A DNA stretch of 37,409 nt, from the NCBI GenBank assembly GCA_031292145.1, contig JARLHR010000120.1, forward strand, positions 1 to 37,409, read 5' to 3'. The notes under the pieces are model-generated. The model did not search any database. It was not told the DNA's origin and saw only the letters and a list, made by a program, of their open reading frames with translations. Shown here one piece after another: positions 1 to 37,409 of this stretch (within the stretch, counting starts at the first letter, position 1; every line of letters starts with the position of its first letter). The stretch is from Clostridium sp. Its GTDB lineage: Bacteria; Bacillota; Clostridia; Clostridiales; Clostridiaceae. The position numbers were made by a program, and so were the translations under genes.

Positions 1-69
1 TTCCGGTATTAGATCTTTTACTTCTTCCCAAAACTCATCAGTTATTTCCCATGATTGCTTTTGTATCAT
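1..69 (-). CDS. IS5-family transposase, N-terminal 23 residues
   Basis: An ATG at 69-67 opens a frame running off the window edge. It reads MIQKQSWEITDEFWEEVKDL and then IPE. The W-x-I-x-D-E-x-W...L-I-P pattern is typical of the N-terminal domain (DUF4096 type) of IS5-family DDE transposases. An AAAGGGTG ribosome binding site lies about 6 bases upstream. Only the N-terminus is visible, so the state of the catalytic DDE residues is unknown. Confidence 0.65.
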   Translation of the reverse strand, partial: MIQKQSWEITDEFWEEVKDLIPE

Positions 70-136
70 TTGTATCACCCTTTATGTCTTTTTCTTAATT
101 ATCGGATGATACGTAAAACTATTTAGGGATAAGCTC
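1..136 (-). mobile_element. IS5-type insertion sequence, left part only (rest beyond window)
   Basis: The element starts (minus strand) at GAGCTTATCCC, position 136, directly after TTA (137-139). IS5 elements of the IS427/IS1031 groups commonly start with GAG and target TNA, so TTA fits as target. Its first bases supply the new stop codon of the truncated protease gene. The transposase start lies at 69, so the element reads away from the protease. The far end and any target duplication are outside the window. Confidence 0.7.
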
Positions 137-3100
137 TAAGTTTTGATGCTAACTGGAATAAATATCTCACACCTAAAAATACTGCATTATTTTTATATGA
201 AATTTGATTTCCATAAAGTGCATAACCTTTTCTAAAAGCCTCATTACCTGGTCTAAGCTTTACAACTGCTAGGCTACACTTTGGAGCTACTCCTATAAGT
301 TCTGGATTAACACCTTTTGCTGATATTATTCCTGCTATTTTCGTTCCGTGTCCTATTTCATCCTTTGATGGCACAACAACATAGGGATCTTCACCATTTC
401 TCTTAGCTTGTATTGCCTTATCTATCTCCTCTTTTGTATATATTGTCCCAACTACGTTATCAAGAGGTATAGTATCTCCTTCAATATTTTGATCGTAAAT
501 TTCTAAAATTCTAGAAGTTCCATCACTATTTATAAACTCTTCATTTAAATAATCTATCCCAGTATCAACTATGCCTACAAGTACACCTGAGCCATCTAGT
601 GATAAATATTGGCTATTATGAAATAGGATTGCCTCTGATGCTATTACAGGTGATATATCACACAGTGTAAGAGCTGCTCCTGGATCTGCAGAAATTATTT
701 CTTTAGTTGTCTTTAATACATTATTACTTATTTCATATGGTACTGATATAAGAGCACGTTTTTGATCTATTATATATGCATCTGAATCTGGAAACTTCTT
801 TATTGCACTAATTATATCTCCCTTATATTCAACCATAGTATTTACGTTATTATCTTTTAAAAAAGTGTTTATTTTTTTATCTGCCAATATTTCTCTATTC
901 TTCTCTTTTTTAATCCCTCTTATATTATCAAAAGTTCCCTTTAAATTTATCATTCCATAACCCCACTGTGGGTTAGGATATACATCCTCTGGCCTTTTAT
1001 TAGCACCTCTCATTAGATAAGTTTTTAATTCTATAGCAAACATTGGACTATCGTTTCCATCAACAATTCCCCACTGAAATATTAGTGCACATACACCGGC
1101 CGTCACTGCACCTGCTACACTTGAACCACTAACAGTTTTAATTCCCCCCCCTACAGAAGTTGTAATAGCATTAATTCCACCTGCTGCAATATCTGGTTTG
1201 ATCATATTATCCCTCGTATATCCCTTACCTGACTCAGGTACAACAGAGTTATTATTTTGATTATAATATGCTACAGTTATTGCTCCCTTTGAGGTTCCTG
1301 GAGTGGTTAGGGTGGTATTAACAGTAGGACTTAGAAATTTTGTATCTTGTGCTAAAAGCTCTCTCTGTAATAACCACACATCATATTTTCCAACTATGAT
1401 TAGCTCACCTATAAGTTTAAATTGCCAAATACCTTCTCTAATATTTCTAGCAGTTATAAGTATTCTTTCCTCTCCTGATTGTTCATCAGGTATAGAATAT
1501 TCTATTTTCATTTTAGTTTCTTCATATATAAAAGTAATATCCGTCACTGATTTAAGCTTTGGAGGTATTTTCTTAATAATCTCACCTGTAGGAGAGGTTA
1601 TTGATATTGATACCTTATCTGGCTTGGAAATCCATATTTCAATACGTATATCTTGTTGATTTTTTCCTATCTCAATTTCTACAATACCCTGATCTCCTTT
1701 ATTTTTTATTATTCCAGAAGTATGAGTATCTGTATTTCCTTGATTTCCAGTAGGCACAACAACAGCTACACCATTATAGTTAGAAATTTCAGTTATATAT
1801 TTTTCAATATATGAATTTCCATTGTGAGATCCAACATTAGTACCTAATGGAACATATATTATAATAGGCATCTTTAACTCAAGTGATAAATTATATAAAT
1901 ATGTTATTCCAAGCAATACTTCTGTACTTTGATATGCTGCTTCACTCCCAAAGATTGTAAAATCACTTCTAAAAGTGTTAAATCCAGGTTTAATCTTTAC
2001 TATGGCTAAATTGCACCTAGGTGCTGCACCAATTATTCCATGTGTAGCACCTCTTGCTGCTATTATTCCAGCCATTTCTGTTCCGTGACCTATTTCATCC
2101 TTGGATGGTACAATGGCATAGGGATCTTGTCCATTTTTCTTAGCTTGTATTGCCTTATTTATATCCTCTTGTGTATATACAGCACATTTAAGACTTGTAT
2201 TAGCCGGAATACTTCTATCCATAATTGCTAAAATTCTAGTAGTTCCATCCTCGCTTATAAACTCTTCATTTAAATAATCTATTCCTGTATCAACTATACC
2301 TACAATTACACCTGACCCATTAAGCGGCAAATAAACATTATTATGAAATATAGTAGCTCCTGATGTTTCTACTGGTGAAATATCGCAAGTTGTATACGGT
2401 GCGCCTAAATCTACATAGATTATTTCAGGCGTTGATTTTACCATATCCTCATAAATTTCATAAGGGGTTGTAATTAATGCACGTTTTTCGTCTATTATAA
2501 ATACATCGGTATTAGGAAACCTGCTTACAGCTTTAACTATATCATCTTCGTATTCAATAAAAAAAATCTTATTTTTTTTATCAAAAAAATAATTTGGAGG
2601 CTCTGTTACTTCTCTGTTTTTTTGCTTTTTTAATCCTCTAATATTATCAAAAACCCCCTTCATATTAATAATTCCATAACCCCACTGTGGATTAGGATAC
2701 TCATCACCTTCCCTTTTTGATGTTCCTCTTATTAAATATGTCTTAAGTTTTATTGAGTACATGGCTCTATCCTTGCCCTGAACAATTCCCCACTGAAATA
2801 TAAGTGCACAACATCCTGCAACTACTGAAGCTGCCACACTGGAACCACTGATAACTTTGCTACCATCATTCTCAAAAGTTGTTAATGCATTAACTCCACC
2901 AGCTGCTATATCTGGCTTTACTCTATCGTCCCTTGTATATCCTCTACCTGAATCTACTTCAATGGCATTATTGGTTTGATTATAATAACCAACAGATATG
3001 GCATATCTTGATGTTGATGGAATGGTTAATGTTATATCTGGATTGGGACTCAAAAACTTTGTATTTGGTGCAATTATTGCCTTCTGTGGTAAATAAACAT

Positions 3101-4376
3101 CATATTTACCCACTGTCACTACTTCTCCTATAAGTTTAAACTCCCATATACCTTCTGCTATATTTATAGCTGTAATGTTAATTTTTTCATCACCGCTTAT
3201 TTCTTCTGGTTTAAGGTACTGAATAAACATTTTAGTTTTTTCATATATAAAATTAATTTCTGTTATTTTTTTATTTATAGGCGCTATTCTATCAACTATT
3301 TCCCCAGAAGGAGATGTAACTGATAGTACTAATTTATCTGGTTTAGAAATCCACATTTCAAATTTTAGTTTTTTTTGTTTCTCATCTACAGCAAGATCAA
3401 TATTAGCAACATCCCCCTCCTTAGCTATTACTCCTGATGTATGAGTATCTGCATCTCCTTCATTACCAGTTGGTACAACAACAGCTACTCCTCTAGTTCT
3501 TGAGACTTCATCTATATATCTTTCATTAAGATTCAAACCATTATGAGCTCCCATACTGCTGCCCAGTGGTATCAATATTACAATAGGTTTTTTTAGATTA
3601 ATAGAAAGCTCATATAGATATTTTATTCCAAAAAATATTGCAATACTTGAATAGATAGGTGCATTTCCATATACACAACTTTCCTCTTTCAATCTTTTAC
3701 TTGCAGAAACTAGCTTTACAATAGCTAAATCACATTTTGGTGCTGCTCCCACAAGTACATCTCTTGCACCTCTACCACCAGCAATTCCTGCCATATTTGT
3801 ACCATGACCTATTTCATCTTTTGAAGGTACTATGGTATATGGATCTTTCCCCTCTTTCTTGGCTTTAATAGCATTATTTATATCCTCTGTGGTATACTCA
3901 CTCCCTAAAGGCTGACCACTAGGTCTTTTTCCTGTATTAATACTTTGATCCATAATAGCTAAAATTCTTGATGTACCATCTGCATTTATAAATTCCTCAT
4001 TTAAATAATCCATTCCAGTATCAATTATTCCTACTATAACTCCTGATCCATCTAATGGTAAGTACTCATTGTTATGAAACTGATCTGCTCCCGATGCTTC
4101 CACTGGTGAAACAGCACACAATGTATATATGACTTCAGGATTTCTATAATTAATCACATCAGATAATTTATTGACTATATCATCTATATCTGTATCCTTA
4201 ATAGATAGTAATGCATGGGTTTCATCTATTACAAACACCTTGACGTTTGCAAGTTTACTTACAGCACTAACAATATCTCCACTGTAGTCTACTATTGTAT
4301 AAATTACATTTTCTCCTGTCAAAATATCATCTGAAATCTGCCTATGATCTTTTTTTAGAATCTTACTCTTTTTTAT
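123..4376 (-). CDS. Triple-module Csp-like subtilisin protease, third module truncated by IS insertion
   Basis: Family S8 serine protease built from three tandem modules. Numbered from TTG at 4322 (1399 residues), module 1 has D101, H173 (GHGT), oxyanion N287 and S495 (GSSVA). Module 2 has D678, H746, N860 and S1068. Module 3 has D1253 and H1325, then stops at 1399 before its Asn and Ser. Both complete modules carry the Asp/His/Ser triad, an insert of about 170 residues between Asn and Ser as in Csp germination proteases, and a prodomain-like start (YSGDIVSAV, YEDDIVKAV, YKGDIISAI). The last residues RAYP and the stop come from the IS5 end, so the original protein was longer. No signal peptide is seen. 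The start is placed at ATA 4376 after AAAGGGGGG, because TTG 4322 has no ribosome binding site and no canonical start lies between it and the upstream stop at 4398. A role in spore germination is inferred from the family. Confidence 0.8.
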   Translation of the reverse strand: MKKSKILKKDHRQISDDILTGENVIYTIVDYSGDIVSAVSKLANVKVFVIDETHALLSIKDTDIDDIVNKLSDVINYRNPEVIYTLCAVSPVEASGADQFHNNEYLPLDGSGVIVGIIDTGMDYLNEEFINADGTSRILAIMDQSINTGKRPSGQPLGSEYTTEDINNAIKAKKEGKDPYTIVPSKDEIGHGTNMAGIAGGRGARDVLVGAAPKCDLAIVKLVSASKRLKEESCVYGNAPIYSSIAIFFGIKYLYELSINLKKPIVILIPLGSSMGAHNGLNLNERYIDEVSRTRGVAVVVPTGNEGDADTHTSGVIAKEGDVANIDLAVDEKQKKLKFEMWISKPDKLVLSVTSPSGEIVDRIAPINKKITEINFIYEKTKMFIQYLKPEEISGDEKINITAINIAEGIWEFKLIGEVVTVGKYDVYLPQKAIIAPNTKFLSPNPDITLTIPSTSRYAISVGYYNQTNNAIEVDSGRGYTRDDRVKPDIAAGGVNALTTFENDGSKVISGSSVAASVVAGCCALIFQWGIVQGKDRAMYSIKLKTYLIRGTSKREGDEYPNPQWGYGIINMKGVFDNIRGLKKQKNREVTEPPNYFFDKKNKIFFIEYEDDIVKAVSRFPNTDVFIIDEKRALITTPYEIYEDMVKSTPEIIYVDLGAPYTTCDISPVETSGATIFHNNVYLPLNGSGVIVGIVDTGIDYLNEEFISEDGTTRILAIMDRSIPANTSLKCAVYTQEDINKAIQAKKNGQDPYAIVPSKDEIGHGTEMAGIIAARGATHGIIGAAPRCNLAIVKIKPGFNTFRSDFTIFGSEAAYQSTEVLLGITYLYNLSLELKMPIIIYVPLGTNVGSHNGNSYIEKYITEISNYNGVAVVVPTGNQGNTDTHTSGIIKNKGDQGIVEIEIGKNQQDIRIEIWISKPDKVSISITSPTGEIIKKIPPKLKSVTDITFIYEETKMKIEYSIPDEQSGEERILITARNIREGIWQFKLIGELIIVGKYDVWLLQRELLAQDTKFLSPTVNTTLTTPGTSKGAITVAYYNQNNNSVVPESGKGYTRDNMIKPDIAAGGINAITTSVGGGIKTVSGSSVAGAVTAGVCALIFQWGIVDGNDSPMFAIELKTYLMRGANKRPEDVYPNPQWGYGMINLKGTFDNIRGIKKEKNREILADKKINTFLKDNNVNTMVEYKGDIISAIKKFPDSDAYIIDQKRALISVPYEISNNVLKTTKEIISADPGAALTLCDISPVIASEAILFHNSQYLSLDGSGVLVGIVDTGIDYLNEEFINSDGTSRILEIYDQNIEGDTIPLDNVVGTIYTKEEIDKAIQAKRNGEDPYVVVPSKDEIGHGTKIAGIISAKGVNPELIGVAPKCSLAVVKLRPGNEAFRKGYALYGNQISYKNNAVFLGVRYLFQLASKLRAYP

Positions 4377-4391
4377 ACTAATCCCCCCTTT
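4374..4391 (-). promoter_or_regulatory. Ribosome binding site with non-canonical ATT/ATA start
   Basis: Minus strand reads AAAGGGGGG-ATTAGT-ATA. The purine tract is an excellent Shine-Dalgarno sequence, but the codons at normal distance are ATT and ATA. The frame is open from a stop at 4398-4400 and its first ATG/GTG/TTG is TTG 4322, more than 50 bases on. ATA has the better spacing. Confidence 0.6.
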
Positions 4392-4493
4392 AATTATCTA
4401 TGCACTAATATAGACATTAAGAATGTAGAATTAATGGAGAATTTCCATAAAAATTTGATTAATTATTTTCATTTTTCAATTTTTAATTAAATA

Positions 4494-6302
4494 TTATTTA
4501 GGCAGTCTTATAAATAAATTATCTACATAATACTCATTTTCATCTATTGTTTTTTTTTCTATATTATTTTTAGATCTATTTTTAACTCTAACATTGGCTA
4601 ATTTTAATAAATTCAATGAATCATAAGCACATACAAGACCATATCCCCAGCTAGAATCTGGATAAGACACATCTATCCTATCTTTTTTTGCACCTTTTGA
4701 AAGATAATACTTAAGCCTATCTCCATAAAGAAATGGATCATTACCCTTAGCTATTCCCCACTGTAAAAGTAATGCACATATTCCTGTCACATGAGGCGCA
4801 GCCATTGAAGTTCCACTTTTAGTATCAAACCCATTATCTGATACTGTAGATAATATTCCTTCTCCAGGTGCTACTATATCTGGCTTTGTAAATGAAGTTC
4901 CATACAATTTTCCTCTACCTGAAAAAGATGAAAAAGTATTTGTCCCATTGTTATAACTTCCTACTGATATTGCACCCTCAACTGTAGCTGGAATTCCTAA
5001 AGTGTTATATACATCAGGCTTAAGAAACCTTGTTTTTGGATTAAGAACTTCTGTAATAGGAAGCCAAATATCATATACTCCCCTATACTTATTAAGAACT
5101 TTTAAGGTTAATTTCCATTCACCACTTGGTAAAGATTCTGAACCTGACAAAATACTTATTGATATTTCTCCATTTATGTCAAAGGGCTTAGGTCCTGTGT
5201 TGTAAATAATACATTTATCAATTCCTATATTAACTTCTCTATATCCATCACCCATGACTATTTCTCCACTTTTTTCACCTAACGGGTTCTCTACCTCAAC
5301 AGAAATATCAACCAAGAGTGGCTTATATAATTGTAAAGTTATAGTCCGTTCAGACTCTGATACACTAAACGGAATGACATTCACATCACTTAATTGCCCC
5401 CCTGCATGGTGAGCCGCATCTCCTTCATTCCCTGCTGCAATAACTATTGCTACTCTTTCAAGTTTGCATATAGTTTCTATATATTGTTCTAAAAGACTTG
5501 TACCGTTATGTGCTCCATCATTAGTACTTAAACTAATATTTATAGTAAGTGGTTTGTTACTTTCATTTGCCTTATCCACAAGAAACTTTATTCCTCTCAT
5601 AATCTGAGTACTTAACGCAAAATTCAAAAAACCATATCTAGTGATTTTCACCATAGCAATTGAACTTTTGAAAGCTATACCATAATTTTGCTTTGGTATT
5701 TTACCTCCTGCACAAGCTATTCCCGCCACATGAGTTCCATGATTTATGGGATCTTTTACATTTACAATAGCATATGGATCTTGTGCTTTTAATGCTTCAT
5801 TTATTTGAACCCTATCATAAACTTTAATATTTTCACCTAAATCATAAATAAAATCAATTCTAGTATTTCCATCTTCATCTCTAAAAGCAGGATGAGTATA
5901 ATCTATACCAGTATCAATAAATCCAACTAGTACACCTTCTCCAGTTAATCCATATCTATCCCAAGCATTTGGAACACAACAAGCCTTATTGCTTTCAAAA
6001 TCAGAAGTAAATAAAACCTTAGGTAACTCCACATATTGCACTCCTTCTATCTGTGATACTTTACGTACATCCTCAGACTTTAAGGTAACAATACCAAAAC
6101 CATAACCTAAATTTTCAAATGTTCCACCTATTTGTTGTACAGACTTAGTTACTTTATCCAAATTATTCCCAAACAAAACCACTATTTCTATATTTCCTTT
6201 ATTAATTTGTTCATTTTGTGATAGAGAAGCTACTTTGTATAATAACTGTTCTGGTATTTTATTTAATAAGTTTACTTTAGAGTCAAACTTGTTACTTTCT
6301 AT
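4494..6302 (-). CDS. Csp-like subtilisin serine protease (canonical type)
   Basis: Family S8 protease and the most orthodox of the three paralogues. Numbered from GTG 6182 (562 residues), it has D90 (GFIDTGIDY), H148 (NHGTHVAG), oxyanion N252 (AAGNEGD) and S459 (SGTSMAAPHVTG), so it is predicted active. A roughly 170-residue insert between Asn and Ser matches the jellyroll insert of clostridial CspB-type proteases. GTG 6182 would cut the first prodomain strand (NIEIVVLFGNN); the frame is open for 40 more codons and matches the next paralogue (INIESNK versus INIEGNK). The start is therefore placed at ATA 6302 behind GGGGGGAG. The C-terminus, KKTIDENEYYVDNLFIRLP, is shared with the neighbour. 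CATACCATA at 6409-6417 resembles a SigE/SigK -10 box, but no convincing -35 was found. Function in pro-SleC processing is inferred from the family. Confidence 0.85.
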   Translation of the reverse strand: MESNKFDSKVNLLNKIPEQLLYKVASLSQNEQINKGNIEIVVLFGNNLDKVTKSVQQIGGTFENLGYGFGIVTLKSEDVRKVSQIEGVQYVELPKVLFTSDFESNKACCVPNAWDRYGLTGEGVLVGFIDTGIDYTHPAFRDEDGNTRIDFIYDLGENIKVYDRVQINEALKAQDPYAIVNVKDPINHGTHVAGIACAGGKIPKQNYGIAFKSSIAMVKITRYGFLNFALSTQIMRGIKFLVDKANESNKPLTINISLSTNDGAHNGTSLLEQYIETICKLERVAIVIAAGNEGDAAHHAGGQLSDVNVIPFSVSESERTITLQLYKPLLVDISVEVENPLGEKSGEIVMGDGYREVNIGIDKCIIYNTGPKPFDINGEISISILSGSESLPSGEWKLTLKVLNKYRGVYDIWLPITEVLNPKTRFLKPDVYNTLGIPATVEGAISVGSYNNGTNTFSSFSGRGKLYGTSFTKPDIVAPGEGILSTVSDNGFDTKSGTSMAAPHVTGICALLLQWGIAKGNDPFLYGDRLKYYLSKGAKKDRIDVSYPDSSWGYGLVCAYDSLNLLKLANVRVKNRSKNNIEKKTIDENEYYVDNLFIRLPK

Positions 6303-6316
6303 ATTAATCTCCCCCC
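6300..6316 (-). promoter_or_regulatory. Ribosome binding site with non-canonical ATT/ATA start
   Basis: Minus strand reads GGGGGGAG-ATTAAT-ATA-GAA. The frame is open back to a TAG at 6327-6329 and holds no ATG, GTG or TTG until GTG 6182. The arrangement is the same as for the two neighbouring paralogues. Confidence 0.6.
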
Positions 6317-6547
6317 AAAAATATAGCTATATGCCTATTTTTTGCTTCTAATTTTGGAAATACTCATTTTATAAGACTTTAGAAGCAGTATTATATTTCC
6401 TGTTATTTTATGGTATGTATCAACCATGCTGGTTTCCGAGCTGTAAGCGAAAAGCAAGTATATAATAGATTATTCAAATATACCTTAATAAAAACCATAT
6501 AAAATCCACATTTTTTTAAAATTTTAATCTTAACTTTTAAGAAACTA

Positions 6548-8461
6548 TTATATAGGTAGTCTTATAAATAAATTATCCACATAATACTCATTTTCATCTA
6601 TTGTTTTTTTATTAACTATATCATTAATAGATCTAAATTCGTTAAATTTTAATCTCATGTTATCAAACACTCCCTTCATATTAACCATACCATATCCCCA
6701 CTCTGGATTAGGATATATGTCACCTTCCCGCTTCGATGTGCCTGCTATAAAATAGGTTTTAACTTTTGTGGAATATAAATCTTTGTCATTTCCGTTGATA
6801 ATTCCCCACTGAAATATAAGTGCTGTGCATCCTGCTACTACAGCTGCTGCTACACTAGATCCACTGATAACTATCGGTCTAGAACCTACAGTAGATACTA
6901 AAGTACTTACTCCACCTGCTACTATCTCTGGTTTAATTCTACCATCTCTGGTATATCCTCTCCCTGATTCTGCTACATTTGAATTATTATTTTGATTATA
7001 ATAGCCAACTGATATGGCATATGATGATGTTGATGGAATAGTTAGTGTTTTATATGGATCTGGAGTTAAAAAATTTGTACCAGGAGCTAATAGTTCTCTT
7101 TGAAGTAAATATGCATCATAATTCCCTGTTACAACTAATTCTCCTATAAGTTGAAATGTCCAAATTCCCTCCCTTATATTTCTACAATTAATTGTAATTC
7201 TTTCCTCACCAGTTAATACTTCCGGCATGGCGTATTCTACATATATTATAGTACTTTCATATAAAAATTTAATTTCTGTTATTTTATTAAGACCAGGTGG
7301 TATTCTACTAAATATTTCTCCAGAAGGTGAAACAATTGATAATGCAAATTTATCTGGTTTAGAAATCCATATTTCAAAATTTATATTTTTTTGATTTTTA
7401 TCTATCTTAACCTGAATACTCTGAATATCGCCTTTTTTATCTATCTTTCCAGAAGTATGGTTATCTGCATTTCCTTGATTTCCAGTTGGTACAACTACAG
7501 TTATTCCTTTCACTATTGAAATCTTATCTATATATCTCTCAATAATGGATAATCCATCATGAGCACCTCTAACCCCACTTAAAGGTAAAAGTATTACAAT
7601 AGGTTTTTTTAACTTATAAGCTAAATCATATAAATACTTAATTCCTAAAAATAAAACTGAAGTTGAAAAAGTAGGTGCATTACCGTACATACCTAATGTC
7701 TCACGTAACATTTCAGGACTTGGACCTAATCTTACAACAGCAAAATCGCACCTTGGTGCTACTCCTATAACTGCTGGATTTACACCTTTGGCTCCCACAA
7801 CTGACGCCATGTTTGTACCATGACCATTTTCATCTTTTGAAGGTACTATTGCATAAGGATCCTGTCCTTCTTTCTTTGCCTTAAGAGCCGAATTTATTTG
7901 TTCCCTAGTATACTCACTACCTACGAATTGACCTTCTGGTTTTTTTCCAGTGGTTATAAGTTGATCCCAAATAGCTATAATTCTTGAAGTGTTATCCTCA
8001 TTAATAAACTCTTCATTTAAATAATCTATACCAGTATCAACTATGCCTACAATAACCCCTGACCCGTCCAGTGGCAAGTAAGTACTATTATGAAAGTTAG
8101 TTGCTCCAGATGCTTCTACAGGTGAAACATCACACAATGTATACAGTGAACTAGGATCAACATACACAATTACATCAAAAAGTTTATCAACTACTTCCTG
8201 CACATTTCCTCTTACTGCCAATATTGCATGATTTTTATCAACAATACCAACACGAGCATTTGGAATTTCTTTCACCACACTAGCAATATCACCCTTATAT
8301 TCTATGATAGTATATACAGTGTCTAATAACGCAAAAAATTTTTCATCTGGCATATTTGCTATATTTTCTTCTACTCTACTGCCACATCTAACAATATCTC
8401 GTATCTGTCCTTGTGCTTTATTTAATATTTTAAATTTATGCTCAGACTTATTACCTTCTAT
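6548..8461 (-). CDS. Csp-like subtilisin serine protease, single module
   Basis: Family S8 protease. Numbered from ATG 8353 (601 residues), it has D106 (GIVDTGIDY), H178 (NGHGTNMAS), oxyanion N292 (PTGNQGN) and S500 (SGSSVAAAV). The triad is complete, although the Ser motif is GSSVA instead of GTSMA. The body closely resembles the fusion protein modules (SPVEASGA, YTRDGRIKP, NPEWGYGM), whereas the last 19 residues before the end match the other single-module paralogue. ATG 8353 has no clear ribosome binding site and lies 36 codons inside an open frame whose beginning, INIEGNKSEHK, matches INIESNKFDSK of the neighbour. The start is therefore placed at ATA 8461 behind AAGGGAGAG. It is the first gene of the array; about 230 bases separate it from the next ribosome binding site. 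A sporulation or germination role is inferred from the family. Confidence 0.82.
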   Translation of the reverse strand: MEGNKSEHKFKILNKAQGQIRDIVRCGSRVEENIANMPDEKFFALLDTVYTIIEYKGDIASVVKEIPNARVGIVDKNHAILAVRGNVQEVVDKLFDVIVYVDPSSLYTLCDVSPVEASGATNFHNSTYLPLDGSGVIVGIVDTGIDYLNEEFINEDNTSRIIAIWDQLITTGKKPEGQFVGSEYTREQINSALKAKKEGQDPYAIVPSKDENGHGTNMASVVGAKGVNPAVIGVAPRCDFAVVRLGPSPEMLRETLGMYGNAPTFSTSVLFLGIKYLYDLAYKLKKPIVILLPLSGVRGAHDGLSIIERYIDKISIVKGITVVVPTGNQGNADNHTSGKIDKKGDIQSIQVKIDKNQKNINFEIWISKPDKFALSIVSPSGEIFSRIPPGLNKITEIKFLYESTIIYVEYAMPEVLTGEERITINCRNIREGIWTFQLIGELVVTGNYDAYLLQRELLAPGTNFLTPDPYKTLTIPSTSSYAISVGYYNQNNNSNVAESGRGYTRDGRIKPEIVAGGVSTLVSTVGSRPIVISGSSVAAAVVAGCTALIFQWGIINGNDKDLYSTKVKTYFIAGTSKREGDIYPNPEWGYGMVNMKGVFDNMRLKFNEFRSINDIVNKKTIDENEYYVDNLFIRLPI

Positions 8462-8476
8462 GTTAATCTCTCCCTT
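8459..8476 (-). promoter_or_regulatory. Ribosome binding site with non-canonical ATT/ATA start
   Basis: Minus strand reads AAGGGAGAG-ATTAAC-ATA-GAA. The frame is open back to a TAA at 8486-8488 with no canonical start codon until ATG 8353. This is the third example of the same layout in this array. Confidence 0.6.
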
Positions 8477-8650
8477 AAAATATATTTATTTCTACATTAT
8501 ATTCAAATGCTCTTTACTAAGAACATTTACCCTAAATTATTCATGATAAACTAGAAAACCATGCATAGCATGGCTCGGTAACTATATTTTTTTATTGTGC
8601 CTTATATAAATTTAAATTTTCACCTAAAAAGTGATAAGAATACATAGAAA

Positions 8651-8710
8651 ATGAGACTCTCCTTTGTTATAGTTAATTTGCAAAAAACACATAACAAAAG
8701 AGAATCTCAT
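8651..8710. repeat. 20-bp inverted repeat, 20-base loop
   Basis: Arms at 8651-8670 and 8691-8710 match at 18 of 20 positions. Both differences become G-U pairs if the minus strand is transcribed but are C/A mismatches on the plus strand, so a minus-strand RNA hairpin is favoured. There is no U-tract. It could be a leader structure of the protease array or the end of a small decayed element. Confidence 0.5.
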
Positions 8711-8853
8711 ATGGGTAGTTTATTAGAAAAATCTTTGAATTCAATAACAAAATACAAATTAGTTTAGGTACTACTATTAAAGATACAGTTAAATTTAGAT
8801 TTCATACAAATTCAGATATAGCTATTCAAAAAAATACGGTGTACTATAAATAG
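8711..8853 (+). other. Gene-poor stretch with short open-frame remnants, unrecognised
   Basis: After the inverted repeat, ATG 8711 opens MGSLLEKSLNSITKYKLV and stops. Another frame then reads ISLGTTIKDTVKFRFHTN, continuing to a TAG at about 8853. The two could be one short decayed gene split by a frameshift. I do not recognise either piece and see no convincing start signal. The rest of the stretch between 8477 and 9012 holds only the two hairpins. Confidence 0.25.
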
Positions 8854-8858
8854 TCAAT

Positions 8859-8906
8859 AACCTCAATAAGTATTTTTAGTTTATTAACTACTTACTTATC
8901 GAGGTT
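8859..8906 (-). terminator. Hairpin downstream of nagE, possible terminator
   Basis: Arms at 8859-8872 and 8893-8906 pair over 14 positions. The single difference is a G-U pair on the minus strand and an A/C mismatch on the plus strand, so it fits a nagE transcript. No proper U-tract follows, so termination strength is uncertain. Confidence 0.45.
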
Positions 8907-9012
8907 GTTAAAATATATTATTTTAATATTATGAGGCTAGTTTATAATTTTTACTACTACATTATTCTATTAATATGAGTTACTAAAAAATCTAATAAAG
9001 TGACAGTAATGA

Positions 9013-10467
9013 CTATTCGCTTATTTTCTCTTGCTTACATAATTTTTTAAATTCATCTGCTACAAATTGTACTTGTGTTCCCACAACCACTTGTAGACTT
9101 GTTTTTCCAGGTCTAATTACCCCTGCTACACCTGCAGATTTAATAACCTTTTCATCTACAATTGCTTGGTCTTTAATTTCTAGACGTAATCTAGTTACAC
9201 AATTATCAATTGAAACTATGTTTTCTTTTCCTCCAACACCCTGTAAGATAATAGATGCTATTTGTGTAAAGTCATTGTTTGCAAGTTTTACATTCATCTC
9301 TTCACTTTCATCATCTTCTCTACCTGGAGTCTTTAAGTCAAATTTTGTAATTACAACAAGGAATACAACATAGTAAATAACCGCAAATACCAACCCTATT
9401 GGAATAAGTAGAATTGGGTTTTCTGCCATAGGTGCTTTAAAGCTTAAAACCCAGTCTACAAAGCCCCCGCTAAAGTTAAACCCAGATCTTACTGGCAATA
9501 TTGTACATACAGTAGCTGCAATACCTGCTAATACAGCATGAACAACATATAAACCTGGTGCTAAAAACATAAATGCAAATTCTAACGGCTCTGTAACCCC
9601 TGTAAAGAAAGATGATATTGCTCCTGCTAATAATAAACCGTATACAGCTTTTTTCCTTTTGTCTTTAGCTGTATGATACATAGCTAATGCTCCTGCTGGT
9701 AAACCAAACATCATTACTGGGAAGAATCCAGTCATATACATACCAGTTACTCCATGTGTTCCTTTGCCTGACCAGAAGTTACCAAGATCGTTAATTCCAG
9801 CTACATCAAACCAGAATACAGAGTTAAGTGCATGATGAAGACCGAATGGTATTAATAATCTATTAAGGAATACATAAATACCTGCTCCAATAGCTCCTGT
9901 AGATACAATTGATTCACCAAAAGTTACTAATGCTCCATAAATAAGAGGCCATGCAAAAAACAATACTATAGATGCAATGATTGAGTATACTGCTGTTATA
10001 ATTGCAACACATCTCTTACCGCTAAAGAACCCTAACGCATCTGGTAATTTAGTTCCTTTAAATCTGTTAAAACAACTTGAACCAATTAGTCCTGATAAAA
10101 TACCAATAAATTGAGTTTGAATATGACCAAAAGCTGCTGGCACTTCTTTTACATCAATACCTTTAAACATTCCAACAGCTGCTGGAGATAATAATGTAGT
10201 AATCATAAGCCATGATACAAGTCCTGCAAGCCCTGACGTACCATCATTATCATCTGACATTCCCACACCTACACCAATTGCAAATAAAATTCCCATATTA
10301 TCAATTAATGCACTACCTGCTTTCAATAAGAACGCTGAAATTACATTATTTGCTCCCCAGCCTGTAGGGTCAATCCAATAGCCAATACCCATTAATATAC
10401 TTGCAACAGGTAGACAAGCTACTGGAAGCATTAAAGATTTTCCTAATTTTTGTAGATACTTCATCAT
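9013..10467 (-). CDS. nagE: PTS N-acetylglucosamine-specific EIICB
   Basis: Membrane permease of the phosphotransferase system that imports GlcNAc and phosphorylates it to GlcNAc-6-phosphate. The EIIC domain (about residues 5-375) is highly hydrophobic and carries the Glc-family motifs RLLIPFGLHHALN (H211/H212) and GVTEPLEF (E293). The linker FDLKTPGRED resembles that of NagE. The EIIB domain (about 400-480) has C423 in DNCVTRLRLE as phosphoryl acceptor. There is no fused EIIA, unlike E. coli NagE; the missing domain is encoded by the divergent gene at 10966. The leader carries a GlcT-type RAT and two tandem terminators. The specificity call rests on NagE-like sequence plus the nagA/nagB/nagR context; some glucose transport is possible. 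Confidence 0.9.
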   Translation of the reverse strand: MMKYLQKLGKSLMLPVACLPVASILMGIGYWIDPTGWGANNVISAFLLKAGSALIDNMGILFAIGVGVGMSDDNDGTSGLAGLVSWLMITTLLSPAAVGMFKGIDVKEVPAAFGHIQTQFIGILSGLIGSSCFNRFKGTKLPDALGFFSGKRCVAIITAVYSIIASIVLFFAWPLIYGALVTFGESIVSTGAIGAGIYVFLNRLLIPFGLHHALNSVFWFDVAGINDLGNFWSGKGTHGVTGMYMTGFFPVMMFGLPAGALAMYHTAKDKRKKAVYGLLLAGAISSFFTGVTEPLEFAFMFLAPGLYVVHAVLAGIAATVCTILPVRSGFNFSGGFVDWVLSFKAPMAENPILLIPIGLVFAVIYYVVFLVVITKFDLKTPGREDDESEEMNVKLANNDFTQIASIILQGVGGKENIVSIDNCVTRLRLEIKDQAIVDEKVIKSAGVAGVIRPGKTSLQVVVGTQVQFVADEFKKLCKQEKISE

Positions 10468-10580
10468 AATAAAATTCTCCCTTCATACATATATTATTAA
10501 TTTATTTTAAGAATTTTAAAATCCTTAAATGCGCTATAAATTTATTAAGAAAAAAATATGCTTAGTTATTTTTAGCAAAT

Positions 10581-10622
10581 AAAAAAGCTGAAACAGATAA
10601 TTTGATATTATCTCTTTCAGCT
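10581..10622 (-). terminator. Second (gene-proximal) leader terminator of nagE
   Basis: Minus-strand hairpin with arms at 10607-10622 and 10586-10601 and a five-base loop. It has one internal mismatch in 16 pairs and is followed by TTTTTT. It lies about 115 bases before nagE. The target sequence upstream of this copy is incomplete (GCATCGATT in place of GTGTAACCGATT). Confidence 0.8.
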
Positions 10623-10657
10623 AATGCCCAATTTAATCGATGCTATTTTTAGCAAAT

Positions 10658-10699
10658 AAAAAAGCTGAAACGGATAATTTGATATTATCCCTTTCAGCT
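10658..10699 (-). terminator. First (promoter-proximal) leader terminator of nagE
   Basis: Same hairpin as the downstream copy, offset by 77 bases, followed by TTTTTT. One A-T pair of the other copy is G-C here. The upstream arm touches the end of the RAT, so antiterminator binding would prevent this hairpin from forming. Confidence 0.8.
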
Positions 10700-10723
10700 A
10701 ATGCCCAATTAAATCGGTTACAC
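10698..10723 (-). promoter_or_regulatory. GlcT-type antiterminator RNA target (RAT) of nagE
   Basis: Minus strand reads GTGTAACCGATT then TAATTGGGCATTAG. It aligns with the RAT of the EIIA leader (GTGTTACTG...CAGGCAT) and can fold as CCGATT/AATTGG with a G-U pair. It overlaps the terminator stem by three bases, as expected of a BglG/GlcT switch. The likely ligand protein is encoded at 11505-12353. Confidence 0.6.
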
Positions 10724-10751
10724 GCTAAACAACGTACTTTCTTATACCACC

Positions 10752-10780
10752 ATTTTAGTATATTTTCAAACCTTCGTCAA
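10752..10780 (-). promoter_or_regulatory. nagE promoter
   Basis: Minus strand has TTGACG (10780-10775), a 17-base spacer and TAAAAT (10757-10752). It lies just upstream of the RAT and back to back with the divergent EIIA promoter. Confidence 0.65.
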
Positions 10781-10802
10781 TACTTATTTAATTTTTTTAT
10801 TA

Positions 10803-10831
10803 TTGACATTAATTGTTCTAAATAATATAAT
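10803..10831 (+). promoter_or_regulatory. EIIA promoter, full consensus
   Basis: TTGACA at 10803-10808, a 17-base spacer and TATAAT at 10826-10831 match the vegetative sigma-A consensus exactly. Transcription would begin a few bases before the RAT. Confidence 0.8.
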
Positions 10832-10841
10832 TAGGGCATAA

Positions 10842-10899
10842 ATGTGTTACTGTCGAATCAGGCATAAGTTTACGTTATACGGAAAACTTATGCCTTTTT
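10842..10899 (+). promoter_or_regulatory. RAT/terminator antitermination switch of the EIIA gene
   Basis: GTGTTACTGTCGAATCAGG and the following CATAA form a RAT of the GlcT/LicT type. Its 3' part is the left arm of a perfect 12-bp terminator (10860-10871 with 10884-10895) followed by a T-run. Binding of the antiterminator should block the terminator and permit EIIA transcription. Confidence 0.8.
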
Positions 10900-10938
10900 C
10901 TATTGCTAATACAAAAAATAAAAATGAAAGGATGTGAC

Positions 10939-10960
10939 TATTCCTGATTAACCAGGAATA
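10939..10960 (+). promoter_or_regulatory. Hairpin covering the EIIA ribosome binding site
   Basis: TATTCCTG (10939-10946) pairs with CAGGAATA (10953-10960) around a six-base loop. The right arm contains AGGA eight bases before the ATG at 10966, so the hairpin could hide the ribosome binding site. A second purine tract, AAAGGA, lies just before the hairpin. Confidence 0.5.
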
Positions 10961-10965
10961 TAACT

Positions 10966-11454
10966 ATGTTTAATATTTTTAAAAAGAATTCGATTAAAGA
11001 AACAAAACTTTTTGCACCTATAACAGGTAAAACAATAGAATTATCTAAAGTGCCTGATCAAGTATTTGCTGAAAAATTGGCTGGTGATGGAGTTGCTATA
11101 GATACAGTTGGCGATGTAGTGGTTGCACCTACTGATGGAGAATTAACATTAGTATTCAATACAAAACACGCATTTGCAATGACACTAGATAATGGTACTG
11201 AATTATTGGTGCACATAGGAATCGATACAGTTTCTTTAAATGGTGAAGGATTTGAACAACTAGCTGAAGCCGGAATTAAGGTCAAAGCTGGAACACCAAT
11301 AATAAAAATAGATAGAGATTTAATCTTAGATAAAGGTTTCTCATTAATCACTCCTGTCTTAATTACTAATATGGATTCAGTGAAAGAATTAGAACCTACT
11401 GTTGGCAAGGATGTTATTGCAGGACAAGATGAAGTAATTAGTTTCACTTTATAA
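10966..11454 (+). CDS. PTS EIIA, glucose/GlcNAc family
   Basis: Soluble phosphocarrier that takes phosphate from HPr and passes it to the EIIB domain of NagE. At 162 residues it has the normal length of stand-alone EIIA-Glc. Motifs include FAPITGKTIELSKVPDQVFA (15-34), GDGVAIDT (41-48), H68 in TKHAF and H83 in LLVHIGIDTV, the phosphorylated histidine. It is divergent from nagE, which lacks its own EIIA domain, and convergent with the antiterminator gene. Control is by the RAT/terminator switch upstream and perhaps by the hairpin over its ribosome binding site. A decayed relative of this gene lies at 18441. Confidence 0.92.
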   Translation: MFNIFKKNSIKETKLFAPITGKTIELSKVPDQVFAEKLAGDGVAIDTVGDVVVAPTDGELTLVFNTKHAFAMTLDNGTELLVHIGIDTVSLNGEGFEQLAEAGIKVKAGTPIIKIDRDLILDKGFSLITPVLITNMDSVKELEPTVGKDVIAGQDEVISFTL

Positions 11455-11458
11455 GAAA

Positions 11459-11486
11459 ATAGGGCTGTCACAGAACAGCCCCTATT
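11459..11486. terminator. Bidirectional terminator between EIIA and glcT
   Basis: GGGCTGT (11462-11468) pairs with ACAGCCC (11475-11481), extended by flanking TA/AT pairs. It sits between the two convergent stop codons and has T-rich DNA on both sides. Confidence 0.7.
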
Positions 11487-11504
11487 TATTACAGATTTTC
11501 ACTC

Positions 11505-12353
11505 CTATATGGCAGATATTCTAAATTTCTCAATATGCATTGCTAAATATGCTATTTCATCATCAGTAACATCCTTTTCTAATTTCTCAGCTAATATTTT
11601 TGATACACCTTCTGCTATCTTATAAGATAGCTTATATTTAGATTTTATTTCTTTTATAAAGTCATTTTTAATGGATATATCATTTGATATTCTCTTTATT
11701 GCAAATTTCAAATGTGTTAAAAATCTAGCGTAATCTAAAGATGTTTTATCTATTTTTATCGATATTTTTTCTTCTATATAATCAATTATTGAGTTTATCA
11801 TATATGTATTCTTTATAGAATTAGACACTATTCCAGAGTTTCTAGCTGAATGAATGTGTAAGGCTATGAATCCAATTTCGCCTACTGGCATATTTACTTC
11901 TATTTCCTTTTGTAACTTTCCTGCAACTCTTTCAGCCAATGAATATTCAGTAGGATATAGCGCCTTAATTTCAATAATGAATGGATTTTCTATCTCTTCA
12001 CTATTAGAAAGTCTTTTTACTGCAAAATTTAAATGATCTACTAGTGCGATGTGTATTCTTTCGTCTAAATTTTCTTTTAATTCATTTGCAATAAAAGATA
12101 TCATCTTTTCGCATATTATAAAAAATTCCTCATCAACATTTTCAATAACTTGCTTAAAATTTCTTAAATTATCTTCATTTTCAATAACGAATACCTTTTC
12201 AACTTCGGTGCCCTTTTCAATCTTATCTCCAAATTTCTTTCCGAATCCAATTCCTTTACCAAAAAGTATTCTTTCTTTTCCATTCATTTTTACAGAGATT
12301 ATATTATTGTTATAAGATTTTATTATAACTGCTGAATCCATAATTATACCCAC
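11505..12353 (-). CDS. glcT: BglG/GlcT-family transcriptional antiterminator
   Basis: RNA-binding regulator that stabilises RAT hairpins and stops leader terminators from forming. The N-terminal CAT domain (about 5-60) has the typical NNNIISVK motif. PRD1 (about 75-175) carries H107 (LVDHLNF) and H166 (ALHIH). PRD2 (about 185-280) carries H214 (LTHLKF) and H273 (AMHIE). These four histidines are where PTS proteins phosphorylate such regulators. At 282 residues the length is normal. GTG 12353 is taken as start because AAGGG lies seven bases upstream; ATG at codon 5 is an alternative. Probable targets are the RATs at 10698, 10842 and 18346. The name glcT is chosen from the GTGTTACTG...CAGGCAT type of those RATs; LicT-like specificity is not excluded. 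Confidence 0.85.
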   Translation of the reverse strand: MGIIMDSAVIIKSYNNNIISVKMNGKERILFGKGIGFGKKFGDKIEKGTEVEKVFVIENEDNLRNFKQVIENVDEEFFIICEKMISFIANELKENLDERIHIALVDHLNFAVKRLSNSEEIENPFIIEIKALYPTEYSLAERVAGKLQKEIEVNMPVGEIGFIALHIHSARNSGIVSNSIKNTYMINSIIDYIEEKISIKIDKTSLDYARFLTHLKFAIKRISNDISIKNDFIKEIKSKYKLSYKIAEGVSKILAEKLEKDVTDDEIAYLAMHIEKFRISAI

Positions 12354-12473
12354 ATTATCACCCTTTTTACTTTCAGTTTTCTACTTTGAACTCTTTGTTT
12401 TTAATAAAACGAAAGAAGCAGATCTTTAATAATCTCCCCCTTTGTGTCTAACTCATTAATACAATTTCTTTTT

Positions 12474-13202
12474 TTATTTCATTGCATCAGCCATTTCTTC
12501 ATCAATTATTACAATTACATCGTTATGCATTTGCAGTACTGATGCTGGATTATGTGTTGTAATATTTCCATTTAATAATCCTTTTACTGCCTCAGCTTTA
12601 TCTTTACCTTTTGCTAACAATAGTATTTTCTTTGATTTCATTATTTGTCCAATTCCCATAGATAGAGCTCTAGTAGGCACTTCATCTTTTGAATCGAAAA
12701 ATCTAGAATTTGCTTCAATGGTACTTTGAGCTAAATTAGTTACATGAGTACCTTCTATCAAAAAATCATTTGGTTCATTAAACGCAATATGTCCGTTTCC
12801 ACCAATTCCAAGAACTTGTATGTCAATTCCACCTAATTCATCTATTTTTTTATCATAATTTTTAGCTTCTTCATTAAGATCTCTTGCTAATCCATTTGGA
12901 ACAAATGTATTAGTTTTGTCTACATTTATATGATTAAATAAATTTTCATTCATAAAATACCTATAACTTTGGGTATCTTCTTCTCCAAGTCCAACATACT
13001 CATCTAAATTTACTGTTTTTACATTAGAGAAATCTATTTCTCCATTCTTATTCATCTCTATAAGTTTTTTGTATAATCCAATTGGGGTACTTCCTGTTGC
13101 AAGTCCTAAAATAGCATTTGTTTTTTCATTAACTATATCTTTAAATATTTTAGCGGCAACCTCGCTCATTTCTTCATAATTTTTAACTACTAGTAACTCC
13201 AT
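12474..13202 (-). CDS. nagB: Glucosamine-6-phosphate deaminase
   Basis: Converts glucosamine-6-phosphate to fructose-6-phosphate and ammonia, the last step of GlcNAc catabolism before glycolysis. The 242-residue protein has the phosphate loop LGLATGSTP (32-40), NLDEY with catalytic D67, and GIGGNGHIAFNEP (132-144) with N136, H138 and E143, the full active site of the family. AAGGAGAG precedes the ATG. It begins 21 bases after nagR and is probably co-transcribed with it. It lacks the C-terminal allosteric extension of E. coli NagB, as usual for Gram-positive enzymes. Confidence 0.95.
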   Translation of the reverse strand: MELLVVKNYEEMSEVAAKIFKDIVNEKTNAILGLATGSTPIGLYKKLIEMNKNGEIDFSNVKTVNLDEYVGLGEEDTQSYRYFMNENLFNHINVDKTNTFVPNGLARDLNEEAKNYDKKIDELGGIDIQVLGIGGNGHIAFNEPNDFLIEGTHVTNLAQSTIEANSRFFDSKDEVPTRALSMGIGQIMKSKKILLLAKGKDKAEAVKGLLNGNITTHNPASVLQMHNDVIVIIDEEMADAMK

Positions 13203-13223
13203 TATTAATACTCTCCTTTATTA

Positions 13224-13949
13224 TTAATTTTTCAAACAAACTCTATACCTAAACTTATCTCCTCTTGCAATTGTAATTGTATACTCAATGATATCCATTT
13301 TTTCATATGCTACTCTCTCAAATCTAAGTCCCGCTTGTCCTTGGGGTACCTCTAAGTAGACGCTTTCGAGCTTATTTATTAAAACACTTTCTATTATTTC
13401 CTCAGCAGATGTTATATATGTATCGAAAGAGTTTCTAAATATTTCGTACAAAGGATTTTCCTCAATCATTTCTTTAGTAAGCCCCTTGAATCTTTCATAT
13501 GGCAAGTACGTTATTTCATATATCATTGGTATATCATCAGCAATTCTAATTCTTGATAATTTAAATGCAAGTTCATTTTCTTCTATTTGTAGTCTTTTTG
13601 ATATGTTATCATTTGCTTCTATAACCTCGAAATTTAATAATTTAGAAGTAGGATTCTTTCCATGCTTCTTCATTTCTTCTGTAAAAGAAGAAACCTTTAT
13701 TAAATCTTGTTCAACTACTCTAGGAGATATAAAATTTCCTTTTCCTTGTACTTTATAAATATACTTATTTTTTTCTAATTCATCTAAGGCTTCTCTTACA
13801 GTAGTTCTACTTAGGCCATATTTTTTGCAAATTTCTCTTTCTGAGTCTAACTTATCATTTTCTTTCATATGATTTTCTATTTTTTCAATAAGAATATTCA
13901 TTAATTGAATGTATAAAGGAATAGTAGAATTTTTATTTATTGTATTCAT
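13224..13949 (-). CDS. nagR: GntR/HutC-family repressor of GlcNAc use
   Basis: Transcription factor with an N-terminal winged helix (about 8-76; SEREICKKYGLSRTTVREAL, then GKGNFIS) and a C-terminal UTRA ligand domain (about 95-238). It resembles B. subtilis NagR/YvoA, which binds glucosamine-6-phosphate or GlcNAc-6-phosphate and represses nag genes. It is first in an operon with nagB and divergent from nagA. A palindrome at 14073 is its likely operator, and a half-site (TTGGTAAT) follows the putative -10 of its own promoter, suggesting autoregulation. The ligand is inferred from context. Confidence 0.88.
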   Translation of the reverse strand: MNTINKNSTIPLYIQLMNILIEKIENHMKENDKLDSEREICKKYGLSRTTVREALDELEKNKYIYKVQGKGNFISPRVVEQDLIKVSSFTEEMKKHGKNPTSKLLNFEVIEANDNISKRLQIEENELAFKLSRIRIADDIPMIYEITYLPYERFKGLTKEMIEENPLYEIFRNSFDTYITSAEEIIESVLINKLESVYLEVPQGQAGLRFERVAYEKMDIIEYTITIARGDKFRYRVCLKN

Positions 13950-14072
13950 AAGTGCACCTCTTTTAGTTCTAGCAGTTTATTACCAATTATACTATTACTC
14001 TAAACAAAAGAAAATAATAATTGATGATAGATCATAGTAATTCCATATATAAATTCAAAAAATAAATACCCC

Positions 14073-14088
14073 AGTGGTAATTACCACT
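14073..14088. promoter_or_regulatory. Probable NagR operator
   Basis: AGTGGTAATTACCACT is a perfect 16-base palindrome in the divergent nagR-nagA intergenic region. HutC-type GntR regulators bind GT-N-TA-N-AC-type palindromes, which this matches in general form. Direct evidence of binding is lacking. Confidence 0.55.
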
Positions 14089-14132
14089 TTAAAAAAAGTA
14101 TAATTTATTCTTTCAAATATGTCAATATATAC

Positions 14133-14162
14133 TTGAATAATTCTTTATTAATGTTTTATAAT
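14133..14162 (+). promoter_or_regulatory. nagA promoter
   Basis: TTGAAT (14133-14138), an 18-base spacer and TATAAT (14157-14162) lie about 65 bases before the start codon. AAAGGAGCGG gives the ribosome binding site. Confidence 0.6.
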
Positions 14163-14225
14163 ATATATAAGCAACTGATAATGTCCACTTGTAATTTATA
14201 AAATTTTACTTAAAGGAGCGGTAAT

Positions 14226-15362
14226 ATGTTAATAAAAAATTGTAATATTATTTATCTAGATAAAATAGAAAATGGTTCTATAAGCATTGAGAATGGTCGC
14301 ATTAAAGAAATTAACCCTAGTAATTGTTATGATACAAATATATTGGATGCAAATGGATTATATGTTTCACCAGGATTTATTGACGTCCATATCCACGGGG
14401 CAGGCGGTTGTGATACAATGGATGGTACCAGTGTATCAATTAATACCATTGCAAAAACAATAGTTAAACATGGAACAACTGCTTTTACTCCTACAACTAT
14501 GACTGTTTCTATAGAAGAGATAAGAAAATCATTAAAATCAATAAAAGAAGTAAAGGAAGAAGGCTCTGATGGAGCTCACGTTCTAGGAGTTCATCTAGAA
14601 GGGCCATTTATAAGCCCAAAGGCAATTGGTGCCCAAAATCCAAATTATATTTTAAGTCCATCTATTTTAACTTATGATGAAATAGTAAAGGATTATGAAG
14701 ATATTATTGTCTCAATAACACTAGCTCCGGAAGTTGAAGGTGCTAAAGAGCTTATTAAATATCTTTCTTCTAAAGGTATAGTTTGTTCATTGGGCCATAC
14801 CAGTGCTACTTATGAGGAAGCAATTGAAGCTATTGAATGTGGAGCTTCTCATGCAACTCACCTCTTTAATGCTATGAGCCCTTTAACTCACAGAAACCCT
14901 GGCGTAGTTGGCGCTATATTTGATAGCAAGATAACAACTGAAACTATTTCAGATGGCGTTCATATTACTTATCCAGTTTTAAGAATTACGTATAAACAAA
15001 AAGGTACTGACAATGTTTTATTAATATCTGATGCTATAATGGCCTGCTGTATGCATAATGGTGATTATTCACTAGGAGGGCAAGATGTTATAGTCAATAA
15101 TGGCGAAGCACGTCTAAAAAATGGTGCTTTAGCTGGTTCTGTCCTTACTCTTGATAAAGCCGTTAGAAATGTATATAAGAATTCAAATTTACCACTTTAT
15201 GAAATAATAAAAATGGCATCCTATAATGGTGCTAAACATTGTAAAGTTGATAATCGTAAAGGACAAATAAAAGAAGGCTATGATGCCGATTTAATATTAT
15301 TTGATGATAATATAAATATAAAGAAAGTATTAATTTTAGGTAAAGAAGTTTATTCAGTATAA
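14226..15362 (+). CDS. nagA: N-acetylglucosamine-6-phosphate deacetylase (intact copy)
   Basis: Removes the acetyl group from GlcNAc-6-phosphate, giving glucosamine-6-phosphate for NagB. The 378-residue amidohydrolase has H55 and H57 (DVHIHGAGG), metal ligand E125 (HLEGPF), H191 (LGHTSA), H212 (SHATHLFNAM), substrate histidine H246 (DGVHITYP) and catalytic D269 (LISDAIMA). AAAGGAGCGG precedes the ATG. The palindrome upstream suggests NagR control. Two further copies in this window, at 25630 and 29127, are damaged, so this is the only functional one seen. Confidence 0.95.
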   Translation: MLIKNCNIIYLDKIENGSISIENGRIKEINPSNCYDTNILDANGLYVSPGFIDVHIHGAGGCDTMDGTSVSINTIAKTIVKHGTTAFTPTTMTVSIEEIRKSLKSIKEVKEEGSDGAHVLGVHLEGPFISPKAIGAQNPNYILSPSILTYDEIVKDYEDIIVSITLAPEVEGAKELIKYLSSKGIVCSLGHTSATYEEAIEAIECGASHATHLFNAMSPLTHRNPGVVGAIFDSKITTETISDGVHITYPVLRITYKQKGTDNVLLISDAIMACCMHNGDYSLGGQDVIVNNGEARLKNGALAGSVLTLDKAVRNVYKNSNLPLYEIIKMASYNGAKHCKVDNRKGQIKEGYDADLILFDDNINIKKVLILGKEVYSV

Positions 15363-15448
15363 AAGGATATTCATCCTAGATTTAAGTGTTTATCCCAACA
15401 GATAGGGGTAAACTATACCCTTTGTCAAGTACACAATAAAATAGGCTG

Positions 15449-15482
15449 TCCACCTAGAATTTAATTTCTAGGTGGATTTTTT
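15449..15482. terminator. Terminator at the IS3 end, also downstream of nagA
   Basis: TCCACCTAGAA (15449-15459) pairs perfectly with TTCTAGGTGGA (15466-15476), with TTTTTT following on the plus strand. It lies just after the orfB stop and could end plus-strand transcripts from nagA. Confidence 0.7.
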
Positions 15483-15759
15483 AATAAGGTATAATACCAG
15501 TAGTTAAATATTTATAATATTCATTAGGAGTCATTTTCATAAGCTCCCATTGATAACGCTCATTATTGTAATAATTCATGTATTCATTAATCTCATATTT
15601 GAGCTGTTCAAATGTCTCGCATTGATTAAGATTCAACTCGTATTTCATGTGTCCAAAAAATGATTCCTGTGGAGCATTATCCCAGCAATTTCCCTTTCGG
15701 GACATCGATTGGATAAATCCTTTTGATTGTATTAACTTTTGAAATTTACTGTTTGTATA
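15481..15759 (-). pseudogene. IS3-family transposase orfB, 3' fragment
   Basis: Encodes the end of an IS150/IS3-type DDE transposase: YTNSKFQKLIQSKGF, then MSRKGNCWDNAPQESFFGHM and the tail to residue IIPY. The E in PQESFFGHMK is the third catalytic acid. The frame is open up to 15759, where the group II intron begins. The first two catalytic aspartates are gone, so the product cannot act. Confidence 0.85.
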
Positions 15760-15796
15760 ATCGATTAAGAAAGAGGGATTGCTCCCTTTCCCTCAT

Positions 15797-16906
15797 CTAA
15801 GAACCGTACGTGAGAGTTTCCAGCTCATACGGCTCAAGCATTTCTTCACCCTTTCGAGCGGCAACAAGTATATGCAGTTTTATCTTTCTTTTATCAAAAT
15901 AGTCCTTGTCTAAGAAAGGTGTTTTTGTAATCTGCAATTTTGGATGTCTGACGATTTTAATCCGTCTTAAATTAATTAGACTGTACCCATCCGTTTTGAA
16001 AAGCCATCTTTTCAAATTTTTTTCATGCCAGTATTTATTTAACCTCCACCATTTGTTCTTGTTGGGATGTCTATGTTTTGCCCATTGCTGTAGTAAGTGA
16101 TAAAGGATGTTATTAATATATGAAAAGGCTTTGCTAGCAACCACGTGTTTGTGATAATTTGTCCAACCTCTTATGACTTGATTAAGCCTTCTTATTAAGT
16201 CAGATTGAGTACTAGATTTTCCCTCTTTAAGGATTATTGTGGAGCATCTCCTAATTATGTTTTTAATAGAACTTTTAGAAGGTTTCACTATTAATTTCCC
16301 ATTGTATTTCTTAAATGTCCAGCCAAGAAAGTCAAATCCTTTATCGATATGCGTAATCACAGTCTTTTCTTCTGATAGTGTGAGTCCTCTTGATTGAAGG
16401 AATTGACTAACAGTAGTTTTAAGTTCTTCCGCAACTTCTTTTGAGTTTGCAGTGATAACGAAGTCATCAGCATACCGAATCAGATTCACTTTAGTTTTGG
16501 CTCTGTAGTGATTTTCTATTTTACCTTTTGAATTTCTATGGTATTTATCTTGAATCACTTTTTGGAGTCCATCTAATGTCATATTTGCATATATACTAGA
16601 GATTGCACCGCCTTGTGGCGAGCCTGTTTCTGTTGGAAACATCTTTTCTTCATATATATATCCTGATTTTAGAAACTGCTTCATAATACTTTTATCCATT
16701 GGTATATTGTTTTGTAGCCATTCATGGTTAATGTTATCAAAGCAACCTTTAATATCACCTTCAAGTATCCATGTCGGAGAGCACTTTCTAGCTAATACAC
16801 AAAATATCTGCTCACAGGCATCTTTTGCACTTCTTCCACGACGGAATCCAAAGGAAATGGAATCACCTTTTGTTTCTGCGATTGGCTCAAGCGCTAACGC
16901 ATAGAT
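15797..16906 (-). pseudogene. Group II intron reverse transcriptase/maturase, N-terminus missing
   Basis: The frame is open from about 16906 to the stop at 15797. It begins within the RT domain (ALALEPIAETKGDSISFGFR), then GDIKGCFDNI with a catalytic aspartate, SPQGG, YADD with the other two catalytic residues, GFDFLGW and the maturase X domain (LNQVIRGWTNYH). Roughly the first 100 residues of the usual protein are gone, together with its start; ATG 16699 is internal. No HNH endonuclease domain is visible. The last 12 codons, EPYELETLTYGS, are read from domain V itself. It cannot drive mobility with half of the intron missing. Confidence 0.8.
15801..15835 (-). ncRNA. Group II intron domain V
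   Basis: The minus strand starts with GAGCCGTATGAGC, has a GAAA loop region and ends with CACGTACGGTTC, forming the typical 34-35 base hairpin. The AGC catalytic triad position reads AGC/GCC-like as GAGCCGT at the 5' side. It overlaps the end of the reverse transcriptase reading frame. Confidence 0.8.
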
Positions 16907-16910
16907 CTAA

Positions 16911-17366
16911 TTATTTTGTATTTTTCTCCTGATTTGATTTTGAACGTGGCATCACCTGTCTTTCTATTCTTTGCAGTTCCCGCAAAAATGAATTTTCTTG
17001 TTTTAGATACTCATTTTGTTGCTTTAGTTGTATTAATTTTTCCTCTGTACTAATTTCACTTTTGGAAACTTTAGTTCTACCAGAGTTTCCTTTTCGTATA
17101 TCTCTAACGCCTTCGGGACGATTTGCTTTTGAACGCCACCTCACACTACAACGATCAATACGATTTTGACCTATCATTTCAGGATCAAATCCGTTTTCTA
17201 TAAAGATATATCTTGGAAGCTTTCCTGCATTATGTTCAGCAATAAATAACTCTTTAAACCAATCTTGATATGTACTCTGCTTTGAAGAAATCTTTTTAAC
17301 ATTTTTATTTTGAGCTAAAATACTTATTTCTGCGTCTGTAAAATCACGATTCCTTGATTTTCCCAT
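16911..17366 (-). CDS. IS3-family orfA (helix-turn-helix protein)
   Basis: 151 residues. The N-terminal part is basic and resembles the HTH of IS3-family OrfA proteins (FTDAEISILAQNKNVKKISS). The C-terminal coiled coil has leucines at heptad spacing (EEKLIQLKQQNEYLKQENSF, then LRELQRIER). AGGAGGTG precedes the ATG. In intact elements OrfA is joined to OrfB by frameshifting; here orfB is destroyed, so OrfA alone could at most act as a DNA-binding inhibitor. Confidence 0.75.
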   Translation of the reverse strand: MGKSRNRDFTDAEISILAQNKNVKKISSKQSTYQDWFKELFIAEHNAGKLPRYIFIENGFDPEMIGQNRIDRCSVRWRSKANRPEGVRDIRKGNSGRTKVSKSEISTEEKLIQLKQQNEYLKQENSFLRELQRIERQVMPRSKSNQEKNTK

Positions 17367-17412
17367 TTAGACACCTCCTATTTTTTATTATAAGTAATTT
17401 GAAATAAAAAAC

Positions 17413-17463
17413 TACCCTGTAAGATACAACACAGCCTCTTTTCTGTGTCCATCTTACAGGGTA
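17413..17463. repeat. Nested hairpin at the IS3 left end
   Basis: TACCCTGTAAGAT (17413-17425) pairs perfectly with 17451-17463, with an inner ACACAG/CTGTGT stem. It overlaps the terminal inverted repeat and precedes orfA. It may act as a terminator protecting the element from outside transcription. Confidence 0.6.
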
Positions 17464-17467
17464 TAGT

Positions 17468-18265
17468 TTACTCTTCCCTAATTAGCTTTGATAATATTCT
17501 TAAACCTTTTTCTAAATCTATTAGAGACGCATATGAATATGAAATTCTTAGATTTTGATTATTTGAAAAATCATAGACATTTCCTTAATTAATTAATATT
17601 CCTTTTTTGTATGAAATCTCAAATAGTTTATTTAGTGATATTGGCTTTTTTAATTTTAACCAAATATAAAACCCTCCACTTGGTCTATTCCATGTAGCTA
17701 TATTAATAAAATATTTTTCTAAAATATCTAATACTGTTTGCCTTCGAATTCTTAACTCATTTCTTAGCTGTAGCAAATATTCATCATATAAACCACCTGT
17801 AATCCATTCAGCAAAAACCTCTTGAGACAGGGAGCTTGCTCCATAATCAATTTGCATCTTAATATCACTTAAATGCTCTATAACACTTTCTGAACCAACT
17901 AACCAGCCAATTCTAAGCCCTACTGATAGAGATTTTGAAGCAGTACCTAAATACATCACATTACCATTTTTATCTTTAGCTTTTAATGGTAAAGGTGGTT
18001 CTTCATCTAGCCATAACTCTCTATATGCATCATCTTCAATAATAGACATTCTCTCTTTTGAACATATTTCTAAAATTTTATTTCCTCTTTCTTCTGATAT
18101 TACAATTCCAGTAGGATTTTGAAAAATTGGTATAGTATCTAATAAATTTGAATTTTTATTACCCTTACGTTTTATAATTTCATTTGGCTTAATGCCGAAA
18201 TCATCCATTGAAATACCCCTTAAACTCATTCCACATGACTGAAATAAATTAAGTGAATTTAAAAT
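17468..18265 (-). pseudogene. MocR-type PLP aminotransferase remnant
   Basis: Residues resemble the C-terminal class I/II aminotransferase half of MocR/GntR regulators: IPIFQNPTG, IIEDDAYRELW, the lysine motif GTASKSLSVGLRIGWLVG (PLP-binding Lys) and PSGGFYIWLKL. The N-terminal helix-turn-helix and the start of the PLP domain are missing upstream of 18265. A TAA at 17587-17585 stops the frame, yet it continues in phase for 38 codons (GNVYDFSNNQNLRISYSYAS) to a TAA inside the IS3 inverted repeat. It is therefore truncated and also carries a nonsense codon. ATG 18229 is only an internal Met. Confidence 0.75.
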
Positions 18266-18307
18266 TCACCATGTTCTTCAACGATTAAGTAATTGTAAAC
18301 AAGAATA

Positions 18308-18336
18308 TTGACATATTGCAACCGAAGATTTATTAT
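18308..18336 (+). promoter_or_regulatory. Promoter of the second EIIA cassette
   Basis: TTGACA (18308-18313), a 17-base spacer and TATTAT (18331-18336). It is placed relative to its RAT as in the intact EIIA leader and remains near consensus although the gene behind it has decayed. Confidence 0.7.
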
Positions 18337-18345
18337 ATTAACATA

Positions 18346-18394
18346 ATGTGTTACTGTTAAATCAGGCATGAGTTTACATACTCATGCCTTTTTT
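18346..18394 (+). promoter_or_regulatory. Intact RAT/terminator switch before an EIIA pseudogene
   Basis: GTGTTACTGTTAAATCAGG and CATGAG form a RAT almost identical to that at 10842. It overlaps a perfect 10-bp terminator (18364-18373 with 18380-18389) followed by TTTTTT. The next intact gene downstream is the chemoreceptor at 18676. Confidence 0.75.
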
Positions 18395-18440
18395 AGTATA
18401 AGCATTACAATTTATAATATAGAATACAGGTAGGTTCAAA

Positions 18441-18615
18441 ATGTTTGATTCCTTTAAAAAGTTTTCTAATCTTGTAGCTACTATATAGTGGCAAGTTAAT
18501 AGATCTAGCTGAGGTTCCAGATCAAGTCTTTGCTGAAGATTAACAGGAAATGGTGCTGCTATTGATGGAAATAAGATTTAATGGTGCCCATGCAGATTGG
18601 AAATTAACTTTAATA
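18441..18615 (+). pseudogene. Decayed PTS EIIA gene
   Basis: ATG 18441 starts MFDSFKKFSNLVAT, like MFNIFKKNS of the intact EIIA. Frameshifted pieces then match GKLIDLAEVPDQVFAED (intact: GKTIELSKVPDQVFAEK), NGAAID and A-D-x-x-LTL. A TAG, a TAA and several indels break it, and everything after about residue 63, including both histidines, is lost. The leader switch is better preserved than the gene. Confidence 0.8.
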
Positions 18616-18675
18616 TAAATAAGTTTTTTGAAAAAATAAAAATATAATTTACTAAGGGTAAAGGAGAATAACAAA

Positions 18676-20649
18676 ATGAAAATGCAACGAAAGATAAGTC
18701 TATTAGCAAGTTTACTTGTAACAATGTCCTTAATGGTAACAATGATAATAGGATACTTAAACATTAATACATTTACAACTAGTATACTTAATAAAGATTT
18801 AGACACTGGCTTGAAGAATGCAAACTCTAAGCTTGCAGATTATTTTGCAGGAATTCAATTTAGATTAGAAACCATAAACCAAACAGGAGTAATTCAAAAA
18901 AGTCTTACTACAGGGGATACTGCCAATATAGCAGATATAACTCAGGGATTAAAAGGTGCAAATGACGTAATTAAAAGAGTATATGTTAAAGGAGTGAATG
19001 GGCAAATAGTATCTTCTCCACAAAAAGATGAGGATGTCGAAGATATTAATGCTTTATTAACAGCTGACACTTTGAAAAAAGTAAATGGTATGGATGCTTA
19101 TTGGGTTGGACCATATCCAGAAAAAGTTAGCGGAGACAAAGTATTTACAGTTGTAAAAGCAGTAAAAGATGGCAATAACATGGTAGCCTATATTGGTATG
19201 GACATACAACTGAAAGATATGGCGGCTTACTTAAGTCAATTTGGTTTCGCAAAAACAGGATATATTCTTTTATTAGATGATAATGGTAAGGTAATATCAA
19301 ATAAAAATGATTTTACTAAGCTATATGAAGAATATGATAATAAGGAATTATTAAATGCAGCTCTTTCATCTACCGCCGGACAAGGAGAAGTTAAATTAAA
19401 TGATGGAAGCTATAAATATTCTATTGCTGAGTATCCAGGATTAAATTGGAAGGTTATAAGTTTAATAAATGTAGATGAGTACCAAGATACTATAAATCAA
19501 TATTTTATTAATTCATTCATAGCAGTGATTTTAATTTATGGTTTAGTAATAGCGATATCTATGTACTTTTCAAGAAAATTTACAGTAAACTTAAATAAAA
19601 TTTCTAGTTCAGTTAAAGAAATGGGACAAGGCAATTTAAAAGTTGAAACAAATATTAAGGCAAATGATGAAATAGGTCAATTAGCTCAGGTATTTGATGG
19701 AATGGTAAGAGACTTTAGAGGAATAATTGTAGAAATACAAGATAAATCTCAAATAATTAAAGAAAGGACCGCTGAGACAAAAGTTGCCTATGAGCAAACA
19801 GGACAGGCTGCTGAATCTATAACTAGCAATGTTGAAGAAATAACTACATATTGTAATAGCCAATATACTGGTGCAAAAAACATACTTGCAGAAACTAATG
19901 AATTGAGCAATGTAAGTGAAACTGTTTCTAAAGCAGTAAAGAATATGATTGAAGCCTGCTCAAGAGTAAGTGTTTTAAATGGTGAGGGAATTGTTAAGGT
20001 TACGAATCTCACAACTATTTCTGAAAAGAATAATGAGCTTTTGAGAAGTCTAAATGAAAAGGTAAATGAAATAACTGAAAATTCAAAGGCTATTGATACA
20101 GTGATTGAAACAATAAACACTATTACAGAACAAACAAATTTACTATCTCTAAATGCATCAATTGAAGCAGCCCGAGCAGGAGAGTCTGGTAAAGGCTTTG
20201 CAGTTGTAGCTAATGAAATAAGAAAGTTAGCCGAAGAATGTCAAAAGAGTACAGTGCAAATTAGAACTATAATTGATGGAATGAAGAGAAGTACAGATGA
20301 TATGCTTGGAGAAATAACCCTAGTAAGAGGTGCTATGTTAGAGCAAAATGAAGCTGTTGAAGCTACAGAGTCCTCCTTTAAAAATACAAGTTTAACTATC
20401 AGTGAAGTGGAAGATTTAGTTTCACGTGTAAGTGAATTAAATAATATAATGATAGGAAAACAAAAAAATGTAGATTTATGTATAAAGGATATAGTAAATG
20501 GAATTGAAGAAACAACAAACTCAATAACAAGTATATCTTCATCAACAGAGGAACAATGTGCTACAATTGAAGAACTTACAGCTTCTTCAGAACAGTTCTT
20601 ACAAATTGCTGAAAATTTAAATGATTGTACTAGCAAATTTAAGGTATAG
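18676..20649 (+). CDS. Methyl-accepting chemotaxis protein with dCache sensor
   Basis: Membrane chemoreceptor of 657 residues. TM1 is at about 8-30, an extracellular dCache-type ligand domain at about 35-270 (AYWVGPYP, AYIGMDIQLKDM, GYILLLDDNGKVIS), TM2 at about 277-299, HAMP at 300-352 and a cytoplasmic signalling coiled coil from 360 to the end. The conserved hairpin tip reads EQTNLLSLNASIEAARAGE followed by GKGFAVVANEIRKLA. AAAGGAG precedes the ATG. No promoter of its own is evident in the 60 bases after the EIIA pseudogene, so it may be read from the promoter at 18308 through the RAT switch. The ligand is unknown; amino acids or sugar-linked signals are possible. Confidence 0.9.
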   Translation: MKMQRKISLLASLLVTMSLMVTMIIGYLNINTFTTSILNKDLDTGLKNANSKLADYFAGIQFRLETINQTGVIQKSLTTGDTANIADITQGLKGANDVIKRVYVKGVNGQIVSSPQKDEDVEDINALLTADTLKKVNGMDAYWVGPYPEKVSGDKVFTVVKAVKDGNNMVAYIGMDIQLKDMAAYLSQFGFAKTGYILLLDDNGKVISNKNDFTKLYEEYDNKELLNAALSSTAGQGEVKLNDGSYKYSIAEYPGLNWKVISLINVDEYQDTINQYFINSFIAVILIYGLVIAISMYFSRKFTVNLNKISSSVKEMGQGNLKVETNIKANDEIGQLAQVFDGMVRDFRGIIVEIQDKSQIIKERTAETKVAYEQTGQAAESITSNVEEITTYCNSQYTGAKNILAETNELSNVSETVSKAVKNMIEACSRVSVLNGEGIVKVTNLTTISEKNNELLRSLNEKVNEITENSKAIDTVIETINTITEQTNLLSLNASIEAARAGESGKGFAVVANEIRKLAEECQKSTVQIRTIIDGMKRSTDDMLGEITLVRGAMLEQNEAVEATESSFKNTSLTISEVEDLVSRVSELNNIMIGKQKNVDLCIKDIVNGIEETTNSITSISSSTEEQCATIEELTASSEQFLQIAENLNDCTSKFKV

Positions 20650-20692
20650 TTATTAACAGATTTGTAATCTAATATTGAATTTAATAAATTCT

Positions 20693-20730
20693 AAGCCTGC
20701 CTATATTATAAGTATTAGGGCAGGCTTTTT
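20693..20730 (+). terminator. Terminator of the chemoreceptor gene
   Basis: AAGCCTGCC (20693-20701) pairs with GGCAGGCTT (20719-20727), followed by a T-run, 43 bases after the stop codon. Confidence 0.85.
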
Positions 20731-20741
20731 ACATAAAGTCA

Positions 20742-20793
20742 CCCCATTAAGTAGATTTTACAACGTCTTTTTAAATGTATCTACTTAATGGGG
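20742..20793. terminator. 15-bp hairpin between convergent genes
   Basis: CCCCATTAAGTAGAT (20742-20756) pairs perfectly with 20779-20793 around a 22-base loop. It lies downstream of the chitinase operon (minus strand). U-tracts are poor on both sides, so it may serve as transcript-end protection or a weak terminator. Confidence 0.5.
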
Positions 20794-20832
20794 CTCTCTT
20801 TAGTTACCAGTTAGCTCTTTTTATTTTTTAGT

Positions 20833-22491
20833 TTAATTAGTTACAGTATAAGTATAGTTATCTGAAAATGTTGAACCAGCATCGTTTATAAGCTCTGCCT
20901 TATAAACATAAGTCCCATTCGCCTTTCCAGTAAATGATACTGAATCTGTTTGAGCATTTTGTCCATTTGCAGTAAGAGTTTTTGTTGAAACTAATACACC
21001 ATTTTCATATAGCTTCCATGAAGTACCGTTTTCTCCCCACCACATGTTCATTATAATTTTGTAAGTTGAAGAACCATTCCAGTTATCTTGAGCTAATGTT
21101 GGCTTCCCCGGCAAATTTGCTGCTACAGTTGGAACTGTTACTGATACTTGGTTTGAAGTAGCTGAGTTTGTTGCATCATTCATTACTACAGTGTAGTTAT
21201 AAGTTCCTGCTGCTTTTCCTGTAACATTATAAGTTACAGTTTGAGTTGTTGCTTGTCCTGCTACTAAAGTTCCTGTTGCTACTTGAGTTGTTCCTTCCAT
21301 CACCTGGTATGAAATTGCTGTATTATTTACTGGTACTGTTGCAGTTAAAGTATATGCTCCATTATTTACAGCTGATGCTGAAAGGGTAGCTGCTTGCAAT
21401 TGGCTTACTGGTGGAGTTAATCCATCAAAATACGCTCTGTAGTTAGTTGAAAATTCAAAATTACTTTGTGCATCCCAGTTAATTGACCAAGCCATAAGCC
21501 CCTTAAAACCAGGGTATCCGTTTGGATTTGATAGCTTATATTTTCCACCATAAGGAATTCCCTTAATTATATAATCTAAAGCCTTTTTCATTTCAGTTGG
21601 ATTGATGTATCCACCACTTGGTGCTGCTGATGGGCAAGCTGGAAGACCTATCATTACTTGATCTTCTCTTAAAGCAGGGAACATATTATTTGTATTTCCT
21701 GCTATAGGAAAACCATGTAAAAGCATATCCGCCATAGCTACTTCATAATCAGCTGTACCTTGGTTATAGTAAACTCCATCTAACCCTGAATTACCACCTG
21801 CATTGTAATGTTGAACATGAATATATGTTAATATATCACGAGTTCCGTATATTACTGGAAGATAAGCTCCCCAAATGTTTCCGTAAGATGTCATACCACC
21901 TTGAACATAAGCTGTTTCTGGTGCCATACTTAAAATAAAATTCGAACCATATTTCGCTGCGATTGTGTGCAATGAAGAAATTAAATTTACCATTTGTGGA
22001 GTTGTTGGTTTTTTAAAATCATTATCCCCTGAATTTAAGCTCATACCTGATTCTAAGTCCATGTCTAAACCATCAAAACCATATTTATCTATTAGAGCTT
22101 CCGCAGAATTAATAAAGTTTTGTGTTGAAGCCGCATCTGGTAAGAGTAGAACTCCATTTTGTCCTCCGATTGAAAGAACAACCTTCTTTCCTAAACTATG
22201 CAAATAATCAATATCTGCTTTAAAAGAAGCTTCGGTTCCATAGCATGGAGTAAATATTATAGTAGATCTATCCCCTCCTGTTTCTCCAAAGGATACATCT
22301 ATGACATCCCATTTTGAAGATACATTCCTTAGGTTTATTATTCCTGTCCCATTATCAAAGTTGTGCCAATATCCAACAAGTAGCTTTCCCCCTGGGAGTG
22401 ATGCTGCACTTGCAAATGGAACTGGAAGCATAGAAAATACTAAAAGTAGCATTGTAAAAAATGATGGTATTTTTTTTAAGGCTTTTTTCAT
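20833..22491 (-). CDS. Secreted GH18 chitinase (ChiD-like)
   Basis: Extracellular chitin hydrolase, 552 residues. ATG 22491 is chosen because GGAGG lies eight bases upstream; the longer TTG frame from 22506 overlaps that site. The signal peptide is MKKALKKIPSFFTMLLLVFS with cleavage after FASA. The GH18 barrel (about 35-365) has SIGG and DGLDMDLE, whose Glu (E147) is the acid catalyst. An Ig-like module follows (LQAATLSASAVNNGAYTLTA), then a chitin-binding E-set domain of ChitinaseA_N type (WWGENGTSWKLYENGVLV). It lies 35 bases after the other chitinase gene, probably in one operon. Its last two modules nearly duplicate those of the neighbour. Confidence 0.92.
   Translation of the reverse strand: MKKALKKIPSFFTMLLLVFSMLPVPFASAASLPGGKLLVGYWHNFDNGTGIINLRNVSSKWDVIDVSFGETGGDRSTIIFTPCYGTEASFKADIDYLHSLGKKVVLSIGGQNGVLLLPDAASTQNFINSAEALIDKYGFDGLDMDLESGMSLNSGDNDFKKPTTPQMVNLISSLHTIAAKYGSNFILSMAPETAYVQGGMTSYGNIWGAYLPVIYGTRDILTYIHVQHYNAGGNSGLDGVYYNQGTADYEVAMADMLLHGFPIAGNTNNMFPALREDQVMIGLPACPSAAPSGGYINPTEMKKALDYIIKGIPYGGKYKLSNPNGYPGFKGLMAWSINWDAQSNFEFSTNYRAYFDGLTPPVSQLQAATLSASAVNNGAYTLTATVPVNNTAISYQVMEGTTQVATGTLVAGQATTQTVTYNVTGKAAGTYNYTVVMNDATNSATSNQVSVTVPTVAANLPGKPTLAQDNWNGSSTYKIIMNMWWGENGTSWKLYENGVLVSTKTLTANGQNAQTDSVSFTGKANGTYVYKAELINDAGSTFSDNYTYTVTN
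20838..21398 (-). repeat. Chitinase C-terminal modules, downstream copy
   Basis: 20838-21126 (chitin-binding module) is nearly identical in DNA to 22530-22820, and 21133-21398 (Ig-like module) to 22827-23092 and 23115-23380. The catalytic domains of the two genes are unrelated at this level, so the modules were copied or homogenised. Confidence 0.85.
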
Positions 22492-22526
22492 TAAATATTC
22501 CTCCAAACTTTGTTCATTTTAAATTT

Positions 22527-24704
22527 TTAGTTAGTAACTGTGTACGTATAATTATCTGAAAATGTTGAACCAGAATCGTTTATAAGCTCTGCCTTATAAA
22601 CATAAGTTCCTTTTGCCTTGCCAGTAAATGATACTGAATCTGTTTGGGCATTTTGTCCATTTGCAGTAAGAGTTTTTGTTGAAACTAATACACCATTTTC
22701 ATATAGCTTCCATGAAGTACCGTTTTCTCCCCACCACATGTTCATTATAATTTGATAAGTTGAAGAACCATTCCAGTTATCTTGAGCTAATATTGGCTTC
22801 CCTGGCAAATTTGCTGCTACAGTTGGAACTGTTACTGATACTTGGTTTGAAGTAGCTGAGCTTGTTGCATCATTTACTACTACAGTGTAGTTATAAGTTC
22901 CTGCTGATTTTCCTGTAGCGTTATAAGTTACAGTTTGAGTTGTCGCTTGTCCTGCTATTAAAGTTCCTGTTGCTACTTGAGTTGTCCCTTCCATTACTTT
23001 GTATGAAGTTGCTGTATTATTTGCTGGTACTGTTGCAGTTAAAGTATAAGCTCCATTATTTACAGCTGATGCTGAAAGAGTAGCTGCTTGTAAAGTATTT
23101 GAAACTGGAGCTGAAACTGTTACTGATACTTGGCTTGAAGTAGCTGAGCTTGTTGTATCATTTACTACTACAGTGTAGTTATAAGTTCCTGCTGACTTTC
23201 CTGTAACGTTATAAGTTACAGTTTGAGTTGTAGTTTGTCCTGCTACTAAAGTTCCTGTTGCTACTTGAGTTGTTCCTTCCATTACTTGGTATGAAGTTGC
23301 TGTATTATTTGCTGGTACTGTTGCAGTTAGGGCATATGCTCCATTATTTACAGCTGATGCTGAAAGGGTAGCTGCTTGTAAAGTATTTGAAACTGGCCCT
23401 GTCATGTTATTCCAAGCAATAGTTGTCATTGGGCATCCGTTTGAAATGTCATCAGTTGAAGCATCCCAAATAATAATTCCACCAAGATTGTTATTGTTTA
23501 CATAGTCACATTTAGCCTGTAAAGTCTTTTCATCTTCATATGATAAGAATACACCAGTCGAAGCATTGTAAAGGTAGACAGCACTTGCCACATTGTCATA
23601 GTATTTTTTCCAGCCAGGAGTTGTTTCTAATTTTTTTAAATTAAACCATGATTCTTGGCCACCAGGTGCTTGAGGGTTATCTAATGATCCTGTGTAAGCA
23701 CCAGTTGATGTTTGGTATAAACCATCTCCATTCGGTCCTGGTTGAACACCCGTCCACCCTCTTGAATAGAGTGGTGTACCTACATTAAGCTTTGATGCAG
23801 GAATTCCATAAATATCTCTATATGCCTTTATTGCATAGTCAGCGTTATATTTATTTTTAATATCTATTGGTGATGTTGGAGATGGATCTGCTGGATTTGC
23901 ATATAATGGTGATTGATGATTTGTTACATTTTCAAATGCACCATGCATATCATAAGTCATTACATTCATAAAATCAACGTATTGAGCATACTGATCTGGT
24001 TGAACTAAGTTCATCTTGTCATAACCAGCAGCTGCTGCTACAGTTAACATTTTATCTGATAAACCATTTGAATTATATGCAGCTCTAATATCTTGCAGTA
24101 GTAATGTGTAGTTTACTTTATCTTCTGGTCCTCCAGGACAGCCATGGTCATATTGATCATTTGGATCTGCTTGTCTATCAATACCTGGATATTCCCAATC
24201 TATATCAATACCATCAATAAATGGGTATTGCTTTAGGAAAGCAACAACACTATCTGTGAATACTTTTCTTGTCGCAGCTGTCATGGCCATAGCATGGAAA
24301 TTTTCACCCCTTGTCCAACCTCCAACTGAGACTATTATTTTTTTGTCTGGGTACAATCCTTTATAGTATTGGTATTCTCCAAAACACCCCTTTAAAGTTT
24401 GTGTCCAATCTCCTGAGTGAGCCATTTGCTTCTGAAAGTCCGCATACGTATCAAGTGAAGCAATTTTAAAGCTTGAATCCACTGTAAAAAACGCATGATT
24501 TACAACATTGACCTTTGTCCAAGGAATATCATTAGGATTCATTGATTGATGGGCAGAGCTGTAAGTTGCCCAATTTGGATAATAAGTGACTACATTTTTT
24601 TGAGTAGTGGCAGCCTTTGCAACTGTGGCTGGCACTACACCTACAACTAGTGAAACTGCAAAAACAGTTAACACAAGACATGACATGATTTTTGACTTTA
24701 ACAT
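22527..24704 (-). CDS. Secreted GH18 chitinase (ChiA1-like) with two Ig-like modules
   Basis: Extracellular chitinase, 725 residues, first gene of the operon. The signal peptide is residues 1-31 (cleavage near AKA-A). The GH18 domain (about 37-435) has SVGGW, DGIDIDWEYPG with acid catalyst E171, MTYDMHG, and IIWDAS near the end. Two Ig-like modules (about 440-530 and 538-627) and a C-terminal E-set chitin-binding domain (about 630-725) follow. AAGGAGG precedes the ATG. A promoter with an overlapping inverted repeat lies about 160 bases upstream. With its neighbour it would supply GlcNAc and chitobiose for the nag genes. Confidence 0.94.
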   Translation of the reverse strand: MLKSKIMSCLVLTVFAVSLVVGVVPATVAKAATTQKNVVTYYPNWATYSSAHQSMNPNDIPWTKVNVVNHAFFTVDSSFKIASLDTYADFQKQMAHSGDWTQTLKGCFGEYQYYKGLYPDKKIIVSVGGWTRGENFHAMAMTAATRKVFTDSVVAFLKQYPFIDGIDIDWEYPGIDRQADPNDQYDHGCPGGPEDKVNYTLLLQDIRAAYNSNGLSDKMLTVAAAAGYDKMNLVQPDQYAQYVDFMNVMTYDMHGAFENVTNHQSPLYANPADPSPTSPIDIKNKYNADYAIKAYRDIYGIPASKLNVGTPLYSRGWTGVQPGPNGDGLYQTSTGAYTGSLDNPQAPGGQESWFNLKKLETTPGWKKYYDNVASAVYLYNASTGVFLSYEDEKTLQAKCDYVNNNNLGGIIIWDASTDDISNGCPMTTIAWNNMTGPVSNTLQAATLSASAVNNGAYALTATVPANNTATSYQVMEGTTQVATGTLVAGQTTTQTVTYNVTGKSAGTYNYTVVVNDTTSSATSSQVSVTVSAPVSNTLQAATLSASAVNNGAYTLTATVPANNTATSYKVMEGTTQVATGTLIAGQATTQTVTYNATGKSAGTYNYTVVVNDATSSATSNQVSVTVPTVAANLPGKPILAQDNWNGSSTYQIIMNMWWGENGTSWKLYENGVLVSTKTLTANGQNAQTDSVSFTGKAKGTYVYKAELINDSGSTFSDNYTYTVTN
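22530..23380 (-). repeat. Chitinase C-terminal modules, upstream copies
   Basis: Contains the chitin-binding module (22530-22820) and two Ig-like modules of about 266 bases (22827-23092 and 23115-23380). The two Ig modules are tandem direct repeats differing by scattered substitutions only. Confidence 0.85.
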
Positions 24705-24863
24705 TGATATTTCCTCCTTTTTTTAACATTTAGTTTTATGTCAAGTTATTACGTCCTAGGCTACCTCTAGAGTTCCATAAATTGAATTATCGTGCTAGCT
24801 TTTTACTTTGATAAAAATTTCAAGTTGAAAGCTATTTCATCTTAAGAATCTAAAAACTAATAA

Positions 24864-24890
24864 ATTATAAAACTGTAACTTTCGTTACAA
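24864..24890 (-). promoter_or_regulatory. Chitinase operon promoter with overlapping operator-like repeat
   Basis: Minus strand has TATAAT (24869-24864) with a -35-like TTGTAA about 15-16 bases upstream. TGTAAC-GAAA-GTTACA (24889-24874), an inverted repeat, covers the -35 and spacer, where a repressor would block transcription. The binding protein is unknown. Nothing else is seen between here and 25013. Confidence 0.45.
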
Positions 24891-25013
24891 TTGATGAAGT
24901 TTACAATAGAACAAATGTGTGAAACATGTCACCCATAATCTTCGAAGCTTTTAGAGCAACATATGGTCAATGTGCTTCCAAGAAAGAATCTTATCTTGAA
25001 TAAAAACTTCATA

Positions 25014-25327
25014 TTACTTTAATAAGTTATATGTACTTATTGATAACTTTTCTAGGCAAGTTGCGATACTGTCTTTATTTAAGTCGGCAGACTTTTGGTT
25101 TATAACTATAGTTCCTGAAACTAATGCAATACAATTAAGTAGATGAATTATATTAACTTTACGAATACCAGCGTAACATAGGTTATCGGTATTTAATAAT
25201 TCTTTTAACCTAGCGTCACATCTTTCACTATAAGTTCTTTGATTATAAAGTTGTTGTGAATATATTAAATCTACATGTTATCTGGATTAAGTTTTAGATA
25301 TTTCAATAATTCATCATGTTTGTCCAT
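25014..25327 (-). pseudogene. Transposase C-terminal relic
   Basis: A minus-strand frame reads QQLYNQRTYSERCDARLKEL, LNTDNLCYAGIRKVN, then IIHLLNCIALVSGTIVINQK to a TAA at 25014. The R-T-x-x-E-R-x-x-x-R-L-K-E-L pattern followed by a hydrophobic helix is typical of the end of DDE transposases. An upstream piece (MDKHDELLKYLKLNPDN) lies in another frame behind stop codons. The IS family cannot be fixed, and no ends were found. Confidence 0.55.
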
Positions 25328-25629
25328 TTTCGATGCATAAGTTATTATTATCATAGATTTGTATACTTATTATTTTAAGCAATTTATATTCCAATATTGG
25401 CCTTACATTCTAATTTTTTTAAAAGCGCTAAACTTTATGGATTTATCACCTTCTTGTGGAGAATACATATATTTAAATTAAGTCAAAATAAAAAAAAGTG
25501 TGTAATTATAAAATTACACAGTATAAAATCCTTTACACAGTTATACTATTTTCAATTATCATATGCATTATATGTGTAATTTCTACTTTTCCAAATAAGC
25601 GAACAATTAACATATATAAATTCTATTTT

Positions 25630-26220
25630 AAAGGTATAGTTTGTTCATTTGGCCATACCAGTGCTGCTTATGAGGAAGCAATTGAGGCTATTGAATGTGG
25701 CGCTTCTCATGCAACTCATCTCTTTAATGCAATGACACCTTTAACTCACAGAAATCCTGGCGTAATTGGTGCTATATTTGATAGTAATATAACAACTGAA
25801 ACTATATCTGATGGAGTTCATATTTCATATCCTGTCTTAAGAATTACATATAAGCAAAAAGGTAGTGATAATACTTTATTAATTTCTGATTCTATGATGG
25901 CTTGCTGTATGCCTAATGGTGATTATTCGTTAGGCGGACAAAGCGTTACAGTAAATGATGGTGAAGCTCGACTTAAAAATGGTGCTCTAGCTGGCTCTAT
26001 TCTTACTCTTGATAAAGCCGTTAGAAATGTATATAAAAATTCTAATTTACCACTTTATGAAATAATAAAAATGGCATCTTATAATGGAGCTAAACATTGT
26101 AAAGTTCATAATCGTAAAGGACAAATCAAAGAAGGCTATGATGCCGATTTAATATTATTTGATGATGATATAAATATAAAGAAAGTATTTGTATTAGGCA
26201 GAGAAATATACTCAGAATAA
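25630..26220 (+). pseudogene. nagA copy 2, 5'-truncated
   Basis: From 25630 the frame equals residues 183-378 of the intact NagA with very high identity in both DNA and protein, keeping H191, H209, H212, H246 and D269 equivalents. The first 182 residues, including H55, H57 and E125, are missing and the sequence upstream is unrelated. The frame extends back to 25498, but that part is not NagA-like and no ribosome binding site was found. It is not expected to be functional. Confidence 0.85.
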
Positions 26221-26385
26221 TTAAAAATTAAATTTCCATAAATCTATGTTATAACAAAGATTAGTACTAAATTTTCAAAACAGATCTGTCTATTTTTAAC
26301 TAGCACAACCAACAAATTTGTTATATTATAATATTATGTAAATTCTATAAATACGTAAAAATTTTGCCTAGAGGGAGACTATTTT

Positions 26386-26946
26386 ATGCAAGAATTAGAA
26401 ACAAGAATTATTGATATTGATGTTGATTATATAAGAAATATTTTATTATCAAACGGTGCAGAAAAAGTTAAAATGGAAGATCAAATTAATGATATATATG
26501 ACTTTGAGGATGGCAGACTTTTAGAAAAAAAGGGGTATGCCCGTATAAGAACTGTAAATGATATGCTTAATAATAAAATAGTTTATTACATGACTACAAA
26601 AAAAATGTTATCTCAAGAAAGATTTAAGGTCATGGAAGAAAATGAAGTTATAATTGATAATAAAAAAATGGGTGAAGGAATCTTTAAATCTCTTGGTTTA
26701 ATACTTAAAGAATCTAATAAAAAATATAGAGAAAGTTATAAACTACATGATTGTTTAATAGAAATAGATATAAATGATAAGAGTTTTTGCCCTTTTCCTT
26801 ATTTAGAAATAGAAACCACCTCTGAAGAAAAGCTAGAAAAAATAGTTAAGTTACTTGGTTATACATTAGAAGATACAACATCTCAAACTATTTATGATAT
26901 TTTATCTCAAAGAGGTTTACTTAATAATACTCCTAAGGGGCTTTAG
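26386..26946 (+). CDS. CYTH-domain protein (CyaB/ThTPase-like)
   Basis: 186 residues. The start ELETR matches the E-x-E-x-K signature of the CYTH superfamily with Arg for Lys, and alternating charged strands follow (YARIRT, YYMTTKK, KYRESYKL, CLIEIDIND, PYLEIETT). These line the triphosphate-binding tunnel in the family, which includes class IV adenylyl cyclases and thiamine or inorganic triphosphatases. AGAGGGAG lies eight bases before the ATG. It stands alone among decayed genes. The exact substrate cannot be told; a triphosphatase role is more common in clostridia than cyclic AMP synthesis. Confidence 0.75.
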   Translation: MQELETRIIDIDVDYIRNILLSNGAEKVKMEDQINDIYDFEDGRLLEKKGYARIRTVNDMLNNKIVYYMTTKKMLSQERFKVMEENEVIIDNKKMGEGIFKSLGLILKESNKKYRESYKLHDCLIEIDINDKSFCPFPYLEIETTSEEKLEKIVKLLGYTLEDTTSQTIYDILSQRGLLNNTPKGL

Positions 26947-26953
26947 GGACGAA

Positions 26954-26991
26954 GCAGCTAATATTTTTAATGCCGTAAAAATATTAGCTGC
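26954..26991. terminator. Perfect 16-bp hairpin after the CYTH gene
   Basis: Arms 26954-26969 and 26976-26991 are fully complementary around ATGCCG. It starts eight bases after the stop codon, and the downstream GntR gene converges on it. It lacks a U-tract, so it may be a weak or factor-assisted terminator. Confidence 0.55.
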
Positions 26992-27029
26992 AATACTTCT
27001 CTAGGTTTTCTTTCATGTGTCTTAATTCT

Positions 27030-27740
27030 TTACTTAATACTTACAGTCCTAAATTCTATTTTATCACTTCTATGATGAGATTTTGAATATTCAAAAGGCT
27101 GCCCATTATCTAAAAATCCTACTTGCTCTACTTCTAATATAGGAAAGTTATCACTTATTTTTAACCATTCTTGCTCTAATTCATTTGGTAAAATTGCTCT
27201 AATAATTCTATGTGCACTTTTTATTTTCAACTTAATCTCATTTTCTATGTAGCCATAAATTGACTTTAATAAAATATCCTTTTTTATTCCTGGTATAAGG
27301 CCAATAGGCATATATGTATAATCAATCACATAAGGTTCATCATCTGCATATCTAGTCCTTATTATATAATAAACGAAATCATCACAAGTAATTTTCAGCT
27401 TAGTTGCAATATCTTCTGTTGGATGAATTACTTCAAATTTTATAATTTCAGATGATACCTTTTTATCTCTATTAGTTTCAGTAAACCCTGCAAATTGTTT
27501 TGCTAAACTTAATTCTTGTACATCACTATCATTAAGTGCTTTTACAAATGTTCCTGCTCCTCTTCTCTTTATTACTAATCCTTGAGTTACAAGTTCATCT
27601 ACAGCCTTTTTTATAGTGATTCTACTAACTCCATATTGCTCACACATTTCTTTTTCTAAAGGCAACTGTTCATTGGTATTATATTTGCCATTCAATATCC
27701 CGTTTCTTATATCTTCAGCAATTTCTTCATATTTTGCCAT
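27030..27740 (-). CDS. GntR/HutC-family transcriptional regulator with UTRA domain
   Basis: 236 residues. The winged helix is at about 2-68 (LPLEKEMCEQYGVSRITIKK, RRGAGTFVKAL) and the UTRA ligand domain at about 90-235 (YIIRTRYADDEPYVIDYTYM). UTRA regulators of this type answer to sugar phosphates. It is a different lineage from NagR at 13224 and has no partner gene beside it; the nearest carbohydrate genes are the ROK/GH1 pair at 30414-32738. Its target is unknown. The start ATG has a weak GAGA-type ribosome binding site. Confidence 0.85.
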   Translation of the reverse strand: MAKYEEIAEDIRNGILNGKYNTNEQLPLEKEMCEQYGVSRITIKKAVDELVTQGLVIKRRGAGTFVKALNDSDVQELSLAKQFAGFTETNRDKKVSSEIIKFEVIHPTEDIATKLKITCDDFVYYIIRTRYADDEPYVIDYTYMPIGLIPGIKKDILLKSIYGYIENEIKLKIKSAHRIIRAILPNELEQEWLKISDNFPILEVEQVGFLDNGQPFEYSKSHHRSDKIEFRTVSIK

Positions 27741-27973
27741 ACTAGTCTCTCCATTTCACACCGTATAATCTATTTACACATTTATCATATCATTAATTTT
27801 TTATTGATTATATCCTTTATTTCTCTTATTATACACTTAACTTAGCTTAATCTTCAACCTGATTTGTTTTATAAACTGACTTATTTCTCATGCTTACTAT
27901 AATATAATTATAGAACAAAAGTAGCTATGCAGCTTTTCAATTATCAATTATCAATTTACAATGCACAATTCAC

Positions 27974-28330
27974 TATACGAGAGTTTCAACTTCTAATCAA
28001 AAAGATGATTTAAAAAATCAAGTGGAATTTTTTAAACAATACGCTAATACAAAAGGGACTATCGTAAACGAAGTTATAGATGGTTATGGAAGTAGCTTAA
28101 ACTACAATCGTAAAAAATGAAATAAATCAACAAAAGAATGTATAGCTTCTGATATAAGTGCCATAATAGTAACTCATAAAGATATATTTATACGATTCAG
28201 TTTTGAATGATTTGTAATATTTTAAAAAAATTCAATGTGAAGATAATTGTGATAAATAATGAAAGTCTATCTTCAGCAGTAAGAATTGGTTCAAGATATA
28301 ATTTCTATACTTCATATTTTTAGTTGCAGA
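27974..28330 (+). pseudogene. IS607-type serine recombinase (tnpA) relic
   Basis: Reads YTRVSTSNQKDDLKNQVEFF then KQYANTKGTIVNEVIDGYGS, matching the catalytic serine motif (Y-A-R-V-S-T/S) and following helix of IS607 TnpA. Several stops and frame shifts follow, with recognisable pieces (IIVTHKD, FNVKIIVINNE in shifted frames). The N-terminal MerR-like helix-turn-helix is missing. Confidence 0.7.
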
Positions 28331-28378
28331 ATTTATGTTTAAGAAAATATAAGAAAAAGATAAAGGAAGATGAAGAAG

Positions 28379-28968
28379 TTGAAAAAAGCATACAAAATAG
28401 AAATTAAACTAACTAAAGAACAAATAACTAAAATACATCAAACCGTTGGCGTAAAAAGAAATTAAAACGTGAGCAAAGAAAGCTTTCAAGAAAATATGAA
28501 GGTTTGAAAGTAAGAAATAAAATAATGAAAGGAGATGCTACTCGTCAAAATATCCAAAAACAAATAGTCAAGGTACAAAAACTTCATCAAAGACTTGCAA
28601 ACATTAGAACTGACTATATTAATAAAACAGTAAGTGAGTTGATAAAGCAAAAACCAAGCTTTATAACAATTGAAGATTTAAATATTAAAGGAATGATGAA
28701 TAATCAATATTTAGCTAAATCAGTTTCGCAACAAAAATTTTATGAGTTTAGAACTAAACTTATTTCAAAAGCTCAACAAAATAATATTGAAATAAAAATA
28801 GCTGATAGATGGTTTCCAAGTAGTAAAATTTGTAGTTGTTGTGGAGCATATAAGAAAGATTTAAAACTATCTGATAGAATCTATAAATGTGAATGTGGAT
28901 TAAGTATAGATAGAGACTTAAATGCTTCAATCAATTTAGCTAATGCTAAAAAATATAAGACAGCTTAA
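28379..28968 (+). pseudogene. TnpB relic, internal deletion
   Basis: TTG 28379 begins KKAYKIEIKLTKEQITKIHQ, a TnpB N-terminus, and stops at 28465. A second frame from 28447 (WRKKLKREQRKLSRKYEGLK) continues to 28968 with the RuvC glutamate (TIEDLNIKGM), a zinc ribbon (CSCCGAYKKD...CECG) and the final aspartate (IDRDLNAS). The middle, with the first RuvC aspartate, is absent, so it cannot cut DNA. The frame change near 28447-28463 marks the deletion joint. Confidence 0.85.
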
Positions 28969-29110
28969 TTAAACAAGCACTTATATATGTACCCAAGGCT
29001 ATTTGGGGAATTAACGACTGTGGAGTGTTATACAAACTGTAGTAGTTATGACAAGGCAGGGCACGTTGAAGCAGTAAAAATCTCAATATAGATGCATTTG
29101 ACCATATTTT
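28969..29110 (+). ncRNA. Probable omega-RNA fossil / right end of the TnpB element
   Basis: The sequence right after a TnpB stop normally encodes the 3' guide RNA scaffold. Here ACTGTGGAGTGTTATACAAA, GGCAGGGCACGTTGAAGCAG and TTTTGAGTAGCAG resemble right ends of clostridial IS605/IS607 elements. The exact end is not fixed. It finishes within about 20 bases of the third nagA start. Confidence 0.4.
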
Positions 29111-29126
29111 GAGTAGCAGAGATAAC

Positions 29127-30263
29127 ATGCTAATAAAAAACTGTAATATTATTTATCTAGATAAAATAGAAAAAGGTTCAATACTTATAGAAAATGGGAA
29201 GATTAGAGAAATAAATCCTACTAAATACTGTGATGAAAATATATTAGATGCAAACGGATTATATATTTCACCTGGTTTTATTGATATTCATATTCATGGT
29301 GCCGGTGGTTATGATACAATGGATGGTACCAGTCAAGCAATTAATACCATTGCTTGAATAATAGTTAGACATGGTACTACTTCCTTTACTCCAACTACTA
29401 TGACTGTTTCTATAGACGATATTAGAAAATCCTTAAACATTATAAAAAATTTAAAAGAAAATGGTTCTGAAGGAGCACATGTTTTAGGCGCTCATTTAGA
29501 AGGTCCTTTTGTAAGCCCAAAAGCAATTGGTGCACAAAACCCTAAATTCATTTTATCTCCATCTATTTCAGCATATAAAGATATAGTCAAAGATTATGAA
29601 GATACTATTATTTCTATTACACTAGCACCAGAAGTTGATGGCGCTAAAGAACTTATCAAGTATGTATCCAATACTGGAGTTACCTGTTCATTAGGTCATA
29701 CAAATGCAACTTATGAAGAAATGATTGAAGCTATTAATTGTGGCGCAAGTCACTCAACACACCTTTATAATACAATGACACCCTTAACTCATAGAAATCC
29801 AGGAGCTGTTGGCTCTATTTTTGACAGTAACATAACTACTGAAACAATTTCTGACGGAATTCATATTACATATCCAGCTTTAAGAATTGCATATAAGCAA
29901 AAAGGAACTGATACTGTTTTATTAATATCCGATGCTATGATGGCCTGCTGTATGCCAAATGGTGAATATTCCTTAGGCGGGCAAAAAGTTATAGTAAATA
30001 ATGATGAAGCACGCTTAGAAAATGGTGCTTTGGCAGGCTCTGTGCTTACCCTTGATAAAGCAGTTAGAAATGTATATAAAAATTCAAACTTACCATTACA
30101 TGAAATTGTAAAAATGGCTTCATTTAATGGAGCAAAACATTGTAAAGTTGATGATCATAAGGGACAAATCAAGGAAGGCTATGATGCTGATTTAATATTA
30201 TTTGATGATGATATTAATATAAAGAAAGTCTTTATATTAGGAAAAGAAATTTATTCTAAATAG
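29127..30263 (+). pseudogene. nagA copy 3, one nonsense codon
   Basis: Full-length NagA homologue of 378 codons, the same length as the intact gene and starting with the same MLIKNCNIIYLDKIE. All metal and catalytic residues are present (DIHIHGAGG, HLEGPF, LGHTNA, STHLYNTM, DGIHITYP, LISDAMMA). Codon 77, Lys in the intact copy, is TGA (29355-29357); reading resumes in phase. The IS607-type relic ends just upstream and no proper ribosome binding site or promoter precedes the ATG. It is more divergent from copy 1 than copy 2 is. Confidence 0.85.
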
Positions 30264-30346
30264 ATTTGTATAGCATCTTCTAACCTTACGCATTCATATA
30301 AAACATCCTATACTTTTCCATCGAACTCCAACTGTAAATATTAAAA

Positions 30347-30393
30347 TAATAAGCTATTACTAAAATATCAAAATTGTTAGTAATAGCTTATTA
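30347..30393. terminator. 17-bp bidirectional hairpin between nagA copy 3 and ROK gene
   Basis: TAATAAGCTATTACTAA (30347-30363) pairs perfectly with 30377-30393. It sits between two convergent coding regions and close to the ROK stop codon. Confidence 0.65.
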
Positions 30394-30413
30394 GCATAGT
30401 AGCATTTTATTAT

Positions 30414-31325
30414 TTATATTTGATTATTTTGCCTTTGAATATAGTTATACAATGCCCCTAATTTATTGGCATCATTTCCAAATTCACATTTCTTTAAAAG
30501 TGGTTTTATTGTTCCTTCTAAATCGTTGTTCATAAGGAAATCTAACCTCTTACTTATTTCATCAACATATTCATGCCTCTCACTTATTGCTCCACCTAAA
30601 ATTATAACTTCAGGATCAAAAGTATATTGAATATTATAGATACCTACTGCCATGATAAAGTAATATTTATTTACTTCTTTGATTGCAATTTCATCACCTT
30701 TATTACATAATTCAAATACTTCGATACCATCAAGGCTGCCTTCTTCTAAGCCTTTTAGTTTGGCTACCTTTTTAGCTAAGGCTGTAGTCGATCCTGCTTG
30801 ACTCCAGCTAGTAAACTTTGGTTCTCCTTCTAGTTCACAAGTTATTGAACAGTATCCAAATTCCCCTCCATGTTTATGGATTCCACCATGAATCTTTTTA
30901 TCTTTAACTATAGCTCCCCCTATTCCTGAACCACATACAACAAACGCTAAATCTTGATTATCTTTTCCTGCACCAAGCCAGCATTCACCAAGTGCTGCAC
31001 AGTTTGCATCATTTTCGATTTCAGTTTCTAATTCTGTTGCATTTTTTAAAATCTCTTTAAAGTTTGGCCCATGTATATATGGAATAGCACTTAGCCCTCC
31101 AATTATTCCTGTTTCACTATCTACTGCTCCCGGGGCACTTATAGCAATTCCTTGAACTTCATGCTTTTCCTTCATTTCATTAGTTATTTTTGATAATTCA
31201 TTGAAGAATTCATCCTCATAGCTTGGAACCTTAAATTTATTGCTTTCAACAAACTCTCCATTTTCTTTAATTACAGACCATTTTACAGCACTTCCACCAA
31301 TATCAAATACCATGAATTTTTTCAT
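30414..31325 (-). CDS. ROK-family sugar kinase, beta-glucoside kinase type
   Basis: 303 residues. The N-terminal ATP loop is FDIGGSAVKWSVI, then AISAPGAVD, the catalytic region IENDANCAALGE (Asp base), CGSGIGGAI and PEVIILGGAIS. The ROK zinc signature C-x-C-G-x-x-G-C is absent; the site reads HGGEFGYCSITCELEG, as in BglK-type beta-glucoside kinases. It starts 15 bases after the GH1 gene, with an AGGGGGG ribosome binding site. Together they suggest phosphorylation of an imported beta-glucoside followed by cleavage. Sugar specificity is inferred. Confidence 0.82.
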   Translation of the reverse strand: MKKFMVFDIGGSAVKWSVIKENGEFVESNKFKVPSYEDEFFNELSKITNEMKEKHEVQGIAISAPGAVDSETGIIGGLSAIPYIHGPNFKEILKNATELETEIENDANCAALGECWLGAGKDNQDLAFVVCGSGIGGAIVKDKKIHGGIHKHGGEFGYCSITCELEGEPKFTSWSQAGSTTALAKKVAKLKGLEEGSLDGIEVFELCNKGDEIAIKEVNKYYFIMAVGIYNIQYTFDPEVIILGGAISERHEYVDEISKRLDFLMNNDLEGTIKPLLKKCEFGNDANKLGALYNYIQRQNNQI

Positions 31326-31340
31326 TTTCAGCCCCCCTAC

Positions 31341-32738
31341 TTAAAATCCGTTATTTTCTACAACTTCTTTAATCCATCTTCCTGATTTTTTAATTGTTTT
31401 CTTTTGAGTAGCCAAGTCAACAGCTATAAATCCATATCTATTTTTGTATGCATTAGACCATGACCAACAATCGATTGGTGTCCATGTATGATATCCAAAA
31501 CAATTAGATCCTTCAGTTATTCCTTTATGAAGATATTCTAAATGTTCTTTGTAGAAATCTATTCTGTAATCATCTTCTATTATTCCTTCCGTATTTATAT
31601 ATTTTTCTTCACCTTCAACACCCATACCATTTTCAGAAATGTACCAAGGAATGTTATTATAATTATCTCTTATGTTGATTGCAATATCATACATGCATTG
31701 TGGATATATCTCCCATCCCCTGTATGGATTCATTCTTCTTCCTGGCATTTCATAATTATCAAAATATTTATCTGGCATCCAGCCTTTTGACTCATCAATT
31801 TCTGATTCTTTTGCTTTTACTCTTCTTGGTTGATAATAATTTACTCCTAAGAAGTCAACTGTATTATTTTTAATTATTTCTAATTCCTCTTCTGTTGCTT
31901 CCCACAATACATTATCTTTTTGTAGTATCTCAACAAGAATTTCTGGGAAATTCCCTTTTACCGCTGGATCTAAAAATGAAGTATTGAAATAACTATCAGC
32001 TATTTTAGAAGCCATCATATCTTCTTCACTATTTGATCTTGGATATGCAGGGGTTAAATTAAGAACTATTCCTATTTTTCCACCATGATTATGACAACCC
32101 ATTTCTCTAAAAGCTTGAATAACTTTTGCTGATGCCAAGTTTAAGTTAAACATTACTTGGACAGCCTTTTTGCCATCGACTAATTTAGGATAATGAAACT
32201 CATATAAATATTCTCCTTCAACAACTACCATAGGTTCATTAAATGTAGTCCAATGCTTAGCTCTATCTCCAAATAACTCAAAACACTTCTTAGCAAATAC
32301 TACAAATAAATCTACCACATGTTTAGATTCCCATCCTCCATATTTATCATATAATTCAACTGGCAAATCAAAATGGTGCAAGTTCATAATTGGAAGAAGA
32401 TTATTAGCAATACATTCATCAATTACTTCATTGTAAAATCTCACTCCATCTCCATCTACTTCTCCAGTTTCAAAATCTTTTATTAGTCTTGTCCATTGAA
32501 TTGAAGTTCTAAAACTATTTAACCCTGTTTCTTTTATTAGTTCTAAATCTTCTTTATGACTATTATAAAAATTTGATGCTACATTAGGTCCTACTCCATC
32601 AAAAAATGCTTCTGGCTCTATATCAAACCAATGGTCAAATACGCTATCATGTTTTTTATTAAATCTACCTTCACTTTGCGGACCTGATGTTGCTGAACCC
32701 CACCAAAAATTTTCTGGGAACTTGAAATTTATACTCAT
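31341..32738 (-). CDS. GH1 beta-glucosidase / 6-phospho-beta-glucosidase
   Basis: 465 residues, a cytoplasmic TIM barrel. TFNEP carries acid/base E168, YISENGMG carries nucleophile E369, and FWWGSATSGPQSEG is the usual N-terminal motif. The aglycone-side motif reads WTPIDCWSWSNAYKNRYGF, lacking the NFEW of plain beta-glucosidases, which favours phosphorylated substrates. GGAGGTAAAG precedes the ATG, and a promoter lies about 90 bases upstream. It forms an operon with the ROK kinase. No PTS gene is adjacent, consistent with the kinase supplying the phosphate. Confidence 0.88.
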   Translation of the reverse strand: MSINFKFPENFWWGSATSGPQSEGRFNKKHDSVFDHWFDIEPEAFFDGVGPNVASNFYNSHKEDLELIKETGLNSFRTSIQWTRLIKDFETGEVDGDGVRFYNEVIDECIANNLLPIMNLHHFDLPVELYDKYGGWESKHVVDLFVVFAKKCFELFGDRAKHWTTFNEPMVVVEGEYLYEFHYPKLVDGKKAVQVMFNLNLASAKVIQAFREMGCHNHGGKIGIVLNLTPAYPRSNSEEDMMASKIADSYFNTSFLDPAVKGNFPEILVEILQKDNVLWEATEEELEIIKNNTVDFLGVNYYQPRRVKAKESEIDESKGWMPDKYFDNYEMPGRRMNPYRGWEIYPQCMYDIAINIRDNYNNIPWYISENGMGVEGEEKYINTEGIIEDDYRIDFYKEHLEYLHKGITEGSNCFGYHTWTPIDCWSWSNAYKNRYGFIAVDLATQKKTIKKSGRWIKEVVENNGF

Positions 32739-32827
32739 TTCTTTACCTCCAAAACTTTCTTATTCAAAATTCACTCACTATTAGGGACATGAAAATAAAT
32801 ATATATTATTTTTCAATTTATAATTCA

Positions 32828-32856
32828 ATTATACAGTTATCTATATAATTAATCAA
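32828..32856 (-). promoter_or_regulatory. Promoter of the GH1-ROK operon
   Basis: Minus strand has TTGATT (32856-32851), a 17-base spacer and TATAAT (32833-32828). The rest of 32739-33006 holds an ATTGGTACCATT near-palindrome around 32900 but no other clear signal. Confidence 0.6.
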
Positions 32857-33006
32857 TCATATGTCATATCATTTTATACAAAATAATATACCTTTATTAT
32901 TGGTACCATTACAAAATTCCCGTTACTTTCAGTATGAGCTTAATTAGCGCACCCGATGACGATTTGAAACAAATATTAATACAAATCATAATTCATAAAA
33001 ATAAAT

Positions 33007-33048
33007 AGCTGCCTCAAAATAGAAAATAAATTTCCATTTTGGGCAGCT
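33007..33048 (-). terminator. Terminator of the GH28 gene
   Basis: Arms AGCTGCC...(33007-33025) and ...GGGCAGCT (33031-33048) pair with one bulge and one mismatch. T-rich DNA follows on the minus strand, about 20 bases after the stop codon. Confidence 0.65.
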
Positions 33049-33069
33049 TATTTAGTGCTAGAAAATCTC

Positions 33070-34821
33070 TTACTTCTCGAAAGAAAGTCCTTCTGAATTT
33101 GTTACAAGCCAAGGCTCCTTTAAGCTACTATCAAAAGTCACATTTTTAAAAGTACTATTAGTCATATAATCTATTTTGGCTGACTGCGTATTTTTAAAAG
33201 ATACATTTTCAAAATGTATATCAGTATGACACGCATCTTTTAATCCAGCCACAAATATTCCATTGCTCTTTGAACCATCAACACTACAATTAGTAACAAA
33301 AATATGTTTAAATTGCGGTAAATGAAGTGCTGGTTTAAAGCTGGTATCTGTTGCAAGGCTATTTGAATAATTAGATGTAAATATAAATGGCTCTCCCTCT
33401 CCATCTGTAATATTTTTTAGGGCAGAATCTCTAAAAGTAATATCTTTTGCACCTCCCCCAGTTTCAGGGGCTGTCTTACAACGAAGTCCCGAACCAGTTC
33501 CATTCAGCACATTATCTTCTGCTAATATATTTTCTATCCATGCTGCTGTATTACTTCCTGCCACAACCGCGCCATGTCCACGCCCAAAATAATTGTCAAA
33601 TATCCAAACATCAGTTACAGGTTTACGATTTTTCTCAGCATCTGCTCCTTTTCCTGCTGTGAAATTCACATCATCATCTCCTGTATCAAATACGCTGTTT
33701 AATACAGTTAATCCCTTAGAGTCAAAATCTATTCCATCTGCATTATTACAATCAAAAGTTTCAATTAAAGCACCATTTAGTATTACATTATTACATCCAC
33801 TACTGCCAATTACATGTTGGCTTGGATTCACAAAGGAGAGTCCATCTCCATAATAAACATTATTTATATTGCTAATTGATATTAAATTGGATCTTGTTGC
33901 ATAAGCTTTTGTATCATCAAATCCTTTACCTTTCGCTGCTTTATATTGATTGGCTGCCAGAATACCATTTTGTTCAACAGTCTGCAAACTGCTTTTCAAA
34001 GAATTTGGGAAATTAGTAGATGCTTGCGGCTCTCCCTGTTTCCATCCATCTCCGTCAATTACTCCGCTACCTACAATTTTTAGATTCTTACTATTATTGC
34101 CAATAGCATTAATAAGTGCATTGTTTTTAGCATTATTATCGTTATTGATATAGTCTTCTGGATTTTCAGATCCTAAAAGCTTTCCATCAACTTCAAAAAT
34201 CATTTCTCCCTTTAACCAAAGAGATCCTGACATAAAAGTTTTTCCTGCTGGAATTAACACTTTTCCACCTGGCGTACAAGCATCAATAGCTTTTTGAATA
34301 GCCTTTGTATCCAAAGTTTGTCCATCTCCAATAGCTCCATATTTAGTAACATCAAATACATCTGGTGTTTTAGTTGTGTTTTGAACTACTTTATTGCTAT
34401 CTTGTGATTCCCGTCCATTACTATCAACAGCTCTTACTGTAAAATTATATGATGTATCCGGTTTAAGACCAGTAACTACATAATTATGCATACTTATATT
34501 TACTGCCGAAGCATTACTTGAGTCTTTATAAAAATTATCTATAAAAGTTTTAGCTTTTGAATTATTATTATCCTTTGCATTTCCTATTAATGTTCCATTC
34601 ATATAAATATTGTAATTTTTTATATTGCTATAATTATCTGGCTTATGCCATACCAGTGTTATGCTGCTATCATCATAAGCCAAAGTTGGCACTGTTAAAT
34701 CTTGTGGTGCTGCTACATCATCTGCCTTTGCACTACGAATCTTATTAAGACCAACATACCCAGACACTAATGCGAATATTACAATAATAATTACTGAAGT
34801 TACAATTCTTTTCTTTTTCAT
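33070..34821 (-). CDS. GH28 exo-polygalacturonase-type pectinase with FnIII domain
   Basis: Secreted or membrane-anchored pectin hydrolase. ATG 34821 is chosen over GTG 34833 for ribosome binding site spacing. Counted from the GTG (587 residues), there is a hydrophobic segment at 10-30, a fibronectin III domain at about 42-150 (TGLKPDTSYNFTVRAVDSNG) and a GH28 beta-helix from about 158. It shows NADGID (364-369), DTGDDDVN with the catalytic aspartates (386-388), GRGHGAVV (H420) and RCKT (R451-K453). FnIII plus GH28 is typical of exo-poly-alpha-galacturonosidases. It has its own terminator and appears monocistronic. Confidence 0.9.
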   Translation of the reverse strand: MKKKRIVTSVIIIVIFALVSGYVGLNKIRSAKADDVAAPQDLTVPTLAYDDSSITLVWHKPDNYSNIKNYNIYMNGTLIGNAKDNNNSKAKTFIDNFYKDSSNASAVNISMHNYVVTGLKPDTSYNFTVRAVDSNGRESQDSNKVVQNTTKTPDVFDVTKYGAIGDGQTLDTKAIQKAIDACTPGGKVLIPAGKTFMSGSLWLKGEMIFEVDGKLLGSENPEDYINNDNNAKNNALINAIGNNSKNLKIVGSGVIDGDGWKQGEPQASTNFPNSLKSSLQTVEQNGILAANQYKAAKGKGFDDTKAYATRSNLISISNINNVYYGDGLSFVNPSQHVIGSSGCNNVILNGALIETFDCNNADGIDFDSKGLTVLNSVFDTGDDDVNFTAGKGADAEKNRKPVTDVWIFDNYFGRGHGAVVAGSNTAAWIENILAEDNVLNGTGSGLRCKTAPETGGGAKDITFRDSALKNITDGEGEPFIFTSNYSNSLATDTSFKPALHLPQFKHIFVTNCSVDGSKSNGIFVAGLKDACHTDIHFENVSFKNTQSAKIDYMTNSTFKNVTFDSSLKEPWLVTNSEGLSFEK

Positions 34822-34833
34822 TTTTAAATCCAC

Positions 34834-35320
34834 TCTTTCTATGAATTTTTAGATTTTTTTAATGTGCCTCAATCTTATACTGAGATTTCTTTAAATTGTT
34901 AACGTGTTCATAATTAAATAAAATTCTTTTCTGGCAAACACTCTTCACATATCTTTGCCTACCTTATCATATACAGCACTTCATTTAATAAGCCAAGGCC
35001 ATACCTTCTATTAGAAAAAATATATAATTTAAAATTCACCTATCGCCCCCTTATAAAGATGAATGAAATCTATTTTAACTATAACCTAATTTATGCCACA
35101 ACTCAACACAAATAGGAAAATATAGATGTACAACATGCATTCTATGCATATTATTACAATTATAAGTTAGATTCGTTAGTATAATATATTTATACATTTG
35201 GTAGACTTTTAGGGTAATCTGAACATATTTATCTTGCTTCTATGAAAAATAAATATATTTCTCCATCTGCAAATCAGTTCCGTAACTATCTTCTCAAAAA
35301 TATTAGCAAAACTTTATAAT
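34834..35320. other. Intergenic region upstream of the pectinase gene
   Basis: AT-rich stretch with stops in all frames and no recognisable gene, RNA or repeat. It must contain the promoter of the minus-strand pectinase gene, but no convincing -35/-10 pair was identified. Confidence 0.5.
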
Positions 35321-35350
35321 TGAGGATATTTCATAATTGAAATATCCTCA
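35321..35350 (-). terminator. Terminator of the ABM-domain gene
   Basis: TGAGGATATTTC (35321-35332) pairs perfectly with 35339-35350 around ATAATT, beginning right after the stop codon. Confidence 0.65.
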
Positions 35351-35353
35351 GCA

Positions 35354-35635
35354 TTACACTTCCTTATATAAATTTACTTCTTTGCTTATTCGAAAATCAC
35401 CTAGTAAAGGAACTATTCTTTTAAAATGCTCACTATTATTATGTAAATCAATTGCCATCTGGTCTTGCCAATCTTCTATAAATGTAATTACAGAAGGTTC
35501 ATTTAAATCTTGAAATAACCCATATGAAATACATCCTTGTTCTTGTCTACTTTTTTCAATTAATTCTTTTGCTAACTGGATATACTCTTCCCTTTTATCA
35601 TCCTTAATCACACTTTTTGCTACTATTCTTATCAT
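35354..35635 (-). CDS. Antibiotic biosynthesis monooxygenase (ABM/YgiN-like) protein
   Basis: 93 residues from ATG 35635 (GTG 35644 is too close to the GAGAGG ribosome binding site). The sequence has the ABM dimeric ferredoxin-like pattern: MIRIVAKSVIK, EYIQLAKELIEKSRQEQGC, YGLFQDLNEPSVITFIEDW, then a helix with HFKRIVP. Members are quinol monooxygenases or small oxidoreductive enzymes; many are uncharacterised. It stands alone with its own terminator and is unrelated to the carbohydrate genes around it. The 35645-35955 gap beyond it holds only a hairpin. Confidence 0.82.
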   Translation of the reverse strand: MIRIVAKSVIKDDKREEYIQLAKELIEKSRQEQGCISYGLFQDLNEPSVITFIEDWQDQMAIDLHNNSEHFKRIVPLLGDFRISKEVNLYKEV

Positions 35636-35747
35636 ATTAATCACAACCTCTCTATATTTCTTAAAATTAGTATAACATTTAATTACAAATGCTTACCATA
35701 GCCACTATTATTCAGAAGGATATTTATTATTTTAATCAAAAAGAATA

Positions 35748-35778
35748 TGGCTCATGATTAAAATATAATCATGAACCA
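35748..35778. terminator. Hairpin in the gap before the xylanase stop
   Basis: TGG-x-TCATGATTA (35748-35760) pairs with TAATCATGA-x-CCA (35766-35778) with one mismatch. It lies about 180 bases beyond the xylanase stop codon and could end that transcript. Confidence 0.4.
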
Positions 35779-35955
35779 CATTCCATAAATTTGAAACAAA
35801 AGAGATTTTTTAATTATATTGAATCTATTATATATTTTTATAAATTCTTACGTACCTTTGTAAATTTAATAATTAACATTTTTAACTTTATACCATTCAT
35901 AACTTAATGTTGTGATATTTCCACATATTAGTACTATTTCCTCTAGTAGTATTAC

Positions 35956-37176
35956 TTATTTAGCAACAGTATATCCTGCATCAAAATATGCTTTTAAAAC
36001 TGAATTATACGCTTCTTTTGGTGTTGAATAATTAGAATATAATAATGGTCTAATATATGTTGGATCATTACGACGCCATGAATGATCATCACTTAATCCC
36101 CACCATACAAGAGCTGTAATATTAGCACCTGATTTTTTAGAAGATAGAATAGCAGACATTAAATCATAATAATATTTTGCCTGTTCTGATAAAGAAGTAC
36201 ATCCCACATCAAGCTCAGTAATTTGAATTTCAAATCCTGCTTTTGCAAAGGCATCTAATGCACTTTTATAATAAGCAACTGATGGGAAATTAGTACTTAA
36301 GTGAGATTGCATACCTATCCCTGCACATACTTTCTTATCTGAATTAATGTAACTAATCAATTTAATAATATCATTTACTTCCATATATTCGTTGTAATCA
36401 TTATAGAATAATTTTACTTTATCTGTTAATTTATAATATGCTAATGTGTCATACGCATACTGAAAAGCTTGTTTTATGAAACCTGGTTTTGTGCCAAGAT
36501 CTCCATAAACCTTTTGCCATCCAGTAGCTTTAGGATCTTGGGCAGGTAATGCGTGTAAATATTCATTTGCAACATCCCATGCATAAACTACACTTCCATA
36601 TTTACTTGAAAATACATGACCCATAACAGTTTTAATATAGAACTCCATTCTCTTATCCATGACTGCAGGAGTTACATATCCGCCATTATTGTTGTAACCG
36701 TTTCTAAAATACCAGTCTGGAGTCTGTGAATGCCAAACAAGTGTATGGCCACGCATTGATAATCCATTGTCATAACAGAATTTCAACATATTATCTACAG
36801 TTGTAAAATCAAGTTTTGGAACTGTACTTTCTGGATAATTATCAGGAATATAGTAACCAAGTGCTTTTGCTTGTGATATAGAAATCACATTTGCAGAATA
36901 ACCTAAAATAGCATCAGGTTTCATTTCATTCTCTGGTGTTACACTATTGTATTCCTTCTTTATAGCATTTATTGCATTGATATCTGAAATTTGAGATCCA
37001 TTTAATATATTTCCTACCTTTCCAAACACTTTCCCATAAGTATTTAATAAATTAGCATCATTTACATTAGTTGTTGCGGCTTTAGTTGTTGTTGCTGCTT
37101 TTGCCTGAATTCCTGAAGTTAAAAATGTAGACATTATAAGAGTTGCAGACAAAACCATGCTTAGATATTTTTTCAT
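35956..37176 (-). CDS. Secreted GH10 endo-1,4-beta-xylanase
   Basis: 406 residues. The signal peptide is residues 1-27 (MKKYLSMVLSATLIMSTFLT, cleavage near AKA). A short Thr/Ala-rich linker leads into a single GH10 domain (about 40-400). Motifs are NSVTPENEMKPDA, RGHTLVWHSQTPDW, WDVANE with acid/base E205 (Ala in place of the usual Val), and ITELDV with nucleophile E321. No carbohydrate-binding module is attached. AGGGAGG precedes the ATG. It cleaves xylan outside the cell. It seems monocistronic; no xylose genes are in the window. Confidence 0.95.
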   Translation of the reverse strand: MKKYLSMVLSATLIMSTFLTSGIQAKAATTTKAATTNVNDANLLNTYGKVFGKVGNILNGSQISDINAINAIKKEYNSVTPENEMKPDAILGYSANVISISQAKALGYYIPDNYPESTVPKLDFTTVDNMLKFCYDNGLSMRGHTLVWHSQTPDWYFRNGYNNNGGYVTPAVMDKRMEFYIKTVMGHVFSSKYGSVVYAWDVANEYLHALPAQDPKATGWQKVYGDLGTKPGFIKQAFQYAYDTLAYYKLTDKVKLFYNDYNEYMEVNDIIKLISYINSDKKVCAGIGMQSHLSTNFPSVAYYKSALDAFAKAGFEIQITELDVGCTSLSEQAKYYYDLMSAILSSKKSGANITALVWWGLSDDHSWRRNDPTYIRPLLYSNYSTPKEAYNSVLKAYFDAGYTVAK

Positions 37177-37320
37177 ATTTTTTCCTCCCTTAATATATAA
37201 TTGTTAGCTTGTATATCACTTGCATTTAGAATTAAATTTTCACTAATTAATATTGAATAAATAGCAATATACTTCAGTAAATTTAAAGTAAATAATATGA
37301 ACACTGCTAACATTTTTAGA

Positions 37321-37409
37321 CTAGTTTCCAGTTGTTAATTTTCTTGTAAATGTTGTAATATTATCAGTATTAACAATAGCTATTCTTGGCATATTCATTA
37401 AATCACTAG
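37321..37409 (-). CDS. Unknown gene, C-terminal 28 codons
   Basis: An open minus-strand frame enters from the window edge: SDLMNMPRIAIVNTDNITTF then TRKLTTGN and TAG at 37323-37321. The sequence is protein-like but too short to identify. It lies about 145 bases upstream of the xylanase start codon, reading in the same direction. It could also be a chance frame. Confidence 0.3.
   Translation of the reverse strand, partial: SDLMNMPRIAIVNTDNITTFTRKLTTGN

What the first reader, a model, noticed from the sequence alone, without database searches (positions are those of the whole stretch)
4374..8476. Three adjacent subtilase genes share a strong ribosome binding site followed by ATT-ARY-ATA instead of ATG/GTG/TTG
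In all three paralogues the frame between the upstream stop and the first canonical start has none of ATG, GTG or TTG near the Shine-Dalgarno. Each has a G-rich site followed by ATTAGTATA, ATTAATATA or ATTAACATA. The frame in between is coding: INIESNKFDSK and INIEGNKSEHK match, and in the middle gene the canonical GTG would remove the first prodomain strand. Initiation at AUA or AUU, known as a brake on infC and a few other genes, would keep protease levels low. Conservation in three copies argues against sequencing error.
Basis: partly seen in the sequence, partly recalled or inferred. Interest (0 to 1): 0.72.

Follow-up and report, generated by a model that had tools for sequence, protein, structure and literature searches.

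The report
AUA start codons on spore-germination proteases
Three neighbouring clostridial genes for spore-germination proteases appear to begin translation at the rare codon AUA, and comparison with related bacteria shows that this weak start has been kept for a long time, probably to hold down the amount of these enzymes.

Summary
The three genes (minus strand) have a strong Shine-Dalgarno (SD) site, then ATT-ARY-ATA, and no in-frame ATG/GTG/TTG back to the upstream stop; the first canonical codons lie 18, 40 and 36 codons inside. The start is ATA, not ATT: all seven genes read in three close species keep the ATA, while in two of them the ATT position is GTT or ACT.

The pattern is much wider. 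In 61 cspB copies from 53 Peptostreptococcaceae genomes the aligned column holds only ATA (42), GTG (7), TTG (6), ATG (4) and ATC (2). In six, an in-frame TAA directly precedes the ATA. The GTG often found three codons upstream is the core of the GAGGTG SD. Clostridiaceae cspB behaves alike but less cleanly, and nine copies in five genera point to ACG. infC has the same layout, with ATT in 19 of 20 loci read.

Likely mechanism: SD pairing places the ribosome on an inefficient AUA, keeping protease low; AUA gave about 10% of AUG in S. aureus reporters (PMC13009471). The kind is known (infC, ccpN, pcnB); the gene family, the depth and the ACG members appear new. No protein data here.

The parts
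123..4376 (-). g1: tandem subtilase (two full and one cut-off catalytic domain) read from ATA 4374-4376; its 3' part reaches the contig end
4374..4376 (-). proposed AUA start codon of g1
   Evidence: also ATA in the G022 and G025 relatives
4383..4388 (-). Shine-Dalgarno GGGGGG of g1
4494..6302 (-). g2: CspB-type germination protease, 602 aa read from ATA 6300-6302; PF18425 prodomain and Peptidase_S8
6300..6302 (-). proposed AUA start codon of g2
6309..6316 (-). Shine-Dalgarno GGGGGGAG of g2
6180..6182 (-). first canonical in-frame codon (GTG), inside the prodomain; rejected as the start
6548..8461 (-). g3: Csp-like subtilase, 637 aa read from ATA 8459-8461
8459..8461 (-). proposed AUA start codon of g3
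8468..8476 (-). Shine-Dalgarno AAGGGAGAG of g3

Best explanation
The three csp genes are translated from AUA (with fMet), the ribosome being placed there by an SD helix at its usual spacing. Because AUA pairs poorly with the initiator tRNA and is disfavoured by IF3, initiation is inefficient, and this keeps the germination protease scarce relative to other spore proteins. The position and identity of the start are shown by comparative sequence. The reduced efficiency is inferred from work on other genes. The purpose (low dose, or a fixed ratio to partners such as CspC) is inferred. The window is one instance of a feature kept across cspB of Clostridiaceae and Peptostreptococcaceae, in which the start codon moves among AUA, AUC, ACG, UUG, GUG and occasionally AUG.
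For: Peptostreptococcaceae: 61 of 61 unique copies (those above E 1e-150 in 53 of 71 genomes) have a start or near-cognate codon in one gapless column (ATA 42, GTG 7, TTG 6, ATG 4, ATC 2), while neighbouring columns are diverse. Twelve of the 44 near-cognate copies have no ATG/GTG/TTG in frame back to the stop. In L316, L317, L324, L331, L347 and L348 a TAA stands directly before the ATA. Internal Ile codons of these genes are ATA 2312, ATT 864, ATC 96, but the start column has no ATT in 44. In the 33 ATA/ATC copies with GTG three codons upstream (in six of them cut off by that TAA), SD energy averages -2.9 for the GTG and -16.9 for the ATA/ATC, and the GTG is never better. The fewest codon changes in this column on the tree is 11. 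Choosing the codon by SD spacing alone, without regard to its identity, gives ATA in 37 of 61 for spacings 16-18 and for 17-19, but 19 of 61 for 15-17. In Clostridiaceae L037 a stop lies between the SD and the ATA and no canonical codon follows nearby; L032 and L039 are similar, though there the ATT just before the ATA is an equal candidate. L227, 94% identical to the 4I0W prodomain, has ATG at the matching place. In the window and close species all ten genes read keep ATA (window 3, G022 3, G025 3, G090 1), while the codon two before is ATT in eight, GTT in one and ACT in one.
Against: No protein, ribosome-profiling or reporter data for any csp gene. In Clostridiaceae the N-terminus is too variable for one gapless column; of 124 unique copies the SD-based call, which considers start and near-cognate codons only, gave ATA 47, ATT 24, ACG 11, GTG 10, ATG 10, TTG 7, ATC 4, CTG 1 and ambiguous 10, with five loci skipped. 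Many of the ATT calls seen are ATT-ATA pairs on one SD; I did not count them, part of that output being cut. A blind SD pick in Clostridiaceae gave ATA in 13, 45 and 51 of 127 for the three spacing ranges, with much noise. In 32 of 44 near-cognate Peptostreptococcaceae copies some canonical codon exists upstream in frame, so those copies alone do not prove AUA. The probability computed for the absence of ATT (1.4e-6) ignores relatedness. The SD of ATA copies is no stronger than that of canonical-start ones (mean -16.2 against -15.1 for ATG, -16.8 for TTG, -17.3 for GTG), so special SD compensation is not shown.
Confidence: 0.88

Rival explanations
1. Where present, the GTG three codons upstream (GAG GTG NNN NNN ATA) is the real start and the ATA is an internal Ile codon; the window genes have merely lost it.
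For: GTG lies three codons upstream in 33 near-cognate Peptostreptococcaceae copies, in 27 of them with no stop between, and in many Clostridiaceae copies. Automatic annotation would probably choose it (inference).
Against: It has no SD of its own (mean -2.9 against -16.9 for the ATA/ATC; better in 0 of 33). It is the core of the GAGGTGAT SD and is kept also where a canonical start occupies the ATA column (L305, L306, L310, L330). In six genes TAA stands between it and the coding frame, and the window genes have no such GTG.
Confidence: 0.06
2. Translation starts at the downstream canonical codons (TTG 4322, GTG 6182, ATG 8353) and the upstream stretch is untranslated leader.
For: These are the starts that a table-11 ORF finder gives.
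Against: The upstream frame of g2 is conserved coding: the PF18425 profile matches in full, 1-89, g2 aligns with its nearest relatives from the ATA codon on, and the 4I0W prodomain matches over positions 3-96 of 96. The strong SDs lie at the ATA. For g1 and g3 the argument rests on SD and close relatives only.
Confidence: 0.02
3. AUU, two codons before the AUA, is the start, as in infC.
For: ATT stands at that place in all three window genes, and infC in 19 of 20 loci read uses ATT.
Against: It is too close to the SD (scores -4.4, -4.3, -5.3 against -12.5, -11.7, -10.6). It is replaced by GTT and ACT in two G025 genes while ATA stays, and its column in Peptostreptococcaceae is not start-like.
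Confidence: 0.03
4. The AUA start is real but not a brake: it is nearly neutral drift, tolerated because a strong SD suffices, and the proteins need not be scarce.
For: The column changes at least 11 times among weak and canonical codons in Peptostreptococcaceae. SD strength does not differ clearly between AUA and canonical copies.
Against: ATG is rare in this column (4 of 61), while the next ORF of the operon, in cspC position, has ATG in 9 and another canonical start in 3 of 13 readable cases, which suggests that weak starts are favoured at cspB.
Confidence: 0.25

Closest known systems
infC (IF3) with AUU/AUA start
   Same: Near-cognate start after a GGAGGTG-type SD at similar spacing; in 9 of 11 Clostridiaceae loci read, an in-frame GTG inside the SD as well (my reading)
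   Different: infC uses ATT in 19 of 20 loci read, cspB mostly ATA; infC is known to regulate itself through IF3 (recalled, and cited in PMC13009471), for which no analogue is known in csp
ccpN (AUA) and cvfC1 (AUU) of S. aureus, with extended SD (PMC13009471, passages seen)
   Same: Conserved non-canonical start with a strong SD; shown there by Ribo-Ret and reporters, about 10% of AUG in poor medium
   Different: Different genes and lineage; the main text has no hit for 'clostridi' or 'germination'
pcnB (AUU) of E. coli (seen only as a reference title in PMC13009471)
   Same: Translation limited by a weak start
   Different: AUU, unrelated function
CspB of C. perfringens (4I0W) and CspBA of C. 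difficile (PMC3567191, passages seen)
   Same: Same protein family; the start of a 4I0W-like gene falls at the place of the ATA
   Different: The 4I0W-like gene L227 has ATG; that paper has no hit for 'codon'

Membership tests
Csp germination proteases (CspB) | Peptidase_S8 domain | tested here: met
   g1, g2, g3 all over the Pfam cut-off
Csp germination proteases (CspB) | CspB prodomain PF18425 | tested here: met
   met by g2 only, 71.2 bits against 25; g1 and g3 did not match it, so only g2 is filed as CspB
Csp germination proteases (CspB) | Activates pro-SleC in germinating spores | not testable with these tools
   biochemistry needed
Genes with a conserved non-AUG start and strong SD (infC/ccpN kind) | No usable canonical start at the SD | tested here: met
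   window genes:
Genes with a conserved non-AUG start and strong SD (infC/ccpN kind) | Same column is a start codon across orthologues | tested here: met
   61 of 61 in Peptostreptococcaceae; in Clostridiaceae no single gapless column exists
Genes with a conserved non-AUG start and strong SD (infC/ccpN kind) | Initiating ribosomes observed on the codon | not testable with these tools
   no profiling data at hand
Genes with a conserved non-AUG start and strong SD (infC/ccpN kind) | Lower expression than with AUG | not testable with these tools
   reporter needed

The most novel reading that the evidence does not exclude
Spore-germination proteases are gated at translation initiation. Near-cognate starts (AUA, and in five Clostridiaceae genera a conserved ACG) tie CspB output to IF3 or initiation fidelity in the developing spore, setting how many copies, and in what ratio to CspC, each spore carries and hence its germination threshold.
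Probability: 0.15. Interest if true: 0.85.

Novelty: new variant of a known kind. Interest (0 to 1): 0.7.

Why it matters
If right, the start of a central germination gene (cspB/cspBA), probably also in genomes that look like Clostridioides, is a few codons off wherever annotation takes the GTG of the SD, and its output is set by a very weak start codon. It gives a large natural series (ATA, ATC, TTG, GTG, ATG in one column; ACG in other genera) for studying why weak starts are kept. The ACG cases, if translated, would be a rare example of natural, conserved ACG initiation in bacteria (to my knowledge; one search, listed no bacterial case).

Tried and rejected
AUU as start: rejected by spacing and by substitution to GTT/ACT while ATA stays. 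Upstream GTG as start: rejected, it is the SD core. Frameshift from another frame: the 60 bases before each ATA hold an out-of-frame ATG and GTG (g1), an out-of-frame TTG (g2), and a TTG and ATG in frame but cut off by stops (g3), none placed as a start. Sequencing error: made very unlikely by recurrence in many genomes. A further AUU-start candidate in the window (ORF 15797-16699) turned out to be a truncated group II intron maturase. The blind SD-anchored pick in Clostridiaceae was noisy because internal G-rich sites were picked; it was followed by a comparison of start and near-cognate candidates, which is not blind. Stronger SD for AUA copies: tested, not found. A first infC script found nothing because of its own motif filter and was redone; infC was read in one locus per genome, 20 of 22 matches listed. 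Two Clostridiaceae places (G111, G195) were not fetched. Literature: ten searches listed no paper whose title or abstract start reports a near-cognate start in csp genes. Only open-access papers are held. I looked into three papers only, by passages (PMC13009471, PMC6464247, PMC3567191); the two on Csp gave nothing on the start codon.
Full report
What is there. The window holds three adjacent subtilase genes on the minus strand. g2 is a CspB-type germination protease: it carries the CspB prodomain (PF18425) and Peptidase_S8, and its best solved relative is 4I0W, protease CspB. g1 has two full subtilase domains and part of a third and runs to the contig end; g3 is a single-domain relative. g1 and g3 did not match the CspB prodomain model.

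The start sites. In each gene a G-rich SD is followed by ATT-ARY-ATA. No ATG, GTG or TTG lies in frame between the preceding stop and the ATA, and the first canonical codons lie 18 (g1), 40 (g2) and 36 (g3) codons inside. An SD stacking score favours ATA over the ATT two codons earlier in all three. For g2 the canonical GTG would cut away about 40 residues of the prodomain, whose profile matches in full from 3 residues after the ATA. Four single-gene subtilase paralogues of the same genome and two CspBA-type copies have an ATG at the expected place; two further matches were cut by contig ends and could not be read. Of 21 other window ORFs checked (of 25), one lacked a canonical candidate and is a truncated maturase, and in two a near-cognate codon scored better than a poor canonical site.

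Close relatives. The nearest species with g2 (G022, G025, G090; 84-88% identical) keep ATA in all seven genes read: three in G022, three in G025, one in G090. The codon two before the ATA is GTT or ACT in two of the G025 genes and ATT in the other five. So the conserved codon is ATA.

Peptostreptococcaceae. A search of 71 genomes of that family found cspB at E 1e-150 or better in 53, 61 copies in all. All 61 were read; the named loci L109 (Terrisporobacter sp.) and L111 (Paraclostridium ghonii) are the same sequences as two of them. Alignment at the conserved Glu of the N-terminus is gapless, and the start column contains ATA 42, GTG 7, TTG 6, ATG 4, ATC 2 and nothing else; the columns beside it hold many codons. 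This is the behaviour of a start codon, not of an internal Ile codon: internal Ile codons of the same genes are 26% ATT, yet the column has none. Twelve of the 44 near-cognate copies have no canonical codon in frame back to the stop, and in six the codon directly before ATA is TAA. In 33 near-cognate copies, those six included, GTG stands three codons upstream; as a start it would have a mean SD score of -2.9, against -16.9 for the ATA or ATC, and it is never the better one. It is the GTG of GAGGTGAT. On a tree of the CspB protein without its first 20 aligned residues the column changes at least 11 times, 5 times between near-cognate and canonical (quick method).

Clostridiaceae. Of 194 family genomes searched, 114 had cspB at E 1e-100 or better. 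Of the copies read (places, two not fetched), 124 unique ones were scored: ATA 47, ATT 24, ACG 11, GTG 10, ATG 10, TTG 7, ATC 4, CTG 1, ambiguous 10; five loci were skipped because the match began too far in. This scoring considers only start and near-cognate codons and is therefore not blind; a blind version was noisier (ATA 13, 45 or 51 of 127 by spacing range). Many ATT calls are ATT-ATA pairs sharing one SD. Among 54 copies outside the window's genus, the column 13 codons before the anchor has ACG 9, ATG 5, TTG 5, GTG 4, ATA 2 and otherwise assorted codons, since not all genera align there. The nine ACG copies come from five genera, have SD scores from -10.8 to -15.3, and six have no canonical codon in frame upstream. 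Two other ACG calls (L024, L217) are ACG-ATA pairs and are not counted, nor is L191, where an ATA with a stronger SD lies two codons earlier. Among ten named loci that are close to CspB (L076-L085), by my reading ATA fits C. saudiense, C. uliginosum and two Clostridium sp., ACG C. tepidiprofundi, ATG C. polynesiense, TTG C. rectalis and C. punense, GTG Caproiciproducens sp.; C. chromiireducens is ambiguous.

Anchoring on a studied protein. L227, 94% identical to the 4I0W prodomain over 94 residues, has ATG-GAG-AAT-AAG after an SD. The solved chain has Asn-Lys at positions 3-4, consistent with that ATG being residue 1 (positions 1-2 were not printed). So the start of the crystallised CspB type corresponds to the ATA of g2 (ATA-GAA-AGT-AAC-AAG).

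Controls. infC, read in one locus of each of 20 sampled genomes, has a like layout, an SD of the GGAGGTG kind and a near-cognate start, ATT in 19 and ATA in 1 (my reading of the printed sequences). The next ORF after cspBA, in cspC position (not confirmed by a family search), was readable in 13 of 14 fetched regions: ATG 9, GTG 2, TTG 1, and one (L405) with only ATT/ATA near the SD. Of these 13 genomes, 11 have a cspB that starts with ATA or ATC, and 10 of the 11 have a canonical start on that next ORF. Hence the weak start goes with cspB rather than with the whole operon.

Mechanism. SD pairing fixes the ribosome on AUA; third-position mismatch with the initiator tRNA and IF3 proofreading make initiation inefficient (established for other genes; recalled and in PMC13009471). 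In S. aureus three non-canonical leaders gave about 10% of the AUG version in poor medium, and up to 30% for ccpN in rich medium (PMC13009471, passages seen). That csp genes behave so is inference, as is the reason, which may be a low dose of protease per spore or a ratio to CspC. SD strength is not higher in AUA copies than in canonical ones, so the notion that SD strength compensates for AUA gets no support from this comparison.

Verdict. The start is AUA with high confidence on comparative grounds; the functional brake is likely but untested. The kind is known (infC, ccpN, pcnB); its presence in the csp family, its depth across two families and the ACG members were not found in print in the searches listed under Tried and rejected, which cover open-access papers only.

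Noticed in passing
L225, L228, L229, L254, L257, L260, L263, L266, L271: cspB of five Clostridiaceae genera seems to start at ACG after a strong SD; in six of nine there is no in-frame canonical codon upstream.
   Followed up: partly
window 123-4376: g1 has two full and one cut-off subtilase domain; the third breaks off at a stop near the contig end, whereas the G022 relative has an open frame of 1780 aa with three matched domains.
   Followed up: no
window 15797-16966: Group II intron reverse transcriptase/maturase missing its 5' part, next to a transposon-related HTH gene (16911-17366).
   Followed up: partly
G000 (L002, L003, L358): The window's genome holds two extra CspBA copies with ATG, and its infC looks by eye more like that of large-genome species (G028, G059) than of G022, although the window's g2 is nearest G022/G025/G090; the assembly (6.3 Mb, contamination 4.63) may mix two organisms.
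   Followed up: no
L405 (G655), next ORF after cspBA: The only cspC-position ORF of 13 read with no canonical codon at its SD (GGAGGTGAATGGAAAATTAGAATA).
   Followed up: no
L349, L350, L352, L353, L358, L365-L368: infC in 9 of 11 Clostridiaceae loci read has an in-frame GTG inside the SD, the same annotation trap as in cspB.
   Followed up: no
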